Source: an uncultured Acidimicrobiales bacterium (lineage in GTDB: Bacteria; Actinomycetota; Acidimicrobiia; Acidimicrobiales; SZUA-35). Taken from it: DNA of 64,000 bases. The notes under the pieces are model-generated. The model worked only from the letters and a program-made list of their open reading frames with translations. It did no database searches and was not told where the DNA came from. The stretch spans positions 62,001 to 126,000 of the forward strand of contig CALAJQ010000023.1 in NCBI GenBank assembly GCA_937922785.1. Direction: 5' to 3'. Shown here in pieces: positions 1-64,000 of this stretch; position 1 is the first letter of the stretch; each line of letters begins with the position of its first letter. Both the position numbers and the translations under genes were made by a program.

Positions 1-2073
1 ATACAAAACCTGAGCGTCACGAGGCTCGGCCAGATCATCACTTGCGCTTGCTAACAGGCTAAGCAATAGCCGGGCTTCGTTGGCTGACTGGTCATCTCCG
101 TCCGCCAGCTGCTCAAGCCTCGGCTGAACCGATTGCAATAACTCGGTGCCTGCGATTTCGGCTTCGACCAACGCAGGACTAAGCGCAGCATCAAAGGGGA
201 CGGCCAAAGCCAGTGTCAGTTCGTCTAGCAGAGCCCGGACGATAAGAACCCGTTCTCGAATAACCTGCGATTGGCGCGCTTGATCTTGAGAGTCGTTCAA
301 GGCCGTGTTCGCTCTACCCAGGCCTACAGAAAGCCCGTAGCAGAGCACCAAACTGCAGATCGTTGCGGCTAGCCACCAAAACGGAGCGAAACCCGAGGCA
401 TGCACCCGAGAACTAGGCAAGGGTGCTGTGTCAGCTCCGAAGGTTGGATCAGACCGTCCAGACTTGAATAGCGGCCTCAGCGGGCCAATCGTGGCTATTG
501 CTTTTATGGGCCGGGCAATCGAGGTTTTTGCTTCTTCGATGTCTTCCGATGCGCTTTCAGCGGCAGAGGTGCGGAGCTCGGCGGAAACCGTGGTGCCTAC
601 TCCGACCTTCGACTGGATTGACAGAGTTCCGCCGGCCTTTGTTGCGCGCGACTTCATGATGGACAACCCGTAGTGCCCTAGGTTCTCGCCCGACTCCCTC
701 CCCATGCCGACTCCGTCGTCGGCTATCACGATGGTTGGCGTTGGATTCTGCCTAACAGTTACCGTGACGTTCTTTGCCTTGGCATGGCGGTAGATGTTGT
801 TAAGTGCCTCTTCCACAATCCGGTGAACCGCCAGAGTCTCTTCGGGATTGAGGTCAACTGCTTCCAGTCTCGCCACAACTGGGATGGAGCTTCGAATCGA
901 AAACTTCGAGATTGCGGACTCGACCAAGCTTGAAACTGGCGTCGCTTCGATTTGCTCTGCGTTGGGTTCACTTACAAGCGAACGCATCGCCCCTTGGGAA
1001 GTGTCTACTGCAGCTTGGATTTTTTCCAGAATGCCAAGCAACGGATCTTGAAATTCTACCTTTCTCCGGGCCGCACTAGTTAGTAGCGACGCACTGCTAA
1101 GAGCCTGAATTGCGGTGTCGTGCAGCTCCTGCTCAAGCCGTGCGCGTTCAGACACAACAGCGGCTCTTTGAGCATCCGTAGTGCGCTGCAATGCCGAATA
1201 CGAAGAGGCGGCTAACGATGAAATGGCTCCCAGCCGGCTTGAAACCTCAGGGGCCAACAGGTTGTCAGACCGACTCTCAACCAAAAGCACACCGACGGTG
1301 CGGCCGTCGACAACCATTGCGCCCGCGCTTGCAGACATTGCCGGGCCGATATGACTTCCGGGCCCACAGGAACTGGTCGCTCCGTTCAACGTGCCAGGCG
1401 CAAGCAGGCTTGAAAGCCAGGAGAAGTCAAGGGTGGCCTCAGCTGCCGGGCCAGTTACGAACCCTCGTGCCCGATCAAGCTGACGAAGCTCATAATGCCC
1501 GTCTGGGCCGAACAGCAATACAGCCGCCAGGTCTACCGACAGAATTTCTCTGGTTGTAATGCAGACCTCATGCATGAGGCTGTCGACATCGGGGGTCGTC
1601 GCAAACGAGACCGCCATATCCATCATCGCTTCTTGAAGTTTCCGGCGATCAGTTATGTCCCAGAAGCTCCCAATCAACCCAATAACCGTGCCGTCGGCCG
1701 ATCGTAAAGGAACCTTGTTCGTTTCGAGCCACCGGGTCGCTCCACTGGCTGTAACAATGGGCTCTTCGATCAGAGTGGCAGCGCGCCCAGTCGACATTAC
1801 GCGCTGATCCCAGTTAACGAAAGAGGCGGCGGTCGCAGGACCCCAAGGCATGTCTTCGTCAGTTAGTCCGATTATCGAGTCAATGTCGGCGCCAACGTAG
1901 TTTGCAAAGGCCTGATTGCAGGCCACGAATCGCGAAGAGGTGTCCTTGATGAATATCGGCGTCGGGATCGAACCTATGACGCTGCGAGCCACGTCAGTCT
2001 CGAGGCTGACGGTTGGGCTGACGCGGCTACCCAGCAATGTTCGCAAAGCTAGAAAATCTTCGTCGTCACCCAT
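1..2073 (-). CDS. NarL-type sensor histidine kinase with C-terminal membrane extension (partial, runs off left edge)
   Basis: The frame is open for 691 codons from an ATG at 2073 to the window edge. Residues ~25-145 form a PAS domain (ending in a WDITDRR-type motif) and ~155-310 look like a GAF domain. A HisKA_3 dimerisation helix contains the motif EQELHDTAIQ with phospho-acceptor His318. The HATPase domain has EEALNN near 424 and ADDGVGMG near 454. Kinases of this family normally end there. This one continues without a stop through a linker, a hydrophobic helix at ~565-587 and at least 100 further helical residues. The kinase core would be cytoplasmic and the tail outside. Its partner regulator is not in the window. 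The family call is secure; the role of the tail is unknown. Confidence 0.9.
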   Translation of the reverse strand, partial: MGDDEDFLALRTLLGSRVSPTVSLETDVARSVIGSIPTPIFIKDTSSRFVACNQAFANYVGADIDSIIGLTDEDMPWGPATAASFVNWDQRVMSTGRAATLIEEPIVTASGATRWLETNKVPLRSADGTVIGLIGSFWDITDRRKLQEAMMDMAVSFATTPDVDSLMHEVCITTREILSVDLAAVLLFGPDGHYELRQLDRARGFVTGPAAEATLDFSWLSSLLAPGTLNGATSSCGPGSHIGPAMSASAGAMVVDGRTVGVLLVESRSDNLLAPEVSSRLGAISSLAASSYSALQRTTDAQRAAVVSERARLEQELHDTAIQALSSASLLTSAARRKVEFQDPLLGILEKIQAAVDTSQGAMRSLVSEPNAEQIEATPVSSLVESAISKFSIRSSIPVVARLEAVDLNPEETLAVHRIVEEALNNIYRHAKAKNVTVTVRQNPTPTIVIADDGVGMGRESGENLGHYGLSIMKSRATKAGGTLSIQSKVGVGTTVSAELRTSAAESASEDIEEAKTSIARPIKAIATIGPLRPLFKSGRSDPTFGADTAPLPSSRVHASGFAPFWWLAATICSLVLCYGLSVGLGRANTALNDSQDQARQSQVIRERVLIVRALLDELTLALAVPFDAALSPALVEAEIAGTELLQSVQPRLEQLADGDDQSANEARLLLSLLASASDDLAEPRDAQVLY

Positions 2074-2160
2074 GCATTGACCGTGAATCTATAAGCAGGA
2101 GTCAGATACTACAAATTACACCTACGCTGATTGTGCCTCCTTGGACAGCCTCAGCGCAAC

Positions 2161-3541
2161 TCATAGTAACAAGTTGGAAGCTGTATTGATAATTGCTTGA
2201 CGAAGACGGCTGACGATCTCGTCAACGTCGTCGCGAGTGATAATCAACGACGGTGACATGATGTTTAGATTCTCAAACGGTCGCACCACAAGACCAAGTT
2301 TCTCCGCCTCGATCGACACAAGCTTTCCGATGCTTACGTCGTCGGCAAATGGCTCTGTGGTCTTCTTGTTGGCCACAAACTCCACACACGCCATCAGATG
2401 AGAGCCGCGAACATCACCCACGATTGACAGATCACCTAACGTTTCGAGTTGGGAAATGAAATAGGGGCCAACATCAGCCACGTTGTCAAATATCTGCTCT
2501 CTTTCCATGATCTCGATGTTCTTTAGAGCAGCGGCGCAAGACACTGGATGACCCGAGTAGGTGAAGCCCATCGCAAAATAGCGGCCATGATCCGGAGCCG
2601 AGATTGTGTCGAAAATCTCATCGGAGAACACAAGCGCCCCCAGTGGCAAGTAGCCCGACGTCAACCCCTTTTGCAGTGGTCATGAGATCAGGCTGAATGC
2701 CAAAGATCGACTCAGACACAAACCATTCGCCAAGCCGACCAAACCCGGTCACGACTTCGTCCGACACATACAGAATGTCGTTTTCCTTACAGATCTTCCA
2801 CATTCGCTGCAGGTAATCGGCTGGCGGCAGTATCACTCCGCCCGAACCCATAATGGGTTCGGCAAAGAACGCAGCAACTTGAGACGGTCCTCCTAGCGAG
2901 GCGATCATTTGCTCGAACTCGGCTACAAGATCATCGGCAAATTCTTGCTCCGAACGGCCGGCTTCGCAGCGAAAGTACTTTGGCGAAGTCAGATGGTGAA
3001 TGCCGTCTTCGATGAACTGGTATCCAGGCGGACGATCACCTTCCTTGCCCCCGATCGAAACCGACGCATAGGTCGAGCCGTGGTAGGCACCGTTTCGGCT
3101 GATGACATGCCTCTTGTCATCCAGCCCTCGGCAATGCTGGTAAAAGTGAATAAGTCGGAAAGCGGCATCTATCGCAGTCGACCCGCCGGTTGTGAAAAAG
3201 ACATGGTTCAGATCTCCAGGAGCAAGTTCGGCTAGCTTTTTTGCTAGCTGAACGGCAGGAACGTTAGTGACATCGACAAATGGGTTTGCATAGGCAAGTT
3301 CTCGCACCTGCGCCGCGATTGCATCTGCCATTTCGTCTCGACCTAGGCCGATGTTTGTGCACCACATGCCTCCAACAGCGTCAATGTATGCGTTGCCGTC
3401 GTTGTCGATAAGGCGAGCGTCAGCGCCCTTCACGATTGGCAGAACAGGGTCGACCAAGTACGAGTCAAAGATCTGATACGGGTGCAACAGATGCCTTCGA
3501 TCATCCGAAACTAACAAATCTGTGGTTACTTGCTCTGCCAT
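2161..3541 (-). pseudogene. Class III (omega) aminotransferase, interrupted by a single-base frameshift
   Basis: PLP-dependent class III aminotransferase of the omega-amino-acid/polyamine:pyruvate type. The N-terminal two thirds (3541 to about 2670) carries the GSTAIDAAFR region and the SDEVVTGFGR cofactor-binding motif, and reaches the TTAKG lysine. The rest (from about 2664 to 2161) continues in another frame with TSGYLPLGALVF. The break is at a G4 run on the coding strand (C4 at 2665-2668). Removing one base joins the two parts as AKG-LTSGYLP, the family consensus. Otherwise the gene is full length (about 460 residues) and undecayed. It is either a very recent inactivation or a one-base sequencing error. 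It lies between two sensor kinases and shows no obvious operon partner. Confidence 0.85.
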
Positions 3542-3728
3542 TGATGCCCCGTCGCTGATAGCTAGATAATCTTCATACTATTGCGAGCAAGTCAGCTGGT
3601 CGGCCTGAAGCTGTGAGTCTATGCAGCCGTCTGTTTGTTGTTTATGGTCGGTGGCCTGTTATGTTCGTTGCACAACGGTTTATCAGTTCTGGGCGTCGCA
3701 AGCATTTGACCAGGGGAAGTCCAAATTA

Positions 3729-5624
3729 ATGTCCGAGAGCGGCTCGAAAGAATCCATACCGCTAACACAGCGCCTTCATGGCCCTGCGATGGCTCGCGCC
3801 ATCCTCCTGATTGCCGTTTGCCTGACTGCAGCGGCCTGGTTCGCTTCTCGCCAGGCGACTCGCAACACCGCCGAGCAAAGGTTCGAATTTCGGACCCAGG
3901 AACTTGAAGGCGCAATTCAAGATCGGATGCTGGTCTATGAGCAAGTCCTATGGGGCGGAGTTGGGCTGTTTAATGCCTCAGAGAACGTGTCTCGCGAGGA
4001 ATGGGCAGAGTATGTTGCGGCCATCAACTTGGAAGAACGGTGGCCTGGAATGCAAGGTATGGGCTACGCGATCCCGATCGAACCAGAAGACTTGGAAGAT
4101 CACATCTCTCAGATTCGCGACGAAGGCTTTCCCGACTACAACGTCAATCCGCCCGAACCAAGAGATTCCTACACGTCGATCATCTATCTTGAGCCCTTTG
4201 ACGAACGCAACCAAAATGCATTCGGTTTCGACATGTGGAGCAATTCTGAACGCCGGGTCACGATGGCCAGGGCAAGAGACGACGCCGAAGCTGCCACGTC
4301 GGGGGCAGTCACTTTGGTTCAGGAGATCGACGAAGACGTACAACGCGGCTTCCTGACCTATCTACCGGTCTATGACACATTACAACCGCCTACTACTACG
4401 ACCGCTCGCCAAGACGCATTCGTAGGTTGGGTCTATGCCCCGTTCCGTATGGGCGACCTCATGGCCGACATTCACGGTGCCGATCTCGCCGCTCTTGACG
4501 ACGTCACTTTTGAAATCTTCGACGGGCTCGATCCATCTGACGAAGCACTCCTATATGACAGTAACGACACCTACACAGGCGTAGCTGGTCCTGCTGACGC
4601 TGACTTTGTCACTTCTCGGACAGTTGAGTTTCAAGGCCATCAGTGGACGATTACCTATGCGACCGGTCCGAATTTTGTTGCTCCGTCGGAGTCTCGCCAG
4701 CCTCTACTAATTGCGCTTGCCGGCCTGCTGTTCAATGGTGCCCTGTTCTACGTGATTAGCTCGCTTGAACGGTCAAACCGGAGGGTCAAGCTCGCCCAAG
4801 TCGAGCTTCAAGAACAATCCGACGAACTTGAGGCCTACACACGACAGCTGGAAGAATCCAACGCCGATCTGGCACAGTTTGCCTACGTAGCGTCACACGA
4901 CCTCCAAGAGCCTCTCCGTAACTTGGGCAGCTATTCAAATCTCTTAGCCACAAAGTATTCAGGTGAGCTGGGAGAAGAAGGCGACCGCTGGCTGGGCTAT
5001 ATATCCAATAGTTCTGGGCGTATGAGCAAGCTCTTAAGCGATCTGTTGAGCTACGCCAGCGTCGGTGCAAATCCTGACACGACTGAACCTGTCGACCTCG
5101 AGGCGGTTTTGGACGTCGTACTGTTCGACCTGAACCATGCGATCGAAGAAGCCAACGTCGAGATTCTTCGAGACCGACTGCCAACCGTCACCGGTGAAGA
5201 AGCACGTCTTCGCCAGCTGCTCCAGAATCTGATAGGCAACGCCATTAAGTACCGCTCTGAAGATCGTGACCACAAAGTGTGGATCAGCTTGTCTGAAACC
5301 GAAGAGGACTGGCGGATTACGATTAGAGACAATGGAATTGGCATCAAGCCTGAGTACCACGAACGGGTGTTCGAAGTATTTCGAAGAGTTGGCCCGCGAT
5401 CCAAATACAACGGAACCGGCATCGGATTGGCGATTTGCCGCAAGGTAGTGGCCAGCCATGGCGGAACGATCGGTGTCAACTCCACCCCAGGTCAAGGCAC
5501 AGCGTTCTGGTTCACCCTTCCTCGAACCCATGTGCCCCTGCGGTTAGCACAAGAGAGAAGCGCAGAGCTAGCCAAGGCACAGCAACCCCCTCCTTTAGAA
5601 CCAGCGACACTAAGCCAGAAATGA
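3729..5624 (+). CDS. CHASE-domain sensor histidine kinase
   Basis: Membrane sensor kinase of 631 residues. I chose the ATG at 3729, preceded by AGGGGA, over an upstream in-frame start at 3621 whose extra residues do not look like a protein N-terminus. A first membrane helix (~21-41) is followed by an extracytoplasmic CHASE domain (~50-260, WPGMQGMGYAIPI motif), a second helix (~325-346) and a coiled-coil linker. The HisKA motif is ASHDLQEPLR with His390. The HATPase domain shows NLIGNAIKY, DNGIGI and GTGIGLAI. This DLQEPLR kinase type typically pairs with Rcp1-like receivers, and one follows at once at 5626. CHASE domains bind small extracellular ligands; the ligand here cannot be told from sequence. 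Confidence 0.95.
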   Translation: MSESGSKESIPLTQRLHGPAMARAILLIAVCLTAAAWFASRQATRNTAEQRFEFRTQELEGAIQDRMLVYEQVLWGGVGLFNASENVSREEWAEYVAAINLEERWPGMQGMGYAIPIEPEDLEDHISQIRDEGFPDYNVNPPEPRDSYTSIIYLEPFDERNQNAFGFDMWSNSERRVTMARARDDAEAATSGAVTLVQEIDEDVQRGFLTYLPVYDTLQPPTTTTARQDAFVGWVYAPFRMGDLMADIHGADLAALDDVTFEIFDGLDPSDEALLYDSNDTYTGVAGPADADFVTSRTVEFQGHQWTITYATGPNFVAPSESRQPLLIALAGLLFNGALFYVISSLERSNRRVKLAQVELQEQSDELEAYTRQLEESNADLAQFAYVASHDLQEPLRNLGSYSNLLATKYSGELGEEGDRWLGYISNSSGRMSKLLSDLLSYASVGANPDTTEPVDLEAVLDVVLFDLNHAIEEANVEILRDRLPTVTGEEARLRQLLQNLIGNAIKYRSEDRDHKVWISLSETEEDWRITIRDNGIGIKPEYHERVFEVFRRVGPRSKYNGTGIGLAICRKVVASHGGTIGVNSTPGQGTAFWFTLPRTHVPLRLAQERSAELAKAQQPPPLEPATLSQK

Positions 5625-5625
5625 G

Positions 5626-6087
5626 ATGGAAATGACTGTAACAACTGGTCCAAGACAAGTTGAGATTCTCCTAGTCGAAGATAATCCTGCCGACGCCGAG
5701 TTGGCTGTCATCGGGTTGAAGAGCGGCAAGATCTTGAACGACATTCACGTTGTTGAAGACGGCGAGTCCGCAATGGATTTTCTGCGCAACCAAGGAGAAT
5801 ACGCGGAAGCACCCAAGCCTGATCTAGTTCTGTTGGACCTCAACCTGCCAGGAATGGACGGTCGCGAGGTGCTTCGCGAAATTAAACAAGATGACAGCCT
5901 CAAGACAATTCCAGTGGTCGTGCTGACAACTTCGAGCGCTCCACCTGACATTGCCGAGGCCTACGGAAACTACGCAAATAGCTTCATGACAAAACCGGTT
6001 GACTTTGACCAGTTCAGCAAGCTGCTCGAAGGCCTGGCTGACTACTGGTTTACGCTGGTCCATCTTCCCAGCGAGGCCGAGAGCTAG
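5626..6087 (+). CDS. Rcp1-like single-domain response regulator
   Basis: Receiver-only protein of 153 residues. It starts one base after the TGA of the CHASE kinase, so the two are very likely translationally coupled and cognate. Acidic pocket VEDN (residues 17-20), phospho-acceptor Asp71 in LLDLNLPGMDG, Thr101/Thr102 in VLTTS and Lys123 in MTKP are all present. The long loop between helix 1 and strand 2 and the FLRNQGEY stretch are typical of Rcp1-like regulators that pair with phytochrome-type or CHASE kinases. There is no DNA-binding or enzymatic output domain, so the signal must pass by protein contact or phosphotransfer. A GAAATG run offers an alternative start two codons downstream. Confidence 0.93.
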   Translation: MEMTVTTGPRQVEILLVEDNPADAELAVIGLKSGKILNDIHVVEDGESAMDFLRNQGEYAEAPKPDLVLLDLNLPGMDGREVLREIKQDDSLKTIPVVVLTTSSAPPDIAEAYGNYANSFMTKPVDFDQFSKLLEGLADYWFTLVHLPSEAES

Positions 6088-6130
6088 CCAAGTCCCCAAC
6101 CGACCCCTACACATCATCTGCCCTAACACC

Positions 6131-6170
6131 ATTGATACAGGGCTCCGACCATTGATGCAGGGCTCCGATC
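6131..6170. repeat. Two-copy 20-bp tandem repeat
   Basis: Positions 6131-6150 and 6151-6170 are consecutive copies of a 20-base unit containing CAGGGCTCCGA, differing at two positions. It lies in the 144-base gap between the response regulator and the short-chain dehydrogenase. It looks like a local slippage duplication; no function is evident. Confidence 0.85.
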
Positions 6171-6231
6171 TACTTGCCCAGAGCAAGAGCCGTAACTAGG
6201 TTCAAGACAGGCCACATCGAACAGGGGAACA

Positions 6232-7122
6232 ATGGATATCGCAGGCAAACACGTCGTAATAACTGGGGGCTCCCAGGGCATTGGTGAGAAAATGGCGGAC
6301 GCGTTTGCTGCAGCCGGAGCCAAAGTTCTGGTGGTAGCGCGTTCTGCAGACAAGCTGCAGACAGTCAGCCAGCGAATCGGCGGGCACTCCATCACTGCTG
6401 ATCTAACGGTGGCCGAAGATGTCGACAACCTGGTGGCCCGCTGTGTTGGCACACTCGGGCACATCGACATTTGGATCAACAATGCTGGCATGGAAACTAC
6501 CGACGCGTTTCTCCATATGGACCAGTCAGTGCTTAGAAAACTTGCTCGCCTTAACTTTGAGGCACCACTGTTACTCACCCGCGATGTAGCCGGCCACATG
6601 TTCAAACGGGGCGGCGGACACATTGTTCAGGTGAGCTCGGTTGCCGGAGCAATTCCATTCCCGGGCCTAACTGCCTATGCAGGTTCTAAGGCCGGTATTA
6701 CCAACTTCACGGAGTCGCTGCGACTCGAGCTAAAGGGCACGGGCATCGACCTCACAGTGGTAGCTCCAGGCCCGGTCGACACCGACATGTGGGATCGCCT
6801 CGACATCGAAGGCGCGTATCAAACTCCTGCGCTGAGGCGGTTCCGGAGGCTGCAATTCTTACCAAAGATTGATCCCGAAAATGTTGCCTCCGCCACGCTT
6901 GCCGCAGTGGAGAAGGGCAAGCGAAGCGTTCGGGTTCCAGCCCGATTCAACATGTACCACATGCTGAATAATGCACCTAGACGCCTAGTCGAGGTGGCTT
7001 TGGCCGGAGTCAAAATGCCCAAGCTAAGTCTCGATGCCAAGGAAATCTCAGGCCGAGGCAACCGAGCGATTGACCTAAGTGGTGACCAAGCATCCGAACC
7101 GGCCACTGCCGCCAAGCACTAG
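6232..7122 (+). CDS. Short-chain dehydrogenase/reductase
   Basis: NAD(P)-dependent oxidoreductase of the classical SDR family, 296 residues. The cofactor-binding motif is TGGSQGIGE near the N-terminus, followed by NNAG (INNAGME) and the catalytic Ser-Tyr-Lys set (VSSVAG, then YAGSK). The C-terminal extension beyond about residue 250 resembles the SDR subgroup acting on acyl, steroid or retinol-like substrates, but the substrate cannot be assigned. The ATG at 6232 follows AGGGGA. The gene stands alone between signalling genes and converges on the stress-like/receiver fusion at 7146, from which it is separated only by a two-copy 12-bp repeat. Confidence 0.9.
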   Translation: MDIAGKHVVITGGSQGIGEKMADAFAAAGAKVLVVARSADKLQTVSQRIGGHSITADLTVAEDVDNLVARCVGTLGHIDIWINNAGMETTDAFLHMDQSVLRKLARLNFEAPLLLTRDVAGHMFKRGGGHIVQVSSVAGAIPFPGLTAYAGSKAGITNFTESLRLELKGTGIDLTVVAPGPVDTDMWDRLDIEGAYQTPALRRFRRLQFLPKIDPENVASATLAAVEKGKRSVRVPARFNMYHMLNNAPRRLVEVALAGVKMPKLSLDAKEISGRGNRAIDLSGDQASEPATAAKH

Positions 7123-7146
7123 CTGGTCAAAAACCTGGTCAAAAAC
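7123..7146. repeat. Two-copy 12-bp tandem repeat filling a convergent gene junction
   Basis: CTGGTCAAAAAC occurs twice in exact tandem (7123-7134 and 7135-7146). It fills the whole gap between the stop of the short-chain dehydrogenase and the stop codon of the opposing gene, whose first base it includes. The core GGTCAA is shared with the larger array at 11323. Confidence 0.9.
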
Positions 7147-7991
7147 TACGAATAGGCCACTTCATCGATAACGGAGTGAATGGTGTCGGTAAACACGTCT
7201 ATGTCGGGATCCTTGTATACGAAGGCTCCGGCTCCTAGGGCGTGCGCCCGGGCCCGATCATCGTCAGAGGTTGAAGATGTCACGACCGTGACGTTTAAGC
7301 CGTCCACGTCAAACTCTTCCCCCAGGATCTCAAGAAAGTCATGGCCGTCAATCTTGGGCATTCTCAGATCCAGCAGAACAAGGTCAATGTCGTCTTGACC
7401 CCTAGTGCGTAGCAGCTCCACAGCCTCTGATCCGCTGTTAACTACCGACAGGTCAACCCGGCGGTCGGTTTCGGCCAAAGCGTGTTTGACAAGCTGCGCC
7501 TCCTCCTCCGAGTCGTCGATCAGGAGGACGCGAATCGGTCCTTGAACTGGCCGCGGTTTTCGATTCCAATCGCTGTCAAAGACTGGCTTTCCCAGTAGAT
7601 CCTCCACTGGAATCCCAAATCGGCGTCGCAGGCGGTGTGGCAAGTCCATTCCGATCCATCGGCTAAGGCCGGCAGGAAACGTCGACACAATAATGAGGTC
7701 CGGCTTCACTTCGGGCAAAACAGCACGGGTGGCCTCTAAGGGATCGTTGCCACCAACTTTGCCAGCTACTGAAACCCCAATCTGGCGGAATCTCTCCATT
7801 GCGTCAGCCAGTTGCTCGTGAGCACGAGCAGAACCATCTATCTGACCACCGCTGATCGAAGCCACAACTTTGGCCGCTGGAACCAACACAAATACCTTCA
7901 GATCCGGATAGGCGGCGTTTAGCTCGTGTACCCGGGTGGTGACATGGGCGCCTACCTCGGTCTCATCGGTCAGAACTAAGACTGTCTTCAT
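7146..7991 (-). CDS. Universal-stress-like domain fused to an Rcp-like receiver
   Basis: 281 residues. The ATG at 7991 is preceded by GGAGG at good spacing; an in-frame upstream start at 8108 adds an implausible leader. Residues 1-135 form an alpha/beta domain of the actinobacterial universal-stress-like type (VLVLTDETEVGAHV at the start, then the signature STFPAGLSRWIGMDLPHR and RRFGIPVE). Residues ~150-280 are a receiver with the acidic pair IDDS, the phospho-acceptor in LVLLDLRMPKIDGH, and a lysine in VYKDPDID. The architecture and the motif AHALGAGAFVYKDPD recur in the paralogue at 46935. Downstream of a GAF kinase and a receiver on the same strand, it may be part of their pathway. There is no DNA-binding output. 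Confidence 0.88.
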   Translation of the reverse strand: MKTVLVLTDETEVGAHVTTRVHELNAAYPDLKVFVLVPAAKVVASISGGQIDGSARAHEQLADAMERFRQIGVSVAGKVGGNDPLEATRAVLPEVKPDLIIVSTFPAGLSRWIGMDLPHRLRRRFGIPVEDLLGKPVFDSDWNRKPRPVQGPIRVLLIDDSEEEAQLVKHALAETDRRVDLSVVNSGSEAVELLRTRGQDDIDLVLLDLRMPKIDGHDFLEILGEEFDVDGLNVTVVTSSTSDDDRARAHALGAGAFVYKDPDIDVFTDTIHSVIDEVAYS

Positions 7992-8122
7992 CGGTTCGTC
8001 CTCCAGCTTTCGCGGATGGACACAATACTTGTACTTATGACCAAAGCGTCGATGTGGTCTCCATAGGTGGTTTACAAGCGCGCTCTGTGGACACACCATG
8101 GGTGGCATTGTTTGATAGTTGA

Positions 8123-8536
8123 CTAGACGTTCACAAACTCTTCGTCGATTACGCCCACGAACTTGTCAATACCAGATTGCTTCGCCAGATAGCCATGAGC
8201 GCCTAGCTGCGTGGCCTTCTCCATGTCTGCGCCGGCCTCGGAGCTAGTCAGCATGACGATAATCGGGAGATCGATTAGGCCCAGAACAGAGCGGATATGC
8301 TCGAGGGCCTCCAAACCGCTCATGCCAGGCATATTGACGTCCATAAGTACAAGGGACAGACCAATGTGGCCAGACTCATTTCGTGTCGCCAGGTCATCGA
8401 TAAATGATTCCGCTGATGGATAATCGATGACCGTATTCTCGAGATTAGAAATGCCTAGCACGCGTGACATGATCATCCGATCGAGGTCGTCGTCATCGAC
8501 CAATGCAATCTCACCATCACGTGGAATCTGAATCAC
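8123..8536 (-). CDS. Stand-alone receiver domain protein
   Basis: Single-domain response regulator of 137 residues. The GTG start at 8536 directly follows the TAG stop of the GAF kinase (8537-8539), so the pair is translationally coupled and surely cognate. Acidic residues VDDDDLD (13-19), phospho-acceptor Asp66 in LMDVNMPGMSG, Thr97 in MLTSSE and Lys119 in YLAKQ are in place. Nothing follows the receiver, so it acts as a phosphorelay or protein-binding element. It is followed 131 bases later by the stress-like/receiver fusion on the same strand, which may be a further recipient. Confidence 0.92.
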   Translation of the reverse strand: MIQIPRDGEIALVDDDDLDRMIMSRVLGISNLENTVIDYPSAESFIDDLATRNESGHIGLSLVLMDVNMPGMSGLEALEHIRSVLGLIDLPIIVMLTSSEAGADMEKATQLGAHGYLAKQSGIDKFVGVIDEEFVNV

Positions 8537-9712
8537 CTAAATGCCTCTCTTCGGAAGGCTGAGCTGAACCGCAAACGTTTTATCTGAGCAGCTAGCAGAA
8601 GCTGAACCTCCGTGAAGCTGGGCGACGCGTTCAACAATTGCGAGGCCCAGTCCAGTTCCACGGTCATCTGACACCAATCGCTTGAAAGGGGCAAAGATCG
8701 TGTTGTCGACCTCGAATGACTGCTCGACTTCGTTACTTACAGCGATACCAACCTGTTCGTTGTCATCAGTCAGGTCGATGACAACGCTGTCTCCAGAACC
8801 GTACTTATGGGCGTTTTCGAGAAGGTTGACCAATGCTTGGGTCACTAGGAAGGAGTCGCAAACTACTGAGGCGTCTCCTGTGACTCTCACGTCGATTATC
8901 TGTCCGCTTGCCTCATATGCCTCCTTGACCATGGCCGACGCAAGCTGTTCAGAAGCCTCACCCTGCGACAGGCCAGCCAACCTTCCGTAGCCTGAGACCA
9001 ACTCCTCCATCTCAACTGCTGATTCACGCATCGGACCGACCAGTCCACTTGCGGCGCCATCGCTGTCCAGAACAGCCAAATCGGCCAGATTGATCAGTCG
9101 TTTAAGCGGTGCGCGAAGATCGTGTGAGGCCATATAGACATATTGTTCAAGAGCCTGATTCGAGTGTTGAAGCTCGACTGTTTGTTCGCGAAGTTCTTGG
9201 CTGATCCTCGCCTCGACTTCAACGCTCTTGCGAAGATCCAACTCATCTACCGCAACCGATGCCAGATCACGAAGAGCCCCTATTTGCTCGTCGCTGAGGA
9301 CTCTTGGTTGCATATCGAACGCACACAAAGTGCCTAAGCGGATGCCGTCACTCAGTATTAGCGGAGCGCCAGCATAGAACCGAACGTTAGGCATCTCGGC
9401 CACTAGCGGATTATCAGCGAAGCGTTCATCCTCCTGTGCGTCGGGGACCATCATCACTTCGTCGTTGTGAATTGCATGACCACAGAATGAAATGTTGCGC
9501 GGGCTATCGGCGAAATCGACGCCGATCTTGGACTTAAACCAGTTCCGATCTTCGTCTAAGAACGTCATCAGCACAACCGGTGCGTCGATAATGTGAGCCG
9601 CAAGCCGAGTTATGCGGTCAAACACTTCTTCCGGTGCTGTGTCGAGAATCTTGAGATCAAGCAGAGCAGCCATTCTCTCGTTCTCGTTGGCTGGCAGATC
9701 GGGTTCTTTCAT
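8537..9712 (-). CDS. GAF-domain sensor histidine kinase (soluble)
   Basis: 391-residue kinase without membrane helices. I chose the ATG at 9712 (AAAGAGGTG upstream, protein starting MKEPDLPANE); the in-frame extension to 9838 has no family match by eye. A GAF domain (~20-160) has the FCGHAI and FYAGAPL motifs common in actinobacterial and cyanobacterial GAF kinases. A coiled linker (~165-190) leads to HisKA with MASHDLRAPLKR (His197), then HATPase with LLENAHKYG and GTGLGLAIVERV. It would sense a cytoplasmic cue; chromophore-binding cysteines typical of phytochromes were not identified. It forms a two-gene unit with the receiver at 8123. Confidence 0.93.
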   Translation of the reverse strand: MKEPDLPANENERMAALLDLKILDTAPEEVFDRITRLAAHIIDAPVVLMTFLDEDRNWFKSKIGVDFADSPRNISFCGHAIHNDEVMMVPDAQEDERFADNPLVAEMPNVRFYAGAPLILSDGIRLGTLCAFDMQPRVLSDEQIGALRDLASVAVDELDLRKSVEVEARISQELREQTVELQHSNQALEQYVYMASHDLRAPLKRLINLADLAVLDSDGAASGLVGPMRESAVEMEELVSGYGRLAGLSQGEASEQLASAMVKEAYEASGQIIDVRVTGDASVVCDSFLVTQALVNLLENAHKYGSGDSVVIDLTDDNEQVGIAVSNEVEQSFEVDNTIFAPFKRLVSDDRGTGLGLAIVERVAQLHGGSASASCSDKTFAVQLSLPKRGI

Positions 9713-9877
9713 AGCACTAGCACCTCTTTCAAACCATGGGGTTTTTATGCCGCGTGGAGTGTTTACTTGGGGACCGCTCAGAACTTCCGATGCTACGGTA
9801 GCCCGACATCTTGTCGCGACACGCGATATCACCTGCATGGTTGTCTAACCAGATTATTTCAGCTCTCACGGTGGGTC

Positions 9878-9921
9878 CAGTTCGGGATAGTTTAGGCTGA
9901 CGCAGTTCGGGTAATACCGAA
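9878..9921. promoter_or_regulatory. Direct repeats and small inverted repeat in a divergent promoter region
   Basis: In the 229-base gap between two divergent kinase genes, CAGTTCGGG occurs twice (9878-9886 and 9903-9911), 25 bases apart. An inverted repeat TTCGG-N6-CCGAA (9906-9921) overlaps the second copy, shortly before the ribosome site of the gene at 9942. This could be an operator; the evidence is only the symmetry and the location. Confidence 0.3.
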
Positions 9922-9941
9922 GGTAATGGAGACGCATAATC

Positions 9942-10640
9942 GTGACTGAACCTACGCAGACAAACCTAACTGAGAAGAAGGACTACGCCCAACAGATTGT
10001 CAACGCGGTATCTCACGACCTTAAGAACCCAACTCGCCAGATCAAGTCGTTCCTTCAAATACTCCAAAGCCACTCCGGTAGCGATATAGACGAGAAAGGC
10101 AAGCACTACTTGGATCTTGTTCTGCAGGCGGCGGACACTATGCAAGTCAAACTCGATGCGTTGACTTTGTTATCGCGTGCGTCCACCGCTGATCTTCAGA
10201 TCGAGCCATGTGACGCTTCGGCTGTTGTCGATGACGCCGTCAGCAGACTTACTCGTCAGATTGCAGATGCCAAGGCTGTGGTAGGTCTCGACGTAACTGG
10301 CAAGGTCTCAGCCGATCACAACCACCTGGTCTCAGTCTTTATGGAGCTAATTGGCAACTCGCTGAAATTCTGCGAGCAGCCTGCCACCATCACAGTTCGT
10401 GGCGAAGTGGTGAATTCAGAATGCGTTTTCAGTCTTTCTGACAGCGGGCCCGGGTTTGGAGCCCGCGATTTCACTGCCCCATTTGATCTCTTTCGCAGAT
10501 TCCACCTTGATGACTATGAAGGCACCGGGACTGGCCTCACCGTGGTGCGCACTCTGTTAGACCGGCATGAGTCCTATCCCACGATCGAATCAAGCCCAGA
10601 TGCGGGAACCACCGTCCGGTTCGCGCTTCCGCTCGCCTAG
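9942..10640 (+). CDS. Small soluble histidine kinase without sensor domain
   Basis: 232 residues consisting only of a HisKA helix pair (AVSHDLKNPTRQ, His25) and a HATPase domain (ELIGNSLKF, DSGPGFG, GTGTGLTVV). The start is GTG at 9942 with GGAG upstream. With no sensor region it must receive its input from a partner, plausibly one of the adjacent stand-alone receivers, as in multi-component phosphorelays. The HATPase is slightly degenerate: the usual Asn-rich box reads NSLKF and the DxGxG box is DSGPG, both still compatible with ATP binding. It is divergent from the GAF kinase and abuts the stop codon of the convergent uracil phosphoribosyltransferase. Confidence 0.88.
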   Translation: MTEPTQTNLTEKKDYAQQIVNAVSHDLKNPTRQIKSFLQILQSHSGSDIDEKGKHYLDLVLQAADTMQVKLDALTLLSRASTADLQIEPCDASAVVDDAVSRLTRQIADAKAVVGLDVTGKVSADHNHLVSVFMELIGNSLKFCEQPATITVRGEVVNSECVFSLSDSGPGFGARDFTAPFDLFRRFHLDDYEGTGTGLTVVRTLLDRHESYPTIESSPDAGTTVRFALPLA

Positions 10641-11273
10641 CTAGCGACTGCCGTAGTAGCGGTCTCCGAAGTCCCCAATTCCCGGCTGAAGGTACCCGTT
10701 CGGACCTACTGAGTCTGAGTCTGAAACTGTGTAGATGTGGACGTCGGGAAACTCACTTACTACCGATTCCAGCCCATCGGCTGAAGCAATCAGAGTCAAG
10801 AACCGGATATCGCTGACACCAAATTCAATCAACCGGCCAATCGTTGCTACCGCTGTCTTGCCAGTACCAATTGCCGGGTCGAGCAACAGCACACGGCTGT
10901 CTGCAACCTGATCAGGGAGCTTCAGATAATACTCAACAGTGGCCGAGACTCGCTTGTCGTGATAGACCCCGAAGTGGCCCGCCTGGCAACCAGGCAACGT
11001 CTCGATCGCAGTTTCTAGCATCGCCCCACCAGATCTAAGGATCGCAATTGGCGACACGGACTGTGTCAGGCGTTCAATCGACGCCGGCGCAAAGGGAGTG
11101 TCGACAACCACTTCTGTTGTGCCCAAGTCGGTGGTTGCTGCGTACACAAGTTGGCGTGTGATCTCAGCCACGGCGAGACGGAACATCGGACTTGGCGTAT
11201 CGGTGTCCCGAAGGATTCCCAGACCGTGAAGCGCAAGTGGATGACTGAGGACCTGTACTCGGTTGCTACTCAT
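10641..11273 (-). CDS. upp: Uracil phosphoribosyltransferase (URC6-like context)
   Basis: Converts uracil and PRPP to UMP and pyrophosphate in the cytoplasm. The 210-residue length and the motifs match the family: PRPP loop LLLDPAIGTGKTA and the uracil-binding C-terminal stretch YLQPGIGDFGDRYYG. The PRPP loop differs from the usual DPMLATGGSA form (Ile for Leu, Lys for Gly). Its neighbours on the same strand are a DUF1688 protein and a GTP-cyclohydrolase-II-like protein, the same trio that defines the URC uracil breakdown route in yeasts and some bacteria. This gene may therefore serve uracil degradation rather than simple salvage. The 15-bp array at 11323 lies directly upstream of its start. 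Confidence 0.93.
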   Translation of the reverse strand: MSSNRVQVLSHPLALHGLGILRDTDTPSPMFRLAVAEITRQLVYAATTDLGTTEVVVDTPFAPASIERLTQSVSPIAILRSGGAMLETAIETLPGCQAGHFGVYHDKRVSATVEYYLKLPDQVADSRVLLLDPAIGTGKTAVATIGRLIEFGVSDIRFLTLIASADGLESVVSEFPDVHIYTVSDSDSVGPNGYLQPGIGDFGDRYYGSR

Positions 11274-11322
11274 TGGTGACGCCCTTCGTGGATTGCTGTT
11301 GCATCTCTGGCTGTGTTGTCAA

Positions 11323-11474
11323 CTGCTGTGTGGTCAAACTGCTGTGTGGTCAAACTGCTGTGTGGTCAACTGCTGTGTGGTCAACTGCTGTGTGGTCAAC
11401 TGCTGTGTGGTCAACTGCTGTGTGGTCAACTGCTGTGTGGTCAACTGCTGTGTGGTCAACTGCTGTGTGGTCAA
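11323..11474. repeat. Ten-copy 15-bp tandem array upstream of uracil phosphoribosyltransferase
   Basis: Ten copies of CTGCTGTGTGGTCAA run from 11323 to 11474. Copies 1 and 2 are each followed by one extra A (16-bp period); copies 3-10 are exact 15-mers. A degenerate copy precedes the array at about 11308. Read on the minus strand, the direction of the flanking genes, each unit is TTGACCACACAGCAG, so a TTGACC box recurs every 15 bases before the gene at 10641. The stop codon of the URC4-like gene (11471-11473) lies inside the last copy. All plus-strand frames through the array are open only because the repeat lacks stops. There is no spacer diversity, so it is not CRISPR. Confidence 0.97.
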
Positions 11475-12664
11475 AAGACGGTCCCGTCGCTCGCAAGCTT
11501 TAAGGGGGGCCGCCCCACGGGGTCTCTTTCAAACGCCAGTCGTCGGCCGGTAGCCCAGGTTCCTCCCTCGAGGATTTCAACCAGAAGCATCTCTGGTCGA
11601 TTCAGGATTGATCGGACAAGCTCGGCGACAACATCGAGTTGAGTGATTGTCAACGCTCTCCATTCAACAATTACCGGGCTTGCAGGCTCGTGGGCAATCG
11701 TTGTCATCGACTTATCACTCAGGCCGATTACTCCGGTCTCTAGGAGCAATCCACCATTGCGGTATTCAGGCAGCCCTGTGAGCTGATCGACGGCTGAGAC
11801 CTTATGGCCGCTTCGCTCGAACGTTTCAACAAGGGAGTATGAAAGCCACTGGCTGAGCTTGTGGAACGGAACAATCGACCCTGGGCCATCGCCTAACTGC
11901 TCATAGTGCCAAGCGTCGCCAAGTTTTAAACCGTCGCGCTCCAGGCGTGATGGCCAGATCGGGGCCAACACATCAAGCAACGTCTCAAGGATCGCTCCAC
12001 CAGTCAGCTCTCCGCCAGCCAGCAAGTAGTCAGCGAGATCTCCCACGCGACCGTTGGGAAAGATGTCAGTCCTTGCTTGGATCGCCGAACCAAGCGCATT
12101 CAAGACAGCCAGCCGGCCGGGCAGTGCCAGTAACTGATTCTCGTCGGTCGCCTGGAACCCGCTTGCAAGGTCCGTAGCAGAAAGTCTGACCAGGCCCTGT
12201 GCGTCTGTGACCAGTTCACTCTCGGCGGAAAACTTGCCGTCAAGAAACATGCTTAAGCTGGCCAATCCAAGACCTTCGGACCGACCAACAGGTCTGGCAG
12301 ATCCGCCTGGGTGGAAGCTCCAGTCTGAGCCAGCACCCGCATCAAGAAGGACAGAGGGAATCACAAGGTCAAACCCGATCCGAACCTGTTCTAAACCGTT
12401 ATGGCTACTCAGATGTGCATCGAGCCGTTCGAGCAGATCCGATCCCTCAACGTGGAAATGCCGCCATCTGGAATGGTAAGGGATATCGAGCGTGGGATAT
12501 CGCTCAAGCGTTGTGTCAGCGACCAGCTGAGCGCAGGCAGCGAGCTTGTCTTCATTCAACCAGAACAAGCCGTTGCCGGACCTGACGATGTTGGTGACCG
12601 CCTCAGATTGAGCTCTAACCGCCCCTGCAGTTAGTAGGTCTCGATAGGTATTGATCCCAGTCAC
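11471..12664 (-). CDS. DUF1688 family protein (URC4/urg3-like, uracil catabolism)
   Basis: 397-residue protein recognised as DUF1688, the family of yeast URC4 and fungal urg3, needed for uracil breakdown by the URC route but without a settled biochemical activity. Visible landmarks are YHSRWRHFHV near residue 65, FDLVIPSVLLDAGAGSDW near 100, PFHKLSQWLSYSL in the C-terminal half, and VIVEWRALTI near 330. There is no signal peptide or membrane segment, so it should be cytoplasmic. It lies between the URC1-like gene (34 bases upstream) and uracil phosphoribosyltransferase on one strand. The stop codon has been drawn into the tandem array, whose expansion could alter the C-terminus. Confidence 0.88.
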   Translation of the reverse strand: MTGINTYRDLLTAGAVRAQSEAVTNIVRSGNGLFWLNEDKLAACAQLVADTTLERYPTLDIPYHSRWRHFHVEGSDLLERLDAHLSSHNGLEQVRIGFDLVIPSVLLDAGAGSDWSFHPGGSARPVGRSEGLGLASLSMFLDGKFSAESELVTDAQGLVRLSATDLASGFQATDENQLLALPGRLAVLNALGSAIQARTDIFPNGRVGDLADYLLAGGELTGGAILETLLDVLAPIWPSRLERDGLKLGDAWHYEQLGDGPGSIVPFHKLSQWLSYSLVETFERSGHKVSAVDQLTGLPEYRNGGLLLETGVIGLSDKSMTTIAHEPASPVIVEWRALTITQLDVVAELVRSILNRPEMLLVEILEGGTWATGRRLAFERDPVGRPPLKLASDGTVF

Positions 12665-12698
12665 TATGGAACCCTCACTTGCTGGCCAACAGCCACAC

Positions 12699-13937
12699 TC
12701 ATTTGCTCAGATCTCGACCGATGACAGTGTCAAGATCAGTTCCTGAGATGTCGTCTTCGGTGAAATAGCCTGCGGCTTTCTTGGCCGCTATCTCGACCTG
12801 AGCATCTGCTGGCACAAGATCTGCGGGAAGGCTCAGCCGGTTTACAACCTCGATGCCACTACCGGCGATGGCGTCATACTTCATGTTGCTCATCGAGTGG
12901 AGATTGTGGATCTTTGTGATTCCGAAATAGTGAAGGACATCGGGCATGAGTTCTTGAAATCTTGCGTCTTGAACTCCGGCGACGCATTCGGTTCTTTCGA
13001 AGTAGGTGGCTGCGCTGTCACCACCCTCTTGGCGCTTACGGGCGTTGTACACCATAAACTTGGTGACCTCACCCAAGGCCCTACCTTCCTTTCGGTAGTA
13101 CACCACTAGGCCTACTCCCCCGCGCTGAGCGGTCCGGGCAGCGTCTTCGATCGCCCACGTCAGATATGGGCGACAAGTGCAAATGTCTGAACCAAAGACG
13201 TCGGAGCCGTTGCATTCGTCATGTACTCGAAGCGTTAACTCGACCTCGGGGTTCGACAGGTCCGAGGGATTGCCAAATACGTAGGCTGTGGTGCTACCAA
13301 TAGGGGGCAGCAAGACCTCAAGATCGGGGCGTGTGACCAACTCTGGGTACATTCCGCCGGTCTCCATGTACAGAACTCGTCTGAGGTCTGGCTCAGCGAT
13401 GCCAAAGCGGGCGGCCATTGACCGAAGGTGCCAGACCGGATCAAGCGCAACTTTGGTTACTGCGACGTTGGCGTCGGAACCGACGAATCGACCATCGACC
13501 TCTAGGCGGTTCTTGTCGATCGCATCCGCGATCTCGGGCAGTTGAAGATGGGCCTGAGTAACTGCGATCGTTGGTTGAATGTTGTATCCGGCTTCGAGGT
13601 AGTCGGAGAAATATCTTCCAATGCTGGCGCCCAAAGGATCAAGAGACACGATGGCTCCGGGCGTGCCCCAGCTCGGCTGAGGCTCAATGACCGTGGTCGG
13701 CTCGGTATCGGTAAGGTCTGGGCGATGATCAGGCGGAAAGGCGCCCTGAGCTATGGAAAGAGCGCGATAGATGGAATAGCTACCGCCATGGCTGCCAATG
13801 GCGTTTCGATCGGCTTTGTCTGAAATGGTGCCTACCACTGGACCGCGTTCGCTCGGTTCCGACGCCCCCCAATTGAGCTCAATAAATCGGCTCGACTTGT
13901 GAGCAGTATGCGAAGTCAGAACAATATGCGGATCCAT
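12699..13937 (-). CDS. GTP cyclohydrolase II-like protein (URC1-type)
   Basis: About 412 residues, twice the size of a plain RibA. The C-terminal half holds the cyclohydrolase II zinc site, Cys-x10-Cys-x-Cys (in DECNGSDVFGSDICTCRP), and RKEGRALGE, the counterpart of the RibA loop with its catalytic Arg. The N-terminal half (SHTAHKSSRFIELNWGA onward) is typical of URC1, which acts in uracil breakdown rather than in riboflavin synthesis. No other riboflavin gene is nearby, while URC4-like and phosphoribosyltransferase genes follow on the same strand, which supports the URC1 reading. An ATG at 13949 is possible; I prefer 13937, preceded by GGGAAAG. Whether the substrate is GTP or a uracil-derived nucleotide is not decided by sequence. 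Confidence 0.87.
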   Translation of the reverse strand: MDPHIVLTSHTAHKSSRFIELNWGASEPSERGPVVGTISDKADRNAIGSHGGSYSIYRALSIAQGAFPPDHRPDLTDTEPTTVIEPQPSWGTPGAIVSLDPLGASIGRYFSDYLEAGYNIQPTIAVTQAHLQLPEIADAIDKNRLEVDGRFVGSDANVAVTKVALDPVWHLRSMAARFGIAEPDLRRVLYMETGGMYPELVTRPDLEVLLPPIGSTTAYVFGNPSDLSNPEVELTLRVHDECNGSDVFGSDICTCRPYLTWAIEDAARTAQRGGVGLVVYYRKEGRALGEVTKFMVYNARKRQEGGDSAATYFERTECVAGVQDARFQELMPDVLHYFGITKIHNLHSMSNMKYDAIAGSGIEVVNRLSLPADLVPADAQVEIAAKKAAGYFTEDDISGTDLDTVIGRDLSK

Positions 13938-14048
13938 ATGCTTTCCCATCGGCGGACAATAGTGGCTTCCTGAGCGCCGCGCTGAATTGAATCATGAACG
14001 ACTAAGCCAGGCTCAGACGCTGCTAGTGCTGGGTTACATTGGGAAAAT

Positions 14049-14417
14049 ATGACGCGAGTCCGTTTCTCAGTACCAGTGGCCTCCGAGCCTGAAGCTGTTA
14101 GACGCCGTATCACTGAGGCCGCTCACACACCTGAGGAGTTTGTGAGAATGTTCACAAACGATCGCTCGATACGAGCAGCTGTAGCTACGCGAGACAGTGG
14201 CTGGGACCTGAAGGTCACCGGCCCACAGTTCCAAGCTCGGGGCTCAGCTGAGCTTTTTCAGGATGAACCCGGAACGATCATCTCGATTGACCTCGACATC
14301 AATCCGCGGGGCATATTCGTGCTTGCCGGGCCAGCGATTTCGCTTGCTTCGAATAGGATTAAAGCTGAGGCTACCCAAACGCTTCAGGCCGAGTTCGGGG
14401 TACCTGACAGTACCTAG
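14049..14417 (+). CDS. Hypothetical 122-residue protein, possibly SRPBCC-like
   Basis: I do not recognise this gene with certainty. The ATG at 14049 follows GGGAAAA at good spacing, and the codon usage is like that of its neighbours. The protein has no signal peptide or membrane helix. Its layout, a helical N-terminus (PEAVRRRITEAAHTPEEFV), then beta-rich middle (SGWDLKVTGPQ, GTIISIDLDIN) and a long final helix (LASNRIKAEATQTLQAEFG), resembles small polyketide-cyclase/START-like (SRPBCC) ligand-binding proteins. That is only a resemblance by eye. It is divergent from the URC1-like gene and converges on the Anbu operon. Confidence 0.65.
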   Translation: MTRVRFSVPVASEPEAVRRRITEAAHTPEEFVRMFTNDRSIRAAVATRDSGWDLKVTGPQFQARGSAELFQDEPGTIISIDLDINPRGIFVLAGPAISLASNRIKAEATQTLQAEFGVPDST

Positions 14418-14453
14418 CAGCTGGCGTTTAGCGACCGGTGTTCAGCTGGTGGT

Positions 14454-15203
14454 CTAATCGGTATCGTCGGTGTTGAAGCTGAACTTAGGCAAGGAGTAGA
14501 AAGCCGTCTTTAGGGCTTGGCCCCATCCGTTTGAGATTCTTTCGTAGTACGGATCCCCAGGATGAATCCGGAGCCGATCCTGGCTCTTGAAGGAGTCTGT
14601 TTCATACACCTGAATATCTAGAGGCAGCCCAACTGACAGGTTCGCTCGCCTCGTGGAGTCAAACGAGACCAGTAAAAGTTTCACGGCGTCCTCGAAGCTC
14701 ATGTCAGCGTCATAGGCGCGAACAAGAATTGGGCGACCGTACTTGGTTTCACCAATTTGGAGAAACGGCGAATCCTCTGGCGCCTCAATGAAGTTGCCCT
14801 CCGGGTAGATCAAGAACAAGCGCGGAGGCATGCCCTTAATCTGACCTCCGAGAATCAACGTCGAATTAAACGTTGAATCTGCTTCTTGCCCAGTCTGAGA
14901 ATTGGCCGCAATGACTTCACGCAACGAATCGCCTACTAAGCGAGCAACTTGAAACATCGTGGGCGCTTCAAGAATGGATGGCTTCCTTTCCTCCGGAACC
15001 TTAGTCCGCTCGTCCAAGAGGCTTACGACCGTCTGCGTGGTGGCTAAGTTCCCAGCAGACAACAGGGTAATCACCCTGTCGCCTTCGATCGCCCATTGGG
15101 ACATTTTGCGATAGACCGAGATGTTGTCCACGCCGGAGTTAGTGCGCGTGTCGGACATGAACACGATGCCCTTATTCAACATTAAGCCGACGCAATAAGT
15201 CAC
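14454..15203 (-). CDS. Anbu / proteasome-type peptidase (bacterial proteasome homologue)
   Basis: 249-residue member of the Ntn-hydrolase family known as Anbu or proteasome-type protease. The candidate nucleophile Thr2 immediately follows the initiator Met (MTYCVGLML), followed by SDTRTNSGVDNIS and a Lys in YRKMSQW, equivalent to the proteasome Thr1/Asp17/Lys33 set. Anbu assembles as open helical rings and has shown little or no activity on standard peptides. This is the last gene of a same-strand run after a transglutaminase-like, an alpha-E and an ATP-grasp gene, the classic Anbu neighbourhood. That group is thought to make and remove a peptide-like modification. The target is unknown. Confidence 0.95.
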   Translation of the reverse strand: MTYCVGLMLNKGIVFMSDTRTNSGVDNISVYRKMSQWAIEGDRVITLLSAGNLATTQTVVSLLDERTKVPEERKPSILEAPTMFQVARLVGDSLREVIAANSQTGQEADSTFNSTLILGGQIKGMPPRLFLIYPEGNFIEAPEDSPFLQIGETKYGRPILVRAYDADMSFEDAVKLLLVSFDSTRRANLSVGLPLDIQVYETDSFKSQDRLRIHPGDPYYERISNGWGQALKTAFYSLPKFSFNTDDTD

Positions 15204-15237
15204 AAGACACCCTCAGAGATCAAGGTGCTGAGTGTAT

Positions 15238-16035
15238 TCATTGCTGAACTTGAAGCGATACCTGCAGCTGTTCGTCGGCATCACCGAATCGGATGCCCGA
15301 AATCGGTGCCGCTTCGCTGTAATCAAGACCTGAAGCGATGCGGACATACCGCTCATCTGGCGAGATCCCGTTCGAAACGTCGAACCCGACCCAGCCAAGG
15401 TCGGGAATGAATGCCTCGGCCCACGCGTGACTTGCCTCTTGATTTACTTGATCATCAAGAACCAGGTAACCACTGACATAGCGGGCGGGATAGCCCAGAA
15501 GCCGGGCGCTCGCGATGAAGGCGTGCGCATGATCTTGGCAAACTCCAGAACCGATACGAAGAGCATCTTCGGCGGTCGAGCCACTGTGAGTTCCACCCGA
15601 TCGATACTCAATCGCTGCTGAGACTAAACCTGAGAGCTCATGAAGTTGCCCAAGTGAATTCGGGCTCTCCGTGACACTAGCTGTGAGCTTTTTGATCCCT
15701 TTGCCAGCCATCGTGAGATCGGTGGTTCGATGGAAGAGCCAGATCGGACAGTGCTCTCGGGCATCGGCGAAAACACCTGAGCTGTCGCTTGTTTCCACCG
15801 TTCCTGCATTGGTGACCTTAATTGTCGATCCACCACTGATGAAAGAAATCAGCTGAACCTGATTCAGATGGTGGTCGAGGTATTCAACCTCGGTCTTTGC
15901 ACCTTCAATCGTGGTGGACCAATGCCTAACTTCCTGGCCAGCGATTGACCTTGGGGTCAATCGCAGCTGCTGCAATCCAAATGGGACTGGAGCGTCATAG
16001 TCATACTGGGATTCATGTGAAATGTTGATGAGCAT
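15238..16035 (-). CDS. Transglutaminase-like cysteine peptidase of the Anbu operon
   Basis: 265 residues. The N-terminal part (INISHESQYDYDAPVPFGLQ) is the bacterial transglutaminase N-terminal beta domain. The catalytic core has Cys in GSGVCQDHAHAF, His in ASHAWAEAFIPDLGW and Asp in GFDVSNG, the papain-like triad. Such proteins cleave or transfer amide bonds. There is no signal peptide, so it is probably cytoplasmic. It starts 3 bases after the alpha-E gene and is 34 bases before Anbu, so it belongs to the four-gene unit. The expected role, inferred from conserved context, is processing of a product made by the ATP-grasp partner. Confidence 0.93.
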   Translation of the reverse strand: MLINISHESQYDYDAPVPFGLQQLRLTPRSIAGQEVRHWSTTIEGAKTEVEYLDHHLNQVQLISFISGGSTIKVTNAGTVETSDSSGVFADAREHCPIWLFHRTTDLTMAGKGIKKLTASVTESPNSLGQLHELSGLVSAAIEYRSGGTHSGSTAEDALRIGSGVCQDHAHAFIASARLLGYPARYVSGYLVLDDQVNQEASHAWAEAFIPDLGWVGFDVSNGISPDERYVRIASGLDYSEAAPISGIRFGDADEQLQVSLQVQQ

Positions 16036-16038
16036 GGA

Positions 16039-16980
16039 TTAGCCGTGGAACCTGTAGTCAGTTTCGATTTGGCTTGCGAGCTGGTTCGCAAGCTCAATCC
16101 GGGACTGCAGGAATTCGTGCAGACCTTGATCGAATATGTCGCCGATGGAGCTGGCGGTCGTCGATTGCAGGAGATCCTGTGCCATTGCTTTCGATGGAAC
16201 GCTGGAGCCATAGGTTGATTCCAAGTACGACAAGTTGTCGTTCAGCTTGGAATAACAAAACGCTAGCGATCGCGGCATTCGGGGGTCCAAAATCAGGAAG
16301 CTCGCTATAGCCCTAGCGTTCATCTCGCCGGGGTTGGCCCACCGAAAGGCCCGCTGAGCGGAAACGGATCTGAGAATCGTCTCCCACTGAATGCTGTCGA
16401 GACGAGAACCGACTTGAGCTTCAGGTGGGAGCAACAGGTAGTACTTAACGTCAAGAATCCGGGCTGTGTTGTCCGATCGTTCCAGGAACATTCCTAGATG
16501 AGCGAAGTCATATTGATCGTTTCGCATCATTGTTCCCGCCAGCGAGCCTCGAACTAGCGTTGTCTCACGGCGGATAAGCGAGAGAAGCTGGGGTAGGTCG
16601 CGATCCTGGATCGGTTTGGTGAGCGCGGCAGTTAACCGCATCCAACTTTCGTTGGTAGCTTCCCAAACCTCTCTAGTTAGAGCAGTCCGAACCATTCGAG
16701 CATTATTCCGGGCAGCCTCCATTGCCGACAGCACGCTTGATGGATTACTCGGATCCCTCAACAGATAGTCAACAACGCTTGCCCCGTCGAAGGTCTGGTG
16801 GGTTGACAAATAGTCAGCGGCGGCACCTGCAGTGTTAACTACCGACTCCCACTCATCATGGCCACCGCCGGGTCTCGTCAACGCTATTCGCAGACCGGCT
16901 TCAACCAATCGTGCTGTGTTCTCGCTGCGTTCCAGGTTCCGAAACATCCAGAACAGGCCACCCGCAGTTGTTCCCAACAT
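16039..16980 (-). CDS. Alpha-E domain protein
   Basis: All-helical 313-residue protein of the alpha-E family. The start is the family signature: LGTTAGGLFWMFRNLERSENTARLVEAG. Later motifs are RLTAALT and FLERSDNTARILDVKYYLL near the centre, an internal echo of the first motif that suggests an ancient duplication, then FLILDPRMPRSLAFCYSKL. The ERSENTAR/ERSDNTAR helices are the presumed active or binding site. Alpha-E proteins are always near ATP-grasp and transglutaminase-like genes; the biochemical role is unknown. Here the gene begins 3 bases after the ATP-grasp gene ends. Confidence 0.93.
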   Translation of the reverse strand: MLGTTAGGLFWMFRNLERSENTARLVEAGLRIALTRPGGGHDEWESVVNTAGAAADYLSTHQTFDGASVVDYLLRDPSNPSSVLSAMEAARNNARMVRTALTREVWEATNESWMRLTAALTKPIQDRDLPQLLSLIRRETTLVRGSLAGTMMRNDQYDFAHLGMFLERSDNTARILDVKYYLLLPPEAQVGSRLDSIQWETILRSVSAQRAFRWANPGEMNARAIASFLILDPRMPRSLAFCYSKLNDNLSYLESTYGSSVPSKAMAQDLLQSTTASSIGDIFDQGLHEFLQSRIELANQLASQIETDYRFHG

Positions 16981-16983
16981 GAC

Positions 16984-18411
16984 CTATCCCTCCATTACCC
17001 AGGTGTCTTTAGTCCCGCCACCCTGGCTGGAGTTAACCACTAGCGAGCCTTCTTCAAGCGCAACTCGAGTGAGTCCGCCTGGGGTAATGTGGACCTTTTT
17101 GGGAGACATCAACACAAACGGCCTCAGGTCCACGTGGCGAGGAGCCAATCCGTTTTCGGTGAGAATCGGAACCGATGACAGGGCAAGGGTGGGCTGGGCG
17201 ATGTAGTTGTGGGGGTTTGCCTTCAGCTTCTTGGTGAACTTCTTCAATTCGGCCTTGCTGGCGGCCGGGCCGATCAACATGCCGTATCCGCCCGAACCGT
17301 GGACCTCTTTAACAACCAGCTCGTCCAAGTTGTCCAATACGTAGGCCAGCGAGTCCGGCTCTAAGCATCGCCAAGTCGGCACATTTTGCAATAGGGCCTG
17401 TTCGCCAGTGTAGAACTCAATGATCTCTGGCATGTAGGAGTAGATCGCTTTGTCATCCGATATTCCGGTTCCAGGGGCGTTAGCCAACGTCAGTCTGCCT
17501 GCCCGGTACACGTCGAATATTCCAGGTACGCCGAGCCTTGATAGAGGGTTGAAATTCAGTGGATCCAAGAAGTCGTCATCAACCCTCCGATAAAGCACGT
17601 CGATTGGTCGGTAGCCCTGAGTTGTGCGCATCGCCAGCTTGCCCTCACAAACCCGCAGGTCCCGACCTTCCACAAGCTCTGCACCCATCTGGTCAGCAAT
17701 GAACGAATGCTCGAAGTAGGCGGAGTTGTACATTCCCGGCGTCAGTACTGCCAATACTGGATCCTCAGCACTGCCTTCGGGGGCACACTCGGTTAGTGAC
17801 TGCCGCAGCTGCAACGCGTAGTCATTAACGCGCGCAACCTTGATTTGGGAGAACAGCTCAGGGAACATGTGCAGCATCGTTTCGCGATTCTCCAACATGT
17901 AAGAAACCCCTGATGGGGTTCGGGCATTGTCCTCGAGGACATAGAACTCGCTCTTGGCGGTACGGACAATGTCGATACCAACTATGTGCGTGTAAATGTC
18001 ACCCGGCGGACTAAGACCAACCATCTCGGGCATGAATGCTTCGTTCTCAGAGATCAAACGGGTCGGCACACGGCCGGCCTTTAGAATCTCCTGCCGGTGG
18101 TAAATGTCGTGTACGAAGGCATTCAACGCTCTCACTCGCTGCTCGATGCCCTTTGCCAGCTTCGCCCACTCCTTGGCCGAAATTATGCGAGGAACGATGT
18201 CGAACGGAATGAGGCGCTCATCAGCTTCGGAATCGCCGTACACGTTAAAGGTGATCCCGGTCCGACGAAACAGAGCTTCGGCTTCAACCGACTTACGTAA
18301 GAGCCGGGTCGAATCCTGTCCATCAAACCACTCGTTGTAGGACTGGTACGGGCCTCGCGGTTTTTCATCGCCGCTGAACATCTCATTGAAGTGACTGGTA
18401 CTCGAACCCAT
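16984..18411 (-). CDS. Circularly permuted type 2 ATP-grasp protein
   Basis: About 475 residues, first gene of the Anbu operon. Family landmarks are FNEMFSGDEKPRGPY at the N-terminus, FDIVPRIISAKEW, YVLEDNARTPSGVSYMLENR, FDVYRAGRLTLANAPGTG and VVKEVHGSGGYGMLIGP, the last being the ATP-grasp glycine-rich loop displaced by permutation. Such ligases join a carboxylate to an amine using ATP. A substrate peptide or amino acid is inferred from the family, not seen. I use the ATG at 18411; a TTG at 18432 would add seven residues. A divergent 186-base gap to the DUF1800 gene should hold the operon promoter. Confidence 0.93.
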   Translation of the reverse strand: MGSSTSHFNEMFSGDEKPRGPYQSYNEWFDGQDSTRLLRKSVEAEALFRRTGITFNVYGDSEADERLIPFDIVPRIISAKEWAKLAKGIEQRVRALNAFVHDIYHRQEILKAGRVPTRLISENEAFMPEMVGLSPPGDIYTHIVGIDIVRTAKSEFYVLEDNARTPSGVSYMLENRETMLHMFPELFSQIKVARVNDYALQLRQSLTECAPEGSAEDPVLAVLTPGMYNSAYFEHSFIADQMGAELVEGRDLRVCEGKLAMRTTQGYRPIDVLYRRVDDDFLDPLNFNPLSRLGVPGIFDVYRAGRLTLANAPGTGISDDKAIYSYMPEIIEFYTGEQALLQNVPTWRCLEPDSLAYVLDNLDELVVKEVHGSGGYGMLIGPAASKAELKKFTKKLKANPHNYIAQPTLALSSVPILTENGLAPRHVDLRPFVLMSPKKVHITPGGLTRVALEEGSLVVNSSQGGGTKDTWVMEG

Positions 18412-18597
18412 GTGCAGACCAACTTTAGCCAACGATGGCCACGTCTAGCCAAAAGCCGTGTTAACGCTGCGTTTCGTCCACCCCGGAGATAGAGGTTCGG
18501 TCGCGCTGATTGTTCAGTCAGTCCGCTGACTAGGGCTTACTTAGGCCGGAAGAATTACCTCTCAAGTTCGAACGGCCCAGGTGCCGAAAGACTGGCT

Positions 18598-19908
18598 ATG
18601 CCTACAGCATTCTCTGACGTCGCCCACCTCCTAAGGCGCAGTGGGTTCGGCGGTCTTCGCAGCGAAATTGAGCCTCTCACAGCGATGGACTGGCCTGACC
18701 TTGTTGATCATGTTCTCGACGTTTCGGTGAACCCGCCGGTAACCAATTCTGTGCCAAATCTCAACAAAAACCAGACGTCCTGGTCGGATCGGTACATAGG
18801 TATGACGCACTACTGGTTTGAGCGAGCCAGAACCGTGCCTCGACCGGTGCAAGAAAAGATGGCCCTGTTCTGGCACGGCCTACTGTGCAGCGGCCTGGAC
18901 AAGGTCAACGAGCACTATCTCATGTTTGACCAGATTCAGCTGTTCCGCACCAAAGGTATGGGCAACCTTGTTGAGCTCTATCAGGAGATGGCGGTGCAGC
19001 CAGCAATGCTGCTGTACCTCGACAATGCTGACAATGAAAAAGGCAGTCCGAACGAGAACTTCGCTCGCGAACTTATGGAACTGTTCTTGCTAGGACAAGG
19101 CCACTACACCGAAGACGATGTGCAAGCTTCAGCGCGAGCTTGGACCGGCTACGGGCTTAACCGCTGGGATTCAGTTCCACGCTTGCATGTCTTTGACTCA
19201 AGCGAGCACGACAACGGTCAGAAGACCTTTATGGGTGTCACCCAAAACTGGAACGGCCCACAGATCATTGACCACATCTTGAGCGGTCCAAAACAACGGG
19301 ACGCTGCTCGATTTATTGGCGCCAAGATGTGGTCCTTCTTTGCTTACCCGAATCCCGAACCAGCCGTAGTGGAGGCGCTCGCCGATGCGTTGATCGGTGG
19401 CGGCATGAGAGCTGATGCCCTGTTGAGGGCCATATTCATGCATCCAAATTTCCTGGCCCCTCAAGCACGCAACGCTCTTGTACGTACCCCCATCGAGTAC
19501 GCAGTTGCGGCTATGCGCCACACCAGCCTCACTAGTAACGACGTCCATCCGCAGTGGTACATCGGGGAGATGGGTCAGGAGATGTATGACCCGCCCAACG
19601 TGTCAGGTTGGCGCCAGAACGGCTACTGGATTTCCAGCAGTGCCACGTGGTCCAAAGCTAGATACGCCAGCAACCTGCGGTGGCGGTCCCTTGACCGGGA
19701 GCCCGCTTTGCTAGGCGACTCCGACCAGTTAACAATTGCCGAAAGCGTGACGCGAGCACTCGACACATTCGGAATATTCGAACCATCTGCTCGTACCAGA
19801 TCAGCACTTGAGAGCTTCGTAACAAATGAACGGGCTACGTCTCGCTGGGCCGAACCTTCCGGACTGATCTTCTTGTCCTTACTCACCCCCGAATTTCAGT
19901 TGGCTTGA
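18598..19908 (+). CDS. DUF1800 family protein
   Basis: 436 residues, recognised as DUF1800 from HLLRRSGFGG at the start, MALFWHGLLCSG, NFARELMELFLLGQGHYTEDDV, ARAWTGYGL, and YDPPNVSGW in the C-terminal part. DUF1800 proteins nearly always sit beside a DUF1501 gene, as here (next start is 1 base after this stop). They are common in Planctomycetes, actinobacteria and other environmental bacteria and are probably exported or surface-associated with their partner, but no enzymatic role is established. This copy has no clear signal peptide, so any export would depend on the Tat-signal-bearing partner. Confidence 0.92.
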   Translation: MPTAFSDVAHLLRRSGFGGLRSEIEPLTAMDWPDLVDHVLDVSVNPPVTNSVPNLNKNQTSWSDRYIGMTHYWFERARTVPRPVQEKMALFWHGLLCSGLDKVNEHYLMFDQIQLFRTKGMGNLVELYQEMAVQPAMLLYLDNADNEKGSPNENFARELMELFLLGQGHYTEDDVQASARAWTGYGLNRWDSVPRLHVFDSSEHDNGQKTFMGVTQNWNGPQIIDHILSGPKQRDAARFIGAKMWSFFAYPNPEPAVVEALADALIGGGMRADALLRAIFMHPNFLAPQARNALVRTPIEYAVAAMRHTSLTSNDVHPQWYIGEMGQEMYDPPNVSGWRQNGYWISSSATWSKARYASNLRWRSLDREPALLGDSDQLTIAESVTRALDTFGIFEPSARTRSALESFVTNERATSRWAEPSGLIFLSLLTPEFQLA

Positions 19909-19909
19909 T

Positions 19910-21610
19910 ATGGAACCCACCACCGAACAGATCATCTCTCACCTTTCGATTCCCGACACTGAACCCTCTGGGTTCGCTAGACGACAGTTTCTTCAAGCGG
20001 TAGCCGCAACGGGTGCGGTCGCCAGCATTCCTACGTGGATGCTGCTAGAGAATCCTGACTTGGTTCTCGGAGCAACTGGCGCTCCGGTTGGCCCGACCGA
20101 TGGCATCCTGATCGCCGTAACGATGGGAGGTGGCAACGACGGGTTGAACACCTTCATTCCCATCAGCGATGGCAACTACTACGACAAACGCCCGCGACTA
20201 AGTATCCGGCCCGAGAACGCTCTAGTCGTGAACGACACACATGCGTTCAACCCAAATCTGCCCACGATGAAAGCGCGTTGGGATGCCGGCCAAGTTGCTG
20301 TGATCGAAGGCGTAGGCCAACCGGTTGACGACCTCTCCCACTTCACCTCGATGGCTCGTCTAATGAGCAGCAAAATTAGTGGCATCCCGACCTCAGGATG
20401 GCTCGGAAGGTACACAGACGGACTGTCGAACGACCTGATGATTCCCGCTATTACGGTGTCGTCTTCGATTCCGCTAGACATGGTTGGCCAGAAGCGACGC
20501 ACCACGGCTCTTCCTGACGACAAGTCTGGTCTCTTCAACGTCAGTGGCCGCGCCGAAGACGTCCGTCAATACGACACACTCCGTGCATTCGCTGGCAGCA
20601 CCGAACTAGGAACATGGGGTTCGTCTTTGGCAGATTCAGGGGCTTCAGGAGTTGCCCTGGCCGCCCAGCTACGGCCGCTGTATCCGGCTGATCCGGTGGA
20701 CGGCCGACTAGCCGTTCGGATGGAAGTGGTGGCGCGGCTGATCAACGCAGGTCTAGGTACCCGGGTGTTCTCGATGATCTGGGGATCTTTTGACACCCAC
20801 AGCGACCAACCCGAGGATCACACCCAGAGATTGATCGAGTTCGACGCCGCGTTGCAGATTCTGTTCGCGACACTTAACCCTGAATGGCTAGACCGAGTCT
20901 TGGTGTTGGTCCAATCCGAATTCGGCCGCCGAGTAGCCGACAATGACTCGCAGGGAACCGATCACGGAGCAGCCGGGCATGCTTTTGCGATCGGGACCAA
21001 CGTCATTGGTGGAACCTATGGTGGTCGACCCTCACTTACCGACCTAACCCGACAGGGCAACATGAAACCATCGGTTGATTTTAGGCAGGTCCAGGCAACC
21101 GTCCTTGAAGACTGGCTTAAGGCCGATAGCGCCGACATTCTAGGCGCCACCATGGAGAAACTTCCGTTTCTTAGGGCTCCTGGCAGCGCAGTTCCTGGCG
21201 AAGGGGACGGCGGGGGCGGCACTCCGACCCTTATCGATCCGGCAGCTCGTCGTAATCAGTTCATCAGACTCTATTTGGCATACTTCTTACGCTTGCCAGA
21301 CCGCGACGGGCTGGCCTATTGGCTGACCGTGGGCAATGGAGAGCTGCCGTTGGCTGAAGCATCCTATTACTTCACTAAGTCAGACGAGTTCCGCCTTATG
21401 TATGGCGACGCCAACGACGATCGCTTCCTAGAGCTGATCTACAGCAACGTTTTGCGCCGTACGCCAGACGTTGACGGGTTCAACTATTGGAAGGGCGTGC
21501 TCGCCGACGGCTATGACCGCGGACTGCTGATGATCTGGTTCTCAGAATCGGATGAAAACATCAACGTGACGGCTCCAATGGTTGCCGAGTACAACCAAAC
21601 CAATCCCTAA
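19910..21610 (+). CDS. DUF1501 protein with Tat signal and C-terminal DUF4214 repeats
   Basis: 566 residues. Near the N-terminus FARRQFLQAVAATGA is a twin-arginine signal. The DUF1501 domain (~60-415) has GGGNDGLNTFIPI, WDAGQVAVIEGVGQP, FDTHSDQPEDH, SEFGRRVADND and TDHGAAGHAFAIG, the sulfatase-like metal-binding pattern of the family. After a glycine/aspartate linker (GEGDGGGGTP), two DUF4214 units follow, with cores YLAYFLRLPDRDGLAYW and YSNVLRRTPDVDGFNYW. DUF4214 also forms the front half of the dehydrogenase at 56111, which suggests a shared surface or matrix-attachment role. It is co-transcribed with the DUF1800 gene. Confidence 0.92.
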   Translation: MEPTTEQIISHLSIPDTEPSGFARRQFLQAVAATGAVASIPTWMLLENPDLVLGATGAPVGPTDGILIAVTMGGGNDGLNTFIPISDGNYYDKRPRLSIRPENALVVNDTHAFNPNLPTMKARWDAGQVAVIEGVGQPVDDLSHFTSMARLMSSKISGIPTSGWLGRYTDGLSNDLMIPAITVSSSIPLDMVGQKRRTTALPDDKSGLFNVSGRAEDVRQYDTLRAFAGSTELGTWGSSLADSGASGVALAAQLRPLYPADPVDGRLAVRMEVVARLINAGLGTRVFSMIWGSFDTHSDQPEDHTQRLIEFDAALQILFATLNPEWLDRVLVLVQSEFGRRVADNDSQGTDHGAAGHAFAIGTNVIGGTYGGRPSLTDLTRQGNMKPSVDFRQVQATVLEDWLKADSADILGATMEKLPFLRAPGSAVPGEGDGGGGTPTLIDPAARRNQFIRLYLAYFLRLPDRDGLAYWLTVGNGELPLAEASYYFTKSDEFRLMYGDANDDRFLELIYSNVLRRTPDVDGFNYWKGVLADGYDRGLLMIWFSESDENINVTAPMVAEYNQTNP

Positions 21611-21650
21611 GAGTCAGGCAAGAATTAGTCAGCCAACTGCTAAGCCGAAG

Positions 21651-23411
21651 CTAGCTGTGGTTGCGGATTAGTCGGCCAGGACGCTCGCCCGTGTCCTGGC
21701 CGTCTGCTCGGGTTTGCACCCCGTTCACAAGAGTTGCCACATAGCCAGTTACTGGCTGCAGGAACCGTGTGCCTCCGGCCGGCAGGTCGGTGTGAGTCAC
21801 GGGCCGCCGCACAACGAGGTTGTCGAGATCGATAACGTTCAGGTCAGCTCGCATACCAACCTCTATGGTGCCCCGATCGGACAATCCGTACAGACGTGCG
21901 TTTCGTCGAGACTGCTTTTCAACCAGGAATTCGAGCGGGATCTTTGGCCCGCGGCTGCGATCGCGAGCCCAGTGCGTCAGCTGAGTGGTCGGCATAGACC
22001 CGTCGCAGATCAGCTTTACGTGAGCTCCGGCATCTCCCAAACCAGTCACCGTTTCTGGGTGAGTCAACATCTCATGTACTGCGTCGAGGTTGCCCTCTAC
22101 GAAACCCGCTCCAAGCATGGTGGCCACATTGGTTCCGTCCCCCTCGCAGATGTGGTCATAGGCCGCTTCGTGCGCAGACACACCTCGGGCTTTAGCAATC
22201 TCGGCAAAGGACTGCTCGAGCGAAGGCTCGTAGTCAACAATCGGGTCAAGTCGATACATAGTCGGGATCCGCTCAAGCAAAGCCTCATAGAGTGCTTCCA
22301 TCGAGCCGGGGTTGTCTGGCGGAACGTCAACATCAGCCAAAATGGCCGCCTTCCGTGCTGGCTCTCGCATCGCCTTGGCTCGTTCCGCAATCGGCAGGTG
22401 AGCAATCTCCAGGTAGATCTTGCGGCGCATGAACGCGTGGTAGCCCTCAAGGCTCGAAAGCAAGCCGATCGGACGAGATGAGACCTGCGGATATAGCTGG
22501 GTGCCCTTCTGGTTGTGCTCGGTGACGAAGTCAAGAACCTTGCGCCAGTTTTCAGGGAAGTCGCGGGTCTGAACTGTGGTGAACGTGATCTTCTGGCCGG
22601 TAGCTGCTGAAATGTCAGCCAACATTTCCAGCTCGCTTGCCTGGGTAAACCGTTCTCCTCCGAACGCTTCAAGAGCTCCGATTGACTCTGACGTTATGGC
22701 CTCAAATACACCCCCGCCGCCGTCGGCCATGCCGTGAACCAGCTCGGTCAGCTCTTGAGCAGTCGCAAACGTTCCCGGCACTGCAGTCCCGTCTAAGGAG
22801 CGGTGGAAGATAGTACGCGATGTGGAGAACCCAACTGCCCCGGCCGCGGTCGCCTCGGCGACCTGGCGACGCATCTCAGCGATGTCAGCCTCAGTGGCAT
22901 CCTCATTACGCACGCCTCGCTCGCCCATCACCTGAAATCGCAAGGCGCCGTGCGCAATCTGGGCTCCGATATCAAGGGAGTAGGTTCGCTGACCTAGAAA
23001 ATCGAGATACTCGCCAAACGTCTCCCAGGCACCCCATGGGACTCCTTCGTGAAGCGCTGCCCCCGGAATGTCCTCGACGCCTTCCATCAGTTCAATCAGT
23101 GTCTGTTCTTTGCCTGGAGGACACGGCGCAAACCCAACTCCGCAGTTGCCCATCACTAGCGAGGTCACTCCGTTAGAGAAAGAGGGGTCGAGCGTGTCGT
23201 CCCAGGCGGCCTGACCGTCATAGTGGGTGTGCACGTCGACCCAACCGGGCGCCACGACTGCACCGTCGGCATCGATCACGTGCTTGCCTGAAAGCGAGCC
23301 GCCGACTGCGGTGATCTTGCCATCGTCGATGCCTACGTCGGCGCCCACGCCCGGAGTGCCGTTCCCATCTACCACGGTCCCACCGCTGATTACGATCTCA
23401 TGAGCAGCCAT
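21651..23411 (-). CDS. N-acyl-D-amino-acid deacylase / amidohydrolase
   Basis: 586-residue amidohydrolase-superfamily enzyme of the D-aminoacylase/D-glutamate deacylase type, which removes N-acyl groups from D-amino acids. [12 protein letters not shown] holds the metal-binding Hx[11 protein letters not shown] the Cys ligand and [14 protein letters not shown] the Asp. The start ATG at 23411 gives [16 protein letters not shown]; a longer frame to 23537 is unlikely. It is divergent from an FAD-dependent amino-acid-oxidase-like gene at 23576. This suggests, as inference, a path in which freed D-amino acids are then oxidised. There is no signal peptide. Confidence 0.92.
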
Positions 23412-23541
23412 ATCAATCCTGTTCTCTCCCCCAGCGTTTACGAAGGGGCTCGTCAACAAAGACAGTACTTGGAGACGACGGTGCTGGACCAGCCTGACCG
23501 CTGCGCCGAAGCGGACAGACGCCCGGCTTTGAGCCACACTG

Positions 23542-23566
23542 TTGACGTGAGCATTTTCAGCGTCAA
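23542..23566. promoter_or_regulatory. Inverted repeat TTGACG-N13-CGTCAA in a divergent promoter region
   Basis: Perfect 6-base arms at 23542-23547 and 23561-23566, ending 9 bases before the start of the FAD oxidoreductase at 23576 and about 130 bases upstream of the divergent deacylase. It fits a repressor operator or a hairpin near the ribosome site. The evidence is symmetry and position only. Confidence 0.35.
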
Positions 23567-23575
23567 AAGTCGGGC

Positions 23576-24715
23576 ATGACCCAGAGCCAACGAGTCGCGG
23601 TAATCGGTGGAGGAATAGCCGGAGCTAGCGCAGCCTATTACCTGGCAATTTCAGAGGCCTTCGACGAGGTGATCCTGTTAGAGGCCGAGAAACAGCTGGC
23701 CCAGCACACAACCGGGCGTTCAGCTGCGGTGCTCACCGAAAACTATGGGGCGGGACCAATCCGGCCCCTCACATCAGCCAGCTTGGACTTCCTACATAAC
23801 CCACCGGCTGAGTTGGTCGAGGGGCCGTTGTTAGATCGACGGGGCATGATGACGATTGCCACCGAACCGGACAGTTACGAGTTGTTCGAACGCCAGCTTG
23901 AGGCAGGCAAGTCCTCTCGGCACGAGATAGTCGAGATAGACATCGATACGGCCGCCGAGCGGGCCCCTCACATCAAGCTTTCTCCAGCGCACCGAGCAAT
24001 CTGGGAAGAACATTCTCATGATATTGACGTTGCCGGTCTGCACCAGGCCTTCGTACGAGGACTCCGTTCTAGCGGCGGCCGTATCGCAACTTCGACCAGG
24101 GTTGATGCAGCAATGGCCTCGGGAGATCAGTGGACGCTCGAGACCACAGCCGGAGTCCACCAAGTTGACGTTGTCGTAAACGCCGCTGGCGCTTGGGGTG
24201 ACGTTGTAGCGGCGAGAGCGGGAATAGCACCGGTCGGGCTGGAACCGAAACGGCGGACCGCGTTTATGGTGAACAGCCCGTTCCCTAACTCAGGACGATT
24301 TCCATTTGTAGCCGAGGTGCATCACCACTGGTACACACGGCCCGACGGCACGCAGTTCATGTGCAGCCCTGCAGACGAAGTTCCTAGTGACCCATGTGAC
24401 GCAAAGCCCGAAGAGATTGACATCGCTCTTGCTATCGAACTGATTAATACCGACACCAAGCTGGAAATTCGATCGGTCCAGTCGAGCTGGGCCGGTCTGA
24501 GAACTTTCACAGCAGATCGAGCAATGGTGATAGGGCCAGAACCCGACCAGCCGAACTTCATTTGGTGTGTGGGCCAAGGAGGTACTGGCATTCAGACTTC
24601 ACCGGGAGCAGGTCAACTGGTAGCGGATCTGACAACCAGCGGCGCGCCCGGCTCGGCGTTCGACGACACCGGGTTGGATCTTCAGGCTTTACTACCTGAC
24701 AGGCTGCGCAACTAG
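23576..24715 (+). CDS. FAD-dependent oxidoreductase, D-amino-acid/glycine oxidase type
   Basis: 379 residues of the DAO family. The Rossmann FAD motif VAVIGGGIAGASAAYYLA is at the very N-terminus, with VNAAGAWGD in the middle and GTGIQTSPGAGQLVADL at the C-terminus closing the FAD site. Such enzymes oxidise secondary or primary amines of amino acids to imines with oxygen or another acceptor. TTGRSAAVLTENYG near residue 45 resembles dye-linked D-amino acid dehydrogenases and glycine/sarcosine oxidases; the substrate is not resolved. It heads a run with the EctC-like gene (29 bases downstream) and the nitroreductase. Confidence 0.9.
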   Translation: MTQSQRVAVIGGGIAGASAAYYLAISEAFDEVILLEAEKQLAQHTTGRSAAVLTENYGAGPIRPLTSASLDFLHNPPAELVEGPLLDRRGMMTIATEPDSYELFERQLEAGKSSRHEIVEIDIDTAAERAPHIKLSPAHRAIWEEHSHDIDVAGLHQAFVRGLRSSGGRIATSTRVDAAMASGDQWTLETTAGVHQVDVVVNAAGAWGDVVAARAGIAPVGLEPKRRTAFMVNSPFPNSGRFPFVAEVHHHWYTRPDGTQFMCSPADEVPSDPCDAKPEEIDIALAIELINTDTKLEIRSVQSSWAGLRTFTADRAMVIGPEPDQPNFIWCVGQGGTGIQTSPGAGQLVADLTTSGAPGSAFDDTGLDLQALLPDRLRN

Positions 24716-24747
24716 GTTAGAAACATGGCAACTAGGTTAGAAACATG
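24708..24747 (+). repeat. Exact 20-bp tandem duplication spanning a stop codon, ribosome site and start codon
   Basis: The unit GCAACTAGGTTAGAAACATG occurs at 24708-24727 and again at 24728-24747 without mismatch. The first copy contains the TAG stop of the oxidoreductase (24713-24715). Both copies end in ATG, and the second ATG is the start of the EctC-like gene. The duplication therefore copied the translation start signal. Confidence 0.97.
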
Positions 24748-24748
24748 A
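24725..24748 (+). other. Possible seven-codon leader cistron created by the duplication
   Basis: The ATG in the first duplicate opens a frame of seven codons (M-A-T-R-L-E-T) ending in TGA at 24746-24748, which overlaps the EctC-like ATG as ATGA. If translated, it would couple ribosomes into the EctC-like gene. It may equally be an inert by-product of the duplication. Confidence 0.35.
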
Positions 24749-25128
24749 TTGTTCGCTCGCTCAATGACCTGAAAGCCCAAGGCCGATACGCCGAAAATCC
24801 TGGAGCCTGGACCAGTTCGAGGTACCTACTTCGCGATGACGACGTTGGATTTACTTTGACCCAAACGACGGTGGCCGCAGGCACGGTCCAACATATGGAG
24901 TACAAGAACCATATCGAGGCCAATCTGATCATTGAAGGCACTGGAGCAGTGGAGGACCTCGCAACGGGAGAATCCCATCGCCTCGGGCCAGGCACGATGT
25001 ACACGCTCGATTCCCACGACAAACATCGGCTAACTGCAGAGACCGATATGAGAATTGTGTGTGTATTCACACCAGCCCTGGTTGGCACGGAGACACATGA
25101 CGCCGACGGCTCCTATCCAGTCCTTTAG
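24745..25128 (+). CDS. Ectoine synthase-like cupin (EctC family), solitary
   Basis: 127-residue EctC-family cupin. EctC closes N-acetyl-diaminobutyrate into the compatible solute ectoine. The sequence matches along its length: MIVRSLNDL, YKNHIEANLIIEG, EDLATGESH, GPGTMYTLDSHDKH and CVFTPALVG. The metal ligands of characterised enzymes (Glu57, Tyr85, His93) correspond to Glu58, Tyr86 and His94 here. However, no ectA or ectB is present in the window, and the neighbours are an FAD oxidoreductase and a nitroreductase. Solitary EctC-like proteins are known and may act on imported or other substrates. The family call is firm; ectoine production here is not supported. Confidence 0.92.
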   Translation: MIVRSLNDLKAQGRYAENPGAWTSSRYLLRDDDVGFTLTQTTVAAGTVQHMEYKNHIEANLIIEGTGAVEDLATGESHRLGPGTMYTLDSHDKHRLTAETDMRIVCVFTPALVGTETHDADGSYPVL

Positions 25129-25158
25129 CAACCGCCCCAAGACTGGAGAGTCAACAAC

Positions 25159-25809
25159 ATGGACGTAACCACTGCAGTTGAGGCCAGAAAGTCGGTCCGG
25201 GCCTTCACCGAGACTCCCATTGAGAATGAGGTTCTGCGCCGACTGTTGGCGACTGCAGCCCGGGCACCTTCAGGTGGCAACGTTCAGCCTTGGCGAATCT
25301 ATGTGGTGAACGGACCGGCGATGCGGAACTTCGGTGAGTTCATGAAGGAACGCAACTTCGATGAGCCCGAATATGAGGTCTACCCGCCGAAGCTGTGGGA
25401 GCCCTACCGCACGAACCGTTTCGCGCTCGGCGAAGAGATGTACAAACTTCTCCGAATCGAAAGAGAAGACCGAGCCGGTCGGCTTGCCCGTATGGCCGAG
25501 AACTACAACTTCTTCGGGGCACCAGCAGCGATCTTCTGCTTCATAGACCGAAAGATGGGACCGCCGCAATGGAGCGACCTTGGAATGTTCCTTCAGACTT
25601 TCATGCTGCTCGCCCAAGAAGCAGGGCTGGCAACGTGTGCTCAAGAGGCTTGGGCGGCTTTCGGGAAATCAGTGCACGAGTTTGTTGACGCCCCAGATAA
25701 CGAAATGCTCTTTTGTGCGGTCGCCATTGGGCACGAAGACCCTGAGGCTGACGTGAACAAGCTTGAAAGCTCCCGCATGCCACTGGATGAGTGGGCGACC
25801 TTTCTTTGA
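25159..25809 (+). CDS. Nitroreductase family protein
   Basis: 216-residue FMN-dependent oxidoreductase. RKSVRAFTETPI with ARAPSGGNVQPWRIYVV forms the FMN phosphate and ribityl-binding N-terminus. GMFLQTFMLLAQEAGLATCAQEAW is the dimer/FMN helix, and CAVAIGHEDPEADVN the C-terminal FMN motif. These enzymes reduce nitroaromatics, quinones, enones or halogenated phenols with NAD(P)H; the substrate here is unknown. It lies 30 bases after the EctC-like gene and overlaps the arylamine N-acetyltransferase by 19 bases. Nitroreductase and N-acetyltransferase would act in sequence on nitroaromatics (nitro to amine, then acetylation); this is inference. Confidence 0.93.
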   Translation: MDVTTAVEARKSVRAFTETPIENEVLRRLLATAARAPSGGNVQPWRIYVVNGPAMRNFGEFMKERNFDEPEYEVYPPKLWEPYRTNRFALGEEMYKLLRIEREDRAGRLARMAENYNFFGAPAAIFCFIDRKMGPPQWSDLGMFLQTFMLLAQEAGLATCAQEAWAAFGKSVHEFVDAPDNEMLFCAVAIGHEDPEADVNKLESSRMPLDEWATFL

Positions 25810-26591
25810 TTGACGAGCTTTCTTTGGTTACCAAGTATCTGAATCGATTGGGATTTACCGGCGAGGAAAGTCGGACTCCTGACCTTGGCTGGCTTAGCGA
25901 ACTTCAGGCAGCACATATGATTCATGTTCCCTTTGAGAACTTGGACGTGTTCCACCGACGAGGCGTTACCACTGATCTTGAACACTCTCTGGACAAGGTC
26001 ATCAATCGTCGGCGGGGCGGCTGGTGCTTTGAGCTAAACGGAGCCTTCGGATGGCTTCTGTCCGAGCTTGGTTTTGAAACAAGCTATGTGTCATGTCGAG
26101 TCTTTGGTGATGGTGCTTGGGGCCCTGAGCTGGACCACTGTGGACTTGTTGTTCAAATCGATGACGTACCGACTTACGTTGACGTGGGCTTCGGCGACAA
26201 TTGCATGGTTCCCATACCTCTGACCGAGGGCCTACACAACGGTGTCCCGCGGCAGATCGAGTGCAAGATAGATGAAGACTCGTTTGTATTGTCCGAACTT
26301 CAGCTTGACGGCACTTGGACTGAATCACTGTGGGGCTCTTACGCTCCATTGCCGCTGTCGGCCTTCACCCCGCGCAGCCACTTCCTTCAGACTGAACCGG
26401 GGTTGTCCTGGACCGAGAAGCCGTTTGCGACACGGGCCACAGCCGCAGACGGGTCACGAGTGACGTTGCGCCGCAAAGTCCTAAAGCAGCGCCGCCAAAC
26501 TGGAGAGTTCACCGACGCTGAGGTCACCGAAGACGAGTGGACGCCACTGTTAGGGGCTCACTTTGACATGATCGACACGGCTGCCAGCTAA
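25791..26591 (+). CDS. nat: Arylamine N-acetyltransferase
   Basis: 266-residue NAT-family enzyme, which moves an acetyl (or other acyl) group from CoA to an arylamine or hydrazine. The Cys-His-Asp triad is complete: Cys79 in RRGGWCFELNG, His116 in ELDHCGLVV and Asp131 in VDVGFGDN. VPFENLDVF is the family N-terminal motif. Start is GTG at 25791, inside the end of the nitroreductase; a TTG at 25806 is also possible. The overlap suggests translational coupling. In some actinobacteria NAT works in steroid or amide-antibiotic pathways, so xenobiotic handling is not the only option. Confidence 0.93.
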   Translation: MGDLSLIDELSLVTKYLNRLGFTGEESRTPDLGWLSELQAAHMIHVPFENLDVFHRRGVTTDLEHSLDKVINRRRGGWCFELNGAFGWLLSELGFETSYVSCRVFGDGAWGPELDHCGLVVQIDDVPTYVDVGFGDNCMVPIPLTEGLHNGVPRQIECKIDEDSFVLSELQLDGTWTESLWGSYAPLPLSAFTPRSHFLQTEPGLSWTEKPFATRATAADGSRVTLRRKVLKQRRQTGEFTDAEVTEDEWTPLLGAHFDMIDTAAS

Positions 26592-26658
26592 ATCCCCCAG
26601 GCTCAGATGAGGGATTCCCCCGATTCCCGCTTGGCCGCCAAAAGCCCATTCTTGGTCT

Positions 26659-27435
26659 ATGGACATTTGGTTTTGGTTCGCAGGCGTAGCACCCACAGTC
26701 TTCGCGATTTGTGCAACGATCACTGTTATTGGCGAGGTCATCTGCCGGCTCGTCACGGGCCGCTCGTTACCACTACGCCAATGGTGGCTTTCGACGGTGG
26801 CTGGCGTTTCCTTCATGGCAACCAAATACCTCTTTGGTTACGCGGTGATACTTCCCTTGCATCTGTTCGTCTATCAGTTTCGACTGGTCGAGCTTGACCT
26901 GTGGAACCCGTGGTCTTGGCTACTGATCTTTGTGATCCGGGATTTTGTGTCGTATTGGAATCACCGCGGCGAGCATCGCTTTGAGTTCTTCTGGGCATCA
27001 CACTCGATTCACCACTCGTTTGAGGAAATGTCGCCATCGTGTGCGATGCGAGTCCCTTGGATGGAGACCCTCTACAAGGCCCCGACTACCTTGTGGCTGC
27101 CATTGTTGGGCGTAGATATTCGGGTAGTCGTCGGGCTTGACGTCATAGCTGCACTGGTTTCGATTCTTCAACACAACGAGCGGTTTACCTCCAAGCCTTC
27201 CGGGTTCCTTCAACGCTTCCTGATCGTGCCCAGCCACCATCGGGTCCACCACGGAACTAACAACATCTATCTAGACAAGAACTTTGGAGCAGTGTTGTGC
27301 ATCTGGGATCGTATGTTTGGCACCTTCCAGGCCGAAACCGAAGCTGCAACGTATGGCGTGCTTGGCCGATCGCTAGACAGCCCACGCGACATGGTCCTTG
27401 GAAAGTACCCCGATCTTGCCAAAGCCCTCACCTAG
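26659..27435 (+). CDS. Sterol desaturase / fatty acid hydroxylase family membrane protein
   Basis: 258-residue di-iron membrane oxygenase family. Three or four hydrophobic helices occupy the N-terminal 100 residues and another segment lies near 155-180. The histidine boxes are complete: HRGEH, HSIHH and HHRVHHGTN, which bind the two irons. Family members hydroxylate or desaturate lipids and sterols, or cleave alkylglycerols. It follows the arylamine N-acetyltransferase by 67 bases on the same strand and precedes the luciferase-like gene. The substrate is not predictable from this sequence. Confidence 0.92.
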   Translation: MDIWFWFAGVAPTVFAICATITVIGEVICRLVTGRSLPLRQWWLSTVAGVSFMATKYLFGYAVILPLHLFVYQFRLVELDLWNPWSWLLIFVIRDFVSYWNHRGEHRFEFFWASHSIHHSFEEMSPSCAMRVPWMETLYKAPTTLWLPLLGVDIRVVVGLDVIAALVSILQHNERFTSKPSGFLQRFLIVPSHHRVHHGTNNIYLDKNFGAVLCIWDRMFGTFQAETEAATYGVLGRSLDSPRDMVLGKYPDLAKALT

Positions 27436-27500
27436 ATCACTCCTATCTAGATCGGGCAGTCAGTTTGAAATACGCGAGGCCCTTGCGCCAGGCTGAGTCT

Positions 27501-28577
27501 GTGGAACTTGGTGTATGCGTAGCCTCGAAGATTGACGATGTCGACTACATAGTCAGAGCTGAGGAGCTGGGATTCACCCACGCGTGGATGGCCGATTCCC
27601 AGATGATCTGGAGTGATCCATACGCCGTCTTGGCGCTGGCAGCGACGCGCACCGATCGCATCAAACTCGGAACGGGAGTGGCCGTCGCAGCCACACGGCC
27701 GGCCCCGGTTACTGCTGCATCCATAGCAACCATCAACCAACTGGCCCCCGGCCGCACCTTCTGCGGAATCGGAACTGGGAACACGGCAATGCGGATCATG
27801 GGCCACAAGCCAATGAGGATTCACGAGTTCGAGACATACATCCAAACACTCGGGCCGCTGCTGAAGGGCGACGAGACTTTCTTCCACTGGAGAGGCAACG
27901 CCTCTGAAATCCGGCATCTGATGCCCAACCAAGGCTTTGTCAATTTCGAAGACCCCATCCCGATGTACGTAAGTGGCTTCGGCCCTAAGAGTGTGGGCCT
28001 AGCCGCAAGCTATGGCGACGGAGCAGTGCTGTCACTTCCTCCCGACGCCGAACGGGTAGAACGGGTTTGGAGTGCCTTAGTTAAAGGTGCCGAACACGTG
28101 GGTCGGAAGATCTCCCGCGAGAGCTTCTACACCACCACTCTGAATACGATTGTTGTGTTGGATGAAGGAGAAGCAATCGACTCGCCTCGATCGAAACGAC
28201 TATGCGGAGCGTTCGCAGCGGCTTCACTTCACTACGCATATGAGCAGTGGCAGCAATTCGGAAGAGAGCCAAGTGGGCCAATTCGTGACATGTGGCCCGA
28301 ATACAAGGCGTTGCTTGACGAGGTCGCAGTCGACCGTCGACACCTGCGGATCCACGAGGGTCACAACTGCTGGGTGGTCCCCGAGGAAGAGCAGTTCATC
28401 ACCGCCGATCTGATCAAGGCCACCTGTCTGGTTGGCACTGCGAATGAAGTTGTCAGCCGACTGACCGACTTAGGTGAGGCTGGGCTTGATCAGATGATGA
28501 TCTTGCCGCCTCTTGAGCCGAGATATGAAGTGTTGGAGTCGGTAGGGAACGAAATCATCCCGAATCTCACGCAATGA
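27501..28577 (+). CDS. LLM-class flavin/F420-dependent oxidoreductase
   Basis: 358-residue luciferase-like monooxygenase-fold protein. I place the start at GTG 27501 so that the protein opens with the first barrel strand (ELGVCVASKIDD); a longer open frame back to 27297 overlaps the previous gene and looks non-coding. Motifs are EELGFTHAWMADSQMIW, RIKLGTGVAVAATRPAPVTA, FCGIGTGNTAMRIMG and PMYVSGFGPKSVGLA. The subgroup resembles actinobacterial F420-dependent enzymes such as methylene-H4MPT reductase-like LLM proteins. No F420 gene lies in the window. Its TGA overlaps the ATG of the acyl ligase (ATGA), so the two are coupled. Confidence 0.9.
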   Translation: MELGVCVASKIDDVDYIVRAEELGFTHAWMADSQMIWSDPYAVLALAATRTDRIKLGTGVAVAATRPAPVTAASIATINQLAPGRTFCGIGTGNTAMRIMGHKPMRIHEFETYIQTLGPLLKGDETFFHWRGNASEIRHLMPNQGFVNFEDPIPMYVSGFGPKSVGLAASYGDGAVLSLPPDAERVERVWSALVKGAEHVGRKISRESFYTTTLNTIVVLDEGEAIDSPRSKRLCGAFAAASLHYAYEQWQQFGREPSGPIRDMWPEYKALLDEVAVDRRHLRIHEGHNCWVVPEEEQFITADLIKATCLVGTANEVVSRLTDLGEAGLDQMMILPPLEPRYEVLESVGNEIIPNLTQ

Positions 28578-30067
28578 GTCAAACAGGAACCATCCAAGAA
28601 CTACTTCGGGCATCTACCTCACAGATCCACTTCGATGATGGGACGTCGACCTCGGCCTCAGAGCTAGCTAACCGAGGAGCGAAAACTGCAGAAAAGCTAG
28701 CCAGCCACTTGGCGCCGGGCGACCGTCTTGCCCTCTGGCTCGACCCCGGCTTGGCGTACTTGGAGCTGCTAGCCGCTGCGGCCGCCGGCGGATTTGTGGC
28801 GGTGAACGTCAACACTCGATATTCCGACGCAGAGGTGGCCGACTTAGTCAAGCGTTCGGGCGCAAAGATCCTGGTTACGAACTTCAACTTCGAGCCCATC
28901 CCAAGCTGCCTGATGCTAAATCCAAGCGACCTTCAAAACCTGCCCGTTGCAGAGCATCCGCACGAGGCGTCGGCTAATTCGGCGTTCACGGTATTCACAA
29001 CCAGCGGAACCACCTCAAAGCCCAAGATGGTGCTTCACAACCAGGGACCAATTGTTCGCCACAGCGAAGAAGTCGCCTCAAAGTTCAAACTCTCGCCACT
29101 AACTCCTGTGCTTGTGGCGCTTCCTCTTTGTGGGGTGTTTGGCCTTAACAGCCTTTTTGGTGGCATCGCAGCTGATGCGCCAGTTTGGGTATCCAGCCGT
29201 TTCCAGGCAGACACTACGGCCGGCCTCATCGAGGCGCAGCAGATTGTTGCGATGAATGGCTCTGACGACATGTTCAGTCGACTACTTGACACCGGCCACG
29301 ACATCTCATCGTTGAAGATTGCTGGCTTCGGAGCGTTCAACACCAGCTTGGAAGACGTTGCCGTTTGGGCAGAGGCTCGCGGCGCAAAGCTAAGTGGCCT
29401 TTACGGAATGAGCGAAGTCCAGGCGCTGTTTGCATTCACCGATCAAATGCTGCCGCTTCCTGCCCGTGCTGGAGCCGGAGGTCTGCTGACCTCGCCAAAC
29501 GCCAAAGTCCGTGTCATCGACACTGAGTCTGGGGTGGAGTGTGAGATTGGGGAAGTCGGAGAGATTCAAGCGAAGGGCCCATCGCTCTTTGTCGGCTACC
29601 TCTCAGAGGGCGGCAATGAGGTTGACATCTCCTTGACTGAATCCAGCCACACCGATGGATGGTTCAAGACCGGAGACCTCGGCAAGATCAACCCAGACGG
29701 TAGCTTCACGTTTATTGCTCGCATGGGTGATGTGTTGCGTCTTGGCGGGTTCTTGGTTGCTCCGGTTGAGATAGAGGAAGTGATTCTTCAACTTTCTGAG
29801 ATTGAAGAGGCCCAGGTGGTCTCGATAAACACCAAAGACGGCACCCGTCCGGTGGCCTTTGTGATCGAGCAAGCGGGTCTGTCGGCAGCAACACAGGACC
29901 AGCTCGAAGCAACAGTCATCGAGCACTGCAATAATCAATTGGCGAAGTTCAAGTGCCCGGTCCGCGTTATCAGTCTCGACGAATTCCCGGCCACCGACGG
30001 CCCTAACGGAGTAAAGATCCAACGGGGCAAACTTCGCGAGATGGCCGAGGCGTCGGTCACGATCTAA
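28574..30067 (+). CDS. AMP-dependent acyl-CoA synthetase/ligase (ANL superfamily)
   Basis: 497 residues. ATP-binding loop TVFTTSGTTSKPKM, the motif LSGLYGMSEVQA, WFKTGDLGKINPDGSF and the hinge FIARMGDVLRLGGFLVAPVEIEE are all seen, and the C-terminal region contains NGVKIQRGKLREM with the catalytic Lys. It activates a carboxylic acid as an acyl-adenylate, usually then as CoA thioester. It is translationally coupled to the LLM oxidoreductase, so the two probably act on one substrate. It converges on the AlkB-like gene with an 11-base overlap. Confidence 0.92.
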   Translation: MSQTGTIQELLRASTSQIHFDDGTSTSASELANRGAKTAEKLASHLAPGDRLALWLDPGLAYLELLAAAAAGGFVAVNVNTRYSDAEVADLVKRSGAKILVTNFNFEPIPSCLMLNPSDLQNLPVAEHPHEASANSAFTVFTTSGTTSKPKMVLHNQGPIVRHSEEVASKFKLSPLTPVLVALPLCGVFGLNSLFGGIAADAPVWVSSRFQADTTAGLIEAQQIVAMNGSDDMFSRLLDTGHDISSLKIAGFGAFNTSLEDVAVWAEARGAKLSGLYGMSEVQALFAFTDQMLPLPARAGAGGLLTSPNAKVRVIDTESGVECEIGEVGEIQAKGPSLFVGYLSEGGNEVDISLTESSHTDGWFKTGDLGKINPDGSFTFIARMGDVLRLGGFLVAPVEIEEVILQLSEIEEAQVVSINTKDGTRPVAFVIEQAGLSAATQDQLEATVIEHCNNQLAKFKCPVRVISLDEFPATDGPNGVKIQRGKLREMAEASVTI

Positions 30068-30647
30068 ACATGATGCAAAGCCGGGAGCCGGCGTTAGAAA
30101 CCTTCGGCACAGCGTGTTGCCAATACTTCTGGGTTGCGCCGCCCATAACCAATAGGTCTCCGTCGCCCAGCTTGAATCGTTTGGTCTGCCTGCCGTCGTC
30201 GGGCTTTAAAAGGAACGTCCGCCTTTCACCAACAGAAACGATGGCAATTACCGAGTCAGACTTGTTCTCTATTCGGTCCCGATGCATTGCGACCGAGTCA
30301 TCGCCGTCTCGGTACCAGTTGCAGCCAACAGATGAAAAGTAACGTCGGTAGTGTTCGTCAAACTGAAGCGCCAACTCCTTTAGACACTGAGGAAGCGAAT
30401 CACTTGATCGCTTCATCGAGGTGATCAAGCGGGGCACCGCAACTACCCGGTCATACATCGGCCGACTTGCTGCAGACCACTGCAGGACTCTGGTTAATTC
30501 TTCAAGCCAAGCGTCTGCGCCTGGAAGCCAATGAGGAGCAAAGTCAATCCAAGCGTCTTGACCTAGATCTGTGCGGTCCAACCGCTCAAAGTCAACGGGT
30601 TGGGACAAGGAACCAGAAGCCAACAAACTCATCTGCCGAGGAGCCAT
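30057..30647 (-). CDS. AlkB-like 2-oxoglutarate/Fe(II) dioxygenase
   Basis: 196 residues from the ATG at 30647 (AGAGGT upstream). A longer frame to 30695 is possible but lacks such a site. Core motifs match AlkB: NWYRDGDDSVAMHRDRI with the iron-binding H-x-D, RTFLLKP, GDLLVMGGATQKYWQHAVPK with the second His, and RLCIMFR, whose last Arg binds 2-oxoglutarate. AlkB proteins oxidatively remove methyl groups from DNA or RNA bases. It is single and divergent from nothing, following the dehydratase on the same strand. A lipid- or protein-directed AlkB homologue cannot be ruled out. Confidence 0.9.
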   Translation of the reverse strand: MAPRQMSLLASGSLSQPVDFERLDRTDLGQDAWIDFAPHWLPGADAWLEELTRVLQWSAASRPMYDRVVAVPRLITSMKRSSDSLPQCLKELALQFDEHYRRYFSSVGCNWYRDGDDSVAMHRDRIENKSDSVIAIVSVGERRTFLLKPDDGRQTKRFKLGDGDLLVMGGATQKYWQHAVPKVSNAGSRLCIMFRS

Positions 30648-30723
30648 CGCTACCTCTCTGGCGCCAACTGCAGTCCTTTTCATCCGCATGACCATAGCCG
30701 AATTTATCGAACATATGTTCTAC

Positions 30724-31713
30724 TTAGGTCGACCGAGACAAAGCTTGACTAAGAATCTGTGGGTCCACATTGCCGCCAGAGACGACGCAGATGACGGTGT
30801 CAGTGGCAATAGATGAATCAGTCCTGACACCGGCGGCTAGCGCCACCGCACCTCCAGGTTCGGCCACCAACTTCAGGTGCTGAGCCGCAGCAGCTATGGC
30901 CCCTATGGCTTCGTCATCGGTCACAGTTATCCCTGCACCACAAAGCCGTTTGAGGATCGGGAATGTCAGTTCTCCGGGGCTTGGCGTCACGATTGCATCA
31001 CAAATTGATTGCGGCACTCCAAGGTTGGATTCGCGTTTGCCCGAGACGAGCGATCGAGCCACGTCGTCACCTGCTTCTGGCTCCACCGGCCGCACGAGAA
31101 ATCCGGGAGCATCTGCCTCTAAGGCAATTGCGATTCCCGACGTTAAACCGCCACCGCCGCAACAAACCAATACCTCTGCATCGGTCACTCCCCGGGTCTT
31201 GGCTTGCTCGGCGATCTCAAGCCCAACCGTTCCTTGACCCGCAATCACATCCGCGTTGTCGTAGGGCTTAATCAGAGTGAGGTCGCCGTCGGATGCAAGC
31301 TCTCTCCCGAGATCTTCTCGACTCTCTCCCCCGGCTCGGTCATACAAGACCACCTTCGCCCCAAGATCACGGGTGTTAGACAGCTTCAGCGCTGGAGCGT
31401 CAGCGGGCATCACGATGGTGGCTTGTAGCCCAAGCATCTTCGCTGCCATCGCGACGCCTTGGGCATGGTTGCCGGAAGAGTAGGCAATCACTCCCCGACT
31501 GGCGGCGGCAGGATCGAGCTGGGACAGAGCAGACCACGCCCCTCGGAACTTGAACGAACCTGTCACTTGAAGGCATTCGGCCTTAACCAAGACTCGGCGA
31601 CCAGCAAGCTTGTTAAGCGCCTGACTCTCTAGCATCGGAGTCCTCACTGCCTTGCCGCTTAGCAGCTCGGCCGATCGCAGGACGTCGGAATAGTCAATTG
31701 CCTCTTGAGTCAC
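30724..31713 (-). CDS. Serine/threonine dehydratase (single-domain)
   Basis: 329-residue fold-type II PLP enzyme. The Schiff-base Lys is in TGSFKFRGA. SSGNHAQGVA binds the substrate carboxylate, and CCGGGGLTSGI binds the PLP phosphate. It lacks the C-terminal ACT domains of the biosynthetic enzyme at 51459, so it is of the catabolic threonine/serine ammonia-lyase or serine-racemase-like type. GTG start at 31713 with AAGGTGG upstream. The start region overlaps the upstream in-frame extension of the divergent copper protein, which favours the downstream start for that gene. Confidence 0.92.
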   Translation of the reverse strand: MTQEAIDYSDVLRSAELLSGKAVRTPMLESQALNKLAGRRVLVKAECLQVTGSFKFRGAWSALSQLDPAAASRGVIAYSSGNHAQGVAMAAKMLGLQATIVMPADAPALKLSNTRDLGAKVVLYDRAGGESREDLGRELASDGDLTLIKPYDNADVIAGQGTVGLEIAEQAKTRGVTDAEVLVCCGGGGLTSGIAIALEADAPGFLVRPVEPEAGDDVARSLVSGKRESNLGVPQSICDAIVTPSPGELTFPILKRLCGAGITVTDDEAIGAIAAAAQHLKLVAEPGGAVALAAGVRTDSSIATDTVICVVSGGNVDPQILSQALSRST

Positions 31714-31782
31714 CTGGCCACCTTAAAGGCTGCAATATCGGGGTGGGTTCACATTCGCATTAGACCCGTGCCAACCTGGAGC

Positions 31783-33297
31783 ATGCGTATTTCAGCGACG
31801 CCAGTTGTCTTCATCGGCATGTTCGTGGCCTTTGCCCTAGGAATCGCCGCGTGTTCAGATAGCGGCTTAACCTCCAGCGACACTTCAGCAACCGAACAAT
31901 CCGCCACCTCTTCGACGGACGCTCCCAACGTCGCCACCACTACCTCTTCTGGTGGCTCTTCTGGTGGCGAGGCGCCCACTCCCGTTGTTTTTGATGATGA
32001 CTTCGGAACTTCGATTGCTCCGATACTGACCAACCGATGTGCGTCTTGCCATAACCCCGGCGGGCCCGGAACCGCGCACTGGCAACTTGAAAGTGCCAGC
32101 GATGCGGCTCAGGCCGCCAATGCGATCATGTCGCTAGTCGGCAGCGAGGTTATGCCCCCATGGCCGGCAGGGGATCTCAGTGTTCCGTTCCACAACGATC
32201 GGAGTTTGAGCCAGGACGAACTGGATGCAATATTGCAATGGGGATCAGAAGGCGCCGAGCTAGACATCGACCCCGAGACACCAATGATTGCCGATCAAAG
32301 TCTCCTGGAATTGGACGAGGTCACAGCTGTCTTAACCCCAGAATCGCCTTATCAGGGGTCGGTGGATAACACCGACGACTACCGGTGCTTGGTATATGAC
32401 CCCGAACTAGACAGTGACGCCTGGCTGCTCGGTTACAACTTTGTGGCCGATCAAACCGAGGTAGTACATCACGCGATCGGGTACTTACTTCCGAACGAAG
32501 CCCGTGAGCGTGCGGCCGCTGCAGATGCCAACGACGAAGGCGCAGGCTGGGAGTGTTATGGCGCGTCGGGACTTGGACAAGATGACATCTTTATCGGTTG
32601 GGCCCCTGGGCAAGGGCCTTCGAGCTATCCCGACGGTGCGGCACTCCGGATTCCAGCAGGTGCTTTCTTTGTTATCCAGATCCACTATCACTTTGAGGAC
32701 TCCGCACCCGCAGACCTTTCCATGTTGGAGGTCCACTTAGACGCCTCCGATACTGACTATGACGAGGTTGTGGTTGCCGAGTACGTGGCTCCGGCCGAGA
32801 TACCTTGCATGGCATCACAGACCGGACCACTTTGTGACCGAGCTGCAGCCTATGCCCGAGCGCTCGAACGATTCGGTCCTGAAGGTGTCAGATCCGACGC
32901 ATTCAACGCAATATGTGGGGTAACGCCCTCTGACTTTGCCGGTATGACCGATGGGTTGGCCAGTTCGTCTTGCGACCTTCCCATTTACGGGTTCGGAAAG
33001 ATCATCTCGATTCTTGGCCATCAGCATGAGCTTGGGGCCTCGTTCAGGATGACCCTTAACCCGGGCAAGCCGAACGAGAAGATTTTGCTGGACATTCCCA
33101 GGTGGGATTTTGATTGGCAGTACAACTACGAGCCAACTGACGTCATCGTGTTGAACTTTGGCGACACCGTCCGAATTGAGTGCACCTGGGACCGGTCGCT
33201 TCAGGCCCCAGGTATAGAGCCCAGCTACATCCTTTGGGCCAATGGCACAAACGACGAAATGTGTTTCTCCACAATCGTGACCCAGTCACTCAACTAA
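31783..33297 (+). CDS. Secreted lipoprotein: haem c motif plus copper type II monooxygenase-like domains
   Basis: 504 residues. ATG at 31783 starts MRISATPVVFIGMFVAFALG followed by a lipobox ending in Cys (GIAAC). A Ser/Thr-rich linker follows to about 70. Then comes a single haem c motif (CASCH) in a Planctomycete-type cytochrome c region with a possible axial Met in SEVMPPWP. Later are the copper sites of the PHM/DBH fold: VVHHAIGYLL, QIHYHF, ILGHQHELG and a C-terminal NDEMCF that could supply the Met ligand. This suggests a surface electron-transfer monooxygenase. Substrate and reductant are unknown, and the haem domain may replace ascorbate as electron donor. Confidence 0.87.
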   Translation: MRISATPVVFIGMFVAFALGIAACSDSGLTSSDTSATEQSATSSTDAPNVATTTSSGGSSGGEAPTPVVFDDDFGTSIAPILTNRCASCHNPGGPGTAHWQLESASDAAQAANAIMSLVGSEVMPPWPAGDLSVPFHNDRSLSQDELDAILQWGSEGAELDIDPETPMIADQSLLELDEVTAVLTPESPYQGSVDNTDDYRCLVYDPELDSDAWLLGYNFVADQTEVVHHAIGYLLPNEARERAAAADANDEGAGWECYGASGLGQDDIFIGWAPGQGPSSYPDGAALRIPAGAFFVIQIHYHFEDSAPADLSMLEVHLDASDTDYDEVVVAEYVAPAEIPCMASQTGPLCDRAAAYARALERFGPEGVRSDAFNAICGVTPSDFAGMTDGLASSSCDLPIYGFGKIISILGHQHELGASFRMTLNPGKPNEKILLDIPRWDFDWQYNYEPTDVIVLNFGDTVRIECTWDRSLQAPGIEPSYILWANGTNDEMCFSTIVTQSLN

Positions 33298-33305
33298 CTA
33301 GCCGT

Positions 33306-34586
33306 TCAGCGGTCGATTGCGGCTGGAGTGGGATTCTCTCCCGCTCCCAAGCGGTCCTGGACGTTGCCGATTCGATCGCCGCTTGGAACTTTGATCTCGG
33401 CCAAGGAATCCAACAAGAAACAATCACTCAGGATCTTTTGAAATCGGTTCAGCGGTTCCTCGAAGCGAGGAGCAAGCGGCCCGGGAGGCACAGCACCAAA
33501 GGTCAAACCGCGCTGACCGCGTTCGACAATGTCGATGTCTTCTGCATTGACGTCCAGCCAAAACTTGAGCGTGGGCTCCACTGCAGCGTCTGCGACATAG
33601 TCCGATGATGGGGGCAACAAGAGGGTGCAGGTCTCTATTGTTTGCCCAGCACTACTCGGATCGAAGCGCATCACCCAAACATGATTGGGCAGCACCGACA
33701 ACAACACGTTCGGGAAAATCGCCGCAAAGCGACCCGATACCGCATCCGATTCATCCAATCCCTCCGCCGCCGGTAGGGACAACCAATCGTCGCGATCGTC
33801 GCCCGAAACGGGCGTTGTTGTTTGCCCGCAGTACATACCCGCTCCCTGGTACCGGTAGTGATCCTTTACGCGTGAAACCTTCGATAACTCAGGGTGAACC
33901 CAGGAGAGGTGGTAGTACTCCTGAAAGTTCTCGCTTATGAGCTTCCAGTTTGCGTCTATCTGAAGGGATTGCTCGGTGTGGGTGACCCATCCCTCCAGGC
34001 CATAACCAGCCATTCGTTCGGGTAGATCTCCCAACCACTCAGCCAGGGCTGGCGTCTCATCATTGAGGCACGCAAATAACAACACACCCCAGGTGTCGAC
34101 ACGAACAGGCACTAGTCCGAAGTCGGCCTTGTCGAAATCGTCGCGTGGGACCTCATCAAACAGCGGTGTGCTAAGCAACTGACCGTCGAGGCTGTATCCC
34201 CATCGGTGATAGGGGCAGCGAATTGTGTTTGCCACTTCACAGTCAGTCTCGGCCAATTCGGTGCCACGGTGGCGGCACGAGTTGTAGAAGCCGCGAAGCT
34301 CCCCGTCAGATCCGCGCGTGATGATGATCGAGCGATTTCCGACCTTCCTAACGATCAGCGGACCCGCTTCACGCACGTCATCGGCGATGCCCACACACAC
34401 CCATGCACGTTCAAAGACTCGGCTCTTCTCGTCGTCAAAAAAGCGAGGATCAGTGTACGCAGCCGGAGGCAGCCCGGTCGATTGCTTTATCGGGCGTTTA
34501 GTGCCATCCCACCATTCCTCATTGAGCCAACCAGCCATCGGTAGAAGGTTCCACAAATCGGGGTCCATATCAACTGATTGCCGCAT
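33306..34586 (-). CDS. Rieske non-haem iron oxygenase, alpha subunit
   Basis: 426 residues. The Rieske cluster ligands are Cys-x-His (SCRHRGTEL) and Cys-x2-His (CPYHRWGYSLDG). The catalytic domain has ANWKLISENFQEYYHLSWVHPEL with the two His of the mononuclear iron site, and a late Asp ligand region LDVNAEDIDIVERGQRG. Such oxygenases hydroxylate aromatics or demethylate amines such as choline and carnitine. No ferredoxin or reductase partner is adjacent. Two Met starts (34586 and 34568) are possible, neither with a clear ribosome site. It converges on the copper monooxygenase with an 8-base gap. Confidence 0.92.
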   Translation of the reverse strand: MRQSVDMDPDLWNLLPMAGWLNEEWWDGTKRPIKQSTGLPPAAYTDPRFFDDEKSRVFERAWVCVGIADDVREAGPLIVRKVGNRSIIITRGSDGELRGFYNSCRHRGTELAETDCEVANTIRCPYHRWGYSLDGQLLSTPLFDEVPRDDFDKADFGLVPVRVDTWGVLLFACLNDETPALAEWLGDLPERMAGYGLEGWVTHTEQSLQIDANWKLISENFQEYYHLSWVHPELSKVSRVKDHYRYQGAGMYCGQTTTPVSGDDRDDWLSLPAAEGLDESDAVSGRFAAIFPNVLLSVLPNHVWVMRFDPSSAGQTIETCTLLLPPSSDYVADAAVEPTLKFWLDVNAEDIDIVERGQRGLTFGAVPPGPLAPRFEEPLNRFQKILSDCFLLDSLAEIKVPSGDRIGNVQDRLGAGENPTPAAIDR

Positions 34587-34679
34587 TGTGGAAAGTCACG
34601 ACCAACCACGCAATCGGAGTTGTTTGGTTCATCACGACGCCTCCTCAAGTGATCGCCGATTTTGGTCGAAACAGTGCAC

Positions 34680-35417
34680 ATGACCACAAATCAAGCCAGC
34701 AACCGGAAACCACGTTTCAGCTTCCTCGGCTTCATCAGTGGAGGAATGCTTGGCGGCGGCGGACTTCTAATGATGCAGCAGTCGGGGCGGATGGCTCTTG
34801 CCCCTGCGCAAGCGACAAACATCGTTATCAGCGCCCTTGTGTTCGGCGTCTTGATCCCCACACTGATTCATTGGACGATCGGCTCTAAATCACGCCCAGC
34901 AACTGCGACCGTCACTGCGGTGCTCTTAATAGGTGCCTTCGCAACAACTCTTACTCTGGCACAACCCGCCTCTGCCCAATCTTGCTCGCTTGTCGTGAAT
35001 GGCCAAAGCATAAGTTCAGGATCGACTGTGGTTGTTGAAGAACAATCTGATCTGACGGTGGGGTTCACGGGAACCGAGGTGACTGGCGGGCAGGCATCAG
35101 TCAAGTTCGGGCCTCTGAATGTCTATAGCGATTCTTTCACTTTGACCGAAGCCAAGACTGGCAGCGAGGAGAGGACCTTCGATCGGTCAAAGATTGCTGA
35201 CAAGGGCGTCGGACTTTACGCCATTGATGCTGTTGTCAACACAAACGGCGCCGATTGCGCGTTCGACTTCCTTATTGACGTTCAAGGCGATCCGTTGTCG
35301 GCTCCCGCAGGGAAGGGCGCAGCGGCTGCGCTTGGCCTTGGAGCGCTCGGTTCGGTTGCAGCGATTGGCAAAGAAATCGCAAGCGCCCTAGCGCAGGTGA
35401 AGTCGGCTCTGGGCTAG
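34680..35417 (+). CDS. Hypothetical membrane-anchored protein
   Basis: Not recognised. 245 residues from the ATG at 34680 (a TTG at 34662 is also in frame). Three hydrophobic stretches are seen in the first 100 residues (FLGFISGGMLGGGGLLMM, NIVISALVFGVLIPTLIHW, VTAVLLIGAFATTLTL), the last ending in a signal-peptidase-like ASAQS. The exported part is about 110 residues with two to three Cys (SCSLVVNGQ, GADCAFDF) and beta-rich texture, followed by an Ala/Gly-rich hydrophobic tail (GKGAAAALGLGALGSVAA). It may be a surface Ig-like domain. The next gene on the strand is another membrane protein, 27 bases on. Confidence 0.7.
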   Translation: MTTNQASNRKPRFSFLGFISGGMLGGGGLLMMQQSGRMALAPAQATNIVISALVFGVLIPTLIHWTIGSKSRPATATVTAVLLIGAFATTLTLAQPASAQSCSLVVNGQSISSGSTVVVEEQSDLTVGFTGTEVTGGQASVKFGPLNVYSDSFTLTEAKTGSEERTFDRSKIADKGVGLYAIDAVVNTNGADCAFDFLIDVQGDPLSAPAGKGAAAALGLGALGSVAAIGKEIASALAQVKSALG

Positions 35418-35444
35418 TAGCTGACCCCGGCCTATTCTGACCAA

Positions 35445-35885
35445 ATGACTCGAGAGCAAGACTCTTCTCAGGCAACGTTCGTCAAGGCGCCTTCAGATCC
35501 TCGGAGCTCGTTTCGAATGTTGGGTGTGTTTGTTGCGCTCTCCTCACCGGTCTCAGGCTTCTTGTCCTATGCGGTCCTTGCCACAATTTTCGGCGAGTCC
35601 AAGTTCGAGGACGCATCAGGCCCCACCCCGCTGGGCTATCTCACACTGGCGATACCGGCAATCATTGGGCTCGCAATAGTTGCTTGGAGCTTCACTTCGG
35701 GCCCTTTGCCAAACCGACGCTTCTGGCAGATCGGGCTAGCCATCGTCGGAATGCTGTTTGCGGCGACGGGAGCTGCGACTGTTGGAAACGACGATCCATC
35801 GATAGGTGGAGGTCTTCTAGTTATTGCGGCCTTCGGCATCCTTGGTGGGCTCGCCCTCGAGGCAATCGCGCACAGGAGAAACTAA
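35445..35885 (+). CDS. Hypothetical four-helix membrane protein
   Basis: Not recognised as a named family. 146 residues starting with a hydrophilic stretch (MTREQDSSQATFVKAPSD), then four hydrophobic helices (MLGVFVALSSPVSGFLSY, LGYLTLAIPAIIGLAIVAW, WQIGLAIVGMLFAATGAA, GGLLVIAAFGILGGLALEA), ending in AHRRN. Simple integral membrane protein of the cell membrane. The region 34680-37700 forms a same-strand run; the following thioredoxin-like and antiporter genes may belong to one transcript. Confidence 0.72.
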   Translation: MTREQDSSQATFVKAPSDPRSSFRMLGVFVALSSPVSGFLSYAVLATIFGESKFEDASGPTPLGYLTLAIPAIIGLAIVAWSFTSGPLPNRRFWQIGLAIVGMLFAATGAATVGNDDPSIGGGLLVIAAFGILGGLALEAIAHRRN

Positions 35886-35946
35886 CCGCTTTCGAGGTTC
35901 TAGACCGGCCTCAAATTCGGGTTAGGCTCTGGACCGAGGAGCATGC

Positions 35947-36444
35947 ATGAACACTCATCTTGGAATCGCCGGCCGGGTCGCACCGGAGTTTCGTGTCGAA
36001 ACCTGGTTAGCGAACGTCGAGTCGGATTTGGCAATCGCCGATATCACCGAGCCCGCTATTGTCCTGTTCCTATTTCAGGCTGCCTGCCCGGGTTGTACCA
36101 AATACGGCTTCCCGACGTTTGGAAACATCCGCTCACACCTTGAGGCCGATGGCCGAATCGACCAAGTCCGATTCGCCGCAATCCAGACGGTGTTTGAAGA
36201 TTTTGAAAACAACACAGCTGAAGCAGCTATTGATCTGATGCGCCAGTTTGGCCTGGACGATCTTGCGTTAGGTCACGATGTAGGTGAACCTCCAGTCACC
36301 ATGGATGACTACCGATCCGGTGGCACCCCGTGGACGGTCATCATCGGGCCCCGGCCTGATCGCAGGGTGCTCTTTAACGGTTTCCAGCTTGACGTCGACT
36401 CGGCGCTTGAACTGATAGACCACGCCATCTCGCCCAGCACCTAA
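35947..36444 (+). CDS. Thioredoxin-fold protein with CPGC motif
   Basis: 165 residues with a TlpA/peroxiredoxin-like layout. The strand-turn LFLFQAACPGCTKYGFP holds CPGC at the position of the redox-active CxxC. GGTPWTVIIGP contains the cis-proline (GTPW) typical of thioredoxin folds, and a long helical insert (VFEDFENNTAEAAIDLMRQF) sits between. There is no signal peptide, so it is cytoplasmic. Its stop is 2 bases before the antiporter start, suggesting one transcript. A redox role is expected; the partner is unknown. Confidence 0.82.
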   Translation: MNTHLGIAGRVAPEFRVETWLANVESDLAIADITEPAIVLFLFQAACPGCTKYGFPTFGNIRSHLEADGRIDQVRFAAIQTVFEDFENNTAEAAIDLMRQFGLDDLALGHDVGEPPVTMDDYRSGGTPWTVIIGPRPDRRVLFNGFQLDVDSALELIDHAISPST

Positions 36445-36446
36445 AC

Positions 36447-37700
36447 GTGGCAGAACTTCTAATAGTTGCGCTGTCCATTTATGGATATGCCCTGTTCTCG
36501 GAACGTTTTTCGATGTCGGCCGTTACAGCACCCATGGTCTTCACCACAGTCGGTCTGTTGGTCGGCGGCGGCGGTCTGGAATGGTTCGATCTAGAACTCG
36601 AAGGTGAAGGAACGTCGCTATTGGTAGAAGCCACGCTGGTTCTGATCCTGTTCACAGATGCAATCAGGATCGACCTGAGGAAACTCCGACGCCAGGCAGC
36701 GTTGCCCGCTCGACTACTCATCGTGGGGTTACCACTAACGATCTTGGCCGGGACTGTTATGGGCGCAGCGATAATTCCCGGCGTAGGGCTTGTCGAGGCT
36801 GCTCTGCTAGCAGCCGTGCTAGCACCAACCGATGCAGCACTGGGTCAGGCGGTTGTGAGTGATCGCAGGCTCCCAGTCAGATTGAGACAAGGCCTGAACG
36901 TGGAAAGTGGTCTGAACGACGGCATAGCTGTGCCAGTGGTGACAGTACTAATCGCCGCGGTCGCGGCCGAAGTGGCAGGCGGAGCTAGCGACTGGACCGG
37001 ACTAGCTGCAAGACAAGTTGGATTTGGGTTGTTGGCTGGCCTACTTGCGGGCGTAATTGGTGGACGAGTACTAGTCGCCCGTATAGGCAGCGATTCGGTA
37101 GAGGGGGTGTACCGACAACTCGGAACAATCTCAGTCGCAGTGGCAGCGTTTGCGTTGGCTGGAGTACTGGACGGCAACGGGTTTATCGCTGCCTTCACAG
37201 CAGGGTTGGCGTTTGGCCGTGTTGCTCCCGATCATTGCTCTGGAATTGGGGACTTCACCGAGGACGAGGGCGAACTGCTTTCTGCAATCACCTTTCTCCT
37301 GTTTGGGGCGATCCTGGCAGGACCATTACTCACTGAGCTCACCCTAACGACAGCCCTTTACGCAATGCTGTCTTTGACTGTCGTCCGCATGCTGCCCGCC
37401 CTGATCGCCATGATTGGGTCTCAGACATTCATCGAAACTCGGCTCTTTCTGGGATGGTTCGGCCCGCGCGGCCTTGCGTCCATCCTCTTTGCCCTGATCG
37501 TCCTGGACGAACTCCCGTCCGAGTCCGGCGAGACAATTTTCTCCGTTGCTATTTGGACCGTGCTGCTAAGCGTCTACGCCCACGGGCTGAGCGCTAATTG
37601 GTGGACCGGCCGGCTTGCTCAACGCTTAGAGAACGAGCCTGACCCAATGCCTGAAATGGAGCAGGTGGAGGAACTGCCAACAAGACGACGGATCCTCTAG
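36447..37700 (+). CDS. Cation:proton antiporter (CPA1/NhaP-like)
   Basis: 417-residue integral membrane protein with about 11-12 hydrophobic helices. The ion-binding signature is LNVESGLNDGIAVPVV, and AAVLAPTDAALGQAVVSD and GWFGPRGLASILFALIVL are further family motifs. It exchanges Na+ or K+ for H+ across the membrane, serving pH and ion balance. The start is GTG at 36447, 2 bases after the thioredoxin-like gene. The C-terminus is a short acidic cytoplasmic tail (NEPDPMPEMEQVEE) rather than a regulatory domain. Confidence 0.92.
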   Translation: MAELLIVALSIYGYALFSERFSMSAVTAPMVFTTVGLLVGGGGLEWFDLELEGEGTSLLVEATLVLILFTDAIRIDLRKLRRQAALPARLLIVGLPLTILAGTVMGAAIIPGVGLVEAALLAAVLAPTDAALGQAVVSDRRLPVRLRQGLNVESGLNDGIAVPVVTVLIAAVAAEVAGGASDWTGLAARQVGFGLLAGLLAGVIGGRVLVARIGSDSVEGVYRQLGTISVAVAAFALAGVLDGNGFIAAFTAGLAFGRVAPDHCSGIGDFTEDEGELLSAITFLLFGAILAGPLLTELTLTTALYAMLSLTVVRMLPALIAMIGSQTFIETRLFLGWFGPRGLASILFALIVLDELPSESGETIFSVAIWTVLLSVYAHGLSANWWTGRLAQRLENEPDPMPEMEQVEELPTRRRIL

Positions 37701-37709
37701 GGTCGAGAA

Positions 37710-38489
37710 ATGACTCAACTCACCCAGCTAAGCCGATCGGTTGAAAACAAGGTCGTCCTAATCACCGGAGCGGCTTCGGGGATCGGTCGGGCATGTGCCC
37801 GAGTCTTTGCAGCAGAAGGTGCACACGTTGGTCTCATCGACCTGAATCCATCCGTCACATCAGAGGTGTTGACGCAACTAAGCTCGGCCGGAGCAACTTC
37901 TAGTGCCCAAGTGGTCGACATCACAGACGCCGCCGCACTCGAAGCGGCGATCACAGCTATCCGGAGCGAGCTGGGCCCTATCGATATCCTGGTGAACGAC
38001 GCCGGAGTGTCAGCGCCCGCAGCAATAGACAGCCCCGATTACTACGACGCGTGGGACCGGACCATGGCAGTAAACCTCATGGCCCAATCAATGACTGTTC
38101 GGGCTTGCCTGGAAGATCTTAAGCGGAACCGGTCGGGAAGGATTGTCAACGTCGCATCTACCGAGGGCCTCGGAGCAACTGCGTTTGGCGGCGCCTACAC
38201 CGCCTCCAAACATGGCGTCATCGGCTTAACAAAAAGCCTCGCGGTAGAACTGGGGCGAAGCGGGGTCACAGCAAACTGCGTGTGTCCCGGTCCGATCGCA
38301 ACAGGAATGACCGAAGCCATTCCTGATGAGCACAAAACGAAATTCGCTAGGCGCAGAGTTCCTGTTGGCCGCTATGGCAAGCCCGAAGAGGTTGCCCAAG
38401 CCATCTTGTCTTTAGCGCTGCCAGCGGCCTCCTATATCAACGGTGCGGTTCTCCCCGTTGACGGAGGCATGACATCGCAAAATACATGA
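37710..38489 (+). CDS. Short-chain dehydrogenase/reductase (FabG-like)
   Basis: 259-residue classical SDR. TGAASGIGRACARVF binds NAD(P), NDAGVSAPA is the NNAG-equivalent with Asp in place of the second Asn, and the catalytic set is Ser in VASTEG and YTASK. CPGPIATGMT and YINGAVLPVDGG are typical of FabG and related alcohol dehydrogenases. It follows the antiporter by 9 bases and converges with a 4-base gap on the large secreted protein. Substrate unassigned. Confidence 0.92.
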   Translation: MTQLTQLSRSVENKVVLITGAASGIGRACARVFAAEGAHVGLIDLNPSVTSEVLTQLSSAGATSSAQVVDITDAAALEAAITAIRSELGPIDILVNDAGVSAPAAIDSPDYYDAWDRTMAVNLMAQSMTVRACLEDLKRNRSGRIVNVASTEGLGATAFGGAYTASKHGVIGLTKSLAVELGRSGVTANCVCPGPIATGMTEAIPDEHKTKFARRRVPVGRYGKPEEVAQAILSLALPAASYINGAVLPVDGGMTSQNT

Positions 38490-38493
38490 CCGC

Positions 38494-40980
38494 CTAGAAC
38501 GGACAGGTTATCGAAGCCACTGTTGAGTCAGATCCGACGGCGTCCACCCGGTACACGTAAGTCCGGTTGTCCGAAATGGTGTCGGAGAATGACTCTGAAC
38601 CGTTAGTGATTACGCCCCGCCAGTAGAACGGGCTGTTGTTGGCACTCCGACGGATGACATACTTCGCGGCATTTTGCGCACCGCTCCATGTGACCGTTAC
38701 CGCTCCATTCCCGTCAACGACGGCACTGCATGATGTTGGCGCGGAAACCTGAGGCGCTTGCAGTGAAAGGGCCGGTGCACACTGAGTAGCATCGGCGCGT
38801 GTGCCGTCAGCTCCTACTGCAACAACGTCATATTGATATGTCTTGCCCGACTGAAGTGCTCCGGAGCTGATGTGGCTGGTTGACTGAGTCTTACCCTGCC
38901 AATAGCGGGGCCCACCGTTGACCGATCGGTAAATCACATAATCGGTGGCGTTCCCAGCGACACTCCAGCTGATCTCCGCCTTGTCGCCAGCGCCAATTAC
39001 GGCACTGCAAGTCGGCACCGGACTGACCTCTACCGAGTTGGCCGAAACATCAGGGGTACATGTCGTCGATGGAGCTGATGCACCATTTACGTCCTTGGAT
39101 ACAACGCTATAGGTGTAGGTCGTGTTGAAAGGCATGACGGCATCGGTGAAGGTTAAGGCACCGTTACTGACCTTGCCCCGCCAATATGGGCCGTTTGCGC
39201 CAACGCTTCGATACACCACGTACTCGGTTGCATCGGTTGCCGCACTCCATGTGATCACAGGCCTGTTTGCCCCATCGGCCACTGCGGAACAGTCAGGAAC
39301 TGAACCTAGAGAAGGCTCGAGGTTGATGGCAGGAGCACAAGTGAGTGGGGCCGACAATTGATCGGCTTCGAACTTGGCCCGGACTTGATACTCGGTGACT
39401 GATCCATCCGGAACAGTCTCGGTAAAGGAAGTGCCGGGAACGTCTACTGCGCCGCGCCAGGAGAAGCTGCCAGCATTAACGCTTCGATAGACGACCGCCC
39501 TGACCGCCCCTTCGGGAAGTGCAAAGTCCACAGTTGCCTCAAGGCCAACATTGGAAGCAGCACAGCTGAGAGGGATTGGTGGAGTCGAAGCAGGACCTGC
39601 CGGTGCGCCCGGACCGGTTTCGTCGCACAAGCGGACGACGTCCCAAGCCAGTGGTTGAACGCCGCCTGGAGGGCCATATGACTGGATTCCGCCTGCTACC
39701 CATAGGCATCCATCGCTCTCGTTGAGATGGACACCAAACCCGCCAGCGTCGCCCCCAAGAAGAGGTACAAAGCTTGGGATAACCGCACCGGTGTTGGGAT
39801 CAAACGCCATAACTGCATTCACGGTGTGATGGAAGTAATCGACGCCTTCTACACCTTGCCACTGTGAACGGTTGGCGTGAACTAGAACTTGGTTCTGGCT
39901 GCTGTAAAGGTCGAACCAGCAATGGCATGTTGCGTAGATGCGGTCGCCGATGAGTTCGATTTCCTGGAACTCGCCTCCGTACCAATCTGCTGGCAAGCAC
40001 TCTTCGTTCTTGGTCGGGTCACAGCCAGAGTAGTGGTGCCACTTCATGTCTAGATTCGAGGCCTCGTCGAGAACATAAAGTGAATGCTCGACACCACCAA
40101 CCCAGACATCGCCCTGGGGAGTTGCGACTACGTCGTACATTTCGGTGCAATAGCCACCAAACCCGAAACAGCCGTTGAACGGAACCTTGTCTCGCTTGTC
40201 GACAACCGAACCGGTGTCGTCTACCGAAACAAATCCTGCCGTGCCTGCCTCGCCGTTAACGAAGTCAAAGTGGCCGGCCAGATATGTGAGGTTGGTGGTC
40301 TTTGAGCGAGAGATCCCCCATACCGAACCATCGGTCACCTGCGGCGTCCAGGTGGTATCAATTGCGCCAGTTGTCGGATTAATCCGGACAGCGCCGCTTT
40401 GGCTCATGATGACGCCGTTCTCCGAAACCGTGTCGAAGCCTCCAGCGACATATAGCCAGCCGTCAGCTTCGAGTTGAAGATCACGAACCGAACTGACGTT
40501 GCCATACACGCGAGTGTTAAAGCCGGGCCAAAGGTCGCCGGTTGCAGGATCGATCTTTACCAACGCGCCAACTGGCTGTCCGTTCCAGGTTCCCATTTCG
40601 CCTCCAACAAAGAGCCCTCCGTCGGGGGACTTCTCCATTGCAAAAACGGCGTTGCCTACGTCTGGCCGGAACCAGGACTCCCACTTTCCAGTGGTTGCGT
40701 CCATAGTGGACAGATACGGCTGACGGCCAACGATGCTTCCGCTCTCATCGACGATGTCGAGGTAGTTGCCGCCCACGAACATTCGGTTGCCGACCTGTTC
40801 GTACTCCCAAGTTAGAGCGTTCCAGTTTGCGATGGTGCCTGACGCGCCTTTGGTGGTTACGCCGTAGGTGCTTCGCTTTGTCGAGTCGTACTCTGCACTG
40901 ACAGGAGTCGGCGCGCCAAACACGCCAACAATTCCAAACACCAATGCGACGGCCGCCGCCATCCTCTTAAATTCACTCAT
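38494..40980 (-). CDS. Large secreted protein: beta-propeller-like region plus four FN3-like modules
   Basis: 828 residues. ATG at 40980 gives MSEFKRMAAAVALVFGIVGV, a Sec signal ending near PVSAEYD. Residues ~40-440 have repeated KIDPATG / RINPTTG / DPNTGAV turns separated by GLFVGGE, LYVAGGF and TYLAGHF strands, as in outer-surface propellers. The rest is four similar modules of about 90 residues, each with a Cys-Ser-Ala start, ITWS/VTWS strand, Y-V-I-Y-R-S, an aromatic Y-W-R/Q-G motif and a Tyr-x-V strand closing before the next Cys. The modules look like fibronectin type III folds. A sugar- or polymer-binding surface role is likely, but not proven. Confidence 0.82.
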   Translation of the reverse strand: MSEFKRMAAAVALVFGIVGVFGAPTPVSAEYDSTKRSTYGVTTKGASGTIANWNALTWEYEQVGNRMFVGGNYLDIVDESGSIVGRQPYLSTMDATTGKWESWFRPDVGNAVFAMEKSPDGGLFVGGEMGTWNGQPVGALVKIDPATGDLWPGFNTRVYGNVSSVRDLQLEADGWLYVAGGFDTVSENGVIMSQSGAVRINPTTGAIDTTWTPQVTDGSVWGISRSKTTNLTYLAGHFDFVNGEAGTAGFVSVDDTGSVVDKRDKVPFNGCFGFGGYCTEMYDVVATPQGDVWVGGVEHSLYVLDEASNLDMKWHHYSGCDPTKNEECLPADWYGGEFQEIELIGDRIYATCHCWFDLYSSQNQVLVHANRSQWQGVEGVDYFHHTVNAVMAFDPNTGAVIPSFVPLLGGDAGGFGVHLNESDGCLWVAGGIQSYGPPGGVQPLAWDVVRLCDETGPGAPAGPASTPPIPLSCAASNVGLEATVDFALPEGAVRAVVYRSVNAGSFSWRGAVDVPGTSFTETVPDGSVTEYQVRAKFEADQLSAPLTCAPAINLEPSLGSVPDCSAVADGANRPVITWSAATDATEYVVYRSVGANGPYWRGKVSNGALTFTDAVMPFNTTYTYSVVSKDVNGASAPSTTCTPDVSANSVEVSPVPTCSAVIGAGDKAEISWSVAGNATDYVIYRSVNGGPRYWQGKTQSTSHISSGALQSGKTYQYDVVAVGADGTRADATQCAPALSLQAPQVSAPTSCSAVVDGNGAVTVTWSGAQNAAKYVIRRSANNSPFYWRGVITNGSESFSDTISDNRTYVYRVDAVGSDSTVASITCPF

Positions 40981-41006
40981 AGTGACCGAGGTTACTGCGC
41001 CGTGTG

Positions 41007-41044
41007 ACCAAGAACAGAGCAGTTGTTCCACTTATTTTCTTGGT
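41007..41044. promoter_or_regulatory. Nested inverted repeats between divergent genes
   Basis: ACCAAGAA (41007-41014) is matched by TTCTTGGT (41037-41044), a perfect 8-base pair of arms. Inside it, GAACA (41012-41016) pairs with TGTTC (41024-41028). It lies between the divergent starts of the secreted protein (40980) and the EamA transporter, where an operator would be expected. No consensus of a named regulator was recognised. Confidence 0.4.
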
Positions 41045-41109
41045 CCCTATGACCCACACCTTGTTTGACTTTGCCCGTGCTTTTACGTGGGGGTAGTAGG
41101 TTCTCCTCC

Positions 41110-42012
41110 TTGAGCAATCGCAAGACGTTGGTATTCATATTTATTGTCGCAGCGTTGATCGGCGCGAACTTCAGCGTTATCAAGATCGCTCTCGACCACA
41201 CGACTCCGCTGTTACTTGCGGCGCTTAGGACGACGGTAGGGGGACTCGCGTTGCTTGCTTTTGTTCTTTCGCGCGGCGAACGCATTCCAACCGATCGTCG
41301 AGATCTCGCAAACATCTTTGTTGTAGCCCTCAGCATCACTTCGATCTCGTCGGGGCTTCTCGTTACCGGCATCAACCGTGTGCCCGCCGGAGTTGGCTCG
41401 CTGGTCGCAAGCACCATGCCTCTGTTTACTGCCTTTGGGAGTTACCTCATACTCAAGACCCGACTTCCCAAACTTGGTATCGCTGGACTGGCAGTGGGGT
41501 TCGCAGGCGCGTTGGTGTTGGCATCGCCCTCACTTGGAGGTTCTAGTCAAGCAATTGGGATCTTGGCCCTGGTGTTGTCAGCTATTGCTTGGGCGTTTGG
41601 CAATATCTACATGAAATGGGCCGATTTCAGCAGGGTCTCGCCCTTGATGCTCACAACAGTTCAGCTCTTCTTTTCCGCATTAACTCTCTGGCCGTTAGCA
41701 CTTGCGGTTGAAGGGGTATCAGAGACTGACTGGTCGCTGGGCCTTTTGGCGCCATTGCTGTACGCCGGGATTCCAGCCTTAGCTGGCACCTTTGGCTTGC
41801 TGGCAATAGTTGTGAGGGAAGCCACTCCGACTCAAGCTGCGTCCACTGCCTATCTCATTCCTCTCTTTGGCGTTTTCTTCAGCTGGTTGATCAGGGGCGA
41901 AACCTTGGGATTGGTGGAGCTTGGCGGCGGAGTCCTAGTGGTTTGCGGGGTGTTCTTGGTTGTCAGGGCAACCACCCCCAAAGCCATGCACAGCGACGTA
42001 GCGAATTCCTAG
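41110..42012 (+). CDS. EamA/DMT-family transporter
   Basis: About 300 residues with ten hydrophobic helices in two EamA repeats. FIFIVAALIGANFSVIKIAL opens the first, and WAFGNIYMKWADF and LIPLFGVFFSWLIRGE are typical motifs of the second half. These carriers export or import metabolites such as amino acids and nucleosides. The start is uncertain: TTG 41065 gives a longer frame. I prefer TTG 41110, nine bases after GTAGTAGG, because it starts at the first helix. It is divergent from the secreted protein. Confidence 0.88.
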   Translation: MSNRKTLVFIFIVAALIGANFSVIKIALDHTTPLLLAALRTTVGGLALLAFVLSRGERIPTDRRDLANIFVVALSITSISSGLLVTGINRVPAGVGSLVASTMPLFTAFGSYLILKTRLPKLGIAGLAVGFAGALVLASPSLGGSSQAIGILALVLSAIAWAFGNIYMKWADFSRVSPLMLTTVQLFFSALTLWPLALAVEGVSETDWSLGLLAPLLYAGIPALAGTFGLLAIVVREATPTQAASTAYLIPLFGVFFSWLIRGETLGLVELGGGVLVVCGVFLVVRATTPKAMHSDVANS

Positions 42013-42058
42013 GGTTTCGTGTTGTGGCTGGCCGCTTGAGGGGCGATGATTCACTGAG

Positions 42059-42199
42059 ATGAGCCGCCCAACAAACAAGAGCCGTGTAACCAAGAAGGTC
42101 AAGCCAGTCGACGGAGAACAACGGCGCCGCAAACACGGCGACCACTACCACGACGAGCGCTGGTGTGAGGCTCATAAGCAATGGGAGCCGATGCGCTGA
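42059..42199 (+). CDS. Possible small basic protein, 46 residues
   Basis: An ATG-initiated frame of 46 codons, too short for a usual gene list. The product is very basic, with KSRVTKKVKPVDGEQRRRK followed by a His/Trp/Cys patch (HGDHYHDERWCEAHKQW) that could bind metal. Codon choice resembles the neighbours and the frame ends in the first bases of the PP2C-like gene. A GAGGGG run is 15 bases or more upstream, so the ribosome site is poor. It may be real or chance. Confidence 0.4.
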   Translation: MSRPTNKSRVTKKVKPVDGEQRRRKHGDHYHDERWCEAHKQWEPMR

Positions 42200-42996
42200 G
42201 GCTGCGATCAGGCTCGGACCCTGCTGACGCCTATCAAGTGTGCATGCTCGGTCGAGATCACTGCGAATATGGTGTTCTCTCAATAGGCGAAGTAGGCAGA
42301 CACTCAGCTGCGGCCATCAGCGTCGGCGCAACTTCAATCTCGCCCAGCAACAGGTTCAAAACAGACGATGAAGTTCCAAATGAGGACGCTCTTTGTGTTG
42401 TGGAGTCGTCGCACCTGGGGTTTTACGCTGTGGCCGACGCCCATTACGGACCCGAATCAAGCCATACCCTTGTAAGCAGGCTGCATCAAGGAGCGATGAC
42501 TGAGGGCACGCCCCGAAGCGTTTCCCAGCTTGCCGACCTTTTGGATTCGCTTCAGGACGGTATGCCACCGGAGACTGAGTCAGAAACCACTCTTCTGGTA
42601 GTTGTTCATGACCGCTCTTCTCACGCCGGATTCGGCATTTCATTCGGTGACTCGACGTTTATGGTGGTCGGTCAACAGAATCGGTTGGAACCAGTCAATC
42701 GCCGAAACAGCCGGTTCGTATCCACCTCGCCGGATCAACTTCCTCTAGAGGGTGCAGCGTTTCAGTTTCGTACCTCACCAGGTGACCTACTCCTCACCTT
42801 TACTGACGGAATCGATGAGTGCCACTACCGGTCACCTGAAACCTCTGTAAGACCCCACCACATTGCCCAAATTGTTGCTGAGACCGCAGGAAATCCTCTA
42901 GCAACCGTCACTGAGATGGCAGGACTTGCGCTGACTGGCGTGGGTGGCAACCCAGGCGGACAAGACAACATTGCGTTGATTGCCAGCTCGGCCTGA
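42181..42996 (+). CDS. PP2C-like serine/threonine phosphatase
   Basis: 271 residues. PNEDALCVV, the equivalent of the PP2C R-x-E-D-x motif, VADAHYGPESS (DGHGG-like metal site), LTFTDGIDE (the SDG site) and GGQDNIALIA (DN) give the Asp set for two Mn/Mg ions. It should remove phosphate from Ser/Thr of proteins or serve a stress-regulatory pathway. The initial 45 residues do not match the family and may mean a later start. The short basic frame at 42059 overlaps its first 19 bases. There is no kinase gene next to it. Confidence 0.8.
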   Translation: MGADALRLRSGSDPADAYQVCMLGRDHCEYGVLSIGEVGRHSAAAISVGATSISPSNRFKTDDEVPNEDALCVVESSHLGFYAVADAHYGPESSHTLVSRLHQGAMTEGTPRSVSQLADLLDSLQDGMPPETESETTLLVVVHDRSSHAGFGISFGDSTFMVVGQQNRLEPVNRRNSRFVSTSPDQLPLEGAAFQFRTSPGDLLLTFTDGIDECHYRSPETSVRPHHIAQIVAETAGNPLATVTEMAGLALTGVGGNPGGQDNIALIASSA

Positions 42997-43000
42997 GGCT

Positions 43001-44056
43001 CTAGCCCCCCACAAATTGGCGGAACTCTTCCACCTGGTCGTCGGTTGTCGCAAACGATGCCACTAGGCGCACAAGGGTTTCCCCGTCGCCAAGTTCGGCG
43101 CCTGTTGGCAAAGCGTCAAGATACCAGTCATACATTGTGGCGCCAGCCGCAATTAGCCGTTCGAATAGCTCTGTAGGCATAACCACAAATGACTCGTTGG
43201 ATTGAGTTTCAAACGCCAACCGCATTTCTGCATGCGACCCAACAATGGCCCGCAAACTCTGTGCCATGTCGTTAGCGTGCCTGGCGAGCTCCAACCAGTG
43301 ACCGTCCTCAAGCCATGGAACGAACTGAGCGCCAAATAGCCGACCCTTCGACACCAAATGGCCGGTGCGCTTCACTTGATATTCGAAGTCGGTTACAAGG
43401 GTTTGGTTGAAGAACAAGATGGCCTCGGCCGCCATTGCCCCGTTCTTGGTTGCACCCAGTGTCAATACATCTACACCAGCGGCGGAACTAACTTCACTTG
43501 GCTTACAACCAAGGTGCGCAACCGCATTGGCAAATCGGGCTCCGTCCATGTGGACAGCGAGGTTGTTGGTCCGGGCAAATCCGCAAAGGTCGCTGACTTC
43601 GTCTGGGGCATACACCTGGCCACACTCGCTCGCTTGTGAAAGCGACAACGCCGACGGTCGGACATTGTGCGGCGGGTCGTTGGGAATTCGCTCGAGCATT
43701 GATTCAAGTGCACCCACTGTCAACTTCAAGTCGCGGCTTGGCACAGGCAACAAGCCTGCTCCCCCGCTAAGAAGTGACGGCCCCGTTGACTCATCAAGAA
43801 GGATATGGGCCTGGTTATGACAGATCGTTCCCTCCCAGGGTTTAGTCATGGTGGACAGCGCAAGCGTGTTAGCCGCCGTACCGCTAACCACAAAGTAAGC
43901 CCTCAAATCCGAGTCAAATACTTCTCGCAATGCTTCTTGTGCGTCGGCGCTGAACCGGTCGTTGCCGTAGGCATCGGCGCTAGAGCCAAATGCCTTGGCC
44001 ACTGCCGATAACACTGCAGGCGAGGCTCCAGCTTCATTGTCACTACCAAAGATCAT
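43001..44056 (-). CDS. Low-specificity L-threonine aldolase (beta-eliminating lyase family)
   Basis: 351-residue PLP fold-type I enzyme that splits threonine (or allo-threonine) to glycine and acetaldehyde. SDNEAGASPAVLSAV and DAYGNDRFSADAQEAL at the N-terminus are typical, HMDGARFANA has the cofactor-binding Asp, and the Schiff-base Lys is in TLGATKNGAMAAEA. The length and the start ATG (44056) fit the family. It converges on the PP2C-like gene (4-base gap) and is divergent from DUF1853. A beta-eliminating activity on another beta-hydroxy amino acid is possible. Confidence 0.92.
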   Translation of the reverse strand: MIFGSDNEAGASPAVLSAVAKAFGSSADAYGNDRFSADAQEALREVFDSDLRAYFVVSGTAANTLALSTMTKPWEGTICHNQAHILLDESTGPSLLSGGAGLLPVPSRDLKLTVGALESMLERIPNDPPHNVRPSALSLSQASECGQVYAPDEVSDLCGFARTNNLAVHMDGARFANAVAHLGCKPSEVSSAAGVDVLTLGATKNGAMAAEAILFFNQTLVTDFEYQVKRTGHLVSKGRLFGAQFVPWLEDGHWLELARHANDMAQSLRAIVGSHAEMRLAFETQSNESFVVMPTELFERLIAAGATMYDWYLDALPTGAELGDGETLVRLVASFATTDDQVEEFRQFVGG

Positions 44057-44063
44057 CTAGCCG

Positions 44064-44082
44064 AAAGGATAGGAGATCCTTT
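44064..44082. promoter_or_regulatory. Perfect 7-base inverted repeat between divergent genes
   Basis: AAAGGAT (44064-44070), five-base spacer AGGAG, ATCCTTT (44076-44082), in the 40-base gap between the starts of threonine aldolase and the DUF1853 gene. With such a small gap it may be an operator shared by both promoters, or a hairpin in one leader. Evidence is symmetry and position only. Confidence 0.4.
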
Positions 44083-44096
44083 AGCTTTGCTTACAG

Positions 44097-44990
44097 ATGA
44101 CTCTTCCAGGATCCGACTACGGGCACAACCCGCTTACCGAAGCACAGGTACTTTCGGACCTAGTGTGGGCCATCTCTTCTCCCAGCCTTGTGTCGGATCC
44201 CCTGGCCATCAACGCCATCGGTGTTGAGGTCAACTCAATAGACCCTGTGCATCTTCTGGCATTCCTCACAGACCAACCGTCACCTCGCGTCGGAAGGTAT
44301 TTTGAGAGTCTGGTCTTGTACTGGCTGACTTACGTAGAGCAGTTTGAAATCGTTGGGCACGGCGTCCAATTGCGCCAAGGCAAGCGCACGATTGGCGAGA
44401 TCGATTTCCTCTTCCGAGACCACGACGGCGAGCTCAACCATTGGGAAGCTGCGGTCAAATTCTTTCTTCACTTCCCCCGACCCGGACAAAGTCACTACCC
44501 GGGCCCAAATGCAGTGGACAGCTTCGAGCAAAAGACTGAGAAACTGTTCGAACAGCAGCTACCAATCAGTGACCTCTACTACCCAGAGGTGAAGATTCGC
44601 CGAGCCTTCTTCCGCGGTTCAATTTTTTATCATGGCCTCGACGTGTCTCTCCAAAGCCATAGCCCAGCCAGCGTGCCTGACCGGTTGGCCACTAACCACA
44701 ATCGCTGCCAATGGCTTCGCTGCACTGAGGTGGACCAGCTTGAGGATCTTGATTCCAACGCCGGATTCATATGCCCAAAACCCTTCTGGCTGAGCGCTCC
44801 CACAGCCGCAAGCCCGGCACCGACCCAAGCCCTTGCCCATGAAATTACACGGCGGTTCGAAAGGCAGGACCAACCCGTGATGATCTGCATAGTGGATACT
44901 GAAACCGGACTTGAAACCAATCGAATATTTGTAGTTTCCGATGATTGGCCGCTCAGAATTACCCAGTCGATACATTCCCAATCGAAGTGA
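44097..44990 (+). CDS. DUF1853 family protein (PD-(D/E)XK-like)
   Basis: 297 residues recognised as DUF1853 by RVGRYFESLVLYWL, then RTIGEIDFLFRD followed by HWEAAVKFFLHF. The latter two have the E...D...E-x-K spacing of PD-(D/E)XK nuclease folds, with Asp in EID and Glu-x3-Lys in EAAVK. FEQKTEKLFEQQL and VKIRRAFFRGSIFY are other family landmarks. The function is unknown in general. The family is mainly known to me from Proteobacteria, so an actinobacterial copy is less usual. It stands alone, and the next gene is a universal stress protein. Confidence 0.85.
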   Translation: MTLPGSDYGHNPLTEAQVLSDLVWAISSPSLVSDPLAINAIGVEVNSIDPVHLLAFLTDQPSPRVGRYFESLVLYWLTYVEQFEIVGHGVQLRQGKRTIGEIDFLFRDHDGELNHWEAAVKFFLHFPRPGQSHYPGPNAVDSFEQKTEKLFEQQLPISDLYYPEVKIRRAFFRGSIFYHGLDVSLQSHSPASVPDRLATNHNRCQWLRCTEVDQLEDLDSNAGFICPKPFWLSAPTAASPAPTQALAHEITRRFERQDQPVMICIVDTETGLETNRIFVVSDDWPLRITQSIHSQSK

Positions 44991-45020
44991 GTTAGAGATA
45001 TTCGCTGGCATGCTTGCGCC

Positions 45021-45932
45021 ATGATCTCACCTGCAGAATCGGGCTCACAAGGTCGCGGAGCAGTGATCGGTCTTGACGGATCAGAAGGATCAAGACATGC
45101 GCTGAACTGGCTTCTGACTCAAAAAGCGTTCGGCCTCAAGCCAATCGTGCCGGTGATGGCCTATGACCTGCCGGTCACTGCAAACCGATTGTCGCCCTTA
45201 GGGATGTTGGAGGACGAAAATGCCTTCGCAGACAACGCCGAACTCCAGCTCAGGGCCGAGATTGACGCGTCGGGACTTGCCGGCAGGCACAGACCCAGCG
45301 CTAGCGAATCTGCGTCGGGGGAAATAGATGCGGTCTTAAGCCAAGGGCGGCCCGGAGCAGTTCTTGTGGAGGAAGGTTCAAAGCGCGAACTTCTGGTTGT
45401 TGGCTGCCGGGGCCGCAGCACGGTTGCAGAGATAGTCCTGGGGTCGGTTGGGAGTCACTGCGTAATGCACGCCGACGTTCCGGTTGCCATAGTTCCGAAA
45501 AGGGCGGACGCCGACAAACCGATCGACCGGGTCGTTGTAGGCATAGATGGCTCCGAAAATTCCCAAGCCGCCCTCCAGTGGGCGGTGGATCACTCGCACT
45601 CGACTTGTTCGATTTTGGCAGTTTCGGTCTATTCGATGGCCCCGTTTGCTGCTTTGGGTGTTAACGCTTCAGACAGCCAATTGGCCAGCCACTCCCAACG
45701 ACTAGTCGACACCGCTATCGGCAGCTTGACCCCCACGGAGAACATGGCCCGGATCGTGGGGGTTGTGATGGAAGGCGATCCCCGTAACACGCTAAGAGCC
45801 GAAGGTGACAAGGCCGACCTGATAGTGCTGGGCGCACGGGGCCATAAGGGTGTCACCCACCTGCTGCTGGGATCAGTTGCGACCTCGCTAACCCATCACC
45901 CAACTGCGGCCACAGTCGTAGTGCCGGCCTAG
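45021..45932 (+). CDS. Universal stress protein with two UspA domains
   Basis: 303 residues: two Usp repeats (~10-155 and ~165-302). Each begins with a VIGLDGSEGSRHAL or VVGIDGSENSQAAL strand-helix and ends in an ATP-binding G-x2-G-x9-G-S/T: GCRGRSTVAEIVLGSVG and GARGHKGVTHLLLGSVATS. The second binds nucleotide by consensus. Tandem UspA proteins respond to starvation, low oxygen and stationary phase in actinobacteria. Region 45021-49956 collects this gene with a stress-like/receiver fusion and a cNMP-regulated SulP carrier. Confidence 0.93.
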   Translation: MISPAESGSQGRGAVIGLDGSEGSRHALNWLLTQKAFGLKPIVPVMAYDLPVTANRLSPLGMLEDENAFADNAELQLRAEIDASGLAGRHRPSASESASGEIDAVLSQGRPGAVLVEEGSKRELLVVGCRGRSTVAEIVLGSVGSHCVMHADVPVAIVPKRADADKPIDRVVVGIDGSENSQAALQWAVDHSHSTCSILAVSVYSMAPFAALGVNASDSQLASHSQRLVDTAIGSLTPTENMARIVGVVMEGDPRNTLRAEGDKADLIVLGARGHKGVTHLLLGSVATSLTHHPTAATVVVPA

Positions 45933-45988
45933 CTGGCGTCAGACTCGGGCCACCTAGATCCCGATAACTACTAGAACCCAATAACCAG

Positions 45989-46747
45989 CTAGAAGACTGT
46001 GTAGCCACCGTCTACCACCACCTCCTGGCCTGTGTGGTAGCTAAGTTCCGGGTTTGCCAGAAATGGCCCGACGTGCTCAAAATCGCCGGGCGTGCCCCAA
46101 CGTCGTACCGGAGTTCGGCGAGTCGTGGCCGTCATGAACTTCTCATTCTCCGATGCGCCAGCAGTCATGTCTGTTGTTACCCAACCAGGAATCAACGCGT
46201 TAACACGAATCTGATGACGGGCCAATCCGACCGCCAGTGCCCGGACCAGTCCCAGAACTGCGGTTTTGGATGTTCCGTAGGCCTCGTTGCCAGCCGCCCC
46301 ATGGATGGCCGAAGTTGAAGAAACCCCCACGATTGATCCACCCGTACCTTGAGCAACCATCTGGCGTGCTGCTGCTTGCACGCAAAGAAAGAGCCCATCG
46401 AGATTCACCGACATCACTTGACGCCACTCGGCCAGGCCCAGCTCTAAGAACGGGGTTCCGTGGCCACCTCGTCCAGCGTTGGCAAAGAACGAGTCAATGT
46501 GACCCATCTGTTCTACGGTCGCCGCCATCGCTTGGTCAATCTGTTCTGGGTCAGAAACGTCGCAAATCACGGCTTGGGCGTTTACCCCAAGACCGCGAAG
46601 CTTCGATACGGCTGTGTTGTTCTTGTCGCCATTGCGGCCCCAAATCATGATGTCACCTCCAGCGGAGGCAATACCCGTGGCCAGCCCGAGGCCGATTCCA
46701 CCGTTGCCTCCGGTTATGACCGCGACATGTCCATTCAAAGTTCCCAT
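45989..46747 (-). CDS. Short-chain dehydrogenase/reductase
   Basis: 252-residue classical SDR, with TGGNGGIGLGLA for cofactor binding, FFANAGRGG (NAG), VSSTSA and YGTSK for catalysis, and IPGWVTTDMT and GQEVVVDGGYTVF at the end. The last motif is typical of FabG-like enzymes. No substrate clue. It lies between convergent genes on both sides and is divergent from the stress-like/receiver fusion, with a 187-base promoter gap. A third SDR of this window (others at 6232 and 37710). Confidence 0.92.
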   Translation of the reverse strand: MGTLNGHVAVITGGNGGIGLGLATGIASAGGDIMIWGRNGDKNNTAVSKLRGLGVNAQAVICDVSDPEQIDQAMAATVEQMGHIDSFFANAGRGGHGTPFLELGLAEWRQVMSVNLDGLFLCVQAAARQMVAQGTGGSIVGVSSTSAIHGAAGNEAYGTSKTAVLGLVRALAVGLARHQIRVNALIPGWVTTDMTAGASENEKFMTATTRRTPVRRWGTPGDFEHVGPFLANPELSYHTGQEVVVDGGYTVF

Positions 46748-46934
46748 TAGCCAAACATAGGCCCACTATCGCAGCGCCAAAAAATTCGGCCCGGAAAGGG
46801 TTCCAACCGATCGCGGTGCACCGCAACCCCAACAAACCCACTGTTAATGCAGAAATAATTACCCGGTTGGTTAAGCAAGCATCTTGATCGTAGGATTGGC
46901 ACTAAGTCAGGACCGCTAGAAGGGAACGTCAAAG

Positions 46935-47825
46935 ATGAGACTGCTAGTAGTTGCAAACGAAACAATAATCGGGCCTCATATCGCTGAATACGTGCAGGAC
47001 CTCAACAGTCAAGGCGAGGAGGTTGACGTTTACCTTCTTGTGCCGGCCACCCCACTTGCGTCTTCACCAGGGTCACCTAGCCCTACGCTGCTCGACGCTT
47101 CGGGCGCTCGACGAGCAGGTCGACAGCTGGCCTCGGCAATCAAATTGCTTGAGAAGAGCAACGTTCCCGTTGCTGGCGAAGTAGGTGTCAGAGACCCGAT
47201 GGCCGCAGTCGATCTAGTCATGATGCGCCGTGAATTCGACCGCATCTTAGTTTCAACCGTGTCTGCTGGAACGAGCCGCTGGTTCAAGATGGACCTCCAG
47301 CATCGGCTTCAACGACGCTACGGCATCCCGGTGGACCACGTATTTAGTGACTGCATAGACAGCTGGGAACCAACCGTGGCGCCCGACGGGACCCGGCGGA
47401 TGCTGATAATCGACGATAGTCCGGCCGATGTGGATCTTGTTACAGAAGCGCTGAACAGCAGCACCGAGTTCGACTTGGAGATGAAAATCGTCATGAACGG
47501 GGCAGCAGCTCTTGACTACATCCGCGAAATCGGGCCTGACGGCGTAGACCTAATTCTTCTGGACCTCAAGATGCCGCTGCTTGACGGCCACGGATTCATG
47601 GAAGGTGTGTCGGAGGAGTTTGACATCGACCAGCTAAACATCGTGGTGGTGACAACTTCTGACGCGCCAAATGATCGCGAGCGGGCCCATGCTCTAGGAG
47701 CTGGCGCATACCTTCTCAAGGATCCAGATTTTGACGTCTTCTCCGAAGGCCTGCTTTCTCTGGTCAACGAGTATGCGGGTCTCGACAAGCTACCTAACGC
47801 AGAGAACGAGCTAGTCCCTCACTAA
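46935..47825 (+). CDS. Universal-stress-like domain fused to an Rcp-like receiver (paralogue of the 7146 gene)
   Basis: 296 residues with the same two-domain plan as the gene at 7146. The N-terminal stress-like domain has VVANETIIGPHIAEYV and STVSAGTSRWFKMDLQHR followed by RRYGIPVDHV. The receiver (~155-285) has IDDSPADVDL, the phospho-acceptor in LILLDLKMPLLDGH, TTSDAPND and AHALGAGAYLLKDPDFD. The last motif is nearly identical to AHALGAGAFVYKDPDID of the paralogue. The 3' end overlaps the convergent SulP gene by 32 bases. There is no adjacent kinase, so one in the 3.7-10.6 kb island may serve both. Confidence 0.88.
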   Translation: MRLLVVANETIIGPHIAEYVQDLNSQGEEVDVYLLVPATPLASSPGSPSPTLLDASGARRAGRQLASAIKLLEKSNVPVAGEVGVRDPMAAVDLVMMRREFDRILVSTVSAGTSRWFKMDLQHRLQRRYGIPVDHVFSDCIDSWEPTVAPDGTRRMLIIDDSPADVDLVTEALNSSTEFDLEMKIVMNGAAALDYIREIGPDGVDLILLDLKMPLLDGHGFMEGVSEEFDIDQLNIVVVTTSDAPNDRERAHALGAGAYLLKDPDFDVFSEGLLSLVNEYAGLDKLPNAENELVPH

Positions 47826-49956
47826 TTGAAGTGATTCGACCAGCCTGGCCTTTGAGCATGTAGCTCTGAAGCTCTATTACGAGCTTCGGTCGCTCTTCAA
47901 GAAGTTCCTCATACCGTGCCCGCGTTAGCGCGACCGCAACGACAGGCGTGTCAGCAGTGACTTGGGCTGTCCGTTCTCCACCAGTAATGAATCCGATCTC
48001 CCCAACAAGGGCGCCAATACCGAAACGCCTCAGCCGATGACCAACGCCGTCGCCGTCAAAGCGAGTAGCGGTCAAGTAGCCGCTGCGAACGATCAGGAGT
48101 TCATCACTAGATGCCCCTTGGGTCATCAAAACGTGTCCTTCTGAAAACTCCGCACTTGTGAACTCGGCCAGCAGATCCTCCGATAGCCCCAGTTGGTCCA
48201 GAGACAAGGGCTTGTCTTCAGCTGACCAGCGGGTCAGCTGGCTCCGCTCAGCGTGTTCAAGCGCTGCATCCAAATTCGGCGCCCAGGAGACTTTGGACAT
48301 CTCGATGGGTTCAGATTCTTTAAGCGACTCTCGAAGCTCAGCACCCATGTGGGCTATGACGAAGTCGTTACCCCGTTCGGTGATCTGGTCAGTAACTCTG
48401 GCCAGAAGCTCATAGGCAGATGAGTCAATTCCAGTCACGTTTCTGAAGTCGAATATGACAGCGTCATGACCATCGCTGGCCGAGGTGCGGTCCAGGAAGC
48501 CTCTGACCCGATCGTCCAGTGACGTAAGCGAGCCGAAGAACAAGTACCCCTGCAGTTGAAACGCCTTAATGCGGTCAGCGTTGGCAAGCAAGTAAGCCGT
48601 TTGATCCGGAGAATAGTCAACCCGGCTTCGATAATCGGTGCCGCTTCCAGAACGCTTTACGGGATCGATGCGACTGTAGCGAACCACAAACACCGCACAC
48701 GCTGCGATTATGCCCACGCCGATTCCCTGGAGGATTCCCACAAACGCAATAACCAGCACAATTGCGACGCTCATTGCGTTCTCTAATGGATGTATCGACT
48801 TAACAAGCGTCTGAACCCAGTCGACCAGCAAAGCCAATCCCACGCTTATTAGTAAGGCTCCCACAACTAGACGAGGCATGTACCCGGCAATAACTAACCC
48901 AAAGACTCCAAAACCCAAGGTTGCCACAGCAGCCAACACCGGCATTAAGCGAGTTCTCGCGCCAAGCCGGGAAGCCAGCACGCTGTCGCCCAAGGCATGA
49001 AAGGCAGGTAGAGCTCCGAGCGGCGATAGCACCACATTGACCAGTCCGGTTTCGCGAAGCTCGGTGTCAACCTCAATTCGTTCCTTGCCGACAAACTCCA
49101 AACCAGTGACGTTCAGCAACAGGGCAATCACGGCCACTGCCACGACTCCCCCAACGCTGGGAAGCGTTGGTAACAACTGTTCCCAGTTGGCGTTTACTAC
49201 CGATGAAGGAGACACAACTGAGAATTCGTTCCCACCGGGGAAAGGCCCAATCAGCCATCCTCCGGCCTCAACCGCGTCAATCGATGACCAGATTCCGACA
49301 ACAGCAAAAAAGCATGCGATCGAGCCAAGAATGGCAAGGCTCATAAGCAGCGGCGGGACGCTGTTCAGATGACCCAAGAGCCAAATAAGGATGCCCAAGC
49401 CCAACCCTGGGACCCAGAACTTCAAGATGTCAGCGTCGAACAATCGTGAGACGTCTCCTAGCTCAACTCCAAAGCCAACCATGACGTCAAGGCCGCCCTT
49501 CACCAGGAGCCAACCTGTTCCGGCGATAAACGCCGTCACTACTGTGTTGGGTATGTACCGCACCAAATGACCGAGACCGAATTGCCCCATGACCAACATG
49601 ATGACGCCGGTAACGATGGTGGCTATCGCTATCAACACGAACACGTGGTCAACTGAGTCTTTGTTGGCGTCGCCAGCAACTCCCGCAGCGACCGCCACCA
49701 TTACCACTGCGGGACCATCTTGCACGAGGGCGGCAAGCGGTACGATCTGGCTTCTTAGGCCCAAATATCCAATCGCAACTGCTCCGGCGATAACAAACGC
49801 TGTGACTGCTCGCGGTAGCCCCCCAGACAATGAGCCTGAGAAGACCAGCGCCGCCATCGAAATCGACATCGATATCGAACCGACGGCCATGGCAATCGCT
49901 GCAAGCGTCTCAACTAGAAGGCTCTTGTTATCGGACTGCCCGGACTGATCATTCAA
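47794..49956 (-). CDS. SulP anion transporter with STAS and cyclic-nucleotide-binding domains
   Basis: 720 residues: SulP/SLC26-like membrane region (~10-410, with about 12 helices, e.g. VRYIPNTVVTAFIAGTGWLL and GLEFVGKERIEVDTELRETG), STAS domain (~440-560, VIFDFRNVTGIDSSAYELL with the strand-helix of anti-sigma antagonists), then a cNMP-binding domain (~590-700, VLMTQGASSDELLIVRSG and GALVGEIGFITGGERTAQV). SulP carriers move sulfate, bicarbonate or related anions. The terminal cNMP domain suggests direct control by cAMP or cGMP. The gene converges with the stress-like/receiver fusion. Confidence 0.92.
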   Translation of the reverse strand: MNDQSGQSDNKSLLVETLAAIAMAVGSISMSISMAALVFSGSLSGGLPRAVTAFVIAGAVAIGYLGLRSQIVPLAALVQDGPAVVMVAVAAGVAGDANKDSVDHVFVLIAIATIVTGVIMLVMGQFGLGHLVRYIPNTVVTAFIAGTGWLLVKGGLDVMVGFGVELGDVSRLFDADILKFWVPGLGLGILIWLLGHLNSVPPLLMSLAILGSIACFFAVVGIWSSIDAVEAGGWLIGPFPGGNEFSVVSPSSVVNANWEQLLPTLPSVGGVVAVAVIALLLNVTGLEFVGKERIEVDTELRETGLVNVVLSPLGALPAFHALGDSVLASRLGARTRLMPVLAAVATLGFGVFGLVIAGYMPRLVVGALLISVGLALLVDWVQTLVKSIHPLENAMSVAIVLVIAFVGILQGIGVGIIAACAVFVVRYSRIDPVKRSGSGTDYRSRVDYSPDQTAYLLANADRIKAFQLQGYLFFGSLTSLDDRVRGFLDRTSASDGHDAVIFDFRNVTGIDSSAYELLARVTDQITERGNDFVIAHMGAELRESLKESEPIEMSKVSWAPNLDAALEHAERSQLTRWSAEDKPLSLDQLGLSEDLLAEFTSAEFSEGHVLMTQGASSDELLIVRSGYLTATRFDGDGVGHRLRRFGIGALVGEIGFITGGERTAQVTADTPVVAVALTRARYEELLEERPKLVIELQSYMLKGQAGRITSISEGLARSLR

Positions 49957-50051
49957 TAGCTTGGTCCAGTCAATAGCTCGGTCCTGTCACCCGTTTACCC
50001 CGATGTTCCCTCGTCGCGTGCAGGGTAACGCCAAAGCGATCCCGGCTCGCC

Positions 50052-51458
50052 TCAGGAATCAAACCCGACACCAAGAGAATCTAGAAGCTTCAGCCAGAGG
50101 CCCTGTTCGCCTTTGTTGTCGTCGGCCTTAGCGATCTGTGAACGCGTGAACTGAACAACCACGTTTCTGATTGGCTCCGGTGGAAATGGCATGGGCCGCT
50201 TCCGCACCATCTTCAGCTGAGTTCGATCCGATTGCACACCGTCGACGAGGTCCAAGGCAACCCTTGCTCCCCAGCGCGATGCCCCCACACCTAAACCTGT
50301 GTAGCCGGCCGCCCACGCTAGACGGTTGTCATGTTTGGTCCCGAACGCTGCGCTGAATTTGGACGTAGTGCCTATTGGACCGGCCCACCGATGACTGAAG
50401 CCGAGTCCCTCAAGCTGGGGAAACGTTTCGAAGAAGTGGCCGGCAATTTTCGTGTGCGAATCAGTCTGGGCTTCATACTGGTGGCCTATCCCGTTGCCTT
50501 TGTAGTAGTTGGCGTCGTAGCCGCCCCACAAGATTCGGTTGTCAGCGCTTAGTCGGTAGTAGTGGAACTGATTCGCCGAGTCAGCCAAGCCCTGCCTGTT
50601 CTCCCAGCCAAGCGAGCTCAGCTGCTGGGTGGACAAAGGCTCGGTCATCAGCACATGGTCATAAATGGGAATGACATAGCGCCGGATCTGTTTCTCCGGT
50701 TCCGCCCAAGCATTTGTGGCTACCACGACTCGCTGCGCTGCGATCTGACCATGCTCGGATCTGACGGTAAGCGACGAAGGGTTGGCTTCAATCGAGGTGA
50801 CTCTAGTGCCGTCGTAGAATTCGATTCCCAGGTCGACACATGCCCGCCGCAAACCCCATGTCAACAGGCCAGGATCAACCATCGCAGCCCCGTCTAAATC
50901 CCACGCCCCCGCCAAGTAGGTGGGCGAGTTGACTTCTGCCTTGGCCGCATCTCGGTCCAGAAACACCACGTCCTCGCCATGGTCAACCGAAGTTTTTACA
51001 TACTCATGAAGGTCATCAACCTGCCAAGGCTCAGTAGCAAACGAGATCTGACCAGTGCGTTCAACATTGGCATCGATATTAAGCCGGTCAAGCGTCTCGA
51101 TAAGCTCCTCAAGGTTTTGCTCGCCCATCTCTAACAGCGTGTCGATCTCGTCGGGCCAGTGAGACAAACCATTGTCCAAGCCGTGGGTTAGTGACGCTTC
51201 GCAGAAGCCGCCGTTTCGGGTGGAGGCGCCAAATCCAGCCGTTTCGGCTTCCAGCACAACCACTTGTCGGCCTGGAGCTTCCTCCTTGGCCTGTAACGCA
51301 GCCCACAAACCGGTGAAACCAGATCCGATGATCACCAGGTCAGCAGCCGTTGAATGAGTCAAAGCAGGTTGAGCTTCAGGCGCCAACGAGTTGTCTCCGT
51401 CGCGTTCTGTCCAATAGACGGCCGGCTTAGCCGCCTTTACGAGTTCTAAAAGGTCCAT
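50052..51458 (-). CDS. FAD-dependent oxidoreductase (DAO family, gamma-glutamylputrescine oxidase-like)
   Basis: 468 residues. FAD dinucleotide motif VIIGSGFTGLWAALQAKE, then FGASTRNGGFCEASL and GLDNGLSHWPDE, which look like PuuB/YobN-type oxidases of N-modified amines, and GYTGLGVGASRWGARV at the C-terminus. It oxidises a C-N bond with FAD. It starts immediately at the TAG of the threonine dehydratase (TAGATG), so the two are coupled. The substrate may be a glycine derivative, a polyamine or a D-amino acid; I cannot choose. Confidence 0.9.
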   Translation of the reverse strand: MDLLELVKAAKPAVYWTERDGDNSLAPEAQPALTHSTAADLVIIGSGFTGLWAALQAKEEAPGRQVVVLEAETAGFGASTRNGGFCEASLTHGLDNGLSHWPDEIDTLLEMGEQNLEELIETLDRLNIDANVERTGQISFATEPWQVDDLHEYVKTSVDHGEDVVFLDRDAAKAEVNSPTYLAGAWDLDGAAMVDPGLLTWGLRRACVDLGIEFYDGTRVTSIEANPSSLTVRSEHGQIAAQRVVVATNAWAEPEKQIRRYVIPIYDHVLMTEPLSTQQLSSLGWENRQGLADSANQFHYYRLSADNRILWGGYDANYYKGNGIGHQYEAQTDSHTKIAGHFFETFPQLEGLGFSHRWAGPIGTTSKFSAAFGTKHDNRLAWAAGYTGLGVGASRWGARVALDLVDGVQSDRTQLKMVRKRPMPFPPEPIRNVVVQFTRSQIAKADDNKGEQGLWLKLLDSLGVGFDS

Positions 51459-52997
51459 CTAGCGACTTTCGTTTTCTGGTGCGCTGTGCAAGAACAGTCG
51501 GTAAGCGGGGTTCGAAGACTCATCCCAGTACCGATAGCCAAGTTTCTCGAGGAACTCGTTGAAGCTGGCCGAATCGCCAGCGGGTACCTGAATGCCAACC
51601 AGGACTCTGGCCGTGTCGGCCCCTTGGGAACGGTAGTGAAACAGCGAGATGTTCCACTGCGGGTTCATTGCGCTTAGAAAGTTCAGCAGCGCACCAGGTC
51701 TTTCGGGGAATTGGAATCGATAAAGCACTTCACCCTCGCCCAGCTCGGAGCGGCCACCCACTAGATGACGGATGTGAGACTTGGCCAGCTCGTCATTGGT
51801 GAGATCGGTAGTAACAAAACCGGCGCCTGAAAGCGCAGCAACTATCTCGGCCTTCTCATCTCCGCCGTCGGTGACGACTCCCACAAACACATGAGCCTCG
51901 TTACTGTCACTCATTCTGTAGTTGAACTCAGAGATGGAGCGCTTGCCGATCAGTTGACAGAAGTGAAGGAAACTGCCGGGCCGCTCGGGAATGGTCACAG
52001 CAAATACTGCCTCCCGCTCTTCACCGATCTCGGCTCGTTCCGCCACGAACCGCAAGCGGTCGAAGTTGACATTCGCACCGCTAGCTACCGCAACTATGGT
52101 CAGACCAGCCAGTCGGTGTTCTGAGAGGTAGTTCTTTGCGCCTGCAATCGCCAGAGCTCCAGCTGGTTCTAGCAAGGCTCGGATGTCAGTGAAGGCATCC
52201 TTCATAGCTGCGCAAGTCTCATCAGTTGTGACGCTAATCATTTCGTCCACGTAGGCAGCAGTAAGTTTTAGTGTTTCGATACCAACCTTCTTCACCGCTG
52301 TGCCATCGGAGAACAATCCGACGTCGTCGAGCTCGACTTGATGACCTTGCCTGACTGACTGGGTCATGGCGGTGGATTCATTGTGTTGAACGCCAATCAC
52401 CTTGACATCGGGACGGACACTCTTGACATACGCCGCGATTCCCGAGATCATCCCGCCGCCACCAACTGGAACAAAGATCGCATCTAGAGGTTGGCTGAGC
52501 TGCCGCAAGATCTCCATACCAACTGTACCTTGGCCCGCAATTACGTCAGGGTCGTCAAATGGGTGAACAAAAACAAGCTCACGATCGGCCATCAGTTGCT
52601 GGGCATGAACAAATGCATCGCTATAAGAGTCGCCCCACAAAACGACTTCTGCCCCAAGGCGCCTCACTGCGTCAATCTTCAAGCTGGGAGCGGTTTGGGG
52701 CATGACAATAAGCGCTTCGCACCCTAGACGGTTAGCGGCCAGTGCCACGCCCTGGGCGTGGTTACCCGCGGAGGAGGCAATGACCCCTTTGGCCAATTCT
52801 GCAGATGTCAGGTTGGCCATTTTGTTGTAGGCGCCTCGAATCTTGAACGAAAAGATCGGGTGTAGATCCTCCCGCTTCAGATAGATGTTGCTGCCAAGTC
52901 TGCTAGACAGCTCTTGGGCCAGATCTAAGGGGGTCTCTTTTGCAACGTCGTAGACGCGCGAGTTAAGTATCCGCCGAAGATAGTCGTTGGCCTGCAT
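51459..52997 (-). CDS. ilvA: Threonine dehydratase, biosynthetic, with two ACT-like domains
   Basis: 512-residue PLP enzyme making 2-oxobutanoate from threonine, the first step of isoleucine synthesis. The N-terminal catalytic part shows the Schiff-base Lys in FSFKIRGAYNKM, SSAGNHAQGVAL and PVGGGGMISGIAAYV. The C-terminal part (~330-505) has two ACT-like regulatory units, EREAVFAVTIPERPGSFLHF and VLYRFQFPERPGALLNF, that bind isoleucine or valine. The length and two ACT units mark the long biosynthetic form. It precedes the DAO oxidase and follows the YbaK-like gene by 2 bases. Confidence 0.95.
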   Translation of the reverse strand: MQANDYLRRILNSRVYDVAKETPLDLAQELSSRLGSNIYLKREDLHPIFSFKIRGAYNKMANLTSAELAKGVIASSAGNHAQGVALAANRLGCEALIVMPQTAPSLKIDAVRRLGAEVVLWGDSYSDAFVHAQQLMADRELVFVHPFDDPDVIAGQGTVGMEILRQLSQPLDAIFVPVGGGGMISGIAAYVKSVRPDVKVIGVQHNESTAMTQSVRQGHQVELDDVGLFSDGTAVKKVGIETLKLTAAYVDEMISVTTDETCAAMKDAFTDIRALLEPAGALAIAGAKNYLSEHRLAGLTIVAVASGANVNFDRLRFVAERAEIGEEREAVFAVTIPERPGSFLHFCQLIGKRSISEFNYRMSDSNEAHVFVGVVTDGGDEKAEIVAALSGAGFVTTDLTNDELAKSHIRHLVGGRSELGEGEVLYRFQFPERPGALLNFLSAMNPQWNISLFHYRSQGADTARVLVGIQVPAGDSASFNEFLEKLGYRYWDESSNPAYRLFLHSAPENESR

Positions 52998-52999
52998 AG

Positions 53000-53494
53000 C
53001 TAACTTGGGACGATCGGCTTAGCCAGGTCCGTCACCACTTCGCTGTTCTCCAGAGCAGTGAGAAGGTCCGGCGGGCCTAGAACCTTGGTATCTCGACCTC
53101 CACCTCCCAAGATAATTTGCTCCCGATCCATGACTGCAGAATCGATCCAGATTGGCAGATCTGCAGGAAGACCGAACGGAGTAACTCCCCCAGGCTCCAT
53201 TTGAGTCATAGCTACAGTTTCTTCCTGCGGCGCAAACGAGGCCTTGCGAGTTCCGAGCCGCTTTCTTGCTGCGCCGTTGACATCCAACCGAGTTGAAGCA
53301 AGAACCACGCAAGCGGCGTAAACCCGAGGGTCGGATTTGCCAACTACAACCAGCGTGTTCGCCGAGTCTTCAACCGAATAACCGTAGGCCTCGCAGAATT
53401 CGGCCGTATCGGCCAAATCGGGATCGCACTCTATGACTTCGAACTCAAGCCCTCGGGTTCTTAGATCGGCCAAGGCCTGTTCAACACGTTCCAT
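53000..53494 (-). CDS. YbaK/EbsC-like aminoacyl-tRNA deacylase
   Basis: 164 residues from the ATG at 53494; a longer frame to 53581 overlaps the previous gene and is unlikely. It shows the YbaK/ProX fold: CEAYGYSVEDSANTLVVVGK, ASTRLDVNGAARKRLGTRKASFA (Lys in VNGAARK), and TQMEPGGVTPFGLP and IWIDSAVMDREQIILGGG. These hydrolyse mischarged aminoacyl-tRNAs, for example Cys- or Ala-tRNA(Pro). Downstream are ilvA and a DAO gene on the same strand; the upstream YjbR-like gene is 23 bases away. Confidence 0.92.
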   Translation of the reverse strand: MERVEQALADLRTRGLEFEVIECDPDLADTAEFCEAYGYSVEDSANTLVVVGKSDPRVYAACVVLASTRLDVNGAARKRLGTRKASFAPQEETVAMTQMEPGGVTPFGLPADLPIWIDSAVMDREQIILGGGGRDTKVLGPPDLLTALENSEVVTDLAKPIVPS

Positions 53495-53517
53495 CAAGCC
53501 ATCGTAACGAAGGCTGA

Positions 53518-53895
53518 TCAGCCCTCCAGTTGAGACACGATCTTCTTTGGAACCAAAAGACGGAAGCTCTCGGTAACCCAACGATGCAAGTCCTCAGAGT
53601 TTGGAGGGTTATCCGGGTCGAGCTTCAACATTGTCCAGCCCCCTTTGCCAACCTGCCAACGATCCGGGTCTGACTTTGCTTTCTCGCTGATCTCTGGAAT
53701 TGAGTCGGCAAGCTTAAGGCGCATGTTGGTTTCGTCGTTCTTCTCACCGACAAAAGCAAAGTTTTTGCCACCAGCGCGGAAAGCCCGATTCACGCACGAG
53801 GTCCCCTCACTTGCTTCCGGGAGTGAAAGAGCGTGTGTGCGAATGATTTCGGAGAGCTGATACTGAAACTGTTCTGGTTCGGTTGACGCTGCCAC
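53518..53895 (-). CDS. MmcQ/YjbR family protein
   Basis: 125 residues of the YjbR/CyaY-like fold. HALSLPEASEGTSCVNRAFRAG, NFAFVGEKNDETNMRLKLADS, RWQVGKGGWTMLKLD and LHRWVTESFRLLVPKKI match the family. The family is annotated as DNA-binding on structural grounds, without established function. GTG start at 53895, same strand and 48 bases from the aminotransferase. It may be part of a transcript with the YbaK-like gene. Confidence 0.88.
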   Translation of the reverse strand: MAASTEPEQFQYQLSEIIRTHALSLPEASEGTSCVNRAFRAGGKNFAFVGEKNDETNMRLKLADSIPEISEKAKSDPDRWQVGKGGWTMLKLDPDNPPNSEDLHRWVTESFRLLVPKKIVSQLEG

Positions 53896-53943
53896 GGGTG
53901 TTCCCTTCGCTTAAGTGATCCTGGTATTTGTTAGGTGAGACGC

Positions 53944-55119
53944 CTATCGATGAAGGGCCCCAACCCTCGAAACGGCTTCTTGTAGAACTTCATCTTTCTT
54001 GCAAAAGGCGAAGCGCACAAGTGACCGGCCAGCTGCCCTTGTTTCGTAGAACACCTCGCTAGGCACCGCTACTACGCCAGCTCGTTCTGGGAGGGCCATG
54101 CAGAACTCAATACTTGTGCTCGGCATATTTGCCGAAGCGGCCAGGTTCGTTATGTCTGCGGTGAGGAAGTACGTGCCTTCGGTTGGCAGCACGTCGAATC
54201 CACACTCGGCCAATCCCGCACCGAGGAAGTCCCGCTTTGCCTTCAGATCATCGCGCAGCGAGTTGTAGTAGTCGTCGCCCAGCCGAAGACCGACTGCAAC
54301 AGCGGGCTGGAATGGCGCAGCATTTACAAAAGTCAGAAACTGCTTGGCCACCATTACTGCGTCCCGCAAAGGCTTGGGGGCTGTTAACCAACCAACCTTC
54401 CAGCCAGTGAAAGAGAAGCTCTTGCCGGCAGAACCAATCGTGATGGTCCTATCCCTCATGCCAGGAAGGCTTGCGATTGGAATGTGCTGGCTGTCGAACA
54501 CCATGTGCTCATACACCTCGTCGCTTATGACTACCAGATCATGCTGGATCGCAACGTCGGCGATCTGCGTTAGCTCGTCAGCACTAAACACCTTTCCGGT
54601 TGGGTTGTGGGGCGTGTTGAGGATTATCGCCTGGGTGCGGGCGTTTACCTTCGATTTGAGATCTTCGATGTCCAGGTCATAGTTGGGGGCATCCAGCAGC
54701 ACTACTCGCTTCGTCGCACCAGCCATTGCAATGTTTGCCCCATAGGAGTCGTAGGTGGGTTCAAACGTGATCACCTCGTCGCCATGATCACAGAGGCCAA
54801 ACACTGCGGCGGCAATCGCCTCTGTCGCCCCAGCGGTTATCAACACTTCGGTGTCCGGGTCAAAGGCCATGTTGTAGAAACGTTGAGCGTGCTCCGCTAC
54901 CGCTAACCGCAGATCCGGCTGGCCTGGAAGTGGCGGATACTGATTCGGACCGTTCAAAACCGCATCGGCGGCTGCCCGGGCTACTTCAGGTGGACCGTCG
55001 GTGTCAGGAAATCCCTGCCCGAGGTTGACCGATTTGGTTTTGACCGCCAGGGCCGACATCTCGGCAAACACAGTTGTTCCGAACGGCTTGAGACGGGGGT
55101 TTCTTAGACCTTTGGGCAT
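53944..55119 (-). CDS. Class I/II aminotransferase (DapC/KAT-like)
   Basis: 391-residue PLP aminotransferase. GFPDTDGPPEVARAA and LITAGATEAIAAAVFGLCD are near the start, NTPHNPTGKVFSADEL and VISDEVYEHMVF hold the cofactor Asn and Asp, and the Schiff-base Lys is in GSAGKSFSFTGWKVGW. This branch includes N-succinyldiaminopimelate, methionine and kynurenine aminotransferases; the actinobacterial DapC form is likely but not proven. GGGAG precedes the ATG at 55119. It is divergent from the tRNA gene, 48 bases away. Confidence 0.93.
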   Translation of the reverse strand: MPKGLRNPRLKPFGTTVFAEMSALAVKTKSVNLGQGFPDTDGPPEVARAAADAVLNGPNQYPPLPGQPDLRLAVAEHAQRFYNMAFDPDTEVLITAGATEAIAAAVFGLCDHGDEVITFEPTYDSYGANIAMAGATKRVVLLDAPNYDLDIEDLKSKVNARTQAIILNTPHNPTGKVFSADELTQIADVAIQHDLVVISDEVYEHMVFDSQHIPIASLPGMRDRTITIGSAGKSFSFTGWKVGWLTAPKPLRDAVMVAKQFLTFVNAAPFQPAVAVGLRLGDDYYNSLRDDLKAKRDFLGAGLAECGFDVLPTEGTYFLTADITNLAASANMPSTSIEFCMALPERAGVVAVPSEVFYETRAAGRSLVRFAFCKKDEVLQEAVSRVGALHR

Positions 55120-55148
55120 TCTCCCAACCTAGTCAGCGATATGACCTC

Positions 55149-55154
55149 TACACT
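55149..55154 (+). promoter_or_regulatory. Candidate -10 element for tRNA-Arg
   Basis: TACACT lies 13 bases before the tRNA 5' end, the distance expected for a short leader. No good -35 hexamer is found 17 bases upstream, so this is a weak proposal. Confidence 0.25.
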
Positions 55155-55167
55155 GGCTCGAAGCAAA

Positions 55168-55241
55168 GCGTCCATAGCTCAATTGGATAGAGTATCTGGC
55201 TTCGAACCAGACGGTTGGGGGTTCAAGTCCCTCTGGGCGCA
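55168..55241 (+). tRNA. tRNA-Arg (anticodon UCG)
   Basis: A full cloverleaf folds over 74 bases. The acceptor stem is GCGTCCA with TGGGCGC (one G-U pair). The D arm is GCTC/GAGT. The anticodon stem TCTGG/CCAGA encloses the loop CTTCGAA, whose central TCG reads CGA arginine codons. The variable loop is five bases and the T arm is GGGGG-TTCAAGT-CCCTC. The discriminator base is A at 55241, with no encoded CCA. An alternative reading in which a protein starts inside it (at 55215) is rejected. It is the only RNA gene in the window. Confidence 0.97.
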
Positions 55242-55254
55242 CGCAAAAATCCTC

Positions 55255-55312
55255 GTTCTGGCTGTGCCCAGAACCGGATTCGGTTCCGGGCGCCGCCAGA
55301 ACCGATTAGGTT
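55255..55312 (+). promoter_or_regulatory. Overlapping alternative hairpins between tRNA-Arg and a hydrolase gene
   Basis: Stem A pairs GTTCTGG (55255-55261) with CCAGAAC (55268-55274). Stem B pairs GAACCG (55271-55276) with CGGTTC (55281-55286) and extends outward as CCC/GGG past one mismatch. The two share bases 55271-55274 and exclude one another. CCAGAACCG recurs at 55296-55304. No T run follows, so it is a poor factor-independent terminator but could serve as a tRNA end, processing signal or attenuator before the hydrolase. Confidence 0.45.
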
Positions 55313-55319
55313 TGGGGTT

Positions 55320-56030
55320 GTGAGCGAAACTTCGCAGCCCGGGTCGCCTGTTGACAGCCCAGTTGAGCAACTAGGCATCCTGGCTCGCCAACAAGTGGAG
55401 CTAGCACCTGGTGTCGAGCATCACGAGATTTACACGATGGGCGGGCTCCTTTCCTTGCATTGGTATCGGGTGCCGGAAGTTGCGAATCAACCGACGGGCG
55501 CAGGGGTTGTTATGGGCGGCGGAGCAATGGGTGGCCTTCTCGGAGGCGGCGGTCTCTATCACCACCTTGGCCGCCAACTCGCTTCAATCGGTATTCCAGC
55601 CGTAAGCGTCGGGTGGAGACAGCCGAATAACCTAGATGCTTGCACCACTGACATGTTGGCCACCATGCAGTTGATGGCTACCGAGGGTGCAACCCGTTTC
55701 GTCACTGTCGGCCATTCGTTCGGCGGGGCAATCGCTATTCGGGCGGCGGCCTCAGTACCGAAAGCCCTGGTTCCCGGAATAGTTACTCTTGCCACCCAAT
55801 CTGGCGGATGTGAACCGGCCGAAGAATTGGGTGATCGCGAACTCCTGCTATTCCACGGAGACAACGACCGCATACTCCCGCACATGACTTCAGAAATGGT
55901 CCGGATGATTGCCGGTACCGGCGAACTTGTAATCCTTCCGGGAGCTGACCACCTGTTGGCACCAGAGCGGGACGACATAGCGACCCGCCTCCTAACTTGG
56001 ATTCCACAGCTGCTACTTGGCGCCGCGTAG
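55320..56030 (+). CDS. Alpha/beta hydrolase
   Basis: 236 residues from GTG 55320; a frame extends upstream into the tRNA gene and is rejected. Motifs are GVVMGGGAMGGLLGGGGLYHH near the N-terminus, the nucleophile elbow VGHSFGGAIAI (Ser), LLFHGDNDRILP (Asp) and PGADHLLAPERDD (His). The substrate cannot be read from sequence: esterase, dienelactone hydrolase-like or lipase. It is single-copy next to the tRNA and 80 bases upstream of the secreted dehydrogenase. Confidence 0.88.
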   Translation: MSETSQPGSPVDSPVEQLGILARQQVELAPGVEHHEIYTMGGLLSLHWYRVPEVANQPTGAGVVMGGGAMGGLLGGGGLYHHLGRQLASIGIPAVSVGWRQPNNLDACTTDMLATMQLMATEGATRFVTVGHSFGGAIAIRAAASVPKALVPGIVTLATQSGGCEPAEELGDRELLLFHGDNDRILPHMTSEMVRMIAGTGELVILPGADHLLAPERDDIATRLLTWIPQLLLGAA

Positions 56031-56110
56031 GCCCTGGCCCCGGTGGAGTTAGCGCAGGTGATCATCGTTCGATCTGTCGCCCTGTTAAATTCGACTCGGT
56101 GGAAAAGTCA

Positions 56111-57982
56111 GTGAGAAAACCGGTCGCCCACTCTTTCAGATCAAGAACGAGGATCGCTCCAAAGCTGGCCCTGTGTTCAGCGATCTTGTTGATTTCGACC
56201 GTGCTTGCACCATCAGCGACTGGCAGGGCAGCAGCTCAAGAAACTGTCAGTGGACCGACCGCAGCCATCGAGGTCGTCGGCGGTCGATTCCCGACCCCCG
56301 AAACGTTTGTTTACCAGGCCTACCAGGATGTCCTCGGTCGGTCGCCGGACGCAGGGGGCCTAAAGTTCTGGTCTGACCTAATCAACAGTGGAACACCGCC
56401 CGACGTCTTGTTGTCAGAGTTAGTTGGCAGTGAAGAGTTCGGCGGGACAGTTGCACCAGTTGCCCGTCTCTACTACTCAGTCTTTGATCGAGCCCCAGAC
56501 CTCGAAGGGCTGCGATTTTGGGTCTCACAACGACGTTCTGGGGCCACTCTGGACCAACTGGCTGAAGCCTTCATTGACAGTGACGAATTCGAAGCGCTTA
56601 GCAACGCAACGACTGACAGCGAAGTCATTGAAGCGGTGTATGCCCGGGTATTAGGACGCCAGCCCGACGCCGAAGGTCTTGCCTATTGGCTCGACCTGGT
56701 ATCGACGGGCCAGCTATCGGTGCCTGGCTTCGTAGTAGCGGTGAGCGAATCAGCAGAACACCAGAACCGGCGCAACTCGCTAGTGACCACAACAACAGTC
56801 TATGTGGGCTTGCTCCAGCGGCTGCCTGATCCTGAGGGCGTGGCCTACTGGTCCGGTCTGATTGATCAAGGCTTGGCTTTAGATGTGTTCATCCAAGCGG
56901 TGATCTCCGGCCAGGAGTACCTAAACCGCTTTCCAGATCCATCCCCAACTCCCAACACTTCGGTTGTGGCGTCTGGCTTCACAATCCCATGGGACGCAGT
57001 TGCCGTGGGCGACGGTTCGATTTTGGTGACCGAACGCCCTGGGGCATTTGAACTCATCAGGCCAGACGGTTCGGTAACACCGGTTACTGCCGATCTTGAT
57101 GACCTGTTCGCCAGCGGGGAGACCGGCTTGATGGGGCTAGCTCTAGATTCAGACTTTGCTACCAATCGTCGTTTCTATTCTTGCCAAGGCCACCTGGCCC
57201 CCCTAGAGATCCAAGTTGTTGCGTGGACTCTCGCTCTCGACGGAGCCTCAGCCACACGAGTTTCAGATCCACTCGTGGGGCAGTTGCCTTTGGCCTCGGG
57301 ACGCCATGGTGGCTGCCAGTTGACTGTTGACTCCACCGGCGCCCTCCTGATCGGGACCGGCGACGCTGCTGTTGGGACAACTCCGCAAAGCCTCAATTCC
57401 TTAGGAGGCAAGGTGCTCCGGGTCGATTCTGCAACCGGCGCTGCCCTCGGCGACAACCCCTTTGCAGAGTCAGCCAACCCAAACACCCAGCTGATTTATA
57501 GCTTCGGCCATCGAAACGTCCAGGGTCTTGCGATCCACCCCGACACCGGTGCTATCTGGAATGTCGAGCACGGCCCCGACCGTGATGATGAAATCAACGA
57601 GATCATCGCTGGCGGAAACTACGGCTGGGACCCTGTGCCTGGATACACCGAAGCCGTTCCGATGACTGACTTGGCAAAGTTCCCTGGTGCGATCTCGGCT
57701 CGACTATCCACGGGAGCCCCGACCCTTGCCCTGAGCGGAGCCGACTTCTTGGCCCATCCATCTTGGGGATCCTGGCGCGGCGGCCTGGCGGTGGCTGCTC
57801 TAAAGAACCGCACGCTTAGGCTGTATTTCTTCGCACCCGATGGCCAGCCACTTGGCTCGAGAGTGCTGATCGACCAGATCTATGGTCGCCTGCGTGCAGT
57901 ACACCACTCGCCAGACGGAACGCTGCTAGTAACAACAAGCAACGGCGCCGGTAGCGATCAGGTAATCCAGATAACTCCTTAA
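56111..57982 (+). CDS. Secreted DUF4214 x4 - glucose/sorbosone dehydrogenase fusion
   Basis: 623 residues. GTG 56111 (GGTGGA upstream) is preferred to the longer frame from 55997, which overlaps the hydrolase. There is a Sec signal (KLALCSAILLISTVLAP, ending at AAAQE). Four DUF4214 units follow at about residues 71, 120, 176 and 230, with cores YQDVLGRSPDAGGLKFW, YYSVFDRAPDLEGLRFW, YARVLGRQPDAEGLAYW and YVGLLQRLPDPEGVAYW. From ~285 is a PQQ-type GSDH beta-propeller: RHGGCQLTVD, SFGHRNVQGLAIHP and VEHGPDRDDEINEI with GGNYGWDP. It would oxidise sugars at the cell surface, with PQQ if the cofactor is made. Confidence 0.92.
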   Translation: MRKPVAHSFRSRTRIAPKLALCSAILLISTVLAPSATGRAAAQETVSGPTAAIEVVGGRFPTPETFVYQAYQDVLGRSPDAGGLKFWSDLINSGTPPDVLLSELVGSEEFGGTVAPVARLYYSVFDRAPDLEGLRFWVSQRRSGATLDQLAEAFIDSDEFEALSNATTDSEVIEAVYARVLGRQPDAEGLAYWLDLVSTGQLSVPGFVVAVSESAEHQNRRNSLVTTTTVYVGLLQRLPDPEGVAYWSGLIDQGLALDVFIQAVISGQEYLNRFPDPSPTPNTSVVASGFTIPWDAVAVGDGSILVTERPGAFELIRPDGSVTPVTADLDDLFASGETGLMGLALDSDFATNRRFYSCQGHLAPLEIQVVAWTLALDGASATRVSDPLVGQLPLASGRHGGCQLTVDSTGALLIGTGDAAVGTTPQSLNSLGGKVLRVDSATGAALGDNPFAESANPNTQLIYSFGHRNVQGLAIHPDTGAIWNVEHGPDRDDEINEIIAGGNYGWDPVPGYTEAVPMTDLAKFPGAISARLSTGAPTLALSGADFLAHPSWGSWRGGLAVAALKNRTLRLYFFAPDGQPLGSRVLIDQIYGRLRAVHHSPDGTLLVTTSNGAGSDQVIQITP

Positions 57983-58039
57983 CGTGGTTGACCGCCTTCT
58001 TTATGTGGGCAAGTTCTCACGCTAAGTAGGGCCAATGTG

Positions 58040-58172
58040 ACTGTTGTGTTTCAGAACCAACAGTTTGAATCCATAGGTAGTAAAACTACGAATAGCTAGA
58101 TGAACAAGCCACAACGGCTACACGATCATCAGCTCCGGGATTTGGCGACACCTACCTTTACGTCGCCAAATC
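58040..58172 (+). promoter_or_regulatory. Structured leader with four successive hairpins
   Basis: In the 226-base gap before the small gene at 58209: ACTGTTG/CAACAGT (58040-58046/58058-58064); GTAGT-AAA-ACTAC (58077-58089); AGCC-ACAAC-GGCT (58107-58119); and an 11-base perfect pair GATTTGGCGAC/GTCGCCAAATC (58139-58149/58162-58172) with a 12-base loop. The last ends 36 bases before the start codon. No T run follows, so it is not a simple terminator. It may be an mRNA control element or non-coding RNA. I do not recognise a known riboswitch. Confidence 0.5.
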
Positions 58173-58208
58173 ACGGTTTAGGTGGATCAAGTTCTCAACA
58201 GGAGAAAA

Positions 58209-58388
58209 ATGACGGCGACACATAGTTTGGTAGACGGTAAAAGAGATGGCTCAGCACAGGCTCAAGCTAAGGCATCGACAAAGTTGGCGAGCAGACGTAT
58301 GGGTGCAGAGTTCGCCTTTGTCGTCTCGTCGGGGCTAGCGGCGTTCAGCTTTGGGGCATTGACGCTTTGGCAAATGCTGATTGGCTAG
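58209..58388 (+). CDS. Small single-pass membrane protein, 59 residues
   Basis: ATG at 58209 is 5 bases after AGGAG, one of the best ribosome sites of the window; a GTG at 58182 in the same frame lacks one. The product is hydrophilic and Ala/Lys-rich to about residue 31, then one hydrophobic helix (EFAFVVSSGLAAFSFGALTL) and a short tail WQMLIG. GAEF before the helix is vaguely reminiscent of pilin cleavage sites, but the Glu is not at +5. Not recognised as a family. The long structured leader suggests regulated expression of an abundant or signal-dependent peptide. Confidence 0.75.
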   Translation: MTATHSLVDGKRDGSAQAQAKASTKLASRRMGAEFAFVVSSGLAAFSFGALTLWQMLIG

Positions 58389-58405
58389 TGAACTAGCCGG
58401 AGTCG

Positions 58406-60013
58406 CTACAGCTCGTGCCACTCGCCGTTGACCCATTGGTCTCGCAGCACGAACTTCTGGATTTTGCCCGATCCTGTTAAAGGGTATTCCTTAACTTCAA
58501 ACCACTGCTTTGGTGTCTTGTGGGCAGCCAAGTTCTCACGCATGTAGGCAAACAACTCGTCTTTGTTGACGGTCTCGCCCAGTGTTGGCCTTACGAATGC
58601 TGCAACTGTCTCGCCCCACTTTTCATCGGGCAGGCCGACTACCGCCACCTCGGCGACCTTGTCGTGAGCGAAGAGAATCTCTTCAAGCTCTTTCGGATAG
58701 ATGTTTTCGCCTCCGCGAATGATCATGTCCTTCAGCCGGCCCTCAATGGTGCAGTAACCGCGATCGTCCATGGCGCCTAGGTCGCCGGTGTGAAGCCAGC
58801 CATCGCTGTCAATTGTTTCGGCCGTCTGTTCGGGCATCTTGTAGTAGCCGTGCATGACGTGGTAACCCCTAGTGCAAACCTCGCCGATCTCACCGATGGG
58901 TAGGGTCTCTCCGGTTTCAGGATGAGCGATCTTGATTTCGACCTGAGGCATCGGCGGGCCAATAGTGGTTGCCTTGTCGATTATCGAATCGCTCGGTGAA
59001 GTCATGTTGTCGATCGGTGAACTTTCGGTCTGGCCATAGACGATTGTGAAGGGCGCCCCTAACCGTTCTTCAAAGTCTCGAACCATCTGTTCAGGAACCA
59101 GTGAACCACCCGAGCAAAGTGCCCCAAGCGCCGATAGATCAGTCTCAGCGAAGTTCGGGTCCTCGACGAGACCGACCATCATGGTTGGCACGCCCATCAA
59201 GGCGTTAACCCCGTAGGTCTCGCAGAGCTTCAACACCAAAGCCGGCTCGAACATTGGAACCAACACTTGGGTGCATCTGAAAGCAACGGCCCCAAGGACT
59301 GACATCACGCTTCCAGCTGTGTGAAACAGCGGCATCATCGTGATGCTGACTGATCCGTCGCTCATACCGAGGCGATCAAAGTAGTGGTAAGAGTTGGTGA
59401 CCAAACCGCGATGATGAAGCGCCGCTCCCTTTGGAAAGCCAGTAGTACCGGATGTGTACTGGAGCATTACTACGTCATCAGACTTCGGGGTCGGCAAATC
59501 GCCGGTGAATGACTCGCCGCCAGAAATGAAGTCATCCCATTCTGAGATGCGAATTATCTCGCGTAGGTCTTCACACTCGGGCTGGATGTCCCGCGCCGTT
59601 GCCAACATTGGATTGCCTCGGTGTTCGTCAACCAGGATGAGCCCTTTGGCGTTTGACTGACTGACCACATACTTCAGCTCTTTGGCTTGATACGCAGGGT
59701 TAACAGTGACAATGACCATGCCAGCTAAGGCGCAGCCGAACTCAACAAGGATCCACTCTGGAACGTTGTGCGCCCAGATTGCAATGTGATCACCCGGATT
59801 GAACCTCGCCAGCAGAGCGCGAGCTGTGCGTTCGGAATCGGCTAGCAGTTCGGCGTAAGTCCAAGTGCGTCTTTGAGTCGGGTCGTGGATGCCTTCAATA
59901 AGCGCAACTCGGTCTGGAGCGTCGGCCGCAGCCTCACGCAGAGCGTCTCCGATTGTCTTGTTACGAATCTCGGGCTTGTCTACCCCGGTTGCATGCGAAA
60001 GTGTCAAGGCCAT
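58406..60013 (-). CDS. Long/medium-chain acyl-CoA synthetase (FadD-like)
   Basis: 535 residues from the ATG at 60013; a TTG at 60064 is in frame but would leave only 21 bases to the divergent gene. ATP loop YTSGTTGFPKGA, then MPLFHTAGSV, YGQTESSP, DGWLHTGDLGAMDDRGY, GRLKDMIIRGGENIYPKELEE and catalytic Lys in TGSGKIQKF. Acts on fatty or aromatic acids, forming CoA thioesters by way of an AMP ester. It is divergent from an enoyl-CoA hydratase-family gene, so both may act on one beta-oxidation substrate. Confidence 0.93.
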   Translation of the reverse strand: MALTLSHATGVDKPEIRNKTIGDALREAAADAPDRVALIEGIHDPTQRRTWTYAELLADSERTARALLARFNPGDHIAIWAHNVPEWILVEFGCALAGMVIVTVNPAYQAKELKYVVSQSNAKGLILVDEHRGNPMLATARDIQPECEDLREIIRISEWDDFISGGESFTGDLPTPKSDDVVMLQYTSGTTGFPKGAALHHRGLVTNSYHYFDRLGMSDGSVSITMMPLFHTAGSVMSVLGAVAFRCTQVLVPMFEPALVLKLCETYGVNALMGVPTMMVGLVEDPNFAETDLSALGALCSGGSLVPEQMVRDFEERLGAPFTIVYGQTESSPIDNMTSPSDSIIDKATTIGPPMPQVEIKIAHPETGETLPIGEIGEVCTRGYHVMHGYYKMPEQTAETIDSDGWLHTGDLGAMDDRGYCTIEGRLKDMIIRGGENIYPKELEEILFAHDKVAEVAVVGLPDEKWGETVAAFVRPTLGETVNKDELFAYMRENLAAHKTPKQWFEVKEYPLTGSGKIQKFVLRDQWVNGEWHEL

Positions 60014-60085
60014 TTGCCCATACTGGCTGAGGTCGGGCCGTAGATCAATATGCGCAGCCGACAACTTGGGCTTAGTCTCGGCATC

Positions 60086-60979
60086 ATGACTGATCCTGTA
60101 GTGCTCTATGAAGAGCGTGATGACCTAGCGATCATCACGCTGAACCGGCCCGAGAAACTGAACACCCTGACCGACGCTGTTATTCAGGGCGTAGCCGATG
60201 GGATCGATACGGCCACTAAATCCCAAGACGTAGTTGCGATCGTTCTGCGAGGCGCAGGCGGGAACCTCACAGGCGGTTATGACCTAACGGCCACATCATT
60301 TAACGGTGACGACATACCCCCACAGTGGTCAACCCCGTACGGAGCAAGGGGCCCCAAGCCCCGCGCTGGCGCGTGGGATCCGGTTCGTGACTATCAGTTT
60401 ATGAACAACAACGTCCGACGGTTCATGAAGATCTGGGAATGTCCGAAACCGGTCATTGGGGAAGTCACAGGTTGGGCCGTGGGTGGCGCCACTGACCTAG
60501 TGCTGTGCTGTGATCTTCTATATATGGCGTCAGATGCCCACATTGGATACGCGCCTAGCCGACTGTTCGGAACGCCAACAACCATGATGTGGGTCTATCG
60601 ACTTGGGTTGGAACATGCAAAGCAATTCCTGTTGACTGGTCGAGCAATAGATGCCCAGACGGCCCTGCGCATCGGCCTGGTTTCCTACGTGTGTGCCCCT
60701 GACGAGCTGTCAGCCGAAGCCGAGGCGGAGGCTCAGCGCTTTAGGAACATTCCGGCCAACCAGTTGGCGCTCAACAAGATGTTAATCAATCAGGCCTTCG
60801 AAAACATGGGCTTGCGTACAACTCAAATGATGGGCACTTTCTTTGACGGGATCACTCGCCACACTGAAGAGGCATATCAGTGGACTGAATCCTTCGCTGA
60901 AAAAGGCTTCCGCGAAGTCATACGCGAGCGTGACGACCCGTGGGAGGACTACGGCTCTAGCAAACCGCCCGCCAGCTGA
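60086..60979 (+). CDS. Enoyl-CoA hydratase/isomerase (crotonase) family protein
   Basis: 297 residues, with start at ATG 60086 (MTDPVVLYEERDDLAII) rather than the in-frame 60050. LNRPEKLNTLTD is the family N-terminus. Where crotonases have A-G-x-D-L to bind the CoA oxygen, this protein has NLTGGYDLTA. GEVTGWAVGGATDLVLCCDLL is the second oxyanion loop, with ASDAHIGYAPSRLFG next to the catalytic site. A long variant (usual ~260) with an insert at residues 75-105. It converges with the ABC-F gene by 31 bases of overlap. Confidence 0.9.
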   Translation: MTDPVVLYEERDDLAIITLNRPEKLNTLTDAVIQGVADGIDTATKSQDVVAIVLRGAGGNLTGGYDLTATSFNGDDIPPQWSTPYGARGPKPRAGAWDPVRDYQFMNNNVRRFMKIWECPKPVIGEVTGWAVGGATDLVLCCDLLYMASDAHIGYAPSRLFGTPTTMMWVYRLGLEHAKQFLLTGRAIDAQTALRIGLVSYVCAPDELSAEAEAEAQRFRNIPANQLALNKMLINQAFENMGLRTTQMMGTFFDGITRHTEEAYQWTESFAEKGFREVIRERDDPWEDYGSSKPPAS

Positions 60980-62598
60980 TATCGATGTGTTATCTCTACT
61001 GAGTCTATAAAGGCCCGGTCGTGACATATCACAATAAGCGTGCCGCTGAACTGGGTGAGAGCCTGCTCAAGCTGTTCAATGGCTTCGAGGTCAAGATGAT
61101 TGGTGGGCTCGTCAAGTATGAGGGTGTTGACACCTTTTGCTTGGAACACTGCCAGAACTACTCGGGTCTGCTCACCTGGGGAAAGCTCGACGCTAGGGCG
61201 AGTGACGTGGTCCGATGACAATCCGAACTTGGCCAACGCCGAGCGCGCATCTGGGTAGTCGTGGCCGGTTTGATCCATGAAGAACTCAACGGCGGTACCC
61301 GGCTTACGTAACCAGTCTCGCTCCTGATCAAGCCGACCCAAAACCACCGAACGCCCGATGCGACTTTCGCCATACACAAGCGGGAGTTCTCCAAAAAGTG
61401 CTTTCAACATGGTCGTTTTGCCCGATCCGTTGCACCCCTCGATCAGAACACGCTGCCCCACGTCAATCTCGATGGTCACCGGACCCAGCTGGAAATCACC
61501 TCGTTGCACAACACCGTCTGCCAGTTGGGCTACCAGGTCACCTGAGCGGTCAACCTCTCCAATAGAAAACTGAAGGCGCCACGGCTGCCATGGCTTGTCT
61601 ACTTGTTCGAGTCGTTCGAGAGCTCGCTCGCTTTGTCGTGCCTTCGAAGCCAGCTGTTCGCTTGCTTCGATGCGAGCTCCGCGAGCGGCCCGGTCGTTGT
61701 CAGGGGGCCGACGCTCCGCAGCCACACCCTTGGCCGACCAGTCCCGGACGGTTTGAGCTCTGGCTCCGAGCCTGTCACGCTCGCTGGTGTAGGTTTCGTA
61801 CTCTTGCTGAGCTCGTTGGCGCCGGACATCTCGTTCGTCTAGATAGGCGGACCATCCACCTCCGAAGAAACTGACGTTAGAAGCAACACTGTCACGAGGG
61901 TCAGGGCTGAATTCGACCACATCGGTCACTACGACGTCGAGGAAGCGTCGATCGTGAGAGACCAAGATTATCGGGCCGTCGTGTTCCAAGACCCGCTGCT
62001 CCAATAGCTCAATTCCGGCCGAGTCCAAGTCATTTGTCGGCTCGTCAAGCAACAGCACATCAAACTGACTTACCTGAAGCGCCGCCAACCAAACCTTGGC
62101 TCTCTGTCCCCCACTCAGACTGACCAGGTCGCGCCCGTGAAGTTCTGCAATATCCAACGCCTCGAGGGCTTGGGCTGAACGATCCTCAAGACCGGGCCCA
62201 CCCAGGGCCAACCACCTGTTCAGCGCCAAGTCATACTCGTCTGCGGCTCCCGCAATGTCTTCTGCCAGGCCCTCTAGCGAGCGGTCCAAATCAGCCTGGG
62301 CCCTTGCAACACCCGTCTGTTGCTGGATCAGTTCCGCAACCGTGTTTGCAGCCTCGCCGTCGCGGCGCTGGTTCATTAACCCAACCGTTGCCGAAGTAGG
62401 TGTCAGCTCAATAGTCCCAGCCGTGGGGCTGATTTGCCCGGCAAGCAGACCCAACAAAGTCGACTTGCCACACCCGTTTGGGCCGACCAGTCCAATTCTG
62501 GCTCCGGGGGCAGCACGCATTGTCAGACGCTCGATGAGCCGCTCTGCGCCATAGGAAAATGAAAGTGAATTAGCAAACAACTGAACGGTCAAAGCCAC
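60949..62598 (-). CDS. ABC-F family ATP-binding protein
   Basis: 549 residues: two ABC ATPase cassettes with no membrane part. First cassette: Walker A GPNGCGKST, signature LSGGQRAK, Walker B VLLLDEPTND. Second: Walker A GCNGSGKTT, LSPGEQTR and TLILDEPTNH. The linker (~245-320) is charged and helical, as in ribosome-acting ABC-F factors of the Uup/EttA/Vga type. It may protect ribosomes from antibiotics or tune translation; type not decided. GTG 62598 or TTG 62592 (after AAAGGG at better spacing) could be the start. Confidence 0.93.
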   Translation of the reverse strand: MALTVQLFANSLSFSYGAERLIERLTMRAAPGARIGLVGPNGCGKSTLLGLLAGQISPTAGTIELTPTSATVGLMNQRRDGEAANTVAELIQQQTGVARAQADLDRSLEGLAEDIAGAADEYDLALNRWLALGGPGLEDRSAQALEALDIAELHGRDLVSLSGGQRAKVWLAALQVSQFDVLLLDEPTNDLDSAGIELLEQRVLEHDGPIILVSHDRRFLDVVVTDVVEFSPDPRDSVASNVSFFGGGWSAYLDERDVRRQRAQQEYETYTSERDRLGARAQTVRDWSAKGVAAERRPPDNDRAARGARIEASEQLASKARQSERALERLEQVDKPWQPWRLQFSIGEVDRSGDLVAQLADGVVQRGDFQLGPVTIEIDVGQRVLIEGCNGSGKTTMLKALFGELPLVYGESRIGRSVVLGRLDQERDWLRKPGTAVEFFMDQTGHDYPDARSALAKFGLSSDHVTRPSVELSPGEQTRVVLAVFQAKGVNTLILDEPTNHLDLEAIEQLEQALTQFSGTLIVICHDRAFIDSVEITHRYQLAGGLLEP

Positions 62599-62785
62599 GC
62601 CCTTTCGAAGGCAAGCAGGTTTCGAACACGAATAGCAGTTAGATCTTCACGTAGCGATCATAGCTCTAGCCAGCGCTTGCCTCGGCCAGCTTTCCCGGCT
62701 GAATGGCCGAAAACGGGGTTCTAGCAGGTGAAATACCCACAAACCCGACCTCAAGGTCAGCCATCTAGATGTCGAAATAACTTCT

Positions 62786-64000
62786 ATGACGGCGGACCCC
62801 AATAGTGAGCTTTGGGCGCGCCGTTATCTAGATGAGATGAATGACATCATCGTGGTCACCGACATGGCCACTGGAATTGTCATGGAGGTTAATGAAAGAG
62901 GCTGTCGCGAGATGGGTTGGGACATCGACGATGTCGTTGGCCACCAGCTGCTCAGGCACGTCCACCCAGATGACATCGCAACTATCGGAACTGCAATCGA
63001 CGAGCTGAGCAGTGGCATCACCGGGCGTTACGAACAACGTTGGCGCCACGCCCAAGACGGCTGGAGAATTTTCGACGTCTATGGTCGCCTAATTGACGAT
63101 TCAAGGCTGCTCATTTGCGGCCGAGACATCACCCAGCTGAAGATGTCTCAGGAGCGCAATCAGCACCTAAATCGATTGGTCGAGCTAACCGATGATCTAC
63201 TCATAGTCAGCAACCTCAACGGCGACGTTCTCTATCACAACAACGCTGCAGAACGACTGCTGGGCGGCGACGGCAACAAGCTAAACCGAGTAAAGGACTT
63301 CTTGTACGACGACGAGTCGTTAACTGAGGTTCGTCGGATGTCAGAGGAGATGCTGCACGGCGACCACCGGGCAAACGGCAAGATCCGCACGATCAAGGCT
63401 GACGGGTCACCGGTAACAATGTGGTGCACGTCGACGATGGACCCCGAGACCGGCTATTGCTACACGGTCGAGCGTGACATGACCGAAGCCGAAGACGTGG
63501 AGCACGAACTCAAGCGTCTGAACGAAGATCTCACCAAACTGGCAACCCGGGATCCCCTCACTGGGTTGGCAAACCGGACGGTACTCACCGAGGCCCTGAA
63601 CCTAGCAATGAGCGACTCCCCAAAGCCGTTGTTCGCTGTGCTGCTTCTAGACATCGACAACTTCAAGATGGTCAACGACACGATGGGCCACACCCACGGC
63701 GACAGATTGCTAAAGCACATCGCAAACCGGCTTCGGAAATTGGCCAAGCCTGGCGACATTGTTGCCAGGTTCGGTGGAGATGAGTTCGTCGTTCTTGCAC
63801 AGAACCTGGAGTCTGCAACCGACGCAACCGATCTTGCCAACGCAATCAGAGATCATCTAAGTACTCCCTATGAAATCGGCGGCCGCATGGTTCACAGTGG
63901 CTGCTCAGTTGGTATCTCGCTGTCACACTCGGCCGAGACTGCGGGCGATCTCATCCGTTTTGCCGATATCGCCACCTATCAGGCCAAGGCCAACGGTCGT
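62786..64000 (+). CDS. PAS-PAS-GGDEF diguanylate cyclase (partial, runs off right edge)
   Basis: Open for 405 codons from the ATG at 62786 to the window end. Two PAS-like units: ~15-125 (DIIVVTDMATGIVMEVNERG, CGRDITQLK) and ~130-245 (DDLLIVSNLNGDVLYHNNAA, VERDMTEAED). The GGDEF domain starts at ~255 (LATRDPLTGLANR), with DIDNFKMVNDTMGHTHGD and active-site RFGGDEFVVL. The inhibitory I-site is K-P-G-D rather than R-x-x-D, so product inhibition may be weak. It makes cyclic di-GMP. An EAL domain may follow outside the window. It is divergent from the ABC-F gene. Confidence 0.93.
   Translation, partial: MTADPNSELWARRYLDEMNDIIVVTDMATGIVMEVNERGCREMGWDIDDVVGHQLLRHVHPDDIATIGTAIDELSSGITGRYEQRWRHAQDGWRIFDVYGRLIDDSRLLICGRDITQLKMSQERNQHLNRLVELTDDLLIVSNLNGDVLYHNNAAERLLGGDGNKLNRVKDFLYDDESLTEVRRMSEEMLHGDHRANGKIRTIKADGSPVTMWCTSTMDPETGYCYTVERDMTEAEDVEHELKRLNEDLTKLATRDPLTGLANRTVLTEALNLAMSDSPKPLFAVLLLDIDNFKMVNDTMGHTHGDRLLKHIANRLRKLAKPGDIVARFGGDEFVVLAQNLESATDATDLANAIRDHLSTPYEIGGRMVHSGCSVGISLSHSAETAGDLIRFADIATYQAKANGR

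Follow-up and report, generated by a model that had tools for sequence, protein, structure and literature searches.

Receivers of the Rcp type normally act without an attached output. In the solved examples, which include Rcp1, RcpA and the DrBphP response regulator (6XVU), the receiver stands alone, whereas in the proteins described here a receiver of this type forms the C-terminal half of a fusion. On domains that are attached to receivers, the available part of a census of archaeal two-component systems describes them as either input or output, and finds fusions of receivers to enzymatic domains to be typically narrowly distributed (PMC5847659). A further parallel is KdpD, which, according to the portion of PMC8214093 available, is likewise a two-component protein carrying a Usp-superfamily domain without a Walker-type motif; KdpD is, however, a kinase, whereas the fusions are predicted regulators. 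The N-terminal domain of the fusions has one close solved relative, TT0030 of Thermus thermophilus (PDB 2IEL), a 138-aa chain that is titled hypothetical protein and has no receiver. Our literature search found no paper on TT0030, and 2IEL is not named in the part of PMC3673472 available.

The window analysed here is a stretch of 64,000 nucleotides from the genome of an uncultured Acidimicrobiales bacterium, and it holds two copies of such a fusion gene, with the following features:

7146-7991, minus strand: fusion copy 1 (P0001), 281 aa
7593-7991, minus strand: TT0030-like Usp-superfamily N-terminal domain of copy 1, residues 1-133
7641-7685, minus strand: conserved STx5SRWx3DL stretch of copy 1, residues 103-117, at about the position of the Usp ATP motif
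7149-7535, minus strand: receiver of copy 1, residues 153-281, with predicted phospho-acceptor D208 at 7368-7370
46935-47825, plus strand: fusion copy 2 (P0002), 296 aa, with no kinase-like frame found nearby
46935-47357, plus strand: TT0030-like N-terminal domain of copy 2
47394-47783, plus strand: receiver of copy 2, with predicted phospho-acceptor D210 at 47562-47564

Architecture of the two fusion proteins

Both genes were found to be open over the spans 7146-7991 and 46935-47825 that the original prediction had given them, and the paralogy it proposed is upheld by 43% identity from end to end over 282 columns, with an E-value (8e-73) that rules out a chance likeness. Copy 1 most likely starts at 7991, with GGAGG lying 8 nt upstream; a longer open frame begins at 8108. 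The bacterium's own genome (4.9 Mb, 95.7% complete) gave 33 matches at E <= 10, of which only these two are full-length copies.

The C-terminal half of each protein matches the Pfam receiver family PF00072 well above the cut-off of 30.2 bits (63.6 bits, E 2.3e-17 for copy 1; 54.7 bits, E 1.3e-14 for copy 2), and no third family passes its Pfam cut-off in either protein. The receiver catalytic residues are complete in both (D159, D160, D208, T238 and K260 in copy 1 numbering), and on the strength of this score and these residues both proteins are, by sequence, response regulators for which phosphorylation by a histidine kinase is predicted. The same residues are retained across the 12 fusions that could be aligned: all have the phospho-acceptor D208 and the acidic pair, the second residue of which is Asp in nine and Glu in three (the f121 members), while T238 is Thr in 11 and Ser in one (L180), and K260 is found in 11, the frame of the twelfth, again L180, being broken off upstream of the Lys codon. 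By both sequence and model the closest solved structures are phytochrome response regulators, with 6XVU (E 1.9e-14 by sequence; from the model, Z 19.9 and rmsd 1.6 over 130 residues at 32% identity) just ahead of Rcp1 and RcpA. The two-domain plan with an Rcp-like C-terminal receiver was correctly read in both copies, and the motifs SRWxxMDLxHR and RRxGIPV assigned to the N-terminal half also occur in both. Of the receiver signature, AHALGAGA is identical as claimed, but one residue separates GHDF from GHGF.

The N-terminal domain matches 2IEL with E 9.6e-9 when a single sequence is searched by phmmer and with E 2.6e-26 when a profile of 47 members is used, and its model matches the same structure in Foldseek (E 1.3e-6, TM by target 0.75). 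Membership of a TT0030-like family is indicated by similarity over the full length together with the SRW and DL stretch, which the domain and TT0030 have in common. The AlphaFold2 model of the whole of copy 1 (mean pLDDT 77.9, pTM 0.54) places strands and helices of this half in the order b-a-b-a-b-a-b-a-b, which fits the alpha/beta order of Usp proteins; the VIA structure list for the whole model contains receiver matches only and none for the N-terminal domain, since receivers fill the list.

Links to Usp proteins proper are more distant. Copy 1 scores 22.4 bits against PF00582, below the cut-off of 24, and copy 2 gives no match; E-values of 0.01 or lower are reached by 8 of the 47 N-domain members (best 4.8e-6), and PF00582 has 11 matches at E 0.01 in the own genome, neither fusion among them. 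The 47-member profile reaches UspF at 7.5e-4 and MJ0577 at 0.12, and hhalign against nine Usp domains from the same bacterium gave a probability of 60 and E 8.5e-5, a match that covers the first 113 columns only and leaves the motif loop outside. No NCBIfam family came near its cut-off for the N-terminal domains, and the full proteins hit receiver families. Given the 2IEL match, these remote links and the lack of the Usp ATP motif discussed below, we take the domain to be a TT0030-like, remote branch of the Usp superfamily and not a Usp protein. The earlier description of it as a stress-like domain thus stands at the level of the superfamily and fails for canonical Usp, and its description as actinobacterial is too narrow, since the closest solved relative is from Thermus. 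Residue 9 of P0001 is Asp, as in the orthologues L049 and L050, whereas most family members have Asn there (ANQT); Usp proteins usually carry an Asp after strand 1.

Gene neighbourhood and candidate kinases

Copy 1 closes a same-strand run in which it follows a GAF-containing kinase-like protein and a receiver, with a further kinase gene diverging from the run:

8123-8536, minus strand: single-domain receiver, cassette member
8537-9838, minus strand: GAF-HisKA-HATPase kinase-like protein, cassette member, G1 box lost
9942-10640, plus strand: small HisKA-HATPase kinase, transcribed away from the cassette, whose G1 box is intact

The predicted placement of copy 1 beside a GAF kinase and a receiver is confirmed, and the trio recurs in two genomes of one other genus (G305 and G323), there in the order fusion, GAF protein, receiver, with 4-nt overlaps between successive genes. 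Counting the window, three genomes from two genera thus retain the cassette, although not in the same gene order. In G305 and G323 respectively, the GAF proteins are 63% and 59% identical to that of the window, the similarity of which to its relatives starts at residue 43 (9712), and the cassette receivers are 53% and 41% identical; G305 also has a homologue of the small kinase (41% identical), likewise divergent beside the cassette.

The HATPase G1 box, DxGxG, is present in the six other kinases aligned, and in the GAF orthologues it reads SNEVEQ, SNPVKA and RNRVDQ, with the Asp and the glycines gone in all three, while the phospho-acceptor His, the N box and the G2 box are kept. The three GAF-HisKA-HATPase proteins that have lost the box are encoded at 8537-9838 of the window, at L175:8434-9612 and at L176:4689-5861. 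Since the G1 box is lost in every aligned orthologue, simple phosphotransfer from the GAF protein to the fusion seems doubtful, and this protein may instead have weak kinase activity, act as a phosphatase or work together with the small kinase. Elsewhere in the window, at 2161-3541 on the minus strand, two overlapping frames (2161-2664 and 2618-3541), aminotransferase-like by eye, look like one gene broken by a frame change, whether real or an assembly error.

For copy 2, a tandem Usp gene and a carrier had been named as neighbours, and both are indeed nearby, although an SDR-like gene (by eye; 45989-46747, in the opposite orientation) separates copy 2 from the tandem Usp gene. The carrier gene (47794-49956, minus strand), SulP-STAS-cNMP-like by eye, converges on copy 2 and overlaps it by 32 nt (47794-47825).

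In two further genomes, G307 and G328, the gene immediately after the fusion (28 nt away in G307) encodes a HAMP-HisKA-HATPase kinase with a sub-cut-off dCache match. No second receiver was detected by profile in the stretches read from these genomes, which leaves the fusion as the one receiver found beside the kinase; a Crp-like gene, Pfam-tested in G328, lies upstream of the fusion in both. G393 carries a broken fusion that is transcribed away from a kinase gene. Altogether, a kinase lies beside the fusion or in the same run at 6 of the 13 fusion loci read (copy 1, L175, L176, L180, L182 and L183), which amounts to about three independent cases, and none lies next to it at the other seven, namely copy 2, three of the seven f121 loci, L078, L184 (the same as L079) and L181. 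L078, L184 and L181 are on short contigs, and the remaining four f121 loci were outside the loci read. Genes were called with a simple script based on codon scores; in L182 it placed the start of the kinase frame too early and so missed the fusion frame, but this fusion was seen elsewhere in the analysis.

Proposed mechanism and direction of control

The reading we prefer, with a probability of roughly 0.5, is that of a response regulator whose phosphorylated receiver alters what the stress-like domain binds. In the following scheme the architecture, the receiver residues, the common grouping of the fusions, the conserved motif and, in some lineages, the nearby kinases are taken from the sequences, and phosphorylation, the direction of control and any ligand are what we infer. 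Each gene product, in which a TT0030-like Usp-superfamily domain precedes the C-terminal receiver of Rcp type, would be a response regulator. Its receiver Asp, D208 in copy 1, would be phosphorylated by a histidine kinase that several relatives encode next door. The resulting change in the receiver would then act on the stress-like domain, through its dimer state or through access to the STx5SRWx3DL surface, which would stand in for the Usp ATP loop, and the output would be a changed binding of a ligand or partner and not of DNA. For copy 1, the GAF protein may serve mainly as a phosphatase or regulator, with the neighbouring small kinase supplying the phosphate. The intact receiver residues, the cassette shared across genera and the kinases adjoining some fusions speak for this reading; the seven loci that lack such a kinase, the lost G1 box and the low-confidence motif loop of the model speak against it.

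The reverse arrangement is a possible but less probable one, in which the N-terminal domain is an input that binds a small molecule, such as a nucleotide or second messenger, and gates receiver phosphorylation or the choice of partner, so that the working end would be the receiver, which next to the other receiver of the cassette would serve as an adaptor or phosphate sink. The Usp domain of KdpD binds c-di-AMP without a Walker-type motif, as described in the part of PMC8214093 available, a gene of the DAC (c-di-AMP synthase) family is present in the own genome, the cassette combines two receivers with one kinase-like protein, and domains attached to receivers may be inputs, as the accessible text of PMC5847659 has it. 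Yet the KdpD-type c-di-AMP motif, (A/G/C)XSXSX2N(Y/F), is found in none of the 47 N-terminal domains, and a KdpD-like c-di-AMP site was rejected on this ground. Moreover, the fusion being the only receiver found beside the kinase in G307 and G328 suits a regulator with an output, and for this reason the direction of control leans, as far as the gene neighbourhood can indicate, towards the receiver controlling the stress-like domain.

Conserved motif of the N-terminal domain

The ATP motif of UspFG-type proteins, GX2GX9G(S/T), occurs in 0 of the 47 N-terminal domains, also when spacings of 8-10 are allowed, while the tandem Usp protein of the window has it in both domains; a canonical ATP-binding Usp was accordingly rejected as an identity for the N-terminal domain. 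Its absence excludes one Usp subtype only, since members of the UspA type bind no ATP either (PMC8214093, available part). At about the place of this motif the family has the stretch STx5SRWx3DL, which is strict in 35 of the 47 domains, a set that includes fusions, and in 12 of the 12 aligned fusions. Sixteen positions are invariant or nearly so in the 47 members, and seven of these (S103, T104, S110, R111, W112, D116 and L117) fall in the loop near the Usp ligand position. Residues 107-115 of this loop have a pLDDT under 50, so that the model gives no geometry for it.

That the N-terminal domain is a dimerisation scaffold only, with no ligand of its own and a receiver that signals by itself, we regard as unlikely: the missing ATP motif in all 47 members and the habit of Rcp-like receivers of working without an output both count for it, but 7 of 16 conserved positions in one loop are more than a scaffold needs. 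Strict retention of the motif in the aligned fusions speaks for a receiver that controls the stress-like domain but does not demonstrate such control, since the motif is well kept in unfused members too.

Origin and distribution of the fusion

The original prediction had held this architecture to be rarely noted, and its rarity is supported at each level sampled. The receiver fusion is found in 5 of 39 genomes and 4 of 11 genera of the own family, and in 10 of 397 genomes of the order, in three families (f1, f121 and f85), one of the ten having an internal stop. In the class, the own genome is alone among 395 at E 1e-45. In a phylum sample, 2 of 396 genomes pass the cut-off, these being the own genome and G149, which has the N-terminal domain alone, leaving the fusion in 1 of 396; in a second sample of 296, searched with one protein as query, the only full-length match is again in the own genome. 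The searches of the order, class and phylum (397, 395, 396 and 296 genomes) scored 6 to 8 candidates per genome, so that they may have missed some fusions. Within the samples searched, from family to phylum, a common architecture was rejected. A contig scan found the N-terminal domain in 3 of the best 80 loci listed (L078-L080, from one Acidimicrobiia MAG), and at L143 the match reaches into the N-terminal half, yet the domain is absent; no relative was found on viral contigs. This patchy spread resembles the narrow distributions reported in the part of the archaeal census available (PMC5847659).

In a maximum-likelihood tree of 57 N-terminal domains, the 16 that are fused to receivers form one side of a branch (support 97/91), as they do in 99% of 200 bootstrap trees, and shuffled labels require a mean of 14.2 changes. 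The tree was built after removal of duplicates of the same domain sequence, of genes fetched more than once and of domain hits with E-values above 1e-20; it is rooted at the midpoint, and L174 and two others form long branches. Since the fused domains lie on one side of a branch, a single join with the receiver is the most likely history, provided that the root is outside this group, and several independent fusions were rejected on the same grouping. A chance join of two domains that work independently and uncoupled is very improbable, for although a single join with patchy spread would fit a neutral fusion in a few lineages, nearly all key residues are kept in both halves, in three bacterial families and after duplication.

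Other partners of the N-terminal domain

The N-terminal domain family, which was sampled widely in the phylum, gave 50 matches in 30 genomes among 99 relatives; in the own genome the domain occurs only within the two fusions. Elsewhere it forms proteins of about 145 aa by itself, or is joined to other domains. It follows a dodecin domain (PF07311) in L053 (E 4.9e-16) and L075 (E 1.2e-16) and precedes one in L061 (E 6.2e-23), the joins with dodecin being L053, L056, L058, L059, L061-L065, L073, L075, L226, L228 and L229, in which the N-terminal domain mostly comes second and the order is reversed once (L061). The dodecin labels are from Pfam for L053, L061 and L075, by eye for L056, and from phmmer for the rest, or their refetched copies. 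These joins take five changes on the tree, a number that depends on labels from open frames, and our literature search found no description of a dodecin/TT0030-like join. The domain also stands at the end of CLC-CBS chloride channel proteins (L055 and L068 by Pfam, L067 and L070 by eye). A C2H2-like stretch, CPRCELRF...H, was seen by eye before the domain at L057:1462-2118 and L227:1132-1857, both on the minus strand; no Pfam match was obtained for L057.

We tentatively raise the idea, at lower odds than the regulator proposed above, that the TT0030-like domain is an unrecognised and widely shuffled regulatory module that binds a common ligand, in which case the receiver fusions would read phosphorylation and ligand in one chain and represent a novel kind of output or input for response regulators.

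Significance

No paper on a fusion of a stress-like domain to a receiver was found by title or abstract, in a search that mostly left subscription papers outside, and word searches of the accessible text of PMC4558063, PMC10519070, PMC10003552, PMC8534201 and PMC3403918 led nowhere on the fusion. Within the literature searched by title or abstract, no response regulator carrying this partner domain is described, and the fusion would add the domain to the known response-regulator architectures. It would also give a large family of stress-protein-like domains a genetic context linked to kinases. Since the domain is joined to dodecin and chloride channels as well as to receivers, its ligand would bear on several types of protein, and the three-gene cassette makes the question of that ligand testable.
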